Both the position numbers and the translations under genes were made by a program. The notes under the pieces are model-generated. The model worked only from the letters and a program-made list of their open reading frames with translations, had not been told where the DNA came from and did no database searches. From Daucus carota subsp. sativus (lineage: Eukaryota > Streptophyta > Magnoliopsida > Apiales > Apiaceae), in contig NC_030386.2 of NCBI RefSeq assembly GCF_001625215.2, positions 37,885,296-37,949,295 on the forward strand: a stretch of DNA of 64,000 bases, written 5' to 3'. Shown here piece by piece: positions 1-64,000 of the stretch (its first letter is position 1; every line of letters begins with the position of its first letter).

Positions 1-278
1 TGTATATCTTTTAGCAAGAGATGCTTTTACCTCTTTTGTTTCAGATATGAAATCTTTCCAGACTGGGATTTGAGTGCTTGATAAACAATTCTGTGAGCTG
101 TGTCATTAGAGGGCAATTATAGTTTGGCATCTGATTCCCCTTCAATTATAGTGGAGATTAACTAAAGTACTAAACTACGTAAATGTGTATCGACTACAAC
201 CTACTTGTGCAATGTATTTATCTGGTTAAGTGGAACTCCTAACAAGGTTAATAATTAGCAATTTTTCCCCTTTTTCAG

Positions 279-3200
279 GTGTATACTTGACGGGGAAATG
301 CTGGTTTGGGACACATCTACGAATCGTTTTGCTGAATTTGGTTCAAACCAGGAAATAGGTCTACATACTCTCTGAGTCCTAGTTTGCATTATCATCGTCA
401 CAATCAGTATTTGCTAAGGTTTGGTGTTTTGTGCACTATATTAGTACTATGGCGCAAGTTTCATATTTTTTATATTTTATTACAGCCAAGGCCGCAAAAG
501 AGGGACTTGAAAATGACAGACAGGTTTCACTGCTGTCTATTTGGTTTTGATGCTCTTTATATTATTGGAAAGTAGTGCTGTTAGGTTTAATTTTTTTTCT
601 TGTTTTCAATGCAGTTGTGCTGTATCCTTTAAGAAGATTCTGATTGGTGCTATAAACTAGCACCATTAACGGTAAATTGTGTCAACAACAACGTCCTCTC
701 TTTTTAAAAATAAAACACAAGAATGCCCTCTTTATCTTGTTTTCCTTGACATGATGTATGGTTAGATGTTGCATTTGATATACTATATGTAGGAGACACT
801 AGTGTGATCCATCAAAGCTTGAAGGAGAGGCACGAACTTATTCGGAAGGTTGTGAAGCCCATAAAGGGTCGCTTGGAAATTTTGGTTCCTAATGGGAGTA
901 CTAATGTTCAACGTCCTTCTGGTAACATTAATATATACTTTGGTTCTGATATTAGATAATGAAGCTCGCGTCGATCATTTTAAACAATTTTCAATGTAGT
1001 TACGAGAAAATAGTGTTGTTATTTTTAAGGTTGATTGTAGAAAAACAAGTCTGTTTGTCTAAATAACTCGATTGCTTGATATCAAATAAGTTGCATCCTT
1101 CAATAGATTGGTGCCGAGGAAGTTGATTAGGCTAGTTGTTTGAAGCACTGGTAGTTAAATTCTCTTTGTAATGTCTATTTCGATGCTTCGAGGGGTATAT
1201 TTTTTAAGCTTTAACTGCCGTGTCAACTTTTTTTCATTAGTTCAAGATAAGCAAGCAAGTTTGCTGTTTTGTCCCAATGGAGTATATCAATCTGTTTTTA
1301 TAGCAACCAACTCCTAGGATGGGTTAGACTGGAAGAGTAAATAACATGTAAAAAGGATAGATGGCAGGTGTTGTGTGAATACGGAGGTTTTTTTCTCATT
1401 TAGGTTGCATTTAAATGCTAGAAGTACCGGCTTCATGTAAATTCTTTTAGTTGTAGCGGCATCACATGTGACTGGTCTGTCAAGCATCAATTCTATGATA
1501 TGTGTCGCATTAAATAACTCAAAGAAATATGTAGATAAATAGCTTGATCAAAAGTTAGAGAATGTTGTGTTGTGAAAATTTGTCGGTTTGGAGTTTGATA
1601 TCCAGTTAGTCAAGTACCCTATTCTATTCACTTAACTAAAGAAAACAAGATTGAAGTCAAAGTTCCTATGTCATCTAAGGAGAAGGAAAACAAATTGGTA
1701 AATGTTTTTCCTTCTTGATCTATAATTAAGCTAGTCAAAGGCTCATAGCTTGAGTAGTTGTGCTATGTTTGTTTGCTTATATTTACATTCCTGGGACTAA
1801 TCCTATGGATTATGATCCAATCACTATTAATTTTATATTTTTTGGATAGAATTATATGAATGGTAATTTTTGATTAGACTATTGTATGTCCCATTATTGG
1901 AATGACTTTGCACACTAAACCTTATTGTGGTTTGTCCACATATAACTTAACCCCTCCTGATGCTTATTAGACTAAATATAAGTAATTTCATGGTTGCCGC
2001 TATAACCTCATCCATCATTATTTTCTAGGATTAACTATTCTTTTTGAGTTTTATTATTCCCATTTAATGCTTAGAGCCCGTTTAGCTTAACTTATAAAGT
2101 TATTTATAACTTAAAGTGCAAGTGATTTGCTTTAAGTTTAAAAATGATATATGTTGCTTTAAGTTGGGTGTACTTGTTTAGCTAATTTACTTAAAAGTGA
2201 TTTGAGTGTTTCTTAACTTTTAACTTAAAAGTAAATTTGGACTTAAAAAGATTAAATTCATATCGCTTGAATATGAAATAAAGGTACAATAAGCATAGTA
2301 ATATACACTATTTATGCAAATAAAAATACAAGTACAACTAATAGAAAACATTCAATAATAATATTACAAAATTTTATAATATTCATGCATTTAAATAAAA
2401 ATATAATTAACCAATTAATGAAATAAAAAAATAATATTATATATCCACACTTGATATTAAATAGAAATAAAAAGTTATTGAAAAGGAAAAAATATACATT
2501 AGAAAATAAAATAGAATATTTACATTTAAAATAAATAATAATATATAAAAATTAAAATTATACTAATAGAAAGGCTTCAATAAAATAATATAGCACAAGA
2601 TACCTATGAAACAAGAACAGATATATTGCTATAGAAAACAACCCGCCGCTCTCAATCATTTGTGGTTGTAGGAAGTTAGAAAAATAAGCTGAGTGAGAAA
2701 AGTATCTCCCAGGCACTTTTTTTGTAAAGCCCAGTTATCACTTAAATGGGTCAAGTTTAAGCAGCCACAAACAACACTCACACTACTGTAAGTGGGGACA
2801 AACACCCTCTGAGTCCCCTTACATGAACATACCCTTGAGAGATATATGTGTTCTAAAAAATTTAATTTTACGTTTAAATTGTAGTCTTAAATTTGTTTCA
2901 CATCCTACTCGTCGCCTTTTACAGGGGAACCATGTTGGTCTCGTATTGCTTATAGTGTTGATGATGTCGAAAGGTTTTTCAAAGAAATTATTGACAACAG
3001 GTCAGTGTTAATCTCATTCCTCTGTGGTCAGTGACTCATTATGATTCTTCATCTTAGGTTTGGAGCATGTGCTATCTAATTGGCTTTATCTTGCCTTTTG
3101 CCCAATTGTGTAGTTAGAGTATGATGCGATCCACACTATTCATGTTATTTTGTTTTTTGATCCCACCCCTGAAAGTTTCTATTGTGAACATGAATGTTAA

Positions 3201-6200
3201 TGCTAGTTCACTATCAAAGGACTTGGTCTTGAGAAAGATCAACAACTTTCTCTTTGTTATAGTTCTGGATGATAACCTAATAGGCATTCTTATCATATTG
3301 GCTCAAAATTACTGATTTATTTCGTGTTTGGTATAGAAAGAGCGAGAGCTGCTTCCTTTCCAACTGACAGTCTAGTGCTTTTTAGCTAATGAGAATCGGT
3401 GCTCCAGAAACGGATCAAATACTAGTGTAGTAAAATGGGAACAAAGTAATTGTTCGTTAATTTTGGAATTAAGGAATTACAGCCCCTCAGGTGGCCAAAG
3501 TTAACTCATCTCATTTCTCTTTTGATCACTAATTCTTCTCTCACATGTAGTACTCTGTTTTTTTTGTTTTTTTTTTTTGTTGGTAAAATCCTGTTTAATA
3601 ATCAAGCCTGACTGTGCCTCGCAAGTCGCAGTATTATAATAGTTTCAATATATTTTATGGAGTTGCATTGTAAAATAATTCATTAAATTATGTTATTTGA
3701 TAATATATTAGGTAGATGTAGCACTTGCGATATTTATTCGCATAGCATATTGTTAAGCATATAAGGACCAACTTGTACATGATTGTTCATGGACTCGATC
3801 TATGTCTTTCTGCAATCAGCTTTTCTTAATTTCTTGAATTTGTGTATATATCTGATATCTTTATCACTCCTTATAACTTTGATGAACTTATTGCATCATT
3901 TGCATTAACATTATTGTAGAATTGCTCACTCGAAAGCTGATGGATAATTTATTGCTCATGTAAAATTGCTAACAAATGAGAATTTGAGATAAAAATTAAA
4001 GTTGATTATTGTTCTCTGATTTCTTGTAATAAACAGTTGACTGATAATTGTCTTGTTCATCCGTATGGCATTAATTTTGTTTAGAAGTTTTGGACAATTA
4101 CGATATATATAGTCTATCTTTGTTTTTTGCTACAAAATTTATGATGTTGACTAGACCAGGACCAAGCATATTTAGACGGGTCTCTTAACTGGATACTAAA
4201 GTAAAAATGAGTAAATTCTGTAATCGATACTCATTTAGGTTGCTTCGTATGTTCTTAGAGACGAAGGGATAGTATTAAAGGATTTGGCTTCCAAATGGGA
4301 ACCAAGTGATCGGAGTATAAAGTGGTTGAAATTGAAGCCTGAATACATTAGAGCTGGCTCAGATTTGGATGTTCTTATCATAGGTTTGTGTTGTTATCAA
4401 TTTTTATTTTCCACATCCCATAATGGTGCATTATTGGTAAGATGTAGCTAATTTAAAGTTTACAAATTTGTAACTCCTTAGGAGGATATTATGGCTCTGG
4501 ACGTCGTGGTGGTGAGGTGAGAATTCTGGTTTTGTTCTGATATATCTGCTTTGGTCTCTTTCATGAAATTGATTTATGGTCTTCTTATATAATTGAAGGT
4601 TGCTCAATTTCTGGTGGGCCTGGCAGAGCGTCCAACAACAAATTCTTATCCTAGAAGGTAAGTATTAGTAGGATTGACAACTGATTTGATTAAAACTACT
4701 AGGACTTAAAGGTACCATGATTACTTCTATTTCCTAACTGCTTGGTGATGATATTCTAATTCTTCTGAGTACACATACGTATGTCATCCTTCAGCAGGTC
4801 CTCATCATATTATTATATTTCCTGTTGCAGATTCATCTCGTTCTGCAGAGTAGGTACTGGACTGTCAGATGAAGAGCTTGATGCTGTCGTAACTAAATTG
4901 AAGCCTTACTTCAGGTAATCGTAGTCCTATGCTCGATGTCCAAATGTTGATTATTATGGTTTGCTTCCATCTGGTGGTTTTCGAATATGCCTTATGATCT
5001 CTGTTTGTGGAAATCACTAGGGCAGTAAGGTTACATGTAATATTATACCTCTGTTTCTGGACGGAAATACTTATTTGGCATTTTCTGTTGGACAAACTTT
5101 TTGTGTGCTATATACAAATATTCTAGATGTTCTTACAATCACTTTAATGAAATAGTATATACTGATATTGATTGAGATCAATCTCAAACATGGCGATAGG
5201 CATTTTCAATGTGGTTATTTGCTGTGATAGCTTGTAAGTTGAGATTTTATTTGTTCCCAGTACTTGGTTCATCTGACAGATGTTTTGCAGGAAATATGAG
5301 TACCCAAAGAAAGCTGCGCCAAGCTTTTATCAAGTCACTAATAACTCAAAGGAAAGGCCAGATGTCTGGATTGATAGTCCTGAAAAGTAATCATTTTCCC
5401 ATACCTTCCAATTAAAACCAACATGCTACATATTATAAATTCACGTATGTCATCTTTATATGCAGATCAATTATACTTTCAATAAACAGTGATATTCGAA
5501 CAATTAGGTCTGAGGTATGGCTCCTGACAACTTTAACTAGTTGACAGAATTGTCTAATTAATCTTTTGGAAGTTTCAAGCTTTTAGCCTTTCACAAATGG
5601 ATTGGTTCTATAATAATTACTTGCTCATGTTGCTAATCCCCATCCTGCATATATTCGTTACAGGTATTTTCTGCCCCATATAGCTTGAGATTCCCACGTA
5701 TTGACCGTGTGAGATATGACAAGCCCTGGCATGAATGCCTTGATGTACAGTGTAAGTTGGTAAACCACATTTTTATTTGGTTAACTGCATACTTACTTTG
5801 CTAGAACTTACTCCCTTTGTCTTGCAAAAACTGGCACTTTGTAAAATTATAAAGTCAAACTAAGCTAACTTTGACTAATAATTAATAATTATTGCCAGAC
5901 ACAAAAATTATAAAAAAATGTCATTAAAAAATATTTTAGGTTTGCTATTAGATTCTATTTTTAAATTGGTAAAACTATAAATAAACAATGCATAATTTGT
6001 AGTCAAACTTGAGTTTGTTTGACTTCAAAAATTTGTATATCGCCAATAATTTTCAGGACGGAGGGAGTATGTTATATGCTTGCGTTATGTTTAAGTTAGA
6101 GATAAGGAGTATACATGATTGTGATGTTTGACAACTTTTTATCATAGAAGTGTTAATGTCCTTGAAATGAACACAACTCCTTGAACAGTGTCTATATAAA

Positions 6201-8318
6201 TGCTTTTCTCCAGGATCCATTTCTTAATAGGAATTTGGTGAAGTCAGTAAATTATGTACCCTTTACATGTTACTCCCTCTGTCCCTCTCATTTCTTTACA
6301 TTTTTTTGCATTGCTCGACACGCATTTTAAGGCGCATATAAAACATAATTCCATAACTTTTTTTTTCAAAATTTTCTTTTTTGTATAGAAGTTTAGATAC
6401 TAAATTTTTATTCAGAACAAAAAAAAGTTCAAAATAATTTATCAAACTATATTTTTATGAGATTATTAGAATGCGTGCCGAGGCCCCGTCCCCCAATGTA
6501 AACAATTGGGGGGGACGGAGGGAGTATGTTTTTTAATATTTCTTCCTGCTAATAGTCCTGCAATATCTGCAGCTTTTATAGAATTAGTACATTCAAGCAA
6601 TGGCACCACTCAGAGGGAGGGGAACCAAGGAGTTTTAATGGACGACAAACCTAAACGAACAAAAGCCAGAAATGTAGAGAAAAACAATGTTACTGTTGTT
6701 CCATCTCATTTCATTCAAACCAATGTTTCTGATATCAAGGGGGAGACATTGATATTTTCAAGCATGATGTTTTGTATCCTCTCAGTCACCACATTTTGTA
6801 ATCGAATCACAAATGGATTCACACAATTTATCGTGAAGTACCACAGGAGTGGTCATCAACATGAGTTTAATGGCACTCGATTTCTCAGGCGCTCCTCAAC
6901 CTAGACACTGTACCTTGCAACAGAACAAAATATAAGAAGAATGATCCTTCATGAAACTTATAATTAACAGACCAGGTTGTCAGTGATATGAAGGCGGTCA
7001 GAGTGTGTTTTTGTCTTCCTCAAGCTGCATAATAAAATATGCAATGGCTTCTCTTTTTATTTATTAATTTAAAAATTCAGTTTTCGCTCAAACTCAAATT
7101 TGCCAATCAACAGATTTAATGATTTTTTGCTGCATATTCCTTATTTTGATGTGCATATGGATATTTTGTATGTGATGCTACTAGTTCTTCCTTGACAACA
7201 TAGACTTTGTCAATTTGCCTCCGACCCAGTCGCTAGATTCCTTGCACAGATTGGTAGCTGAAAATGGGGGCACTTCTTCTATGAATCTTAATAACACTGT
7301 TACTCACTGTATTGCTGCCGAAAGCAAAGGTATATGTTTTTATTATCTATCATTTACCCTCAAATTTGTGCACGATTCTCTCGCGCGGTTGAGTTTTTTC
7401 TTTTTAGAAAAAAGATTAGTGCCTATTTCTTGTTTGCTCTTAAATTGTGTAGGGATCAAGTTTCAGGCAGCAAAACTTCGAGGAGATGTTATTCACTACT
7501 CTTGGCTCTTTGATTGTTGTTCACAGAAGAAGCTCCTTCCTTTAAAACCAAAGTTAGTTGTTCCTCCTTAAGCTGTCACGTATCTTTGTAAAAAAGCTGG
7601 TATAATCAGAGAATGTGAGATTATTGATTTGTGTGGCAGGTACTTCCTCCACCTTTCTGAACAATCTAAGAAATTGTTAGAGGAAGAGATTGATGAATAT
7701 TCCGACTCGTACTTTTTGGATCTGGACATTGTAGACCTCAAACAGGTATAAGATTAAGAGTAATGTTTACTATAGGGTTAATAATCAAGTGAGTCACCAA
7801 AGTGGACTTGGTATATCAAGTTGGTCACCGAATTCAAAATGGTTTCAAATCGGTTACTTAAGTCAGTTACAAATACCTCTAAATATGAGTTCAAAAAGTA
7901 AAAATATTATTTATAGAGGTTTACACATTATTTTTGGAAGTTACCACAACTAAGTACAAGGTTATGATTTTTGGTATTTATGATAATATATTCAGATTTT
8001 ATCAAATTATTTACTATTTATTTTTAATTAAAATAACTATACAATAAAAAATAAATAGTAAATAAACTTGATAAAATCTGAATATATTATCATAAATACT
8101 AGAAGTCATAACCTTGTACTTAGTTGGGGTAACATTCAAGAATAGTATGTAAACCTCTATAAATAATATTTTTACTCCTTGAATTCATATCTAAAAATAA
8201 CTGTAACCGACTAAAGTGATCGATTTGAGACCGTTTTGAGTTTGGTGACCAATTTGATATATTTAGTCCACTTTGATGACTCAGTTGATTATTAACCCGT
8301 TTACTATATGTTCCTAAT

Positions 8319-8373
<55 letters not shown>

Positions 8374-11190
8374 ACCACTTTATATAGAGTCTAGTAGAGA
8401 ACACTCATATACATACATAAAATACATATATCAATCGAATTATTCATTAAATATCTATTGAATAAAATAAAAATGAAGTTAGGTCATAAGTTTTTTAAAA
8501 AAACGTCGAAAAATTATATTATCCAAACTGGTTCTACGATAAGCCAAGTTTCGGCTCTTGGGATGCTTGGAGCCTTGATGAGGCTCTACTGGGCCCGGGG
8601 TGAACTGAGTGGGGCCGGTAGGCCCTAGGTGAGTGATGTCACATAGGGGGTGGGTGATGTCACATAGGGGTGGATGATGTGATATATGGGTGGTTTCTCT
8701 TGGTTTGTGTTTTGTTTTTATTTCAGTGGTTTGTATTTGAGCAATTGCCTATATTATTAGCTCATATATACAATTACATGACTAAGACATCCTTCCGAGC
8801 AAGCCAACTCTAATGCAATCAATATGGGTAAAAGTACCAAATGAAATTAAAGATTTGTTAATATAGGTGTATTTTATATGTAAACAATACAACCTACTTT
8901 GAACTTTGAATATACAACCTAGGTTACAGACAAAGTACTTGAAAGGGATCCCCTTTCTATCTTGCTAGTTACTCATAGTGATACTACTTTTTGAGGGTCT
9001 AAGGTTTATTTCAGTAACAGAAATTCACGGCAGTATATTTCAAGTGCGACAAATATTCCAATAACATACTTCAGACTAGCAATCAGATGCTGAGCTTTTT
9101 GTGCTCGCATATATCAGTCAACTGTATATTTCGTGCACCAACAACTTTGTGATGACTACCTTTGATCTTCATAGAACTGTTGTTCCTTTTGCAGCTTTTA
9201 AATAACGTTGATAGATTAGAAGATTCGAAGTCTGTTGACTATTACAAAAAGAAATACTGCCCAAAGGATAAATGGTCTTGTTTTACTGGATGCTGCATAT
9301 ATTTTCACCTGTCAACTCAGTCGTAAGATCCTTTCTTGTTTTACTTGGCCCTGTAATAAACTTTTTAAGTCCAAGTCTTAGCCTGCCGGGACTAATTTAT
9401 ATAATAGTTTGAGGAATCCAGTATCGAAAGCTTTGCTGGAACTTGCACGAAGAAGGTTGAAGCTTGAAGTTTCCATGGGTGGTGGGAAAGTATGCAGCAG
9501 TCTTTCTCAAGCTACGCATTTGGTTATCCAGTCTCTACTCTTTGTTGATGTGGGTATAGCTGGTCCATTAAATAGGTAGAAATTTACTTCAAGAATCAAG
9601 TCATTTATCTACCTTTCTGTCTACATTGAAAATGTATCTATTCCCCCAAAATTTCGGCAAAACGGAGACTTAAGTTGTAAGTTGATTGTATAGTGATATA
9701 CTTGTTACTTAAAAGTTAACAAGTTTTACTGATTTGTTTCTCTTCTTGACCAGCTTCTCAACCACAGATGTGCATCATATATGTAACAATAAAATGCATG
9801 TCGTTGGGTCTCAGTGGTTGGAGGATTCTATTGAGAGTAGCCAAAGACTAAGCGAGGATACATATAGTATAAAGCTGGAAGGATTAGAAGATCTAAATGT
9901 TGGAGAGTGGTAAGTGACGAGTTTCAGTATGAATATTATAACTGCAAGCATCTAGAGGCTTTGTGCCCAACATGGTGAAGTGAATTCATGAATTGTTCAA
10001 ATGCCACGATTTTTTTTCAACTAAAATTTCATAATGTTTTTCTTTTCCAACACAGACCAGAGAAGAGGTGAGCCACCTTTTTCTTTTTCTGTTACAGAAC
10101 ATAGCATGAATTTCTCGACATGGTAACATGATTTGTGTACAAAGCTATGCCAAAATTTCAATATATTACCTATGCATCGAGCCATCAAGTACAAATAAAT
10201 TTGTATATAGTATACGGGAAATTTATGAGACCCGTATAAGTTCTGTTTTTGTTTTCTCGAGCTTACATACCTAACAGAATTTTCAGTCACGCTCTTGCTT
10301 TGCACTACTAAAATAAAACTTATCTGACAGTTGAAATTCTTTTTCACTGCATCAAGATTATTTTTGGGAAACTATACACAATTAATTTTGTGGCGGTCTA
10401 CTTTATGTGCAGCAAAAGTGAACTCAAAATTGAAGATGAACGTGATATTGATGATGTTGGGAAGCAGAATCTCTTGCATTCTCCTGGTAAAGATGAAAAA
10501 CACAGAAAAACGGAAGCCGTTGCAGTCAGTTATAGCTCAGATGCACCGAGTAGGAAAAGAAGAGGAAGACCTGCTAGCACAAGTAGAAAAGATAAGAAAA
10601 CTGTTAAACGCCAGCCCAAGAGGTTAAGGGCGCGAGTTGGGAACAAACTAGCGAAAATATGTGAAAGCGAGTCAGATGTTGACGTGTGTTTAGAAGATAC
10701 TGGGAAAGAGGAAGAGTCTAAAATAGACTTAGAAATGCATGAAATAGATGAAATGGCGGGCAGGAGGGAGCATGTAAATACTGTAGGTCCTGATACAGTC
10801 AAATACTCTGAATCATCACAAAGAGGCAATGTCATTGAGAATATGGATATAGAAGGCACTGAACGTAGTAAGTGGGTTGATACTCTTCATGGAACTGGTA
10901 TGGAGGAGAGGAAAAGTATCGGTTCGAATGAGCCTGAAAAGTTAGAGGTGATGGTTGATCCAGTCCAAAGCCTGTTGCTCGATATGATCCCAAGTCTTGG
11001 GACGCAGACTAATGCTGTTACCGAAAGTAAACCACAGCCACAGACTAATGCTGTTACTGAAAGTAAACCACAGCCACAGACTAATGCTGTTACTGAAAGT
11101 AAACCGCAGCCTTCAGAACCTAATCAAGTGCCTACAAAAAAGAAGAAAGTTAGCTATAAAGATCTCGCATATAACCTCCTTGGGGATTAG
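279..11190 (+). CDS. LIG4: DNA ligase IV (ATP-dependent, NHEJ), 5' partial
   Basis: Nuclear ATP-dependent ligase that seals breaks in non-homologous end joining with XRCC4. Twenty exons keep one frame (885 codons with stop): 279-358, 486-523, 615-621, 766-921, 2925-3000, 4259-4383, 4482-4516, 4599-4657, 4831-4914, 5291-5386, 5466-5514, 5664-5751, 6573-6773, 7204-7329, 7453-7552, 7640-7745, 9195-9322, 9408-9575, 9754-9909, 10413-11190. Seen in order: motif III ILDGEMLVWD, motif IIIa VAFDILYVGD, motif IV DEGIVLKDL, motif V WLKLKPEYIR, OB-fold (GYYGSGRRGGEVAQF, FCRVGTGLSDEELD), then two BRCT domains flanking an XRCC4-binding-like linker (EYSDSYFLDLD). A Lys-rich tail ends in KKKKVSYKDLAYNLLGD, as in plant LIG4. 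The first exons with the catalytic lysine motif lie before base 1; 1-278 reads as intron. Introns hold several MITEs. Identity is strong; exon edges are hand-derived. Confidence 0.93.
615..621 (+). other. LIG4: probable 7-nt microexon of LIG4
   Basis: The exon ending at 523 closes in phase 0 after DRQ, and the exon starting at 766 needs one base plus two codons before it to give the conserved LCYVAFD. The bases TTGTGCT between an acceptor (tgcag, ends 614) and a donor (gt at 622-623) supply exactly Leu, Cys and the first base of Tyr. No other nearby arrangement restores the frame. Transcript data are not available here. Confidence 0.75.
2070..2818. mobile_element. hAT-like MITE remnant in LIG4 intron
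   Basis: Starts with a sequence like the common plant hAT end GAGCCCGTTTRGCTTAA (2070 on) followed by repeated 'acttaaaagt' words, and ends near 2818 with a purine/pyrimidine-mirrored ACAAACACCCTC. The interior (2270-2600) is very AT-rich. No clear 8-bp target duplication is seen, so this may be two fragments. Confidence 0.4.
5811..6067. mobile_element. Stowaway-type MITE (Tc1/mariner)
   Basis: Bounded by TA on both sides. Left end CTCCCTTTGTCTTGCAAA mirrors the right end (…GGACGGAGGGAG). AT-rich interior, 257 bp, no coding. Lies in the intron between the LIG4 exons ending 5751 and starting 6573. Confidence 0.8.
6273..6524. mobile_element. Stowaway-type MITE, 48 bp before a LIG4 exon
   Basis: TA-flanked, CTCCCTCTGTCCC at the left and GGGACGGAGGGAG at the right, 252 bp. 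It ends 48 bp upstream of the LIG4 exon at 6573, so it lies close to the branch point/acceptor region of that intron. Second MITE of the same type in the same intron. Confidence 0.82.
7775..8299. mobile_element. Mutator-type foldback MITE with 9-bp TSD
   Basis: A long inverted repeat: the left arm beginning GGGTTAATAATCAA pairs with the right arm ending TTGATTATTAACCCG over roughly 250 bp each, so the element is almost a full hairpin. It is flanked by identical TTTACTATA at 7766-7774 and 8300-8308. A 9-bp duplication with long terminal inverted repeats fits Mutator-like elements. No transposase seen. Inside the LIG4 intron 7746-9194. Confidence 0.85.
8321..8373. repeat. compound (AT)n(AG)n microsatellite
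   Basis: About 17 AT units followed by about 9 AG units, 13 bases after the target duplication of the foldback MITE. Confidence 0.95.
8633..8693. repeat. short tandem repeat, about 20-bp unit, in a GC-rich patch
   Basis: Three units: GTGATGTCACATAGGGGGTGG, a second copy one G shorter, and a diverged third (ATGATGTGATATATGGGTGG). Each of the first two contains the palindrome GTGATGTCAC. The preceding 70 bases are unusually GC-rich for this region, suggesting a piece of an unrecognised element. Confidence 0.8.
11005..11112 (+). repeat. three 36-bp tandem repeats in the LIG4 last exon
   Basis: Three in-frame copies at 11005-11040, 11041-11076 and 11077-11112 encode QTNAVTESKPQP three times. 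Copies differ by only one or two bases, so the expansion is recent. It sits between the second BRCT domain and the conserved C-terminal KKKKVSYKDLAY tail, in a low-complexity linker. Confidence 0.92.
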
Positions 11191-14100
11191 CAAACTATCT
11201 TTTGAGATCTGTCATTGCTGAAGTAGAAAAGTTTGCTTTTGGACGAGGCAAATGCATCTTGCAGGCTAAAGATTGGACTCACTTGTGTAGTGTAAATATA
11301 CATGTGTTCTTGTTTACTTGAAATCTAATATAAGTGCTTAATTGTTGTATACTTATCCTGTAAGAAAGATTTGAAAGCTCCACTAACATCCCAATTATGT
11401 GGTATCGCGACTACCGTCAACTGGCAAGTCGAAAAACTGTGTTCTGATCGAACTTTCTATCCTGGTTTCATATTTAAGTGAACCGAATGTTTATCTCCTG
11501 TTCAGGTTGTCTGCTATTAATCACAATTTTTTGTGAAATCAATTATTCCGTGGTCCTCAACAGAAAAACGGGCAAATTATTAGCTGACCTTTTTTCTTTT
11601 TACTGAAGTGATCAACATGAAGTGTTCAAGTTATGTTATTCTGATAGAAGTTGGGTGGAATGCTTGTTTAGTTGCGCATCAGATGATGCTCATGTTTGAA
11701 GCAGAAGCAGGCATGCAGCGGCATTTATCCATTGATGTCAAGGTCAGAAAATCAGACGAGGTTAAGCTTAGAAGTAAGAAATGTCATGTGTTCATAAGAT
11801 GTTATGGCTAGAAACAAGATTACTTATTTTGGCCCAGTTGGCCCAGTTGTAACAAATCATATCAAAATTTAACAATTTAAAGTTGTCCACAGTGGTGTAA
11901 AAATGAGAATCAAACTTAATCGGTGAAGTCACGGAACAAGGATTAATGGGAATTAATTGGATTGATCAGAGACTAATCAGGTGATTAATGAAATAATCAG
12001 ATGTTTAATTAGTTTGACGAGTTACAGAACGTGGATTAATCACCTCTATTTATAAATACAATTACATCACATAAGAGAACAAAAATTATGTATATTTTCA
12101 TCTGATTCAATGAGACTGAATAACGGAAATTAGAATCTCAAACAAATATGTTAGTATTTGGATTTGTCATTTTCTAGATGAATGAAATCTCGTTCTCATT
12201 TGATGAATAAGTCATTTCTCATTCTACAATTCTTGGAATACTCATCCCGATGTGTTTCATTCTCATTCTGATTTTCATTCAATCCAAACCCCCTCTTAAA
12301 TTCTACTCCCGCTGACGATCTCTGAAGACCAGATGTACGCTCTGGTGCACTGTCTCTTATTTTTGGACGTCAACATTTAGATTAATGCAATTACATGATT
12401 TCAAGAAGAGGGAAATTGGAGTAATCTTAAAGCAGCATGATACTCAAAAGTAAAAAAGCGGATGAGATAAAACAGCAGTTCCCATCCAAGAAAAAAGAAA
12501 TGGAGAAAGGTAGCTCAGTCCCGAGGCAACAGTACGTAGTGCTCCCAGCAAATACCAAAGACACGAGAATTTTTAAAGAGAATATTTAGAAGAACAAGCA
12601 AAGAGACATTCCTTGTACCCTACCAAGAAAAGTATATGCATTATTTTATATTTTTCTACGTTTATGCAAAGCTATCAAAAGCAAAGCCATTTCTCCCGCC
12701 CCAACATATCTTCAATCATTACATTTCGTGTATGGGGCACCCAATTAAGAGTGCTGCCTATACATGACTAGCATACTTGTTTATATATGCCCAATTTTTT
12801 TCTAGTTCAATTGGAACAATGCAGACATGCTGGTAGAAATTTCTGATCAGTACATACATATATTGTTGCAACTTGCAATCAATGACTCGTAAAGTAAGTT
12901 GGACAATTTTTTAATAATCGGGACAACATGAATTAAATTCTTATCACTAGATTATCTCCTGATGATTAAACGGATTTAAAACAGTTGTGAAAATGATACA
13001 ACTTAAAAGAATGAGTGGTATTTGCTCAACACATAATATACTAATTTTGGTCATTTAGACTTCAACCGAGCATATCGCTCTTAGAAGAGAGTATATAAGA
13101 GATGAATAAATAGCGTAATTCTGCACAGTCTCTCGATCTTTTGGTCGGGATTAAAATTATGATTTATATTTTCACGTAAGTTAATGTCATAAATTATGAG
13201 TTTAAAATATCTGTTTCGATAATTTTTGATTTATTAATAATTTATAAATTATTAAAAATATAAAAATAAACATAATTTATGGATAACTTATGACGTACGT
13301 GTAACTTTTATAAGAAAATATTAAAAAATTAGGTCATCAAAAAAATATCATAAACTAATTTCTGATTTAAGTCAATTTCTGACTTATTTTTTATTTTAAA
13401 TTAATTTCTAACTTATTATATATACAACATTTCTTAATTTAAATCCAAAAATAATATTAATTCCAACTTAAAAGCTAGACAACGAGGCTCTAAATGGGTT
13501 TGGGTTCGCCAGGTCCGGCTGCTTAACCCTAAGTGGCAAAGGGTAACTACAGCATGCATATTTAATATTGTATATATACAATGCATGTGTATGTGAGAAG
13601 TTGAGGCAAGTGCCTTTGTTTTGTGATAAAGTTGATGATCACGATCAAAGTGAATCCATATTGGGAGATTGAAAATCGATCTGGATTTGGCTAAAGGGAG
13701 AGAGAGTGTGATTTCATATTGGCATGCTGGCATTAATTTATCAATAATCTAACTAGGAAAGCTGTATATCGTCTAACTTAGAATGGTAAGAAAGCTCTAG
13801 GTTATTATTGCAGTGGCTGAACGAGGTACCCAAAACTCCCATCTTAGTTTGAATTTTAAATTTCAATATACATAAATTAATTCATAACTCGAGTTCAATA
13901 TTGAATTTTAAATTTGGTTCGGCTTTACGTAGTATGAGGTTCCTTATTCGAAAATAAAAGATTAAGTTGAGATGGTAATAAACTCGAGTCCACGATATGA
14001 ACTTTCCCAAAAATCTTAATAAATTATTTGAATTTGTTTCGTTTACAAGTCCATGTATTATAATCGTAAATGAACCAAACTCTGTGTTCGCTTTTTTTAA

Positions 14101-14450
14101 TTTTACCACATAGTTTAAAAAACATTATCTGTATATATGTATGATGTATGCGAGTAATCCGTAGAAGATGCGGAGGTATTTAGAGAAGAAAGCGAGGGTA
14201 CGTAGAGTAGGGTAAGAAAGACAGTGATGTGTTTCCCACGCTAGAGCTAGGGCTAGGGGGCATTAGATACCTTAAAAGTGCTTGGAACCGGGTCACAAGT
14301 GTATCAATGTCAAAAGTTGTAAACTATTTTACCAGATCTCCTCCTGCCTTTTCAACTAACTGACAATCTCTGCTCTTTTTCAATTATTTTCTGCATGCCT
14401 TCCCACACCACAGTTTTATATACAATCGAATTTTAACGCTAAATTTATTT
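11191..14450. other. intergenic: LIG4 3' flank and gene-free sequence
   Basis: The LIG4 3' UTR probably covers about the first 200 bases. Beyond this both strands lack long frames or recognisable exons. The sequence is AT-rich with short polypyrimidine tracts (about 14,340-14,390). No RNA gene was recognised. Confidence 0.6.
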
Positions 14451-14453
14451 ACG

Positions 14454-15421
14454 ATGAATTTCTCACATCAAATTCATCCTACATGATTTCTGACTATAAA
14501 TTCATGACGTATTTATGGTTTTAAAAAATATTTTCCCCTAAATATTAAAAATTAAAAATCTCATATGCCAGCTATGACATCCCTTATATCTTGGATCTGG
14601 ATCCAGTGTTACTAAAATAAAAATAATTTAGAATATTTTTTTTTGACAAAAAAATAATTTAGAATATTCATTTTGAAAAGAAGGCAAAAATAACTAATTT
14701 AAAATCTATATATTTTTATAAAAATTAAAAGAAAACCGATTTGACACTGAAAACAGGATCGCACGTACACTTGAGTTATCTAATTGTAGTCTCGTGTACA
14801 TTTTCTCAAATCTTCTTTTTAGTGACTCAAGTGGTGGGTTTATCCTCTGTTGTCCCGGAAGACCCCAGGTTCGACTCTGCCTCGTCCGAAAAGTATTATA
14901 ACAGATAAATTTTAGTCTACATTGTCAAATAATATAATAAAATAAAGTTTAGTCTTTATTTCGTACTTTTAGTGACGATTTTTTCCTTCAAATATTTTGC
15001 TCAGCTATTCAATTAGTTAATTAGCAAACTTAAGCATTTTTTTTTGATATTATTGTATTATAAAAATTCTTTTTATAGATACAAACTATTAAATTAAAAT
15101 ATACTTGATTCTGTTTTTAACGAAATATGATTGATTTTAATGAAAAAATGTTTCAAGGATGCAAACTAAAACGAAATATAAAGTTAGGGGTGCAAACTGT
15201 TGTAAACTATTTTTAACATCAAAGTTAACGGAAAATTTAACGGAATGGGGCAAACTGCTAACGGATTAGAAGTTTGGACGGCGAACTGACACGTTTAGAA
15301 GTCTATGTACCAAAGTGTTTTTCGAGCAAAGTAGAGGGTTGCAAAGTGCAGTAAGCTCTTTTATTTACCATGAATTTCTCACATCAAATTCATCCTACAT
15401 GATTTCTGACTATAAATTCAT
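14454..15421. repeat. direct repeat pair about 0.9 kb apart
   Basis: A 52-bp stretch at 14454-14505 (starts ATGAATTTCTCACATC) recurs identically at 15370-15421. Similarity continues with gaps to about 14570 and 15480 (shared AAAAATTAAAAATCTCATATG). The 860 bases between hold the tRNA-like SINE head and AT-rich sequence. It could be an insertion flanked by a duplication, or two copies of one dispersed repeat. Confidence 0.85.
14821..14895 (+). mobile_element. tRNA-derived SINE head (degenerate)
   Basis: Has a polymerase III A-box-like TGACTCAAGTGG at 14823-14834 and a B-box-like GGTTCGACTCTGC at 14868-14880, spaced as in a tRNA. The stretch does not form a full cloverleaf with a sensible anticodon arm, so it is read as the 5' part of a tRNA-related SINE rather than a tRNA gene. 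Confidence 0.55.
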
Positions 15422-15565
15422 CGCCGTTTAAACAAAATATTTTCCTCTGTCTCAGTGAAAAATTAAAAATCTCATATGCTAAAATTAATCTCACGCACAG
15501 TTTAAACAAGCGAAATAGCGAATCATCAAATCTCTGATTAAAATGGTTTTAAAATAACAATAAGA

Positions 15566-15730
15566 ATAAATAAAAAGTGCTCATCAAAAAACATGAATCG
15601 ATTGTATATATTAATTATATATTTTTTAATTAAACCAGAGTAGTTAAGAGTAAATAAAAACTACTCATCAAAAAATTTGAAATAAGAGTCGATTGTATAT
15701 ATCTTTTAATTAAACCAGAGGAGTTGAAGT
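15566..15730. repeat. imperfect tandem duplication, about 80-bp unit
   Basis: Two adjacent copies share AAA(G/C)TRCTCATCAAAAAA, TCGATTGTATATAT and TTTTAATTAAACCAGAG, followed by AGTTRAGA/AGTTGAAG. They differ mainly by an AT-rich insertion in the first copy. Confidence 0.8.
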
Positions 15731-17046
15731 AAAAGACCCAATTTTCAATTTAACAGGGATAAATTTGTAAATCAAGCATTTCTCGAATATATATAGCAAG
15801 TCCAAACTGAACAGAAACAAGATGAAACAGGGGCTGGGGTATTATTATGTTTCATAATCAGCAGACACAGAGATTGCAAGTATAGCTATAGATACAGGGC
15901 AGAATCGTTTGGTTTTGTTGTTTATATGCAACACACAAGCTGTAGTGTAGATGTAAGAAATAGGGGGCATCGTGAAGAGGCATAATATTCTGAGTAAAAA
16001 TAGGAGGGAGCTGGCAAGCTTTTTTGTCTATCAATTATCAGCTCAGTTTGTGTAAGCTTTTTATACATCAATTCTGGACTAGCTCATCACTTGTGCAAAC
16101 TTTAACTCCCTTTTGTGTCTATAAATTCTGTCTCTCGAAAGATGACAGAGTGAGAGTGCCAAAAACAGAATATTACACTCACATACCTTCCAATTATTTT
16201 CTCTCTTTCCTGTTCATCGACTTTATTAATTAATAAATGATGTTACTTTCTTGAACAAACTGCGGTCTGGAATATATGGTCTGTGGGAAGATCGTGACAA
16301 CTAGTGATGCAATTGTATTTGATGAGTTACGGAACTAGAATGTTAATTCGTAGGAGGAGGATTTTGGCGGTACTCCCTCGGTCGGTCACTATATTTTGAT
16401 TGAAATTTACATGTACTATCTAATTGAAGAAAATAATAAAAATTATAATATTAAATAATATATTTAGTCTATTTTAATATGCAACTTTGAGATTCTGAAA
16501 ATAACAAAGAAATAAATTTTAATGTTTAATAAAAAAATTATAACATTAAATAATATATTTAGTCTATTATTAAAGAACTACATGTATCTTTTGTTTTCTA
16601 GTATCATAATAACTTTTACTTCCTTTATATGCGGTTTTAATTGATATTTTACATAAATTGATCAAATTTTGACTAAATTTAATTAATTTATATATATATC
16701 GATTCCAAAGATGAGGTCAAAAATGACATTTGAAAACTGAAACTTAAAATCAGGATTTGTAGTTGCATATATGGTTGCATATGCAACCACGGTATTTTTG
16801 AAAATATTTTAAAGAAGATAGTATTTTTGAAAATAAGATTGGAGAAGGTAGTATTTTTGAAAATAAGATTGAAAACGTGGTTATGAATAAAAAAAGCCCA
16901 ACATTTAATTCAGAATAATTATAATAATTATCGGTCGAAATTCAACCAATTTGATTTTATAAAAGTTTTCTTTTTTACTAATTGACTCTATAAAGTCAAA
17001 GAATTCAAATAAATTGAGAAGACTATTACACAAAAAGTTACCAAAG
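15731..17046. other. intergenic, AT-rich with local repeats
   Basis: No gene recognised. At 16371 a CTCCCTCGGTCGGTC end resembles a decayed Stowaway MITE; the phrase AAATAATATATTTAGTCTAT occurs twice (about 16,452 and 16,547). About 16,790-16,880 carries near-tandem units built on AGTATTTTTGAAAATAAGATT. Confidence 0.5.
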
Positions 17047-17048
17047 TA

Positions 17049-17305
17049 CTCCCTCCGTCTCAAAATACATGTCACATTTAACTTTTAACTAGTCAAATTG
17101 ACTCATCTTTGACTATACATAAAAAATTATTTATTTATTATTTTTAAACATAAAAAGTTATATCTTAAAATAAATTAGATATATTTTCTAATGATATTTT
17201 TTTGTTTATTTTTTTCAATTATATAATACATATAAATTGCTGTCAAACTATAGCCAATTTGACTAGCTAAAAATCAAATGTGACATGTATTTTGAGACGG
17301 GGAAG
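17049..17305. mobile_element. Stowaway-type MITE
   Basis: TA-flanked (17047-17048 and 17306-17307), 257 bp. CTCCCTCCGTCTCAAAATAC at the left is the inverse of GTATTTTGAGACGGGGAAG at the right with a few changes; the next inner bases (ATGTCACATTT / AAATGTGACAT) also pair. Confidence 0.88.
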
Positions 17306-17569
17306 TATTGAAATTGTTTTCGTGTATAGAATTTCATCCCAAGATTTTGAAGAGTACGATGACAATAACAATACACAACGATAAAACAACATTCAACGCT
17401 GTCTATACAGCTCCGACTTGATTTGTTTGTTTTTGGTGTGAAGAACCCCTGGTAATAAAACCAAAAACAACTAATGCCCCGTGTTTTTTATACGGTTTCA
17501 CTGCTATTCTTGACGCAGCTTTTACCGGTTTCGTTTTGCGTTTTTTGACCGCTTCATTCTCAATATATT

Positions 17570-17640
17570 ACTACAAGAAAGAAATTGCTATAAACGACAC
17601 AAAAATGGGCGACACAAGGCTCTAACGGTCGCAAATAGCG
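17570..17640 (+). mobile_element. CACTA-type terminal fragment
   Basis: ACTACAAGAAAGAAATTGCT followed by repeated CGACAC words (three within about 50 bases) matches the look of plant CACTA ends, CACTACAAGAAA plus subterminal repeats. The first C of the terminus is a T. No opposite end was found nearby, so it is a remnant. Confidence 0.45.
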
Positions 17641-18964
17641 TTAATTAAATCGACCAAGATCCAGTCATACATACATGCATGCATATATACGTGACCCGTT
17701 GTGTATAAATACGTGTTGTATAATTGGTTACACATGAACGCATGGGATTGTTATTACAGCTGGCAAACTTCGTCTCGATTGGCCTAGCCTAAAATATCGT
17801 CAAAAAATTCGCTCTGCTACGAGACGAGTACAATTCGGTACTGCTGGTTTGAATACGCGAAGATTAGAATTAGAATTCGTAGATCATCTCATATCATATC
17901 GTCTGTATCAGCTCAAATTCGACACGTCCTGTCGACTCGTTTCATCACCATCAAGACGAATCCAACTCGTCACGATCTTTATTTCTTTGAACCTACTTCA
18001 GAGCTAATAATAGTCTTATTCTTTTGCTCACCAAACTATTAAACAAGAGTCATGTAATCCACCTTAAAAAAATGTGTTCCGCAATAAAATGCTTTATTAC
18101 TGGATATTTATATTATATTATTAAAATTAATTTAATATCTAATTCTACTCAGCTATTCATAAAATCTAATCGATATCAGTTTTATTTATTAGGTAATAAA
18201 TTAATAAAATTAATCAATAAAATAAGAAGAAATTAATATCGATAATTCTACAGTGATGCCTATTTTATTTATTTTTCTTTTGCAAAATACCTATTTTATT
18301 TATTACTGTACATAACAAATTAATAAAAACTAATTAATATTTATCTTATTTATTACATAATAAATTAATAAAAAATAATTACATCACTTAAAAATTTAGT
18401 AACTCGCCAAGTTATATACTAGTTGAGTTAATCAAGACTCACCTTATCTCGTATCAAGACACCTCTAACTGTTACTACTATCGCCATCCTTTGTAACTTT
18501 TCACCTTTCAAAAATTGAATGGAGATTCTTCGCGGTCTTAATAAAGAGAAAGGAAGATTCAGACACAGCGTTAACAGTAAAACAACGAGCTAGAGTCCCA
18601 GAGATCATACATTTGCTGTCAGTTAAGCAATTGTTGAAAATATGACATAAAATGAATTTGAAACTTTATTACTGATATTTTTAAAATTTTACATAAACTG
18701 GTTGTCAACATGATATCAGAACTTTGATTTAACACACAGTTATATTACTAACCTTTAGAATCGGGTTCTGTCATCAACAATATATCATGTATAGAAGTTG
18801 TAAGTAAAGGAGTAATATGAATAAAGACATGGTGCATCGGGATCAGAGCAGAAAGAGAAGGTGGCAGCAATGATGGGGGTTAGGGTGGCATCGTTTTGCA
18901 TGCAGCAATTAGATGAAATCAGGATGACAATGGAGGAAGAAAGGAACAAACTGAGAGAAAAAAG

Positions 18965-19210
18965 AACATCTTTTCTTTTCTTTTCTTTTCTTTATCTCTT
19001 TTCTCTTTATTTCTTTCTTTACTTTTCTTTCATTCATTTTACCACTACACTACATGACTCCTTTATCTTTTTCTCCTGCTTCTCTCTTTCACTTTCTCTG
19101 CTTTCCGGGGCTTACTCCACCTTTCATCGCTCGCCTAGCTTACTCAGTTTAGACCCCTCTCTATCTCACCCTCTCTTTTCTCTTTGATTTCAGCGTCTCA
19201 AGCTTTTTAC
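18965..19210 (+). repeat. pyrimidine-rich (TTTTC)n tract
   Basis: Begins with TTTTC units and continues as C/T-rich sequence for about 240 bases. It follows a purine-rich stretch at 18,925-18,965. It resembles a plant 5' leader, but no coding sequence follows on either strand, so no gene is called. Confidence 0.6.
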
Positions 19211-22200
19211 AACTTATTGCCCTCACCTATTTTAACTTTTCTCCTTCCTCTCGCTCTGCTTACCATCTTCTACACTTATCCGGCAATACAAATCCATATT
19301 CAAATTGCGAGCTATATTATGAGATTTTAATAAATTATATTTAATTTTGATTTTATGCAGATTTTGCAAAGAATTGGTATAAGTTTTTACACTTAATATA
19401 TATTAACGGTCTAACAAATTCATTATTTTATTAAGTCCAAAATTCTTTTATCTAACATATAAAAATAATTATATTTTAATGAATTTTAAACATTCCTAAT
19501 TGAATATCATCAAAATAAAAAATATAATTTAAAATCCTAAATGTACCAGATTTTGTATCATTATCTAAGATCTTAACTAAATATTCCGAAATTCTTATAT
19601 ATATTAAAATCTGAATTGAATCACATGAATTTCATAAATAATATTTTTTTAAATCTCAAAAGAATACACCTCCTAAATCTTTACTTTTGACTTTACTGGT
19701 CAAGTTAAATTTAATTTTGTCTGAATTTTAAAATTATTTTTATCTAATTTTTGGAATCTGAAAAATATATTCTAAATAAATAATCCATATTTTCTAATAA
19801 TGTATTTAATTTTATAATTATATAATATGTATAAATTTCTATCGAATTTGATATTAAAACAAAACATTAATTTGAAATGAAAATATTAACATAATAATTT
19901 TTTGAAAAAAGTGAATCACCTGTTATGCATTTCAGTCGTCGCTTCTAATACCGCACTTATAAGTCCGTCACTTTGTATTCAGTTATACTGTGTTTTAGCT
20001 AATTTCAATCAAATTATTTGAAGAAATTTATAATTTATATTGTACGGCAATATCTATATTATACTCCATCCACTCCCATTTCGGTCCAATTGATTAATTT
20101 AATAATAGAAATTCTTTATATAATATTATAATTATAATTATTATTTTAAAGATTATGATCAAAATATATGCAATGTATTTTATTTTTTTGATAATTATAT
20201 TCAATGTATTATAAAATTCAATTTTCAAATTCAGAAAAATAACTAAAATCTTTTATTATTTAAAATTGAAATTTAATCGAACCGACCAACAAATTTTAAA
20301 AAGGCCAAATAAATAAGAGGTGAGAGCTGTGGTTGAACCAATTCTAGTATATACTTTTTGAAAGAAGAATTGGACCAACAATTTCCCAAAAGTTTGTTCA
20401 AATAGCCACATGTGTATAAGAATAATTAATTATGAATTATAAAATTTGTGTAATTGCAAGTGATATGACTAAAGGAATTTTTATTTTTATATTGAAACAA
20501 TATAACTTAAGGATTAAAATGCAAGTACCTGGTAACGCAGTTTATCAGGTATTAAAAACTAATCCTTTCTACGAATTCAGTACAAAATATATATTATGTC
20601 TGTACCTCCCAGCATAATGAAAAAAGAAATTAATTTATGACGTCATAAAAAAGAAATTAACTGGTCAAGAAAACACAACACAAGTAAAACTGATGTTTAC
20701 CTGTTTCCACTTTTAGAGGTTGTGGCCCTAAAAAATGTGTCCAACTCAGATGGGCAGTCACTCATAATCCTTTGTTACTTTCTCAAAAAAATTTAACCCC
20801 CCAAGAACCAAATCATTTGACTCCCAAATCTGAAGAAAAATGGGCACAAAGGAATCAGTCAATTGATCCTTTTCTTGTGAGTAGAGGAACCTAAGCCATG
20901 TTATAGATCATGATCATTTCATTTCCTATACCCCTTTAATTTTACTGATCATGTTCCAATCATTTGTTCACCACTTCTTGACCAAACCTTTTCTTTCAAA
21001 GCAATTTTACCTCTATATCTCCATTTTGCTTTTTTGTTATATATGTTCTAAATATATCATAAATTTAAATGAATTTTGCAAATCGAAATCGTGTTTGAAA
21101 AATAATGTTATCTGATCAAATTCAAAATATTTATATAAACATTTTAGGTAGAGCTCTTGTCAATATGTGTACAAGGTGTGAGGTGCAGGCACAATGAATT
21201 TTCCAAGTTTGTTATATGTAAAGGCATCACTTGATAAAACTAAAAGAAAAGGAAAAGAAATGTCCCACCTCATCACATTTTGTTCATCTCTTTTCAGCTT
21301 TTCTTGTATTTGAAAGGACACTAATCAGTTTGATCTTAGACTCTATGAGGCTTTTAATGATAAGCTGCAGGAGATCATACTATGATTTATTAAAAAAGTA
21401 CTAGTATTCAATCAGTTTATTACTTGGGACTGCTTGCCAAAGCTTGTTAAGTGAATTCATGACCAAAGTTAGAGTTCAAATCTCTATAAAAGCCAAACAT
21501 TGTGCACAATAGCTTATACAACCATAGTTGCTTTGTAAAAACAAGGGATGAGTTGGTCAAGACAGACATTGTCGCAGATCACTTTGTTACAAAATTAAAA
21601 AAAAAAAAAAAAAAATCTTCTGCGGATTTTGGAAGAATTCACTTTGTTTGGTCATGGTTAGTTTTGCGCCGTTTGTTACAAAAAAAAAAAAAAAAAAAAA
21701 AAGTTCCGAACCCAAAGCCTAAACTAATGTAAGTAGCCTAATCTTATTCTTAAATGGGATGCAATAATTCTACTAATATTATGAATTATTTGTGTGGGCA
21801 TAAAATAGAATATAGGCAGGACAAAGACAAATGGTTATTGCAGACTGCAGAAAAAAGATGAAATAAATCACAATAATGGTAGCCTACTGGATAGGAGAGG
21901 AGACAGATGATTGCTTTTTGGGTACCTGGGGAATAAAACTCTGTCTCTCTACAAAGATTGGCGTGAGCAAAACTTTTCTTTCCCACTTCAAATATAACAA
22001 GTTGTATAAAACTATGTCTGCTAGTCCCTGTGAGCAGCTCGAAAGATAAAAATCTTAGAATGGGTGATTAAAACGCTCATAGGTCACTTAGACCCGTATT
22101 CACGTAAAAATTTAGATGGTTGTATCAATCACTTGTCGAGAATTTAAATCCGAAAACAATGCAGATGTTCTGATGTACTAATCTGTGATTTGTATGCAGA

Positions 22201-23276
22201 GGTTAGCTCCTTGAAAAATGATGAGAACATGAGAAAGGAAATAAAATAGCACTTTGCTTTTTTATCTTTCATCACAATAATCTACTCTCTTTCCCTTCCT
22301 TTTTTTCCTCTTTACCACTTTATACCAGTATATTTTGAATATCTGCTGGCCTGTCTGTCCATTCAAAGGCTGGTCTGTGAATTTCTTTTTATTAAAGCAG
22401 TGTTCAATTACTCTATTTTTCATAGTTAAATTTTTTTGAATGGGGTGCTTTGTAGTGGACCCTGATTTACATAAAGTTGTGTCATTTGCATGAAAGAAAA
22501 GAATGACAATGTGTACTATACATTAGTACCCCTACATATTTGGTTTGGATTGAGATCTTCTGTCTGCAGCTTTTCATTATCTTGCTGCTAAATTTATCTC
22601 AGTTACCAATATTTACCCCATGGTAATATTTATCATGACTCCGCAGGACTTTGTTTTCGACACAATCTCTGCGTTTAAGATTCAATTAACTCAAATGCAA
22701 CCCGAAACGAGAACACAGAAAGCTAAATATACGACTATTAACGTTCAAAAACACGATCTGAAACCCGAAATGACCATTCATATGTGATAGTGGCATAGCC
22801 CCGGGAGTCCAGGATAACTAGAATGATCACTAATTTAAGCTTTTGCACTAACTCAACTTTAACAATAATCCATAGAGTACACTTTCCAGGAGCAGTCAAT
22901 CTAACAATAAACTCAATAGAGAAAGGGGGAATCTTAAGTTTTATAATTAATAGTAATTTATAGTTTGCAGAAAAGAGAGACAAAAAGAAAAAGGGAAAAG
23001 TAATTACCCAATAAATAAAAAAGTTAGAGTACAAAAAAAAGGTTAAAGAAGCATGAGTAACAAGTATAAAGAAGGTGGTTAGTGTTCTAGTCTAGTTCTG
23101 CTTACATTCCTCAAGCTTTCCATATATTCTCTTTAACTTGAGTCTTGAAAACTACAAGGGGAGGGTGTTTTTGTGAAGGAGGTTTTAAGTTTGTTGAAAT
23201 CTTGATTAAGATCACATAGGCTAGTGAGAAATTTCAAGGTAAAATTGTGGGTGGGGGGTGTGTCTTTGAATAAGTA
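19211..23276. other. intergenic and upstream region of the SMXL gene
   Basis: No gene recognised. Two A-homopolymers occur at about 21,597-21,615 and 21,680-21,702. About 20,060-20,290 has a weak, decayed MITE look (ACTCCATCCACTCCC). The SMXL promoter and 5' leader should lie in the last kilobase or so; no single TATA element stands out. Confidence 0.5.
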
Positions 23277-26200
23277 ATGCGTGCAGGAGCAATAACAGTT
23301 CAACAGACCCTCACTACTGAGGCTGCTTCTGTATTGAAGCATTCTCTCGGCTTGGCGAGGCGGCGAGGCCATGCTCAGGTGACTCCATTGCATGTAGCCA
23401 CCATACTTTTGAGCTCTAGAGGGAGTTTGTTGAGAAGGGCTTGTCTCAAATCTCAGTCACCACAGTCTGTGCATCCTCTGCATTCCAGAGCACTTGAGCT
23501 TTGCTTCAATGTGGCTCTTAATAGGCTTCCCACCACGCCTGGCCCTCTGCTCCATGGACAGCCTTCGCTGTCCAACGCTCTCATTGCGGCGCTTAAGAGG
23601 GCACAAGCTCACCAGAGGAGGGGCTGCATTGAGCAGCAGCAACAGCAGCAGCAGCAGCCTCTTTTGGCTATTAAAGTGGAGCTGGAGCAGCTTATTTTGT
23701 CTATTTTGGATGATCCTAGTGTGAGTAGAGTCATGAGGGAAGCTGGTTTTTCGAGTACTTTGATCAAGAACAACTTGGAAGAGTCTGCTAATTCAGCTTC
23801 ACCTGTTTTTCAGTACTGTTATAATAGTAGTACTTCAGGGGGGGTTTATTCATCTCCTTGCTCTCCTAACTCGACTGCTGAGGCTACTAATTATCCGACT
23901 AATTTCTTGCATACCCAGTTCTTGAATTACTCTTCTGAGCAGAACCCACTTTTCTTTTCACCTCTAAAGAAAGTTCAAGAATCGGAATATGTCAAGGAGG
24001 AGGATGTCAAGTTGGTTTTTGAGGTCTTGTTGAGGAAGAAAAAGAGGAACACTATTATTGTTGGAGATTCAGTGGCCATAACTGAAGGTCTTGTTACTGA
24101 AATCATGTCAAGGATCGAAAGAGGCCGGGTTCATAGTGATGTTCCAGAAGAACTAAGATCAGCCCATTTCATCAAGTTTCAGTTTTCATCCATCCCATTG
24201 AGGTTCATGAGAAGAGATGAAGTGGAGATGAACTTATCAGACCTTAGAAGAAAGGTGGATTCTCTTTCTCTAGGAGGAAGGGGAGTGATTATATTCACAG
24301 GTGACTTGAAATGGACAGTCGAAAACCATTACGATGATTCGAGAGAAAACAAATACAGCCCAGTTGATCATTTGGTCTCAGAGATAGGAAGGCTGCTCTT
24401 TGAGTACAGCAACTCAAACACAAAGGTCTGGCTAATGGCTACTGCAGATTACCAAACTTACATGAAGTGCCAAATGAAACAACCTTCACTTGAGATGCAA
24501 TGGTCTCTTCAAGCTGTTTCTGTTCCATCTGGTGGACTTGGCCTGAGTCTCAATGCCACTAGGTGAGTAAGCTAACTACTTTATTAATCAACATTATCTT
24601 TAGTTAAAAGTACTTATGATGTGTTTCAAGATTTATTGTTATGACTACCTTGTATGATCATACATGTACTGTCTAATGATAGATATATGAGTTAGGATAC
24701 CATATATGGTTAGTCTTTGAAGGCACCTTTAGTGTCTATCTGATATATAAGCTTTGTTTGGTCTGAACAAAGGTCAGGACCATGTCATTACTGGTAAAAA
24801 AGTAAGGTTGGAGGGGAGACAATAATGTGAATCATCACTGTCCTTCCTTTCTTGCCTGCTTTTGTCTATATTCATCACTTGTGACTTGTATTTGGTAAAC
24901 AAGAAACTGGAAATGGAGGAAATAAACAAAACATACCTGAGATTCTGATACTGTTTGTCCTCACTAAATTACAATGCATACATAATGAGATTTTGAATTG
25001 TTTTTTTGTTTATTTGTTGTTTTCACTAATAACATTTCACTGATGATCATCTGCAACTATAGATCTTGCGTTAAACTTTATCTAGGATTCTAGTTAGATA
25101 CATTACAAATAGACGTGTTTCGGATTTGTTCAACTGATCCTTAGTAGTAAATTCTTAGTAGTCCATATAATGGGATCATAGCTTAACTGACTGGTTTATG
25201 ATCTAGTGTACATGAAACAAGAATGGCCCCGTCTCAAATGCTCGAGAGAAAGCTTTTCACCAGCAAAGAGGAAGTAGATGTGTTCACTTGCTGTGCAGAA
25301 TGCACTATCAATTATGAAAAAGAAGCTGCTTTGTTCAAATCAGGCCAGCAAAACAAGCCTTCTTGGCTCGTATCACAGAGTTCTGATTCCCTTCAAAGGG
25401 TAAGAATTGTCCGCAGTTAAAATATCACATTTATCTTGGAGATGATTACAGTAGCTTATTGATGATTTAGAACTGAATGTAATTAATTTTCTACTTCAGG
25501 ATAATCTCGCTGAGTTGAGGAGGAAATGGAGTAGACTATGTCATAGCCTCCACCAAGGCAGGATTCAGAACCACATGGATTCTTCTTTAAGCCATCGAGG
25601 TTTAATTGGAACAAATCAGTCATATACGTCAACACATCCATGGTGGCCTAATAAGAATAGCACATCTCCAGACACTAATTCAATCTCATTTGCAGATTCA
25701 GGGTTGAAGCATAATCGTGTAAGTGGCAGCACTATTCCACGCTTCAGACGACAACAATCATGTCACATTGAGTTCAACTATGACCGCTATAACAAACAAG
25801 TAGAGGAACCAAACTTGAATTCTCTGAAAGACGGGGAAGGAAAAGAAGAGATAATCACACTTGCTCTGGGTAACATTCGACCCTTGGATTCTGGGAATGA
25901 TGAACGGAAGATCCAAGAAGCGGATTTATGCAAAGTGCTGCAAGAGAATGTGCCATGGCAATCAGAAAAAATTCCTTCAATTGTTCAAGTCCTGATTGAA
26001 AATACCAAGAAAGAGAATACTTGGATGATAATTCATGGGAGTGACTCGATAGGAAAAAGAAGATTAGCTCTTGGAATTTCAGAACTAGTGTTCGGATCAT
26101 CTGACTACTACTTGTGCATGAACATGAGTGATAAAGGAAACAAGACGGCCTCGTGTTCTAAAATACTTGAAAGGGCATTGAGAATTCACGAAAAGCTTGT

Positions 26201-27026
26201 CCTTTTAGTAGAAGATGTTGATTTAGCTGAACCTCAGTTCTTAAAGTTTCTGAGGGAGGGATTTGAGACGGGGAATTTTGGCGATACAACTAAGAAGACA
26301 GATTGTGTATTCATCTTAACAAAGGCGTCTCATAAGACGCACCAGAGTGAGGACAAGGAAAGCAAGACATCAGTCATACAAATGAAGCTGGAGCTCAACG
26401 AAACAAGTCCTAGATTTGACCAAAAGCGCAAACTGGACTATGAATTTTCGGGCAGGAGCAAGTCTGCAAGGTTCAATGAGAAGGAAATAGAGGGCTTGAT
26501 CATTAGTGAAAATTTGAAGAACAAAAAAGATCTAAGTAGAGAATCAAGCTCTAACACCCTCGATCTTAATCTCATGGCTGATGATAATGATGACGATGGA
26601 GATGACAAAAAAGACTCACTTTCGAGTGACCTTGAGACTTCACTCAAGTTTCTTGAAACCATCAAAAACCAGTTTGTTTTTGATCAAGAATGTCGAAAAA
26701 TGAAGGACACATTCTTGCACAAGATCAAGAGGGCATTTGAGGCGGCCAAACAGGACGTCGATCACGGTGAATTACAAGTTGAGGAGGCAGTTTTGGATGA
26801 ATTAGTAGGGGGGTGTGATCAGTTTCTGGAGAATTTGTTTGATCAATGGTTAACAGACATTTTTCGATCAAATTTGAATTCGGTTAAAAATGGCGGGAAA
26901 GAAGCTGGGAATATAATTAGGCTTTGTTTGGGTGACAAAAAAGAGAGTGGGGGTATACAGGAGGGGGGTGGTATACAAGAGGATGGGTTTAAGGGTTCAA
27001 TTCTGCCCAAGAAAATCCATTTCTAA
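23277..27026 (+). CDS. SMXL4/5: SMAX1-LIKE (SMXL4/5 clade) ClpB-like repressor
   Basis: Three exons 23277-24562, 25207-25399 and 25500-27026 give 1001 residues, the family's usual size. SMXL proteins are nuclear ClpB-like co-repressors; the SMXL3/4/5 group promotes phloem formation and is not degraded through MAX2 (established for Arabidopsis). Seen: double Clp-N region at residues 1-165 ([45 protein letters not shown]), a nine-Gln run at 120-128, a degenerate first ATPase block (NTIIVGDS), a degenerate second P-loop GSDSIGKRR at 673-681, and the EAR motif LDLNL at 847-851, followed by an acidic run. The FRGKT degron of SMXL6/7/8 is absent, as expected for SMXL3-5. The C-terminus [17 protein letters not shown] matches SMXL4/5. 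Start is the first ATG in frame with the conserved N-terminus. Confidence 0.95.
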
Positions 27027-29720
27027 GTTAATTTCTGTAATGTCTTTAATTACTAGTCTTTATTTCTCTTTTGTAAAAAAACTTCTGTTGCAATGTCCCT
27101 ATGTATCTAACTAATCAATGCTCTTTTCTTACGTCTCTCGCCTTTTCCATATTTGAGTAGTTTCCGTAACAAACCAAATCAAACATAACATTTTCGTAGT
27201 TTATGCAAAATGGTTATACGAGAGAAGGTGAGATGTACGCAGTATCTTTAATTCCGAAAATAAAAGTAGTCGCCTCAGGGTAGGAGTGAACAACGATTTT
27301 TTGGATTAAAAAAAGAAAGAAGGGATTATAAGTAAAAAGTGGTGAGAAACGAAAGAATAATATAAATTGAAGTTGAGTTGAGGAAAGGTCTTGATCAGCA
27401 TGCCACTTATGGTCTGCTATCGGCGAATCTTGATTTGATTTTGGACGTATTTCTTGGATTAAGGGCTAGACAATAAAGAAAACTTGACCACTTTTTTCTT
27501 TGCTGCACTTTTGAATTCTAGATGTACCCAATGTGAACCTATCTTTATGTCCATCCCTGTATATATAATCCACACGTTTTATAAGCTCTTTTTCACAAAA
27601 TTAAACTAAAACTCTAATTTACGCGCGACATGGAATGTAGAACAAAATATGTAATAATAGATGTTCGTCGAGATCCATACGACCCACTCTAATTTACCGC
27701 GACTGAATATATTACAACAAGCATCTCGATATATTACAACATGTTTTTGTCAGGGACCGAACCAGATTCTACATACTTATCAGTTATCGGCATGAAACAC
27801 AAAGACACAAATCTGAACATGAAAACAAAATCCCCGCTGAAAGATTAAATTACAAGGGGGATACGTGGAAGTCATTGACAACAAGTAGGGCTACTTAAAT
27901 TAGGCTAAACAAAGCTATCTCTAACACAAATGATCATTACAAAGCCATAACAAAGGCATCCATGATGAAGAAATTTGCTTTTGACTGCAATCACTAGCCA
28001 ATCCATTCAGATGTTTGGTTATCCTGGTAGGGCACAAGTGATGATAGCCAAGGAAAAGGGAGATGATCATAATTGTTTCATTGCACAACACACAAAACAC
28101 ACTAACAATAACATAGACCCCTCTCCTTTTCATTGCATTCCAATCTTACTTTTGGGTTCAAATGCTTGTCTTTTTACTATGCATTTGATTAATTTGACTG
28201 AAAAGAGCTCAACAAATGAAACAAGGCATGATTACATCTAGCGGCGGATGTGGGGGGTGGGGTGGGGGTAGGTGTGCCTTTCTATGATAGGAAATTGCAA
28301 TAATTCTCTAGGTGTAACAGTTGTAGTAGTATTTGTGGTGTTAGAATAAGAATGTGATAGTGCAAGTGTTACAAGGATCCTTTATACATACTGATGAAAC
28401 GTATTATAGTGAGTTTAGGCACAACTTGACCCTGGCCAGAGCCAACTGAAGGATCAGTAAACCGTTTCAAAAGTCTCTAATTCTAGTCTCTCTGAGAGTA
28501 TTAACATGTTTGCGAGTTGCTTCCAGGAGACGCCGCGGAGCAATGTGAATCTCGGGGCCTAACCTAAAATGCTCAAGGCAGCAACTCATCTACTACCCAG
28601 AGCCATAGTTAAACAATGTGAAAGTTTTTGCATGGCAGGGAGTAATTCTAACGAGAAACAATAAGTAATCATCAAAGTACACTACTTCATGCCATTTTGC
28701 TTTTACATTACAAGTTTCACTAGAGGTCGACCAACTAATTAATGATCTCACGCAAAGTGGAAAATCAAGTACTAGTACTACATAAATTAACAACCTTTGA
28801 TGTATTAAAAAAATTTGTCCATCACAACATTATAGAGATAATGTATACTTAACCCGTCGACCTCGATTAATTACTAAAAAAATTTAATCTCAGGGCTATT
28901 AATTTATTAATGTAAATGAACATGATTTTCCTTGGGAAGTGGTTACAGAAAACCAGACAGATGATAAAGCTGTAATATCCTATATCTAATAATATCTATA
29001 ATGAAGTATTGATTTAAGGTTCAACGAATCAAGTAACAGCTAATTTCTTTTATTAATTGGACCAAGACGGCAACAACATAAAAAGAATGATAGCATTATA
29101 GTCAATATCATTTGAATTTTAGAGTTCCACGACAAATAAAGAAACCAGTATTATTTATACATACATTATACAACTATTAGAAGTTGAGAAAATAAGAAGT
29201 GCCTCTGTACTTTTAACATAGAAAACTTAAAACTAAACTTAAATATGCACATCAAATTTCATATTTATAAATCAAAAACAGTTTAGGACACTTGCACATA
29301 TGCATATAGATGAGTACGCCAAAGAGCTGAGAATCAACTTCTCACTTGGGATCAGTTACAAGCTGGGAATATATTTGTTTGATTTTTGCACCCACTCAGT
29401 TCCTGGAGCTCCTTGTAAGTTGTAACACATGATGGAAACGAGATATCGACGATGAATTAGTAACAGGGGATAAAATGTTGGCCTATTAAATACATCAGTC
29501 GCTACTTACTGACAATTATTGAAGTTTTAGACTTAAAAACAAAAGCATGAGAAAAAATGCATTCATCCCTGAAAGGAACCAAGTAACCATAAAATTCAAC
29601 TTATCACCAAAATTTTACTAAAGCAAGGATAAAACTCAAATTACAGTCTAACACCAGGCACTAACAGTAAAAATGTAAACAGAGTACCACCAAAATCAAT
29701 ATAGTCCACCCAAGAGAAAG
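27027..29720. other. intergenic between SMXL and RPL7
   Basis: No coding exon or RNA gene recognised on either strand. About 28,246-28,272 is a G-rich run (GGTGGGGTGGGGG). Small frames at 27,921-28,241 and 28,593-28,793 lack family resemblance or codon character. Confidence 0.5.
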
Positions 29721-31143
<1,423 letters not shown>

Positions 31144-31749
31144 TTTCTCTTTACCATGTAAAAAACAAACTACAAATCAGAATCACAAAATTCACATTTC
31201 AATATAAAAAGAAACCCAAAACAAAACCTTCTAGAAATCAATTCAATTCTCCAAAACACACATCTACACAACTAGAATAACCATTTAACAATTTAACGTT
31301 CCTTGCCAATGCTCTTAATCCCCTAGAATAACCACTAAAGCAATCCATTCATTCGGCATCTCAACTTAACCGATCAACATACATTCATCCAATTAAAACC
31401 CTTCAGGAAACTAATGGCAACTAGAAATGGCAACTCCACATTTATTAGCCTCGTCGACAAATTTATCGATATCAAAAAAAATACAAACCAACACACCACC
31501 AAATTATAGACAGCGATCCGAATTTTAACAATCAGTTATATCAGTCTATCAATTCATAATAACATATCTGAGCTCACAGCAACTATCTACTTAAATCAAA
31601 ATTACACACAATTATTCAGCATATGATTATTTATTTTCTATTTTTTTATGTACAGAAATTAAATTAAACAAACACAACATTCTGTAAAACCACATATAGA
31701 TTTGCAGACGTGATGTATGTATATAAGTATACAAATTTTAGTATACGTT

Positions 31750-31970
31750 GGTACCTGGGTGCGAGTTGGAGAGAGCGAGACGCAGAGAGAGAGATCGTAA
31801 AACCCTAATGTAAGATGAGAATGATATAAACCAATGTTAACCCTATTTTTGGACGGTGGGGATCGCCTGTTAGAGATGATTTAGTATGAGCCGTTGGATT
31901 ATATAAGCTCGTTTTGATGGGCCGTCTTGTATGTTTGTCGGTTTATGGGTTATCAAGGAACGGCCCATTA
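31750..31970 (-). promoter_or_regulatory. RPL7: RPL7 leader and promoter: telo-box and site II motifs
   Basis: A telo-box AAACCCTAA lies at about 31,800-31,807 beside a CT-rich leader (31,757-31,797 on the minus strand). Two site II type elements, TGGGCC at 31918-31923 and GGCCCA at 31962-31967, lie 110-170 bases upstream. This pairing is characteristic of plant ribosomal protein promoters and of TCP-factor control; function here is inferred. Confidence 0.7.
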
Positions 31971-32231
31971 TCTGTTTGACTTTTTTTTAAAATAATTATT
32001 ATCTGTTTGACTTGTTTAATATGGGGTGATAAAAAAAAATTTATAGACGTTTATTTTAGCTGGCAATTAGGAAAAAAATGGTTTGTAATTTGAATATCGG
32101 ATAAGTATTTCTTTTTTTTCAATAACTCAAGTAACTTTTATTAAGTTAATTTAAATATCTTATAAAGGCGATTGTAGAATTTTGGGAATAATTTAACTCA
32201 TTTGTTATCACACTCGATAGCAAATATTTTT

Positions 32232-32453
32232 TCCGGGAAATAGATTTTTTTGCCACTCAAGTTATTGTGTTTTTAGAAACTTACCACCGGGAAAATAAGT
32301 TTTTTTGCCACTCAACTTATTTTTTTCGGGAAAATAATTTAACCTTTTTGCTATTTAACTTATTGTTTCCGGGAAAATTTAGAAACACGTTTAGTTGAGT
32401 GGTAAGTTTTTAAAAACACAATGAGTTGAGTGGCAAAAAAATATATTTTTCCT
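32232..32453. mobile_element. foldback element between RPL7 promoter and CMO
   Basis: The left arm (32232-32289: …TTTTTTTGCCACTCAAGTTA…GTGTTTTTAGAAACTTACCA) is the inverse of the right arm (32392-32452). A second GCCACTCAACTTA copy lies inside, so parts are triplicated. No clear target duplication. It is a non-autonomous repeat of uncertain class. Confidence 0.65.
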
Positions 32454-32906
32454 ATTTTTTCCTGTATTATATAATTTAAACTTAATTGTACATGATTTCC
32501 TTTAAACATACTTAACATAAAAGTACATTAATTTTAAAATAAAATATTGGAACAAATACTTCGAGTAGGTTCAATTCTTGTTCACCACAGATAAGTATTG
32601 GAACAGATATAAAAGCACATAAGGTTAAATTGTTAAAAACTATACTTTGAATTTTATGGTATTCTCCTTAGTTTCACCAAAACTTGCAAATCACATCAAA
32701 CAACAGTAACAAAACATCAGAAAACAACAGAGGAACGAACATGTATGATGCATCTCACGTCCAAACATAAAACCAGCAGTGGGCAGAACATGACCATAAA
32801 TATTTAAGTAGTCATGTTATCAGAACGAACTTGCTAACAAGTTCCATATAAGTAAGAGAATGAACTATCCAATCATCCCAGCTCTCTATAGTCTCTACAA
32901 TTTCAG

Positions 32907-35900
32907 TTACTCATTTACGAGATTCTTGTGCAACAGGCAATGAAAGTGATGCATGGCTTTCTCAATGGCTGGTGCATAGCGGCCACTTGAATATGCAGGT
33001 GATTCAAGACCTTTCTGAACAGCTTCACATAAAAACGTATCTTCATCCTGGAAATAGATTCCACCTCTTAGAACTAATATATTTACAGATATTTAGTATA
33101 GTGAAGGACTAGACTTGATTTTACCTGGACGTTCTCGCTGTCTTTCAGACTACTTTCAATGAATTCTTTGTCATCCTGCAATAGCACAAATTATTGTTTA
33201 TTGGCTTTTTAAGTAATGGGAAACTTAGTAATTACATCGCAAACAAAGGTTGGATAAATTAATGACAATAATCCTAGATACCAGAAAGCTATTATTCTGT
33301 TGACATTATTTTCCCGTGAACATTTCACTTTCAAACATAACATTTAAACTCGATTTTGAAAATCCCCCCAATTATTTTTTCTTAACTTGGCAACATTAGT
33401 TCCAGACCATTTGTATTATTGTTGATATAATGCTCATTTTCTTTCATTAGTCACTGGTATATCAAAGTATATTCAAAGGTTACCTTAAGATTGGGATCAA
33501 GAAAGTAATCAAATATCACTTGGCATTTCCGCGGTCCAAGGGGTAGTACTAGATTAGTATCCATCCAGGGCCCATATCTGAGATCTCCAGATTAAAGCAC
33601 AAGTGAATTTAAGAGAATGAGACAAGAAGGCAATGAATATAAAGTAAACTGGCACAACCAGATCACGTATAGCAGCGCTAAATCCACTGACCTATTAATC
33701 ATAAAGTTGGGATAAATAAAAGCATATAGAGCTTTTGATCCAAGCCGATCAGTATCCTCGTGACTATCCACTTGACCACTATAACACCTTTGTATACTAA
33801 CCTTCTCAAATACCTACTTTCGCAAATTGTGAAAAGTTAAAAAGAGAAAATAAGCAGAGTGTGAGGGAGAAACAAAACCACTTGAGAATAAGTTCAAACT
33901 AGAACAAAAATTAACTAAAGGTGAACTAAGAGTCTGCATGTAGACTTTTTAATGATGTAAATCAATATACAAGTTCAGTACCATAAATAACAAAGGATAA
34001 ACTAAGAGTCTAAGAAGGATGCATACTGAGGTGGAATATGATTCAAGATTAAGGCCAGATGCAAGACCTTTATGTGCATATGGGACATGATATCCACCAT
34101 CCAAGTAGTTGTCGCAAAATACCTGCTAGACAATAATGGAGAAGAACAGCTGAAATAGGCAAATAGCTATATAAAAAAGAGTAATCCCCGAAAGTTAAAG
34201 CATGAAGTCTCTTGGTACATACATGACTGTCAATAGGAAAAGGCTAAAAAAAGAGAATTTGACCTTCCAGTTGCATTCAATGATGTATTCCTGTCTACAC
34301 AGATAACTCAGTGATGAATCCACTCCATTGACACTCAGGATCTCTGATGCACTACCAAGCCATTCAGTACCCACATTATCAAGAGATTGTTGATGTGGAA
34401 AGTGTTCAGATTCTAAATTCAGAAGAATAAATGGTCCCCAACTAGCTACTCCGAGGGGAACCAATCCGAATTCCTAATTCCATATGTCAATAAACATCAC
34501 CAAAATTTTTCGATCAGAAAATGTGGCTATAGCCTGGGATTAGGATGCACCTACAATTAAATTTGCTGCATACTTTAACGTTGAAATTCTGAATACCCGT
34601 GATTCTAGTTGCCTTGAGAAGTGTTCCATCTAATCCATATGTCCATCCCTGCAGAAGATTATCCATAAATTTATCCTTTCCATTTTCACCAGCAAAACAT
34701 ATCACTCCTCTTTAATTACAGAAAACATCAATGAAAAAGGCCGGTTCAGTACACTGACCTAAATAATAAATAACAAATGTTCCAAGAGTTTTAACAAGTA
34801 ATAACCTCATCATCTCAAATTTGGCTTACAAAAAAAGTTGTTCTCAAGTCAAAGAAATGAACTTGACAGATCAAAGAACTAACACTACATCAATGTATTA
34901 TAGATATCAGGAGACATTAAATTGAATAAAAATTCAACGACTAACATGTATAATTAGCCAGCCATGATCAATTCTGTTATTTACTAGAAGAGCATGCTAC
35001 ATAGTTCAGATATAGCTCGCTTCACCCATAGAGAACCAATTAGTGCAATATAATTTGTAGAAGTTGGACCAAGTGCAGATTACATGCACTATATGTTCAA
35101 ACATGAAAACCATATGCTGGTAAATATGTGCCTTTGAGAAAACATATTCTATCAAGTATCAACTCTAGTCATATCAGATAATTAAAAATGCAGCAATCAA
35201 GTGTTAACAACTAAAACTTGTGAATAGTATGACAAGACACAGAAAATGAAAATACAAGACTTGACATACTATAATTTTTCCTTTATGATTTGAATTCCTC
35301 TAATATGGGATCCAGTAAGTCCTAATCTCCTAATTCCACTAATTGAAGGATCCACAGAAGTCCTAACTATAACTTAAAATAACGATCATAGATGTAAGCC
35401 CCTGAAAGTTAATCTCACAAAACATAGGACTACAGTTTTAGTGCAGAAATTAATTAGAACAGGCGGGCAAATTCTGTCAGAAAGTAAAGCGGAGCATTAA
35501 TAAACTTACATGATATGGGCAAGTAAAGCAAGCCTTCTTGCCACTTTCAAACGCAATAAGGGAGGCATGATGGCGGCATACATTGTGAAATGCATGTAGT
35601 TCACCATTATCATCTCGACACACCACATACTCTATGTTTCCTAACCTGCCACGGTTTATCATTCACCCACATCCGACTATTATATAACAAAAAAACTATT
35701 ACAAAAATCATTTGTGTAAATAAAAAATACATCATATTGTTGCATGAGGTGACATGCCAAGAATAGTTGTAGCATTATAGACCAAAATTTATTTTTTCAA
35801 ATTAACTTTCTATAAACATAATTAATGTGTTATCATGTCGTTGGCATCGATGCAAACACGTGATATAGAGAGGCTATGCAATATAAAAAACTATGCTTAA

Positions 35901-37327
35901 TAATTGCAAATATGATGACTAAGCTAGTAATCCTAGTGTTAATTAAGCCAACCAACAGTTTGTTACAAACAAAGAAAAAAAAATGTTATTGTTCTTTTTA
36001 AGAATATGTCCCGACAGAATGCTCCATGATTAATATTCATGGTTGCTAAGCTGCATTCATGTAACTTCTAGAAGCCATATTTCATTTTAGAACAACACTG
36101 TCAAAGACACTTTATATACAGTCGTGGCCTTGATCTTAGTTCACAGAATTCTAAATATTTATAAGCTTGTAAAAATGGGTGAAACGGGTGCGGTTTATGC
36201 CACATCTTCACTCTTTAGAAGAGCAGGCTAAACAACTTTATATAGTTAATTGTGTGCAAAGTGGAGATTGACAAGGAAAGTGATCCGTGACACTTAAAGT
36301 AATAATCTGGACAGCAACAAACAATCGTCCTTGCACTTTTTGGCAACTCCTTCCTACAGCATATACAATCATAGACTTCAAGCATTTTTCCATGAGACCC
36401 TTCAACAATTCCTGTGGCCTGTCACTACATATGGATAGAACAACATATCTCCAACTCCAAGTCTACCCTTAAAAGTTAAAGACTCTAAGAAAAAAGTTGC
36501 AAAAACATGTAGGGGCGCCTATTTTTTCCGTGTCCAGCGATTACTTCCTCTTATCTTTGCACACAATATTTGAACTTCATTACTATCATGTAATGTTAGG
36601 TTTTTGTCCCACATTCGGTTGTGGGAGGGGCAGAAAACTGAAATATAAGTCAGCCAGAACAACTTCAATAGTAACGAGGCTTTTTGGGAGGTGCCCAAAA
36701 ACAGAGCCGTGCGGGCTCGGCCCGGTCCCGTATCGGTTGTGGGCAAACACTTTTCACGAAATTCATAAGATTACCTATTAAACCCCAACTCCTCAATAAA
36801 TAACTATCCTTAAAATCAGAAAATTCTATTTACCTATCGAGATAATTATACTGGCACAGGAAAAAATTTATTAATTTATCGAACAACGAAAATACCTGCC
36901 AGTGAAGAAATCGCCTACTTCTTTAACCTGCTCACTATACCCTGAAATCATCAATCAATCTCCCCATTAACACACAAATACCCACATAAATACAAAAACG
37001 AGTCCAAAAAAATAATAAATAAAATAGTACTCCTCCATAGTGATTGATACCTACGGCCTGCCAGCCCTTGTAAAAGACGCGATCAAGTTCAAGAGAAAGA
37101 AAAGAAGGGTGAGTGTACCAAGAGCTAGGTGGGGTCAGCGCTTTTTCAATTGGGATTTTAGGATTGAATTCATCAACTAATAACCGAGTAGGAGTCTGTG
37201 GTGATGAAACACAAGATATTTTTGAAAGCGATCGAGGGGATTGTGAGAATGGGCTTGTTTTAGTTGCAGCAGTGGTGTTGGAAGTTTGAAACAAGTGGAG
37301 AGGCTTGACAATCATCATAGTCGTCAT
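32907..37327 (-). CDS. CMO: choline monooxygenase, plastid Rieske type
   Basis: Oxidises choline to betaine aldehyde hydrate with reduced ferredoxin in the chloroplast stroma, the first step to glycine betaine. Ten minus-strand exons: 37051-37327, 36896-36941, 35510-35645, 34574-34648, 34264-34473, 34027-34122, 33692-33813, 33484-33577, 33125-33175, 32907-33047; about 415 residues. Seen: Ser/Thr-rich transit-like N-terminus; Rieske ligands C131-X-H133 and C150-X2-H153 (NVCRHHAS, CFTCPYH); mononuclear iron site D-N-Y-L-D-GGYHVPYAH with H260 and H265; C-terminal VQKGLESPAYSSGRY and HHFHC. All metal ligands are present and the frame is open. ATG at 37327 is chosen; twelve in-frame codons upstream start only at TTG. 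Many plants carry CMO-like genes without accumulating betaine, so activity is inferred. Confidence 0.93.
36590..36780 (+). mobile_element. GC-rich repeat remnant in CMO intron 2
   Basis: Opens TGTAATGTTAGGTTTTTGTC, then CCCACATTCGGTTGTGGGAG, a small hairpin-forming phrase often seen in plant retroelement-derived repeats, and ends in a GC-rich stretch (GGGCTCGGCCCGGTCCCG, 36710-36729). Distinct in base composition from its AT-rich intron. A solo-LTR piece is one reading; target duplication was not found. Confidence 0.35.
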
Positions 37328-37500
37328 CAATCCCTGGTGTGTTGTGACTTGTGAAGAGAACAAGTGGTTGACCTCGATGATACAGAGTGAAGAGTCTGTT
37401 TTACTATTATAGAGCCGGTTTTATCATGTGGCCGCAACCCGCAAGATTCTACTCCATACTAGATCAGTAGATCCTTTATTAAATACTAGATCCCAGTTTA

Positions 37501-37735
37501 TTCCTCTCTCTGTTACTAAATAATAGTCGCTTTTACTTTTCACACGAGGTGCCATAAAAACGTATTTTTTACACGTTATTTTTAAATTTTTCTTTTTTTG
37601 AATAAAAATATAGATATCAAACTTTTATTCAGAAAAAAGAAAATTTGAAAAATAATACGTAGAAATATATTTTTTGTACACCTCAAATTACATGCACAAA
37701 GTCAAAGCGACTGTTATTTAGAAACGGAGGGCGTA
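37501..37735. mobile_element. Stowaway-like MITE upstream of CMO
   Basis: TA-flanked, 235 bp. Left CTGTTACTAAATAATAGTCG pairs with right CGACTGTTATTTAGAAACGG, followed by AGGGCG. It begins 174 bp upstream of the CMO start codon, so it lies in the likely promoter. Confidence 0.75.
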
Positions 37736-38261
37736 ATTATTGGTGAGAGTTTGGTCAACTTGACTATAAAAATTCAAACAAGACAGATAAATTGTGACGA
37801 AGAGAATATATGATTTTAGGTTATTTGATATGTTCATTTTAATTGATATTTGATATGTTAATTTTATTTCATATTCGGATACTTTCTCCGCCTTCTCATT
37901 TGGCACGTATTATAAAATTAATGTATAATTTGATAATTTATTTTTCAAATTAATTATATATATATATTAAAAAATTCATTTAAAACAAAATTTAAAATAA
38001 TCTGTGACGCTATTATTTATAAAAATCTTAAAATACGTGTCATCACGTAGATATGCGCTAGACAGGATTTTAACACTCTTGATATCAACTAGAGCCAAGC
38101 AAAATTTTTAAATTTGCTGCAATTCACCATCAAGCAGCAACCTAAAAACAGGCAGAACATGACCATATATTAATTGAAGAATTTTGATCAGTTTATGGTG
38201 ATTCCCTGCACAAATTGCTCACAGTCACAGAATTTATTTTATAGAACATCTCTAGCAACAT

Positions 38262-38362
38262 CTGTTTTCATTTCCATATAGGCCTTGGAAGTGGTGCATG
38301 GCCTTCTCAGTGGCTGCTTCATAGCGACCACCGGAATGTCAGTAATTCAAGTCTTTCTGTAA
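38262..38362 (-). pseudogene. truncated copy of the CMO last exon
   Basis: The stretch containing AAGTGGTGCATGGCCTTCTC, AGTGGCTGCTTCATAGCGAC and AGTAATTCAAGTCTTTCTG aligns with 32,940-33,020 in CMO exon 10, same strand, with scattered substitutions and a 3-base gap. Further 3', GGCAGAACATGACCATA at about 38,153 also matches the CMO 3' flank (32,776 on). Nothing of CMO exons 1-9 is present here, and the copied codons are not joined to a gene. Lies between CMO and the end of the kinase gene. Confidence 0.75.
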
Positions 38363-38546
38363 ACCCTAAAAGTTAGGAATGGACAGTAGTTTTGGTTTGC
38401 TAAATAGAAGGCTATGATAATTCTACAACAATTTTTACACGAGCTATTTTTAAAAAACCTACACAATATAAATGATTTTTCTTTTGCACTAATACTCACT
38501 TTTGTTTTCTTTCTCTCTTCAGTAGGAAATTACACAGGGAGACCGA

Positions 38547-41500
38547 CTAGAACATTATTGATCTTTTAACCTTAATACGCTGCTTTGGCTGGACAGCCAT
38601 CGACATTACTTGCAACCTGTTTGTTATTTCCGTAAATGATGGTCTAACTGCTGGATCAGGTGACCAGCACTCCTCCATCAGCTTTCTCCACTCAGCATCA
38701 CAGTGTGCCGGTATAGGCGGTCTAAGTGTGTTATTTACGATTCCACCTTCATAAGATATACAAATACAACATAATACATATTTAGGATCATGAATTGGAT
38801 ATCAACAAATGAACGATGGAAGGAAGACTTTACCTATGATGGCGCCACAATGCATATTTGCATATGGCTCATCCCCTGCCAGCATTTCCCACATTGCAAT
38901 GCCAAAAGAGTAGACGTCGACCTGGAAAAATGGTAAATAGATGGTTATGATGTACTATTAGAAGCCCTGACAGGTGTAATTGTTTGTTCCCATGATTTCA
39001 TGATTGAGTTTGAACTAACCTTCTCAGAGACCCGACTACTGCTACCGTCGAGTAGCTCTGGAGCCATCCATGGGAGAGTTCCTCTCACTCCCCCTGAAAC
39101 AAGTGTGTTACGCTTGATTCTTGACAGTCCAAAATCACCAACCTGGCGAAAAATGAGCACAGAGTTACGACAGATAAAAGTAAAAAAACAGAAGATAAAA
39201 AGTTGGACTAAGGCACCTTGCATATAGGCCGTTTAGGATCTCCCAAATTGACGAGCAAGTTATCACATTTCAAATCAAAATGAACAATATTTTTCATATG
39301 TAAATACTCCATTCCAAAGGCAGCGTCCCTTGCTATCATAAGCCTTTTACGACGGTCTAGTGCTCTGCATAATAAATATATATAAGGTCATGTGGATAAA
39401 TATTCTGCAAAGGATGCAAAATCAGGAAATGATCAAGTTACCTTTCCTTCTTCAAGAGAACATGTCGCAAAGATCCATTGACCATGAACTCAGTAACGGT
39501 AGCTAACGTACCCTCAGGTCCATCAGGAACCACCCCGTAAAATGCTACCACATTGGGATGATGAAGTTTAGACAGGATGTGAGCTTCTCTCCAGAAATCT
39601 TTGATCTTTCAGAAGTAGTAATATCATCAAGTCAAGAGATATTGTTGCACTTCTCAATTTCTCTAAAGAAAATAATATGTTCATCTGGTTTTGCGATATA
39701 TAGTTTTAATATAATTTATTTCCAAAGTTAGGTTGAATTAAACTTATAATTGATAACATATAAGGTTGCATATTTACAAAGTCGGTAAGAAGAAACTCAC
39801 CAGGCGCTCTTGCTCTGATGATCTTCCAGCAAAACAGCTCTTTTTTATTCGTTTAATAGCAACATCTGTACCCCTCCATTTCCCATGATAGACTGTTCCA
39901 TAGGTACCTGATCCTAACTCTTGTAACTCTTCGAGATCACTATTCCTTATGATCTGAACATCACATGATTTTATAAAAGAAGACATATCTGAATCAGCTT
40001 GATTGCAGTTCTAAGAAAGCATATTATATTTTCAAAGAAAGTGAATCAGGTGATGAATCAATGGGAGGGAGGTGCTAGATTAAAGGCCCAAATGTTTAAC
40101 CTGAAGATTATAAATGCCTGCCTCCATTTCAGCTATCACGGTATCACTGATAGAATTACCAACATCAACACCTGTAGGATCCTAAAACCGTAGAATAACA
40201 AGTTAAATCTTTCAAAAAGGCTTCAATATAACCGATATCTAAAAAAGATCACGAAAACTACCTTGCACTTAGTGTCTAGGTTGAGGGGGTCTGATTCTGT
40301 ATCACTTTCACTAGGTTCATCTTGTACAAATTGTACAACTCTGGGAGTTAAAGACATGTCAGGAGGCATGTTGTCAGTTACATCTTCAACAATAACTGAC
40401 AGTCCTGACATTTTACTTTCATCGTGATCCTTCGAATGAACAGAGTCAACTAATGTGGTGGAATCTTTTATTTCAGCATCATGTTGTCTATCATTCACAA
40501 CATCATCATAGGAATAAGCTACTTCAGCAAAAACAGGGTCCTTGACTAGACTAAGCTCTGACAGATTTGTCACAATCTGATCATTGTCGTCCAAGATTTT
40601 TCTGATACATGATCCATCTCGTGATGACTTGAGAAGATCAATTCTTAAGTTTGTACTGCAGTGTCGGTTCGACAACTTAGGTTCAATTCCAAATACTTGT
40701 TCACCTTTACTAGCATTTCTCTCAGCAGTATTCTGATTTTGGCCCAAAAGAGAATCGTCGTCAGTCATGAAATTTATCAAATCTTGATCACAATCGTTAC
40801 ATGTCTTTCTAGTATCTGACGCCTCCAAATTAATAAAATCTTTGTCCAACACTAACTCCTCCTTGCAGTAGTAGTTTGGTCTATTTTGTTGCTGCAATTC
40901 TAATTGAGATATTGTGCGATGATAAGACTGTGGAAGGCTGTAGTCAGATAATAGATCAGTTGCATTCTGATAAGGGACATTTCCGGGTGCTGATATTTTA
41001 AACTTAAGTTTTTCAGCTTCCATATCTCTACCTTGATCATATAGTGGAGAAAATGATTCAAGTTCTATAAGGGGGGTAACATCCTTGTTGCTGGATCCTC
41101 CCATATTTCTGTCTTGATGATGCCAATAGATATTCTCATTTGCTCTACTTTTTGAAGCACACAGAGTATTGCCTTCACAACCATCTTTTAATGTACCTAC
41201 CTCATGGATCTTCATAGGTGAATTGTTAATAAGAACTTTCATCTGCTGCAAGCACGCAGGAGATGAAGGTGAATGGACAAGTCGTTTGGTTCCAACACGT
41301 GGTGAACTGCAAACCTGAGGATTAAGATTGGAGAGCATCATATTCCCTTTAACGGGACTCCCACTATCCTTAATCTCCCTTGGATGAAATGTAGCCGGAG
41401 AATCTCTTTCGTACTTAGGACTATTACCTCCCCAACAGCTTGACAGACTCTCTGTGCTTGAGCTTTTATTAAGATTTTGGTCTTGCATACCATTAAGAGC

Positions 41501-42325
41501 AATGACATATTGATAATCTGCATCACTCTGCTGCACTTTCCGTGTACCAAGAAGACAAGAGTTTTCAGAGTCATTAGTAGATACAAGAAAGATCCTCAGC
41601 CTTTGGGAGCTCTTCTGAAGATCATGATATTCATCAATCATAAGATGCAGATCCTCATCAGACGATACAGAAATAAGTGCATCAAGATCTTCCCCAGGGA
41701 GTTGGTATTTAATAGTATGAGGCTGATTACATATTGCCAATGTTTTCCGCATGAGTTCCCTATAAGTAACACTTTTTCTAATGGATATGATCCGTGTGTC
41801 ACCACCTGCATATCTAAGCTTCCCATCATTAGGCCTTGGCAGAATTCTTCCCCCGTAGCTACAAAGAAACTTCATCTTCGCAGAGAGCGGATACCCCTCC
41901 TTAACTCCAGAGTTATATCCAAATGTGAGCTGGTGTGATTTAGGAGAGCCTGATTTATGAGGTGGTGAAGAGTACTGGTATGAAAAAGGAGAATTCACCT
42001 TATTCCCAGGACTCCTAGGACTTTCAGTAGCTCGATCATACATACTTCCATTAGAAAGCGATCTTTGTATAAGTGCTTCAATTGAACCACCCTTTCTAAT
42101 ATACACAAGGTGCGGATCATTGTCAAGATTCATTCCCCCCTTCTGCTGATAATGATCCATGTCACAGCCTCCACATTTTTGTGCCGCAACACGGTCCCTG
42201 AGAAATTCGGGTGAAAATTCTTCACCGGTTTGTACAGAAATGTTGAGTAGACCTCTATTGTCTCTATAAAAACAAACATCTTCCTTGGACTTTTCACCTG
42301 AAGTCCCAGGGACTTCACTTGCCAT
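38547..42325 (-). CDS. PB1-domain Raf-like MAPKKK (group B, B4-like)
   Basis: Cytosolic Ser/Thr kinase of the plant Raf family. Eight minus-strand exons: 40262-42325, 40101-40181, 39801-39953, 39605-39442, 39364-39217, 39142-39020, 38921-38834, 38746-38547; 1006 residues. PB1 domain at about 151-238 ([33 protein letters not shown]). A long disordered middle, then kinase from about 716: [20 protein letters not shown] with the catalytic Lys, HFDLKCDN catalytic loop, DFG, activation segment [12 protein letters not shown], and [11 protein letters not shown]. The His-Phe-Asp in place of HRD is typical of this clade. Group B4 Rafs activate SnRK2 kinases in osmotic stress (established for Arabidopsis); placing this gene there is inference. 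A leader intron is likely just before the ATG (tag at 42,343). Confidence 0.93.
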
Positions 42326-43358
42326 TGTGATCCCCGGATATAGTCTACAACCATTAGAACATTAAGATGTTAGCTATATTCTCCAACTCCAACTTCTCAT
42401 CAAGAAAATACGAACATTAGGCCCTTAGCTCTATATTCTTCCAAATTCTCATAAAAAATATACGAACATTAAACCCTTAGCTCTGTATTCCTCCAAATTC
42501 TCATCAAGAAAATACGAATCTTCTTCGTAAAATTTCTCCTTGAAATTCAATTGATAAGAGAAAAAAAATCATTCGAATCAGGGTTTAATTCAGAGAACAC
42601 CTAAAATCACCCAAAGATCTCGTAGAATACATAGTATCTTGAACAATGTATCAGCACAAACAGGAACTAAAGCTGCAAGAATCCTACAATATCGACCACC
42701 TGCAAATACCAATATATGTAACAACATATGACACAAATTCATGTTCATGCACATACAATATTAACAACATAATTATGTGGTAATAATAGCGAATAATTCA
42801 TATATGTAATTCTTTTTCTTACCTTCTTTAAGAGCAACAAGATGATGCGTAGGTAATTTGTGGGACATCTAAAATTTAATGTGGAAACCAGGGTTTTTGT
42901 TTGTTCTTCAGGTCACAGGTAGATGGAGAAGCCTGTCTTGCAGAGTTCGGAAGAAATGGCTTAAATAACGCAGCATCAATCTTTCTATATTTTATTTTAA
43001 TTAATGATTAATAATTTTACTGTAATCTATATATTATGGGGGTGTGTTTCTATTCTTGCTGTTAGTCTTTTGTAGCCTGGAAACTTGCCTTCTTACACAA
43101 AAAATTCCATCGTTATTTCATGACTGGTTAATTAATCAATTTATCTATTTGATAATTCGTTAATTTATGACTAATCAATCAATTGGGCATTTATTTGAGT
43201 ATAAAATTAATCATCATAACAAATATAAATATAAAATTGCTTAATTTTTATTATAAAAATTGTAAAAATATGTTATAAATTATTTTCCTTTATAATAAGT
43301 GCAATATATACAAAAATGTATATATTACCCAATATTTTGTGCAGGTTTTAATTAAGTA

Positions 43359-43497
43359 CTCCCTCCGTCCCAGTGAATTGTATACAGTTTTCTTTTTGCA
43401 ACATCCCATCAATTGTATACATTCCAAAAGTAGTAAATTTTTATAATATAAAATATCATTACACCAACTACTTTAGTTAAGCAACTACTTTACTCGG
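43359..43497. mobile_element. Stowaway MITE, left part only
   Basis: TA then CTCCCTCCGTCCCAGTGAAT at the left end, with the well-known interior words TTGTATAC and AAAAGTAGTAAATTT. The matching right end is missing; at about 43,498 the sequence changes to a GC-richer stretch. Truncated. Confidence 0.6.
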
Positions 43498-44604
43498 TCG
43501 GGGTTAAGGATGAGTTCTTACAAAGTCCGACTAAATGGGTCATTAACACAAAAAATATTGTTTCTGGAGGATCCAAACACCGGATATGATTCACCCTGGG
43601 CCTTGGTCGGGCCCGGATATGACTTTTCTGGATCATGCTTTTTAAAGTTTTTCCCAATCGAGTGGCCCGTATTTTCAAGTTTTAACCAACGCTTCTGGAC
43701 CTTTGGTCGTCAATAAAATTTATTAATAATAGTACCGATTACTATAATAGAAATGGAAACAGATATTAAAAAATATATATAATCCTAAGAACATTTTTTC
43801 CCATATATATAGTACATATACGTTGCTTTATAATCATCTTTACTCGTAATATACTTTTCCATGCCAACCGATTTTTTATACTCTGTATGTTTCATGTAAT
43901 TTCTTACATTCCAATTTTTCAAAAATAATAAATTTTTAATATAAAAATTAATCTAACCTATTATTTTCATCCACTTTTATAAATATATCAATCAAATATT
44001 AATAAATTCCACCTATATTCACTATATCCATTTTTCTTTAATTTGTCCATTATATTGTGTACTTTTATGAATCTTCATGCCTAAACGCGCGATATAAATG
44101 GGACTTTCTCTGTCCACTTCAATTATCTACTTTGAAAGACAAAACTTTTAAAAAAATATAATTTGATAAATTATTTTGATTTTTTTAAATAAATATTTAT
44201 TATTTATATTTTTATATAAAAATTTTATAAAATTATATTTTGTATGCGTTTTAAAATATGTGTCGAACAATTAAAAAGTGGACACAGAGCCCAAAGAGAA
44301 TAGAGCCCGACGGTTATACTCGTATATTCCTCGAATATGCCTCATCTGATCGAGTCCTGACATGCTTATTTGTCGTGATTTGATTTTTATTTTCTGCTAG
44401 CTCTAAAATATATTTATTATTGTTACGCGAGCAATACCAAGAACTAAATGACATAAGCATGTTTTTTTTTTCTCCTTCAATCATCAAGAATCGGACTAGT
44501 ATTGCTCTTTCGCAGCTGAGTGCTCCTCCCGTGTTTTGCTACAAGGGCAAAACTCAACGGTGGTCTAAAAATTCAAATTTAGATCGATTTCAGTCTAAAT
44601 CCTC

Positions 44605-45290
44605 GGTCTAAATTTTGGTCCAAATTTAAGTCGGTGAACAGGCCCAAATTTAGGCCGGCACTATTCACTGGCCTAAATCTTTTTAATAATATAATAATAA
44701 CTTTTAATCTTTTATATATTTAGTTAATTAAATGATTTTATGTTGATATAATTATTAAATATTTATAAATTATATTTAATATATTTTACTTAAATAATTA
44801 TATATATATTGAATATGAAATATAATAAAATTAAATACTCTCAAAATAATTCAAATTCACAACACATTAAAATGCTCGATTTCAACAATTTCTTGGACGA
44901 CATTGAAAATTTAAAAATAAAAAAGTTCATATTGCATTTCGAGATGTATTAATTGAGCATTTGTGGGAACGATATATTAATTCGGAGTAGTATTGAATCT
45001 TTGTAAATTTTATTTTAGTTAATTAAATAAAATGTAAAATTTTCTTTTATTTTCTTTGTTTAACTGTAATGTTTTTCTAATTTAATGAATTTATTATTAA
45101 TATTCATATGAAATCTTATATTATTGTTAAAAGATTATAATAATAATATAAAATTGTTAAAAGAATAAAATATTAATATATGAATTTGGACCAAAATTTA
45201 GGCCAAACTGTTGGAATGGAAAGATGGTTCGGTCTAAATTTGGACCAAAATTTAGGCCAAAAACTGGTTCCACGGTTGGAGATGGCCTAA
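44605..45290. mobile_element. AT-rich element with inverted GGTCTAAATTTTGGTCC ends
   Basis: GGTCTAAATTTTGGTCCAAA at 44605-44624 is inverted at about 45,184-45,205 and again at 45,235-45,258 (TTTGGACCAAAATTTAGGCC). Interior is extremely AT-rich. The right flank GGTTGGAGATGGCC resembles Harbinger/hAT-type MITE ends; class uncertain. Confidence 0.5.
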
Positions 45291-45537
45291 ATAATACTGT
45301 ACAAATTATTATTTCTAAATTTCTGAATAAAATCATGATATAATAATAATTTAAACTTCAAAAAAGATTTATTATCGTACCAGGGACTGAGTAGTAATTA
45401 CTCCTCGTTTTGCTAAACTGAAAATTCAACCGTACGTTTCGCGTGTGGGACCACTTCACATCATAACCCTCCCACCTTATCACCTCGTTTTCCAGCCTTC
45501 AACACTATGCCTTTCATTATCGTTATTTAAAAATATA

Positions 45538-45793
45538 CTCCCTCCGTCCCAAAATAGTTGTCACATTTCTATTTTTGTTGGTCAAATTGACCAAATTTTG
45601 ACCAAAGATTATAAGTCAATCCCTCATCATTTTAAAAAACTGAAAATTACTTCTTAAAGTAGATTAAAAGTTATTTTCGGTGACATGTTTTTTTTTTTTG
45701 TCAATTAATAAAATATTAATAAATTTTAGTCAAACTTTAGTCAATTTGACCGGCACAAAACCAAATATGACAACTATTTTGGTACGGAGGGAG
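45538..45793. mobile_element. Stowaway-type MITE
   Basis: TA-flanked at 45536-45537 and 45794-45795, 256 bp. Left CTCCCTCCGTCCCAAAATAG and right CTATTTTGGTACGGAGGGAG pair almost fully; inner GTTGTCA/TGACAAC also pairs. Confidence 0.9.
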
Positions 45794-46388
45794 TAGTAAA
45801 AAGAACCAGATATATATTGAGTGTCCGGTTGTACTTCGGTCCTCTCATTTTGTATCATGTTTTAATTTAAAACTGTTTTTTCCAATTTTATAAATTCCAA
45901 ATTTATTATAAATAATAAAATATAAAGACTAAATAAATTTAAATTTAATATTTTACTCATTAGACTCATTTTTTTATATTGAATTATCGGACGATCCCAG
46001 CTCTCTAACCGTTTTTATTATTTTATCTCCCATATCTTGTTTATTTTTTTAATTTATATTCTCAATCCAAATATTTATTAGGTATGACGGGCGAATTCAT
46101 TATATAAAATAACATGATACCGAACCGTGAGGAAATTAATGTTGGATTTAGGAATCTATGTGCTGCCAGTTTTCCTTGACAAGTATTTCAAATGTACCAT
46201 CATGCGATGTTTAAATATCGTCTAGTTGTACTTGATCGTTTTTAAGATACTCCTGTGATTGATTATGAATTTCTCTACTTTAATCATTTTGTCATATGTG
46301 ACTTTTTTAGTAGAAAAGTAGTTATCGCTTATCAGGTGACCGGGATTCACGGGTATATTGAGAATTTATCTGTACACCTTCAATATTA

Positions 46389-46627
46389 CTCCCTCCATCT
46401 CATCAGATTGTTTACGTATATTATTTATTTGCACGTATTTTGAGGTTATCGTAAAGTATAATTTCATAACAAATTTTTAATTTTTCCTTTTTTTAATAAA
46501 AAATTAAATATCAAATTTTTTTTTCATGAATTTTTCTAAAAATAAATATATAATGTAAGTATATTTTATAAGAGCTTTCAAATGCGTGCGAAAAAGTAAT
46601 GTAAAGAATCTGATGGGACGGAAAGAT
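46389..46627. mobile_element. Stowaway-type MITE
   Basis: Left CTCCCTCCATCTCATCAGAT pairs with right ATCTGATGGGACGGAAAGAT; inner TGTTTACG against TGTAAAGA also roughly pairs. TA at both borders. About 530 bp upstream of the PIRL start codon. Confidence 0.78.
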
Positions 46628-46986
46628 TACGTGTTAAAAAGGACATTTTTAAAAATATGAACAAGAGAGAACATGATAAAAATTATATGAGATAATCATA
46701 TGTACACACTAACAATTATATTTTATTTAAATGATAGATTTCTATTGCTTCTCACCTTATTAATATCGATGATAATGTTGTATATAAAATAATTTATACC
46801 ATTCAAAATCTTCCAAAAAAATAATTGTTCGTGTGCACTCCCAACAAACTCAAATTATATTTGATTATCTATGCTGAAGTTTGCAACCATGGAAGATGCT
46901 CCTGACCAGGGGCAGCGTTGACTTAACGAAGATGTATAGTGGGCACGTTTAATACGGGGTTGTACTTTGTGTAACCCCGTCATGCA

Positions 46987-47062
46987 CACGTGTGTTGTAC
47001 CTCATTTGTGCTTCTCCGTACTATCCCTTCCGCTCTCCCTCCCTCGTATCTATATATGTATA
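46987..47062 (+). promoter_or_regulatory. PIRL core promoter candidates: G-box and TATA
   Basis: A CACGTG core at 46987-46992 within GCACACGTGTGT and a TATATATGTATATG stretch at about 47,050-47,062, 97 bases before the start codon, followed by a C/T-rich leader (47,100-47,120). Position fits a TATA promoter; use is inferred. Confidence 0.5.
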
Positions 47063-47158
47063 TGCCATCCATCACTTGATAACTACACAAACATCAACTC
47101 TCCCCCCCCTCTCTCTCTAGAAAGTTAGCTAGGCAGGTTGAAGAAATAGATAGTAAAG

Positions 47159-49967
47159 ATGATGAACGTGCAGCAACAGCAGCAGGATGGAATAACAAGC
47201 AGTACTAGGAAGGATTATGGGATGAGGAGGACAAGGTCGCTGCCCACGAGCTCAAGGGAGGAGAAGCCACAGTCAGTAGATTTTGTCTTGGATTTGAGTG
47301 GAATGTCTCTGGACTCGCTTCCTAATCCCTCTATTAATTTAGCACTCATCTCCAAGTTAGACCTCTCCAATAACAACCTTCAGGTACTACTTCACTATAT
47401 CTCCTTTACTTATGACTAGTAATATTATGCAATGACTATTGAGACTAGTACATCAACCACACATCATGCACACCATGCAGCATATACCAGCAGTGCTGTT
47501 TCAACCAACATGATTGATTTGTCAGCCACATCAGCAGCTGAGTTGTTACAGCTGTTAGTTAGAGGAACAATAGATACAGTTAGTGATAGAAGTTGTATAT
47601 ATAGAAGTTAGTTACTCAGTTAGTGGTGGTCTTCTGTATATATACTCAACACCACACTGTATAGCTTATCTTTTCTTTCCATACAGTTTGTAAAACAATA
47701 GCTTAAGTCTTCAATATACAGAGCTTTCTCTGCAACTTTTCTCTTCATATAGCAACATACTCTGAATTTCAATAATGACGATATCGATACCCTGTGTGTC
47801 TCTTCCATCTCCGCCCTTGTATGTTGTATGCCATGTTGTCAAGTTGTGACATGATTGTTCAATAGTATAAGATCATTTTCTACCCTTTGTTTGTTCAATT
47901 TCAATTAATATTGGCAATATTTACGGGATTTAGATTAACCGGTTACTTAAAATGAGAGCAGACCTGCCAAAATGTCAGAGTATATTGTGCGTTTTTGGCA
48001 AGCACACTTCTTTCGATAATAAGTCGATTTCTACTTTTCCTACCCCGTTTTTATAGAGCCAGAAGCACTTATAAGAAGCTGAGAAAACTAACTTTTGTTC
48101 AAGGACTTCTACTTATTTCTAAAACAATTTAATCACTTATAAGTCTTAATTTACTTCTCATTTCTAGTCAACTACATAACTTTTAAGCAAGAGATTTTTA
48201 TTTTTATTTTTAAGTTTATTCAAACGGCCCATTATATGTATATAATTTGTGCATTTATTGATTAGTTGTGGTGCTCATGTATATTGTTGAAACTGCAGAG
48301 CATACCAGAGTCATTAACAGCAAGACTCCTGAATGTTACGGTCCTGGACGTGCACTCCAATCAGCTGACAACACTTCCAAACTCAATCGGATGTTTGTCC
48401 AAACTCAAGATTTTAAATGTCTCCGGCAACCATCTCCGCTCCCTCCCCACTACCATTGAAAATTGCAGGTAATTCTTTTTCTAACTCCATTTATATATTC
48501 AATCTGTCTCATCAAACCACTAAAGAGTCCTTCCACATTTCTAAGTCAATATAAATACTCCGTATATCATGCTAATCCGGAGAGCATGCAAGTTAATCCG
48601 AACACCCGGTATAAAAAATTCCACGAGGAAGGCAGTAGTAGAGTATATAATATGATTATATGAGTACTGATATACGTTGACTATTGCAATTTGCAACTTG
48701 ATAACACCGAGCGCTAATATGCTTTTGGAAACTAACGGTGACATATATATTATTCTATGCACGAGACAATTCATTTTCAATGCGTAGTTGTGTAGTAGAT
48801 TGAGTATTTTTTTACTCTAGAGGTTTTAGTTTGACAAAATGGTCGAGCTTATTAAATTCAACTAAAATGACCCCAACTATTTAGACCCGTTGTTTGGCAA
48901 AAATATATTAAAGTCGTAGTTTAAGTTTTACGCTGTTGTGTAAAAATCCTAATTCTGAAGAAGTAAATAGAGTTGTTTGTCATTTACTTGGAGCCTTCAA
49001 CATTGATGCAAAGCCTATAATTAGTTGATGTAATTTTTTAAAATTCAGCTAATTTTTCCTAAACAATGACCTCAGGATCATGTAATATCACCCTGGTGAA
49101 ATTATCAAAAAAGTTGAGGGTTCAATCTTCTAAAGATAAGAAGAGATAACTTTTTATGAATCAAAATTGAAAATTTCAGAAAAGATCATCAGCACATATA
49201 TATTTTCTTATACCAGCAGCTTCTGCTTCCAATTTTATTTAATTCTTGTACTAAACTTGAACAGATCACTGGAGGAGCTAAATGCAAATTTCAACATGCT
49301 AACAAAAGTGACAGACACAATAGGGTTTGAGCTCATCAACTTAAAGAAACTCTCTCTCAACTCAAACAAGCTTGCTTTCCTCCCATCCTCCACCTCTCAC
49401 TTAACCAACCTCCGCATCCTAGATGCCCGTCTCAACTGCCTCCGATCCCTCCCCGACGACCTCGAAAACCTGATCAATCTCCAAGTCCTTAACGTGAGCC
49501 AAAACTTCCAGTACCTCACAACCCTACCATACTCCATAGGCCTTCTCATCTCCCTTGTTGAACTTGACATCAGTTACAACACGATCTCTACCTTACCGGA
49601 CTCGATAGGGTGCTTAAAGAAGCTCCAGAAGCTCAGCGTCGAAGGCAATCCTTTGGCTTCCCCGCCAATGGATGTAGTGGAGCAAGGGTTGCAGAGAGTC
49701 AAGGAGTATTTGAGTGATCAGATGAATGGTGCACATATGAAGTCTCTGAGGAAGAAAACATGGATGGGTAGATTAAAGAAATACGGAACTTTTGGGGGAT
49801 CTAGCAGAGGACTTGATAGAGTGAATCAAGGTGATCAAGGACTGGAGAGACAAGGTTTTATTATGAATCCTAATCCTACTGGTTATAGCAGCATTCAAGC
49901 CATTGCTTCACCTAGGTACTTGAGTATGTTTTCACCGCGTCGGCTTTTCTCTCCCAAGAGGTGTTAG
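47159..49967 (+). CDS. plant intracellular Ras-group-related LRR protein (PIRL)
   Basis: Cytosolic leucine-rich-repeat protein of the PIRL family. Three exons, 47159-47383, 48299-48468 and 49265-49967, give 365 residues. Seen: short basic, Gln-containing N-terminus ([14 protein letters not shown]), then about nine LRRs with the SHOC2/Ras-group pattern LxxLPxxIxxLxxLxxLxVSxNxL ([38 protein letters not shown]), and the family tail [19 protein letters not shown] followed by [20 protein letters not shown]. No signal peptide or membrane segment. Two ATGs in tandem open the frame; the first is used. The size and short N-terminus suit the PIRL6/7/8-like subgroup, which is inference. Intron 1 contains repeat-derived sequence. 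Confidence 0.93.
47490..47825 (+). mobile_element. LTR-like remnant in PIRL intron 1
   Basis: Has the order expected of a small Copia-type LTR: TGTTTCAACCAACATG near the left, repeated GTTAGTTA words, a TATA-like TGTATATATAGAAG at 47,595-47,608, then a C/T-rich part and AATTTCAATAATGACGATAT. A clean TG…CA pair with 5-bp duplication was not found. Confidence 0.4.
48010..48232. mobile_element. hAT-like MITE remnant in PIRL intron 1
   Basis: Repeated 'acttataag' words on both strands and the terminal phrase TTTATTCAAACGGCCCA resemble the dispersed hAT MITE family also suspected at 2070-2818. The left end is not clear. Confidence 0.4.
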
Positions 49968-50611
49968 AATCAAATTACTAGTTCCATCAATTGTATATAA
50001 TGCATGATTGTATCTGTATGACTTATGAGTGTATGCTTTTAAATTTTTTGGGTTTCTGCAAATGCTTACTCGAATGGAGCATAAAATGACTTGTATAGTT
50101 GTATGTATATCAAATTCATTTTGATATATTTGAAATTTCAGTACAAGCCTGCGCAGTGTTCAGCCAGCCAGACGAATGCTTTTTGATGTTTAGAATTCGA
50201 CAATTTATTAATGCCAAGGGATGCTGCAATCTCTGCAGAATGATCAACGTGGTAAAACTGTATTTAAAATAGGTTTCGAACAGATTTGGTTCGACATGGA
50301 TATCACTATTAGCTAGGAAAGCGGGTAAATTCTGTCAAAATTAGCAATTTTTCTGGTAATAATAAGAAATTTGAGCCGGGTGAAAATTCATCTTGTCACC
50401 TACAATTTACAGGAATTTATCAGATCAATGTGCATAAATGTGATATCAGATCAATGGAATACTGACTATCTTCGACTCCTCCTCCTCGTTCTTAATTCTT
50501 CTCTCTGCAAGTCAAGTCTACTAAAAGATGTTCCTGTACGAGCCACCTGATCGGTTCTTCGATCACCTGGACTTTACTAGCAACATTCAAGATCCCCGCC
50601 ACTGAGCTGAG
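49968..50611. other. spacer between PIRL and the WRKY-like gene
   Basis: Holds the 3' ends of two convergent genes. No further feature recognised. Confidence 0.5.
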
Positions 50612-51643
50612 TCAAATTCCAGGCGACCGGTGATTGTGTTCTCCTTTATACGTCACAATCAGAACCATCGAATCATTTTTGTCCTTGATTACATGCTTTC
50701 TAGCAGAGCATCCTGTTACGCTATTGCATTTGTAGTATCCACCACTACTGCAAATCACATCAATTTCACAATTTAATCAAACAATTCAAGTATGAACAAA
50801 CATACAAAATAATGGACACAGTGAATGATCGATTGACTCACCGCAATGAGGACCCGGTGATCGACTTGTGGTCGTATTTTTTCCAAGAGTACTCATCTGA
50901 TGGAATCGATAACGATGATGATCCTTTGAGTATTCTTATTCTTCGAGTAATTTCAATCTTTTTCCTGAAACCAATTATAAGAATTTCAATACAAGCTCAC
51001 TATATATGTAACTTCTTGATCACGCGATAACAATATTTATGAGAATATAATATCATTCCTGCCAACATCTTCAGGTTTTGGGAGAATTGTTCGTTAATAT
51101 GTTATATTTAACATATTTTAAGGCATATTTCTAATACCTTCTTTTGCAACAATGACAACCGTGCGAGCTCAACCGATCGCCAAAAATCTGTTCAATTTCA
51201 CGGCGTCTTTTCCGATGAGTAGAAGGAAGAGGAGGCTTCGCCGACGAATAACTACTCTTCATTGCCGGCACCACTGCGCTGCTCCCCGAAAAATTCGGAG
51301 AAATTTTCCGCTGCGAAAAAGGCAGCGGAGGCTTCGCAGACGAATAATTCCTCTTAGCTCCTCCACCAATCAATGCTCCTAACTTCCCATTCGAAACCGT
51401 AGCTTCCTCTCCGGCGATCAACAAAACTTCCGAGGAAATCGAAGATTTAGCGCTCTTACATTCTTCAGCATTAAGTTTAAATTGGAAGCTCTTTTGTTGA
51501 GCTTGATCATCATGAGAATAGGATGAAGTAGAAGTAGTGGATTGATCAGCCGGTCCGCGACGAAACCGGGCGTGACCGGTCCGACGAATCGAATGATTTA
51601 TGTAATTGTTCATACCTCGATACACATCGACTTCAACAGCCAT
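50612..51643 (-). CDS. divergent group IId WRKY factor with WKKYDHK motif
   Basis: Three minus-strand exons, 51138-51643, 50842-50964 and 50612-50747, give an intact 254-residue frame. Group IId hallmarks: MAVEV start, the calmodulin-binding C-motif tail [11 protein letters not shown] at 21-31, KPPL..HRKR segments, a zinc-cluster GCHCCKRR at 162-169, and SDEYSW before the WRKY heptad. The heptad at 196-202 reads WKKYDHK instead of WRKYGQK, and KPIKGSPYPR has become SITGSSLRS. The zinc finger is complete: C217-X5-C223-X23-H247-X-H249, with the family end [11 protein letters not shown]. Relatives run to about 320 residues; about 100 residues between MAVEV and RTGHARF are missing. Introns sit where group IId introns do. 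It may bind other DNA, act as a decoy, or be decaying without a stop codon yet. Confidence 0.85.
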
Positions 51644-54275
51644 TACAACAAAGATTGAATAGAGTAAGTAGAGAGAGAGGTGGAGATTGAAGATACCAAG
51701 GTGAAGAGGAGTTCATGTCTTGTAGTAATAGAAGGTTTAGTATTTTAACTTGCGCAAAAAGTCAAAGATTCAATGTTTTTATCATCAAACGGTTGAGATT
51801 AAATTGAAGTGATTTAGAAGGAGTTGAATAATCGACAGTATACAAAGTTGACGAGTATATCGCACTACCCATACGACTTTTTCTTTTTTATACTCTGTGT
51901 TTCCCCGACATAAAATCATTATTATTTTGGCTGTCGACTAATTTAGTTCTCAGTTATTATTGTGTTAATTATTGTTTATGTAGTATATTAATGATTTAAT
52001 CATTAAATGATGTTCTATCAATTAAAAACCTGGGTAATTACTAAATACATTTTTAACTGATATATATAATTATAATTGATCTCATTAATTTTTTACTATC
52101 TTATTAGTTTTGATGTATTTTTGTGTCAAACTATTGGTCTTTTTAATATTTATATAAAAATAAAAGAATATGTAATATGATTTGACTTTATGGTTCGCAT
52201 TATATATATTGAATGTCGTCAATCGTCATACTACATTAGTTGGATTGGTTCGCTGGTGGATTCGTATCATAAGGCCACAAAATCTCCACAATTAAGAAAT
52301 GGAAAACAGAAAGTTGACTTGATAAATAGGAGTATGTGGTTTGTATATGAGTGCCTGAGTTCAACAAAATTGCTCGGTGATATTGCATTCTTTATAAGCG
52401 AGTAGGAATTGACTAAGTGGGAATACACGTGTGTTTTCACAATTTATATCTCTATATTTTTCTAATTTTGTTTCCATTACATTTATCTAATTTTGTTTGG
52501 TCGATAACATGGTTTAGGGAACAATTTAGTTGACCTATTTCATTCAAGATTTATAAAAAAAATAATCTAAAATAAAGATTTTTTTAATAAATTAGAATAT
52601 AATAATCAATATATAAATAAAATTATTTTAAATATTAATCAAGAATTAATCAGAATATATTTTTTAAAGAATATTTAGAACAGCTGTCAATAGTTGATAC
52701 CAAAAGGAGCTGCTGGGCTGCTAACGTTTACTGTATTATTAAAATATTTAAATAATACGATCAAATATAAATAATATTACGTACGCCCTTCCATTATATA
52801 TACTATATAGTGCACATGAAACAGTTGACTAACCTGTTTATACAATTCTTCCTAATACAACCTGTGCATTGTTTTTATGTAATTTTTTTTATAGATATCA
52901 TTATGAAACTGCTGGATATATATCAATATATAGTTTTGGATTCAAATGATAGCAATTATTCTTAGAATAATTCTCAAAATACTAGAAACAAAGAAGGTGG
53001 TGTAAAGAGTTTAGTCCTGCCGCCGACTTATTGGCAAGGTAAGAATTCGTTTCTCGCTCCAATATTTAGCGGGCATCATATGTTTTTTATTTGATTATTT
53101 TGTTATATAATTTATGTCCTCTCTTTTACATATTTTTTTTAATTCTTATATAATTTAAGGTCCATATAAAAATAATTTGAGTTATTATCTTAATAATTTA
53201 TAATTGATCATTTTATTTTTAAAATTATAAAAACTAACGATTAAAAATATTATTTCTATATACCTCAAATTGGGTTAAAAGTGGAAGCCTATGTGAAAAT
53301 TGAAATAGAGACCGAGGAGTAACGCATCTGAAGAGCATTCCGATTGGCTCTCCCGTATGTTTCCCTATCCTCATAATTTAGGGAATTTCTTAATTTTTTA
53401 TCAAAACTGAAGCTACATCCGAAACCCTAAAATAAGGTTTAGTTTTAGGGACCAAAACTCAAACTCCATATTTGGGGACTCACTGTACATACCCCATCCT
53501 CTTTTCTTTCATTTTTTAGTAGGGATGGGGTAAGATAGGATGGGGAATGAGATGTGGAAGATTTTTAAATTTATGAAGATAATTTTGGAGAATTACTAAA
53601 TTTAGTAAGAATATAGAAATATGAATGCTATGAGCAACCTAAAGGTCGTTAAGTCGTTTAGTTGGTGTGTTTAGTGACCACTTATATGTTGTTCGTTCAC
53701 ATATCTTAAATTCCAGATACCGAGATATTGGTTTTTAATTAATATCTAAAGGATTAGTGATATTGGACTATATGAGGGTAATAAAAACAAATTTTTAGAT
53801 TTTTATCATTATTTAAGTAATCATATATTAATATTTAATAAAAAATTAAATCTATAGCGTAAAAATATATTATGATATAATAATTTTATTAATATTTTTA
53901 ACTAGTTCAAATTATTTTAAATTAAATAAATGGTTTGACTTCAACCATCAACCAATTACACGATATTCTCTTATCCAACCTCCTGTCATGAGTAAATACA
54001 TCTACTTGTACTTGGGCCTTGATGCAACTTACCACTACTATTTCAAACCAGACTCTCACATCACTAGCCCAAACTCAAGCCCAACAAACATCTTCAAGAT
54101 CCGTTGAAACATTTAAAAACAAAAAACACAGACTCGCAAACAGAACTTGACTTGTAATTTGTAAAACCAGACCCATCTTCATCTCAGTTGAAACTTCAAA
54201 TTTCATTTAACATAGAGATCAGATCTGTATAATTTACCCTCAATACAAATAAATCTTGTGAGAAGCTCAACAAAA
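51644..54275. other. intergenic between divergent WRKY-like and glutaredoxin genes
   Basis: The first 100 bases hold the WRKY-like gene's CT-rich leader. Beyond that the stretch is very AT-rich with no exon, RNA gene or complete MITE recognised. Confidence 0.5.
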
Positions 54276-56625
54276 ATGGCGAAAATTTCAAAATCAACCG
54301 TAGTAATACTACTAGTATTGACTGTGGCGGTGTCCATGTCAAATGGTGTGGAGGCGAATGCATCATCGGAGTTCGTGAAGCAGACGATATCATCTCACCC
54401 CATCGTCATCTTCTCCAAATCTTACTGCCCGTATGTTTTAAGCCTAATACACTTTTTACCGTGACAACAATTATTCTGCCCTATTATACTCCCTCTGTTT
54501 ATCTGGATTCTATACGTTCACTGTTTGATACGCACTTTAATGTTTCTATAAAATATGGTTTTATGACTTATTCGTATGGTCCTGTAACTTATTTTCAAGT
54601 TTTCTTTTTTCCTGATATAGAACTATATATTTAGAGAAGCATTAAAGTGCCGCTTCCCCTGTGTATACAACTCAGGGGGGCGGAGGGACTATGTATTATG
54701 CCCTACTTGTATAAGCTTGTTGTTTAGGTGTTTGTGAGGAATAATTTCGATTAGGTTTGATTATTTATGTTTGTGATCAAAGCAATTAGCTACCGAGTTA
54801 GGCTTGTACACAGTGGCGGATCCAGAATTTTACTAAGGAGGGGGCTTCATTAGTATTAAAAAAAATTGCCGAAGGGGAAGCACACTAAAGACTGAGGTTT
54901 GGAGGCAGAGCAATGAGAGAGCAATTTTTTTTAATCTTTTCACTTCACGACATCCAAGTCTGGTATATTTAATGTAAATAGTTTTAGTTAATGGGCTGGG
55001 CTCAATATGAAAATGGATGCACTCATTTTAGTTGGGGTGGGCTCATTGCATAAATAGACATATTTTAAAAATAAAATGAAGGTGGTATGGACTCAGGGGG
55101 GCTCAAGCCCCCAGGGGGGCTCCAGCCCCCTGAGCCCCCCTTCTGCATCCGCCCCTGCTTGTACAGCGTTTTTATAGCACTGCGATGAGGTTAATTTTAG
55201 TGTAGCTAGTTCATGAATGATGTAAATTTGAAGAATAAATTTTGATTCCTAATAGATTGATTGAATTGTGTGTTTATCAGCATTGTATCAGGACAACTGT
55301 ATACTACTTGATGTCGTTGTAAGTTGTGTTTTGTATTTATTTCTGTTGTTATGTTTCGGAATTATTGGTGTTGCTTTGTTTTGTCCTACATAACTACTAT
55401 CCGGTAATGCAAAAGTCGAGAAATTATTTGCTTTATTTTTCATTTAGCAATATACAGATTCTGATAGCTTTAATTTTATAATGGAGATGCAAAATTCATT
55501 TTCAATACAAAGTTATACTCGTACTATATAACGTTGATCCTTTATTATCAACTTAAACAATCTGTTTACTGATTCGATGTTAATATATTGTCGGACTAAT
55601 TGTTTTTTGTATACATTGTTTCATAACTTGATATGTACTGATATTTTATCAGTAATCACTTTGTCTCCTAATGTGCAGGTATTGTAGAAAGGCAAAATCT
55701 GTTTTCAAAGAGTTGAATCAAGTGCCATATGTTGTTGAGCTCGACGAGAGAGGTTTGTTATTTTCTCATTAAGCGGCTTGGTGCCTCCTGTCATTGATAA
55801 ACGGGGCTTCCTGGGGAAAACTGATATGGACTTTTAATATAAAAATGTTGTGCTAAAGAATGATAATCGAAATCTTACAAGAGATTGGACTTTGAATATA
55901 AGAAAGTTGTATACTAAACAATGATAATGGAAATCTTGCAAGAGTTTAAGGGGGGAAGATACGTGTAGAATTTCGTTTATGATAAATGAACTCTGTGACA
56001 GGGTTGGGACTTCTAATCCCATGTTCGTTGTGTTCAAATGGGTAGATTGAAATGGGAACCTCATTTCCGTTAACGGTTAAATCATTACTACAGGTCCTTG
56101 GGTTTCAAAATCATTCCCATTCACCCTCATTTCCATCAACAATCAAAAAGATCACTCCCACTCACCCTCATTCCTATCAACCCAAATATCCCAAAGTTTT
56201 TTCTTTTGATTGTGCTAGATCGATTTTGATGTAATTGTCATCTTTTGTAGAACAATATCTAATCTATATATTCCCTGTTGGTGTAAGTTTTATCATGATC
56301 CAGTGAGGCTTCTATTACTTGATTGTAAAAAATGTTGACATGTAATGATTTATGTTTTACAGGAGATGGCTGGAATATACAGAGTTCTTTAGGTCAGCTT
56401 TTTGGGAAGCGTACTGTACCTCAGGTATTCATCAACGGAAAGCACCTTGGAGGCTCAGATGGTAACTTCATAATCTTTGCATACTTTTTATGAATCTTTT
56501 TAGCAGTTCATACACTGTATAATCGCATAAAACTTTGAATCATTGTAACAGATACAGTGGCTGCCTATGAAAGTGGAGAACTGGCCAAGCTTCTAGGAAC
56601 TTCCGCAACAGGCAAAGAACTTTAA
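54276..56625 (+). CDS. secretory CPYC glutaredoxin (GRXC4-like)
   Basis: Glutathione-dependent disulfide oxidoreductase. Four exons, 54276-54430, 55679-55752, 56363-56461 and 56552-56625, give 133 residues. Seen: hydrophobic signal peptide ([12 protein letters not shown], 9-20), then [20 protein letters not shown] with the dithiol site CPYC at 51-54, the [17 protein letters not shown] glutathione-binding region, and the class C ending [10 protein letters not shown]. The extra N-terminal signal places it with GRXC3/C4, which enter the secretory pathway. The C-terminus is GKEL, reminiscent of but not equal to an ER retrieval signal. The ATG at 54276 is the first in frame. Intron 1 (1.25 kb) contains two MITEs. 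Confidence 0.94.
54489..54689. mobile_element. Stowaway-like MITE in glutaredoxin intron 1
   Basis: TA at both borders. Left CTCCCTCTGTTTATC against right CAGGGGGGCGGAGGGAC; inner CGCACTTTAATG pairs with CATTAAAGTGCCG. 201 bp, non-coding. Confidence 0.7.
54811..55157. mobile_element. hAT-type MITE with perfect 8-bp TSD
   Basis: Left end CAGTGGCGGATCCAGAATTT is inverted in the right end (CTGCATCCGCCCCTG). Flanked by identical CTTGTACA at 54803-54810 and 55158-55165. The 8-bp duplication and CAG…CTG ends are diagnostic of hAT elements. 347 bp, no transposase. Its right part holds a C/G palindrome (55,095-55,140: GGGGGCTC…GAGCCCCC). Confidence 0.92.
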
Positions 56626-56934
56626 ACCAAGAATGTCAAACCAAATTCCGGTGATAGTAACAGCAACTTGATATGTTATGCCTGCAATACATGTAAACCA
56701 TATGTATGAAAAAGTTCCAAATGTAACTATCACCAGTGCACATTAGTGTCACGCTGCTTATTTTTATTATGGCTAATCATGGTCACTTGAATCAAAAGAC
56801 CATTTTTCATTTAAGCTTAATTGAGAATCAGTTGTATCTATTCTTGTTGACGATTACATAGATTAAAGCCGTACATAATAATCGCAACCTCGTATTGCCT
56901 TCATTTTTTATGAATTGCCTTGTTTTTATTAAAA

Positions 56935-57021
56935 GCTTCTTGTTGCATTAGAAGTTAGAACTATGTATCTGTGCATTTGATGCTTCTTGTTGCATTAGAA
57001 CTATGTATCTGTGCATTTGAT
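56935..57021. repeat. tandem duplication, about 40-bp unit
   Basis: GCTTCTTGTTGCATTAGAA and CTATGTATCTGTGCATTTGA occur twice in tandem; the first copy has seven extra bases (GTTAGAA region). A second 23-bp tandem pair (CTTGTCGTTTAAGTGYAGTT) lies at about 57,332-57,377. Confidence 0.9.
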
Positions 57022-58546
57022 GTTTTAAAATATTCTAAAGTTGCTTTTTACATAATGGTAGAAAAATTTGGCCAAGTAAAATCAATCATGTTATACAGAT
57101 ATGAGAGATCATTATATCGGAGGACAAGGACTTGACGTCTTGACATGCATTTTAATATTTCATTAAATTACAATTCCATAAATTATTGAATTTTTTTCTT
57201 TCTTAATAAAAAAGTTTCAATAAAAAAGAAAAAAAATTAAAAATAGATTATGAAAATTGACTTTATATTCATCTTAGAATACGTCTCCTCCCGATGGGAG
57301 AAAAATTTGTGATTATGCTTCCTGGACCATAGCTTGTCGTTTAAGTGTAGTTTATCTTGTCGTTTAAGTGCAGTTTATCTGATTCTCGTAGTTTGCAGGC
57401 CATTGCATGAGTCCGTGGGTTTATCCGGTGCGCACCTAAAAGGGTAGCAGCTGCGGATTCCTACGTTAAAAAAAAAAAATTCATCTCGAACACTAGAAAA
57501 AACAATATACAATTGAACGGGACAGAGATGATGGCCCTGTTTGGGAACTAGCGGTTACCTGTCAGTAGATTGAATTAGATATTTTGAATAGTTGATTTAA
57601 ATAGATGTTTTGACTAGTGGATTGAATTAGTGTTTTCTTGTTAAACTGTTTGGTAAATAGTTGTTTGATGAGCTTTTTGTGACACATACCCAACCGCTAA
57701 CCCAAAAAGCTCCTCAAACTAGCTTTTTGAAAATTAGCTTTTTGAGCCCAAACCTCTATTTCAATCCACTAACTACCAAACACTAACATTAGCGGATTGA
57801 AATGGTCAAAACTCTAAAACACCCAAAATCTCTAATTTACCCCAAATTTTTAACTTTCAAACACCCCTGATATTATTAGAGATGAGATAATTTGGACCCC
57901 GATATTACTAGAGATGAGATAATTTGGAATGGAGGAAGTATAATTAACGTTGTTTCCTTCGCACATCACACATTTCATATCAATTTTGTAATGTTTAATA
58001 GCACATATTTTATATAAAATTAATTAGCGAAGTGATATTCTAGACCCGATAATATTATATATTCATTTTTTTTTTCTCTTTTTTAATTAAAGGTACTATT
58101 AAGAGTCGTTCTTCTAGTGTTCAGTTTTGAGGAGTAACCGACGGTCAAATTGCTCCATTTTTACTCAAGAATGTCAATACTTTAATGGACTGTGAACCCA
58201 TCAAAGACGACAAGTAATAACCAATCATTCGACTCTTTGACTGTGACCAACAGTTATTACTGTCATTATTTCAGTAATCAAATTCAAAGCACCACGACTT
58301 TGCCCATACAAACACCGTTTTAACTTGATTACTCAATGGAACTAATCACTTTACTTCATTCTTAAGTATTTTCCGTTAAAGAGTTACTCCTATATGCTCT
58401 CCTTTTTCCACACCAAAAAAAAAAAATTAAAAAAAATGTAGAGTTACTGAATGAAACCTGATTTTTGCTGCATGTACAACACTTCACATCATCTCAAAAA
58501 AATAAAATAATAAATCAAATATATAACTGATGTTATATTTATCTAA

Positions 58547-58739
58547 CGGTTTGGCTAGTGTGTGCCCATGGGCACATGCTAAGCGCGAAAATTTTTGTAT
58601 TTGAGAGATTTTGATTGGTGTGGTTGGTGTATTTGCAGGGGGGTCCACCATTATCATGAGATAGGAGCCAATCAAAATGATCCAAGCCCAAAATTTTCCG
58701 CGCTTAGCATGTGCCCATGGGCACACCATAGAAAAACCC
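58547..58739. mobile_element. Mutator-type MITE with 9-bp TSD
   Basis: Flanked by identical TTTATCTAA at 58538-58546 and 58740-58748. Terminal inverted repeats contain GTGTGCCCATGGGCACATGC and then TAAGCGCG(G)AAAATTTT on each side, themselves holding the palindrome GTGCCCATGGGCAC. 193 bp. Size, long inverted repeats and 9-bp duplication suit Mutator-like MITEs. Lies about 380 bp upstream of the HD-Zip start. Confidence 0.9.
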
Positions 58740-59121
58740 TTTATCTAAATTAATCATAGCCAGGACTGGGTGTAATGAGAGACCCTGTAAAGAGCATGAG
58801 TCAAATGGCCATAATATTCTTGTGGAATTCATTCAAGTCAACCATAAATGAGGAAGTTATATGTTTCCTTCCATGTCACATAATTCTAACGCATGCTTTT
58901 AAGTACCCTCTCTCACATATAATTAAACTTTTGTTACTCAATTAACACATTTAATTACTACTAATCTCATTTCCTTGTTGAGGAGCACCCCAGTTATTTA
59001 TAACTCTCCTCAGTTAATCTTGTATAAACTCCTGTTTTCCCCACCTATCATTTCCCATCTCCACTTCTCTTGATTTCTTTTTAGCCTCCCTGTCTACACA
59101 CACGAAAACACACAGTTGACA

Positions 59122-59730
59122 ATGGAAGATGAGGAAATGGGATTGGGACTGGGACTTTCGATTGGTGTGGGAGATGAATATGTTCCGAAAAGGGATCAGC
59201 AGAAGAATAAGCGTGTTGCTGAGTTTTGCTTAGATCTTGCGTTGCCACTTTGTTTGGAACAGGAAGGGAAGGAAGGGATGAACTCCGAATATAGCAAGGC
59301 GGAAGGATCAATCTCATCATCAGAAACATGTAAATTTAGAGATTGTGGCGATGATATGGAAAACAAGAACAGCAGCAATAAAAAACTTAGGCTTACTGCA
59401 GGACAGACTTCTTTGCTTGAAGACAGTTTCAATCTGAGTAGCACCCTTAACAAGGTAATTATGAATCTTAATTTTATGCATGCAAGTGTGTGATGCGTTA
59501 TGATGTGTGTAATCATTATGAACATGGATTGATCATATAAAAACTGAATGGCAAGTTGATATGTTATAAATTAACAATGCAGGCTCAGAAGGAAGCACTG
59601 GCAGAGAGGTTGAATTTAAGGCCACGCCAAGTTGAAGTCTGGTTCCAAAACCGAAGAGCAAGGTATATGCATATAATTATAATATTGTGACGGATTTGGT
59701 TATTGTTTCAAGATCACTATATTAATGTTG

Positions 59731-59795
<65 letters not shown>

Positions 59796-60074
59796 AGGAC
59801 TAAGTTGAAGCAGACGGAAGTTGACTATGCGTTCCTGAAGAAATGTTGTGAAAGCTTAAGTGATGAAAATCGAAGATTGAAGAAAGAATTACAAGAACTA
59901 CCATCGGTAAAGGTCAAACAACCACCAGTGTACATCCAGCTTCCCAAGGCTACCACACTAGCAATGTGTCCCTCCTGCGAGAAATTTGTTCAATTTGGCG
60001 GTGATCCAGATGACGACGACACAAATAAAACGACTGCATCCATTGCCAACAAATACCAAGGTCATAAACACTAA
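59122..60074 (+). CDS. HD-Zip class II homeodomain-leucine zipper factor
   Basis: Nuclear transcription factor, generally a repressor. Three exons, 59122-59454, 59583-59662 and 59798-60074, give 229 residues. Seen: N-terminal GLGLGLSIG, an LxLxL repression-type motif; homeodomain at about 87-143 ([37 protein letters not shown]); leucine zipper immediately after ([20 protein letters not shown]); and the class II redox motif CPSCE at 195-199. These place it in HD-Zip II (HAT/ATHB2 group), on the short side for the family. ATG at 59122 is the first in frame. Class II genes are often shade- and auxin-responsive; no such element is confirmed here. Introns fall at the usual homeodomain positions. 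Confidence 0.95.
59734..59790 (+). repeat. (GT)n microsatellite directly before a splice acceptor
   Basis: About 28 uninterrupted GT units end seven bases before HD-Zip exon 3, taking the place of the usual polypyrimidine tract; only TTTGCAG separates repeat and exon. Confidence 0.97.
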
Positions 60075-60802
60075 TGAGATCCACAGCTAGCTTAAACTAA
60101 GAAACTATAGTCAGGAAATGTGACAGAGTTGGTTTTAACAATATAACCATGCAGATGCAGTTATACATGACATATCTGCCAGACACAGTATTACTTATGC
60201 ATAATATAGTTTGCAAGAGTTCTTGCTTAGAGAATGGAAGACCTGACCCTTATGCAGCTTGTGTAAATTTTTACTGATCACATCTTGTTTATTAACTCTG
60301 TATTTACTGGGAAGGTTACATCCTATAATTAAGAAATGGAATTGGATACCTATGAATTAAACTAAATGACCGATCATACATAGCTTCGATTTACGTTTTA
60401 TCTATTATATAATATATCTCTATTGAATGTTTAGTTGAAGTTATTTCCTTTTGTTTATGTCAAAGAGTCAGATCCAAATCAATAGAACCAGCCTCTCACA
60501 TCTTCTTAAAAGGCACGACCAGGGGACGATTAACAAATTGTAAGAGAATATCTGGCATCTAGTCTGGATTCTAATTATAAAACAATAAATTGAATTTAAA
60601 AGGAAAATTTCTTCTTTTTAGATTGATAATTCTGTTAATCTCATTTACACAAGAAAATGCCATTACTTTGCTCGGCTTACTGGCTCGGGTTTCATCTATT
60701 ACCCTCAATCCTATTTTCGGGATCCAGAAAATTCTTGATGAAAATACAACTACATAGGTGGACAAATCAAAAAGTACATTACAAACAGAGTATAATTGGT
60801 AC
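60075..60802. other. spacer between convergent HD-Zip and TBL genes
   Basis: Holds both 3' flanks. No further feature recognised. Confidence 0.5.
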
Positions 60803-63800
60803 TTATCTAGTCCGGAGTACCAAATTGGCATATATTAGCTCATTCCATGCATCAGGAACCCCTGGAAGACACCAATGGCTGCAATCTTGGCGCCGGGTAG
60901 ATATCTTCTTACCCTCATCCATTGTTCTGTTCTTCCCATAAACTGATGGATGGCCGTCCTTGCGAAAATTTGTCAACTTTGTTATGTTTAATAGTACAAC
61001 TGGAAATTTCATTTCATGGATCACATCCTGCACAATTTTCATTTTTACTGGATAGTCATCCAAAATAGCTCCAGATTTGATGAGTTCAGTCTCCCCATTA
61101 CAAGATCCGCCTGAGTCCCAGTCTCCACCTCTGAATTCAAATATAGAAAATATTAATAACAAATGTTTAATGATTAATGGTTTCCAGTTTGGTTATGGAT
61201 ATGTCAATTGAATCAACCAGTGTCACCAGAAAAATGTTCAGAGCACAAGAACTTTTGTTTTGGACACCGAGCACAAGAACATAGTTACATAGCTATTGAA
61301 AAATAGTAGATGCAGTAAGGAAAACAAAAGAAGGTTTTTCTTCTAACAACTGGGAGAGGAAGGGGGGGTCACCTAAAGTGAGCGGATGAGTAACCACGAT
61401 AAAAGACTGATTTTCCCGCATCCACATTTTTATCGATCCACTTTGCCCAGGTACTCATCGATTTCTTGTAAGCTTCAACTGCATCAAACTTGGGATAGAC
61501 ATAGTCACCCTCCTTAAAATAGTTTTTTCTGTAAAAACAGCATCTCATTACACTTCAGAAATATATCACTAGTAAAAGGTATCATAATAAAATTTGTTAG
61601 GTTTTCGTACTCTCTAGCTAGAAGCACACTGACATAGAGGAAGAATTTAATATTGGACCAAATTTGCGGCAAGTTGGTTTTAGCTTATGTTGCATACCAT
61701 CACTTAGATTTTTCGGGATATGCGACAAATTTAATAATATCAAATTATTTTTTAATATATGGAAAACAATCATTCATGGTCAACAGAGTGCTTCCTTAGC
61801 TTACCGCAATCATAATCTGATATAGTTACATCAAAATTCAGGCACTCTTTTTGAACACAGGTTCATGTATATTAATAACATATATAAGCTGCAAATTAGA
61901 TTTTACCCCCTAGAAGTCTTTCCATGAGTCCACCAATGCCCCGTATTGAAGATAAGAATGTCAACACGTTTCCATCGATTAGCTGACTTGTCAATCTTGT
62001 CAATTGACAGAGTTGGGTTGTTGTTTCCTTGACCATTGACACGGGTGCCTTCCCTGACAAGGAAATGAGATCGTACAAATTCCACTGTGCAGTTATAATC
62101 CTGGCCAAGCAATTTTAAAGTATAACAAAGTATCAGTTCTGTTCACCCTGTCTATGATATTGTAGTATGTGCTCAAATTAGGGAATATTCATCATAGTGT
62201 GTTACAAATGCTGCTTCAATAGTCAACAAACTGAAATTGTAACTCAGAAACACCTCAAAAAGTCGACCAGTAGAAGATGATTCGGCACAAATTAGAATAT
62301 TTTATGAAGAGGCTCACTCAGTTTCAAGAGGGCCGCAAATTTTGTCCTCATTACTATATCATTATTAAGTATCTATCTATTCCAAATATTCGTTACCAAT
62401 ATACTGCATATAACCACAAACAAAAATGTAATGTGTAGATACTAGATATTTATTTATACCTCAAATTTGAAAATGTAATATCCTCTTCCCTTCGTTATTT
62501 TGTAGCCATGGATTTCATACATTTTACTCTTATTTGATAAGCCTTCATAAAGCATGCACAGTAGTGATTCAAACTGATTTCTGTTCATAGAATCCCCCAC
62601 CAGCATCAACCTTTTCCCCCTTAGTCTTGTCAAAAAGTCTGTTGCATTAAACCTATACAAGTAAGGTACCCAAACAAAAGAAAAAAATTCAGATGCATAG
62701 AAGTAATTCAAATTATTCAAAAATGGTAGATGAATCTGTTACTCAATCTTTTGAGGTGATTTAAGACGAGCCAAACAGATACAGGATACCCATTCATAAA
62801 GAACATAAATTTTAAACACAGTATAGTCAAATGAACTGCAACTGTTTTAATAATTATAAATAGTGGATAAATGATCAAAAGAGGATACCACTTGATAATG
62901 CAGTAATCGATATGCCAATCCCAAACTCAGACCCAAAATAGGATACTTTAAGTACAGTCTCACTTAATTTGGGTAAATCATAGTATTGAACTGCAATAGA
63001 AGTTTCAAATATATCTTTCCACTCAATAATGGTTGTCTGATACCTTGTACCGCAGGTGAAGGACTCTTAAACGGATTCTTGAATAGCATCAACTCGCATT
63101 AAACACAAAACATCAGATGTACTCCAAGAACATGTATTTCCTCCTTTCTAAACTCACTTATACATTTAACTTAATCATTTTTGTTTGTTGAATCCTCATT
63201 CTTTGTACCTACATAATCAATCAGAGTAAGCATTTTTTTGGTACATACTGACTAGTGAGTTACATTAACATACTCGATTATTCATATTGGCCATAGCTAA
63301 TGCGAATTCAATGACTTTGCAAGTGTACTAGAAGAGAGACTAAAACTACCAATAATCTAAAAAATATCATTCTAAATGTGGAAAGCTGGAAATAAAGACA
63401 GATATTAATATATTCGAAAATTTAGTAAGTTCACTAACCTAGGAATGTCACAACCATTAGGCTTCCATCTCCAATGCGTATACTGAGAATCTTTTCTCCC
63501 ATTTCTTTGACAATCATAAGCCTCATCAACAAAAGGACAGCTCCCTGCTTTATAAATTGGATAATTTTCTTCATCTTTAACCCAACTCCCTGTATACAAA
63601 TCACAACTTACCTTCCATTTAACACCCTCTGTTACATCACTAGCACTAAAATCTGAGATATTTTCAAGAACTGAACTTTCATCATCTTCTTGAAACCCCT
63701 TTGGATTTCTTAAATTTCCAACTGACCCGTTTGAGTTTCTTGAATTGGCAATCAACCCTTCTGAGTTTCTTGAATTCTGAACTGAGTCATTTGAGTTTCT

Positions 63801-64000
63801 TGAATCCTGAACTGACCCATTTGAGTTTCTTGAATGATCAATCAACCCTTCTGAGTTTCTTGATTTCTGAACTGACCCATTTGAGTTTCTTGAATCCTGA
63901 ACTGACCCATTTGAGTTTCTTGAAAGATTTTGACTGACTGGAACATGAATGTTGAGAAGATCTTCAGATCTTGTGTTGAGAGAAACAGAGAGAGTTGAAT
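60803..64000 (-). CDS. trichome birefringence-like (TBL/DUF231) protein, 5' partial
   Basis: Golgi-type acyltransferase family that O-acetylates cell-wall polysaccharides. Minus-strand exons: 63439-64000 (open at the window edge), 62460-62652, 61907-62100, 61373-61528, 60803-61130. Seen: a repeat-rich linker, then the TBL domain (CDLYTGSWVKDEENYPIY, YTHWRWKPNGCDIPRF), the GDS motif in LMLVGDSMNRNQFESLLC, the PC-esterase domain (VDILIFNTGHWWTHGKTSRG, SVFYRGYSSAHFRGGDWDSG) and the catalytic DxxH in DCSHWCLPGVPDAWNEL. The expected N-terminal membrane anchor lies beyond 64,000. All junctions are GT-AG and in phase. Catalytic residues are intact; the sugar target cannot be told from sequence. Confidence 0.94.
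63700..63924 (-). repeat. 30-bp minisatellite coding a 10-residue repeat in TBL
   Basis: About seven to eight units of 30 bp encode variants of SRNSNGSVQD (also SRNSEGLIDH and SRNSNDSVQN). Units alternate between an NGSV and an EGLI form, suggesting growth by duplicating two- to three-unit blocks. Located in the linker between the (off-window) membrane anchor and the TBL domain. Confidence 0.93.

Follow-up and report, generated by a model that had tools for sequence, protein, structure and literature searches.

DcsWRKY47 of carrot, apparently the most changed member of a divergent group IId WRKY offshoot

What can a WRKY protein still do when its DNA-reading heptad is altered at three of seven positions? 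This question is raised by a carrot (Daucus carota subsp. sativus) gene in a window of 64,000 nucleotides (the whole stretch of contig NC_030386.2 that was analyzed), where the canonical heptad WRKYGQK is absent and WKKYDHK is read instead. The heptad codons on the minus strand (50865..50885; TGG AAA AAA TAC GAC CAC AAG) bear out what an earlier, sequence-only reading had noted when read from 50885 to 50865, namely the changes R to K, G to D, and Q to H. The answer we arrive at is graded: the protein belongs to a small divergent lineage, and its most plausible role lies away from the W-box.

The open reading frame and splice model give a three-exon WRKY gene on the minus strand (51643-50612), encoding a protein of 254 amino acids in a frame without internal stop; the gene span proposed earlier (50612..51643) equals this coding span. 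Exon 1 (51138..51643, minus strand) carries the ATG, the HARF motif, and an internal repeat, and ends in CHCCKR(R). It is followed by intron 1 (50965..51137, minus strand; 173 nt, GTATTAG...TTTCAG) and by exon 2 (50842..50964, minus strand), which holds a basic stretch and the heptad and ends two bases into an Arg codon. Intron 2 (50748..50841, minus strand; 94 nt, GTGAGT...TTTGCAG), the PR-type WRKY intron, lies within this split CG/T codon, and exon 3 (50612..50747, minus strand) supplies the end of the codon, the zinc finger CX5CX23HXH, and the stop codon. Both introns run from GT to AG. An alternative downstream splice acceptor (TAG) is possible and leads to 253 amino acids; our model keeps the upstream acceptor, which yields the published length. 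The frame, splice sites, and zinc ligands are thus intact, as had been stated earlier, and there are no pseudogene marks in the form of a broken frame or broken splice sites. The sole Pfam family matched by the protein is WRKY (PF03106; E 7.5e-17, 61.7 bits against a cut-off of 21), and its unbroken zinc finger fits the family pattern CX4-5CX22-23HXH.

Some further features of the gene and its surroundings deserve mention. In exon 1, two 52-nt direct repeat copies (51208..51259 and 51304..51355, minus strand; 83% identical, start-to-start spacing 96 nt), each encoding a 10-residue peptide, lie in frame and together (51208-51355) double a KPPLP module, a doubling present in no other of the nine aligned carrot IId proteins. 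The 1 kb upstream of the coding span (51644..52643, minus strand) contains eight W-box cores TTGAC on both strands, where the window's own rate predicts 2.64 (Poisson P 0.006, a post hoc test of one among 12 motif/length combinations looked at). This excess is only modest because the other eight IId genes carry one to six such cores (six in L020 and five in L023, with 931 nt only for L009). Convergent with the WRKY gene, an exon of a leucine-rich-repeat protein (LRR_8, E 3.4e-14; 49140-49967, plus strand) ends about 0.65 kb from its stop codon, and an open frame at 10312-11190 (plus strand) has three tandem copies of QTNAVTESKPQP near its end. On the same contig, about 112 kb away, lies a group III-like WRKY gene with WRKYGQK, CX7C, and HTC (L049, G000:C6:37821000-37824700). 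At another locus (L028, G000:C4:39238786-39242300), a frame from locus position 2692 encodes a WRKY-like copy in which PADDGYN is followed almost directly by RYKCTHSNC, without the heptad stretch. The copy, which is similar to the N-terminal domain of the L004 group I gene, looks like a damaged one.

Is this gene new? Its length of 254 amino acids, isoelectric point of 10.04, and mass of 28.13 kDa equal the published values of DcsWRKY47 (DCAR_020141), entered in the carrot v2.0 table as II-d with WKKYDHK (PMC6504813), and judged by these values the window gene is DcsWRKY47. An earlier carrot annotation holds DcWRKY76, likewise of 254 amino acids, group IId, and with WKKYDHK (PMC4792144). No difference is seen between these entries and the window gene, the match being one of length, heptad, and group (plus isoelectric point and mass for DcsWRKY47) and not of published protein letters. 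The same 2016 annotation has a second IId protein with WKKYDHK, DcWRKY35, of 248 amino acids (PMC4792144), which may be an allelic version, a transcript form, or a copy arising from the assembly. In the 441-Mb genome, a protein search with 95 candidates, all 95 of them scored, found no second WKKYDHK locus; both halves of the query matched at 97-98% identity at the window locus only, and the next best match (61%) was the place of L023.

The published record also bears on two earlier suggestions. An assembly error behind the heptad had been considered, and we reject it, as the same heptad occurs in two other carrot annotations (DCAR_020141 and DcWRKY76). An assembly slip appears unlikely because heptad, length, isoelectric point, and mass recur in the carrot v2.0 table, and the heptad and the 254 amino acids in the earlier annotation. 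The statement that no WRKY protein with this heptad had been described has to be withdrawn, given that WKKYDHK is printed in PMC6504813, PMC4792144, and PMC6843914, in the last among the WRKY variants of six Asteranae species. The shorter string WKKYD is reported for carrot (PMC6504813, PMC4792144), ginseng (PMC8600734), and Asteranae (PMC6843914), and published accounts include proteins with variant heptads in the WRKY family (PMC6843914, PMC4792144). Gene, heptad, and duplicate pairs are already known from print. As far as the consulted parts of this literature go, gene and heptad figure there as table rows, duplicate pairs, and variant-list entries, without functional work, and in the main text of open-licence papers we found no description of the three genes introduced below as one lineage that lost DNA contacts, calmodulin core, and PF10533 step by step.

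These three genes are the only ones among 67 carrot WRKY genes with Asp at the Gly position, namely DcsWRKY47, DcsWRKY33, and DcsWRKY38 (PMC6504813). The same source lists six of the 67 without WRKYGQK (three with WRKYGKK, two with WKKYDQK, and one with WKKYDHK) and gives DcsWRKY33, DcsWRKY38, and DcsWRKY47 as syntenic duplicates of one another in its Table 3 (PMC6504813). Our locus L023 is DcsWRKY33 (DCAR_014683), and L020 is DcsWRKY38 (DCAR_017993), its model being off the published mass by 0.02 kDa. When the nine carrot IId models are held against the published rows, six (the window gene included) match in length, isoelectric point, and mass, whereas L011 and L016 have no counterpart among the ten II-d rows; for L009 and L018, splice options were chosen for the published lengths. 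Heptads were scanned in 50 loci (42 chosen stretches from the genome search matches and eight from that search itself), and WKKYDQK was read in two of them, L020 and L023.

A tree of the nine carrot IId proteins, all IId by choice, was built after removal of alignment columns 365-381 (heptad to PR). It places the window gene, L020, and L023 in one clade (100/100), whose stem measures 1.44 changes per column, and from this heptad-free clade the R-to-K and G-to-D changes would most simply be ancestral to the three-gene set and the Q-to-H change private to DcsWRKY47. The changes had earlier been taken as three isolated ones in a single gene. That picture has to be corrected, since R to K and G to D are common to DcsWRKY33, DcsWRKY38, and two ginseng IId genes, as far as the published tables go. 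A tree of the domain only, poorly resolved, separates the 11 IId rows as one starred side from four IIe rows; in it, the window gene, flagged as a long branch, fails to join L020 and L023. DcsWRKY47, L020, and L023 have CHCCKRR, (A/G)TVSNGK, KPPLPxxHRKR, and WKKYD in common. DcsWRKY33 and DcsWRKY38 resemble DcsWRKY47 in having two introns at the same places (the CG/T junction of intron 2 being identical in L023), but they differ from it in retaining Q254 and Arg264, in having a His-rich C-terminal tail, and in their heptad, WKKYDQK. In the nine-protein alignment, the window gene lacks this tail. Taken on its sequence, DcsWRKY47 thus appears as the most changed of the three carrot members of a divergent group IId offshoot, the WKKYD lineage.

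Outside carrot, PgWRKY15 and PgWRKY70 of Panax ginseng are IId proteins as well, and PgWRKY15 is reported to be highly expressed in root tissues (PMC8600734). They share WKKYD and the group with DcsWRKY47, whereas their heptad is WKKYDQK instead of WKKYDHK (PMC8600734). Common descent of the ginseng and carrot WKKYD genes would follow from heptad and group only. Among the ten II-d rows of the carrot table, AtWRKY11 is the best hit of only DcsWRKY33, DcsWRKY38, and DcsWRKY47 (PMC6504813). We do not claim the lineage as the carrot counterpart of AtWRKY11, given that the 2016 table names AtWRKY11 also for DcWRKY87, which has WRKYGQK (PMC4792144).

How much of the DNA-reading face is left? Our reference for contacts, to which the domains were aligned, is cotton IId GhWRKY17 (PDB 9m0k), crystallized with DNA (PMC12905487) and with 13 tested residues, whose numbering we follow. 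Together with AtWRKY11 (PDB 8iex), it is the best sequence match among solved structures (E 1.6e-18 and 5.9e-19, respectively); both have the zinc spacing of the window gene but differ from it in carrying WRKYGQK-PIKGSPHPR and all 13 tested contacts. The six canonical carrot IId genes all keep 13 of 13, L020 and L023 keep 10 each, and the window gene keeps eight (W249, K251, Y252, K255, Y266, Y267, K268, and R278). Its five changes are R250K, Q254H, P256S, K258T, and a displaced R264. Common to the lineage as a whole are R250K and G253D, together with replacements of P256 (by L or S) and of K258 (by P or T). After the heptad, five of the six canonical paralogues read PIKGSPHPR and L016 reads PVKGSPHPR; in the window gene, this stretch before GYYKC is rebuilt, as the first reading had observed. 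An indel where exons 2 and 3 meet displaces Arg264, though this displacement hinges on how the sequences are aligned and on which splice acceptor is used: relative to L023, exon 2 is one codon shorter and the start of exon 3 two codons longer (one codon longer with the downstream acceptor), around the same CG/T Arg codon.

In the main text of the GhWRKY17 paper, alanine at 254 or 264 abolishes binding, at 250 or 256 nearly eliminates it, and at 258 weakens it threefold, while Gly253 is not named (PMC12905487). The earlier expectation of altered W-box binding would fit these data, which show R250, Q254, P256, and R264 to be required (PMC12905487). DcsWRKY47 could nonetheless be an ordinary W-box-binding IId factor that tolerates its changes, since it retains eight of the 13 contact residues and a Gln-to-Ala change is tolerated by one group I domain (PMC12905487); with five of 13 contacts changed, four of them at positions where alanine abolishes or nearly eliminates binding in a IId domain (PMC12905487), we regard this as very unlikely. 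Some W-box binding may remain, because the substitutions R to K and Q to H are less drastic than alanine and because of the tolerant group I domain.

The main rival to our preferred explanation is a change of specificity, in which the lineage reads another DNA element: K-K-Y-D-H/Q-K and the rebuilt strand after it would prefer another core, just as WRKYGKK prefers the WK box. The eight contacts kept by the window gene suit this idea, as does the retention of the lineage, with a Ka/Ks of 0.25 between DcsWRKY33 and DcsWRKY38 (PMC6504813), and WKKYDQK is common to two ginseng IId genes (PMC8600734). Precedents are WRKYGKK proteins that bind the WK box more than the W-box, cited in PMC8600734, and NtWRKY12, cited in the carrot paper (PMC6504813). 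An acidic residue at the Gly position and the lost basic residue at 258 would, however, lower the positive charge at the DNA face, and the loop after the heptad differs between the window gene and L020/L023, which leaves no one new reader conserved across the three. On balance, we consider a new specificity unlikely.

Group IId proteins carry further modules, and these are unevenly preserved. DcsWRKY47 has the two introns of a IId gene, one of them of PR type, and its exon 1 contains the HARF motif RTGHARFRR(A/G)P (defined in PMC5980082). Of the IId signature CX5CPARKHVE (PMC8600734), it reads CX5CSARKHVI, two of the seven letters after the second Cys being different. No plant zinc cluster (PF10533) is detected in the window protein, even with E allowed up to 1; L018, the only canonical paralogue searched for it, scores 55 bits (8.6e-15), and L020 and L023 score 16.6 and 21 against a cut-off of 23.5. 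The calmodulin-binding core before HARF, a domain of the kind through which AtWRKY7 binds calmodulin (PMC2390551), is degenerate in the window gene (2/12 identical to L018) and aligns as a gap in L020 and L023. For comparison, the five remaining carrot IId rows are identical to L018 at 5-10/12 positions, among them L022 at 10/12 and L009 at 8/12. The group IId context claimed earlier is therefore kept only in part: tree, introns, and HARF agree with it, PF10533 is undetected, and the calmodulin core is degenerate. With PF10533 unmatched, we file DcsWRKY47 by its sequence as a divergent descendant of IId and not as a typical member.

Is the gene still under constraint, or is it decaying? Published Ka/Ks values of DcsWRKY47 against DcsWRKY33 and DcsWRKY38 are 0.40 and 0.42 (PMC6504813). 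They lie above the 0.25 of its lineage paralogues, which also fits relaxed constraint. Our own dN/dS by counting met saturated synonymous sites and contributes little: dS was infinite for several pairs, and the ratio was 1.00 for the region before the domain between L020 and L009. Within the WRKY domain, lineage members differ from L009, L018, and L022 by a dN of 0.23-0.27, compared with 0.02-0.05 among those three, which argues that the whole lineage, and not DcsWRKY47 alone, diverged fast. Relative-rate tests of the window gene against L020 or L023, of low power, found it significantly faster in none of 12 (lowest P 0.18). We also simulated neutral drift with substitutions only, starting from the window's own coding sequence (500 runs per level): the frame stayed open in a fraction of 0.458, 0.16, 0.02, 0.004, and 0 of runs at 0.02, 0.05, 0.1, 0.2, and 0.4 changes per site, respectively.

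Early functional decay, one of the options of the sequence-only reading, would make DcsWRKY47 a redundant copy under relaxed constraint whose frame is still open by chance. Its pairs have the highest published Ka/Ks of the three (PMC6504813), and the missing C-terminal tail, short N-terminal region, internal repeat, and undetectable PF10533 are all in keeping with such a fate, as is a frame that often outlasts short drift. Longer drift, on the other hand, is rarely survived by the frame, which makes old decay unlikely and any decay recent; splice sites and four zinc ligands are intact, and the relative-rate tests, with their low power, show no significant acceleration. Recent decay or loss of function may have set in, but decay is not the reading we favor and we judge it quite improbable.

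The explanation we prefer, to which we would give an even chance, is that of a folded WRKY protein that has lost much or all of its W-box binding and works through protein contacts, largely free of calmodulin. On the changes common to the lineage (R250K, G253D, and those at P256 and K258), DcsWRKY47 would have added Q254H and the displaced Arg264. The protein should still fold and enter the nucleus, would bind W-boxes weakly or not at all, and may act by, for example, forming pairs with WRKY partners or titrating them; as a modulator, it would be largely released from control by calcium/calmodulin. In favor of this explanation we count the identity of the gene, the heptad-free clade, the loss of contacts, the weakening of the calmodulin core and PF10533, and the Ka/Ks of 0.40 and 0.42; against it, we count the domain-only tree without the lineage grouping, the saturated synonymous sites, and a calmodulin stretch that is degenerate and not absent.

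More broadly, and only tentatively, Apiales may keep a IId WRKY lineage whose DNA-reading face was dismantled stepwise while the fold was kept and calmodulin control was lost; such proteins would act as WRKY antagonists made by the plant itself, and DcsWRKY47 would be the extreme among them. With 13, 10, 10, and 8 of 13 contacts kept, the carrot IId genes offer a graded set in which to ask which losses end W-box binding and whether plants retain such proteins as natural antagonists.
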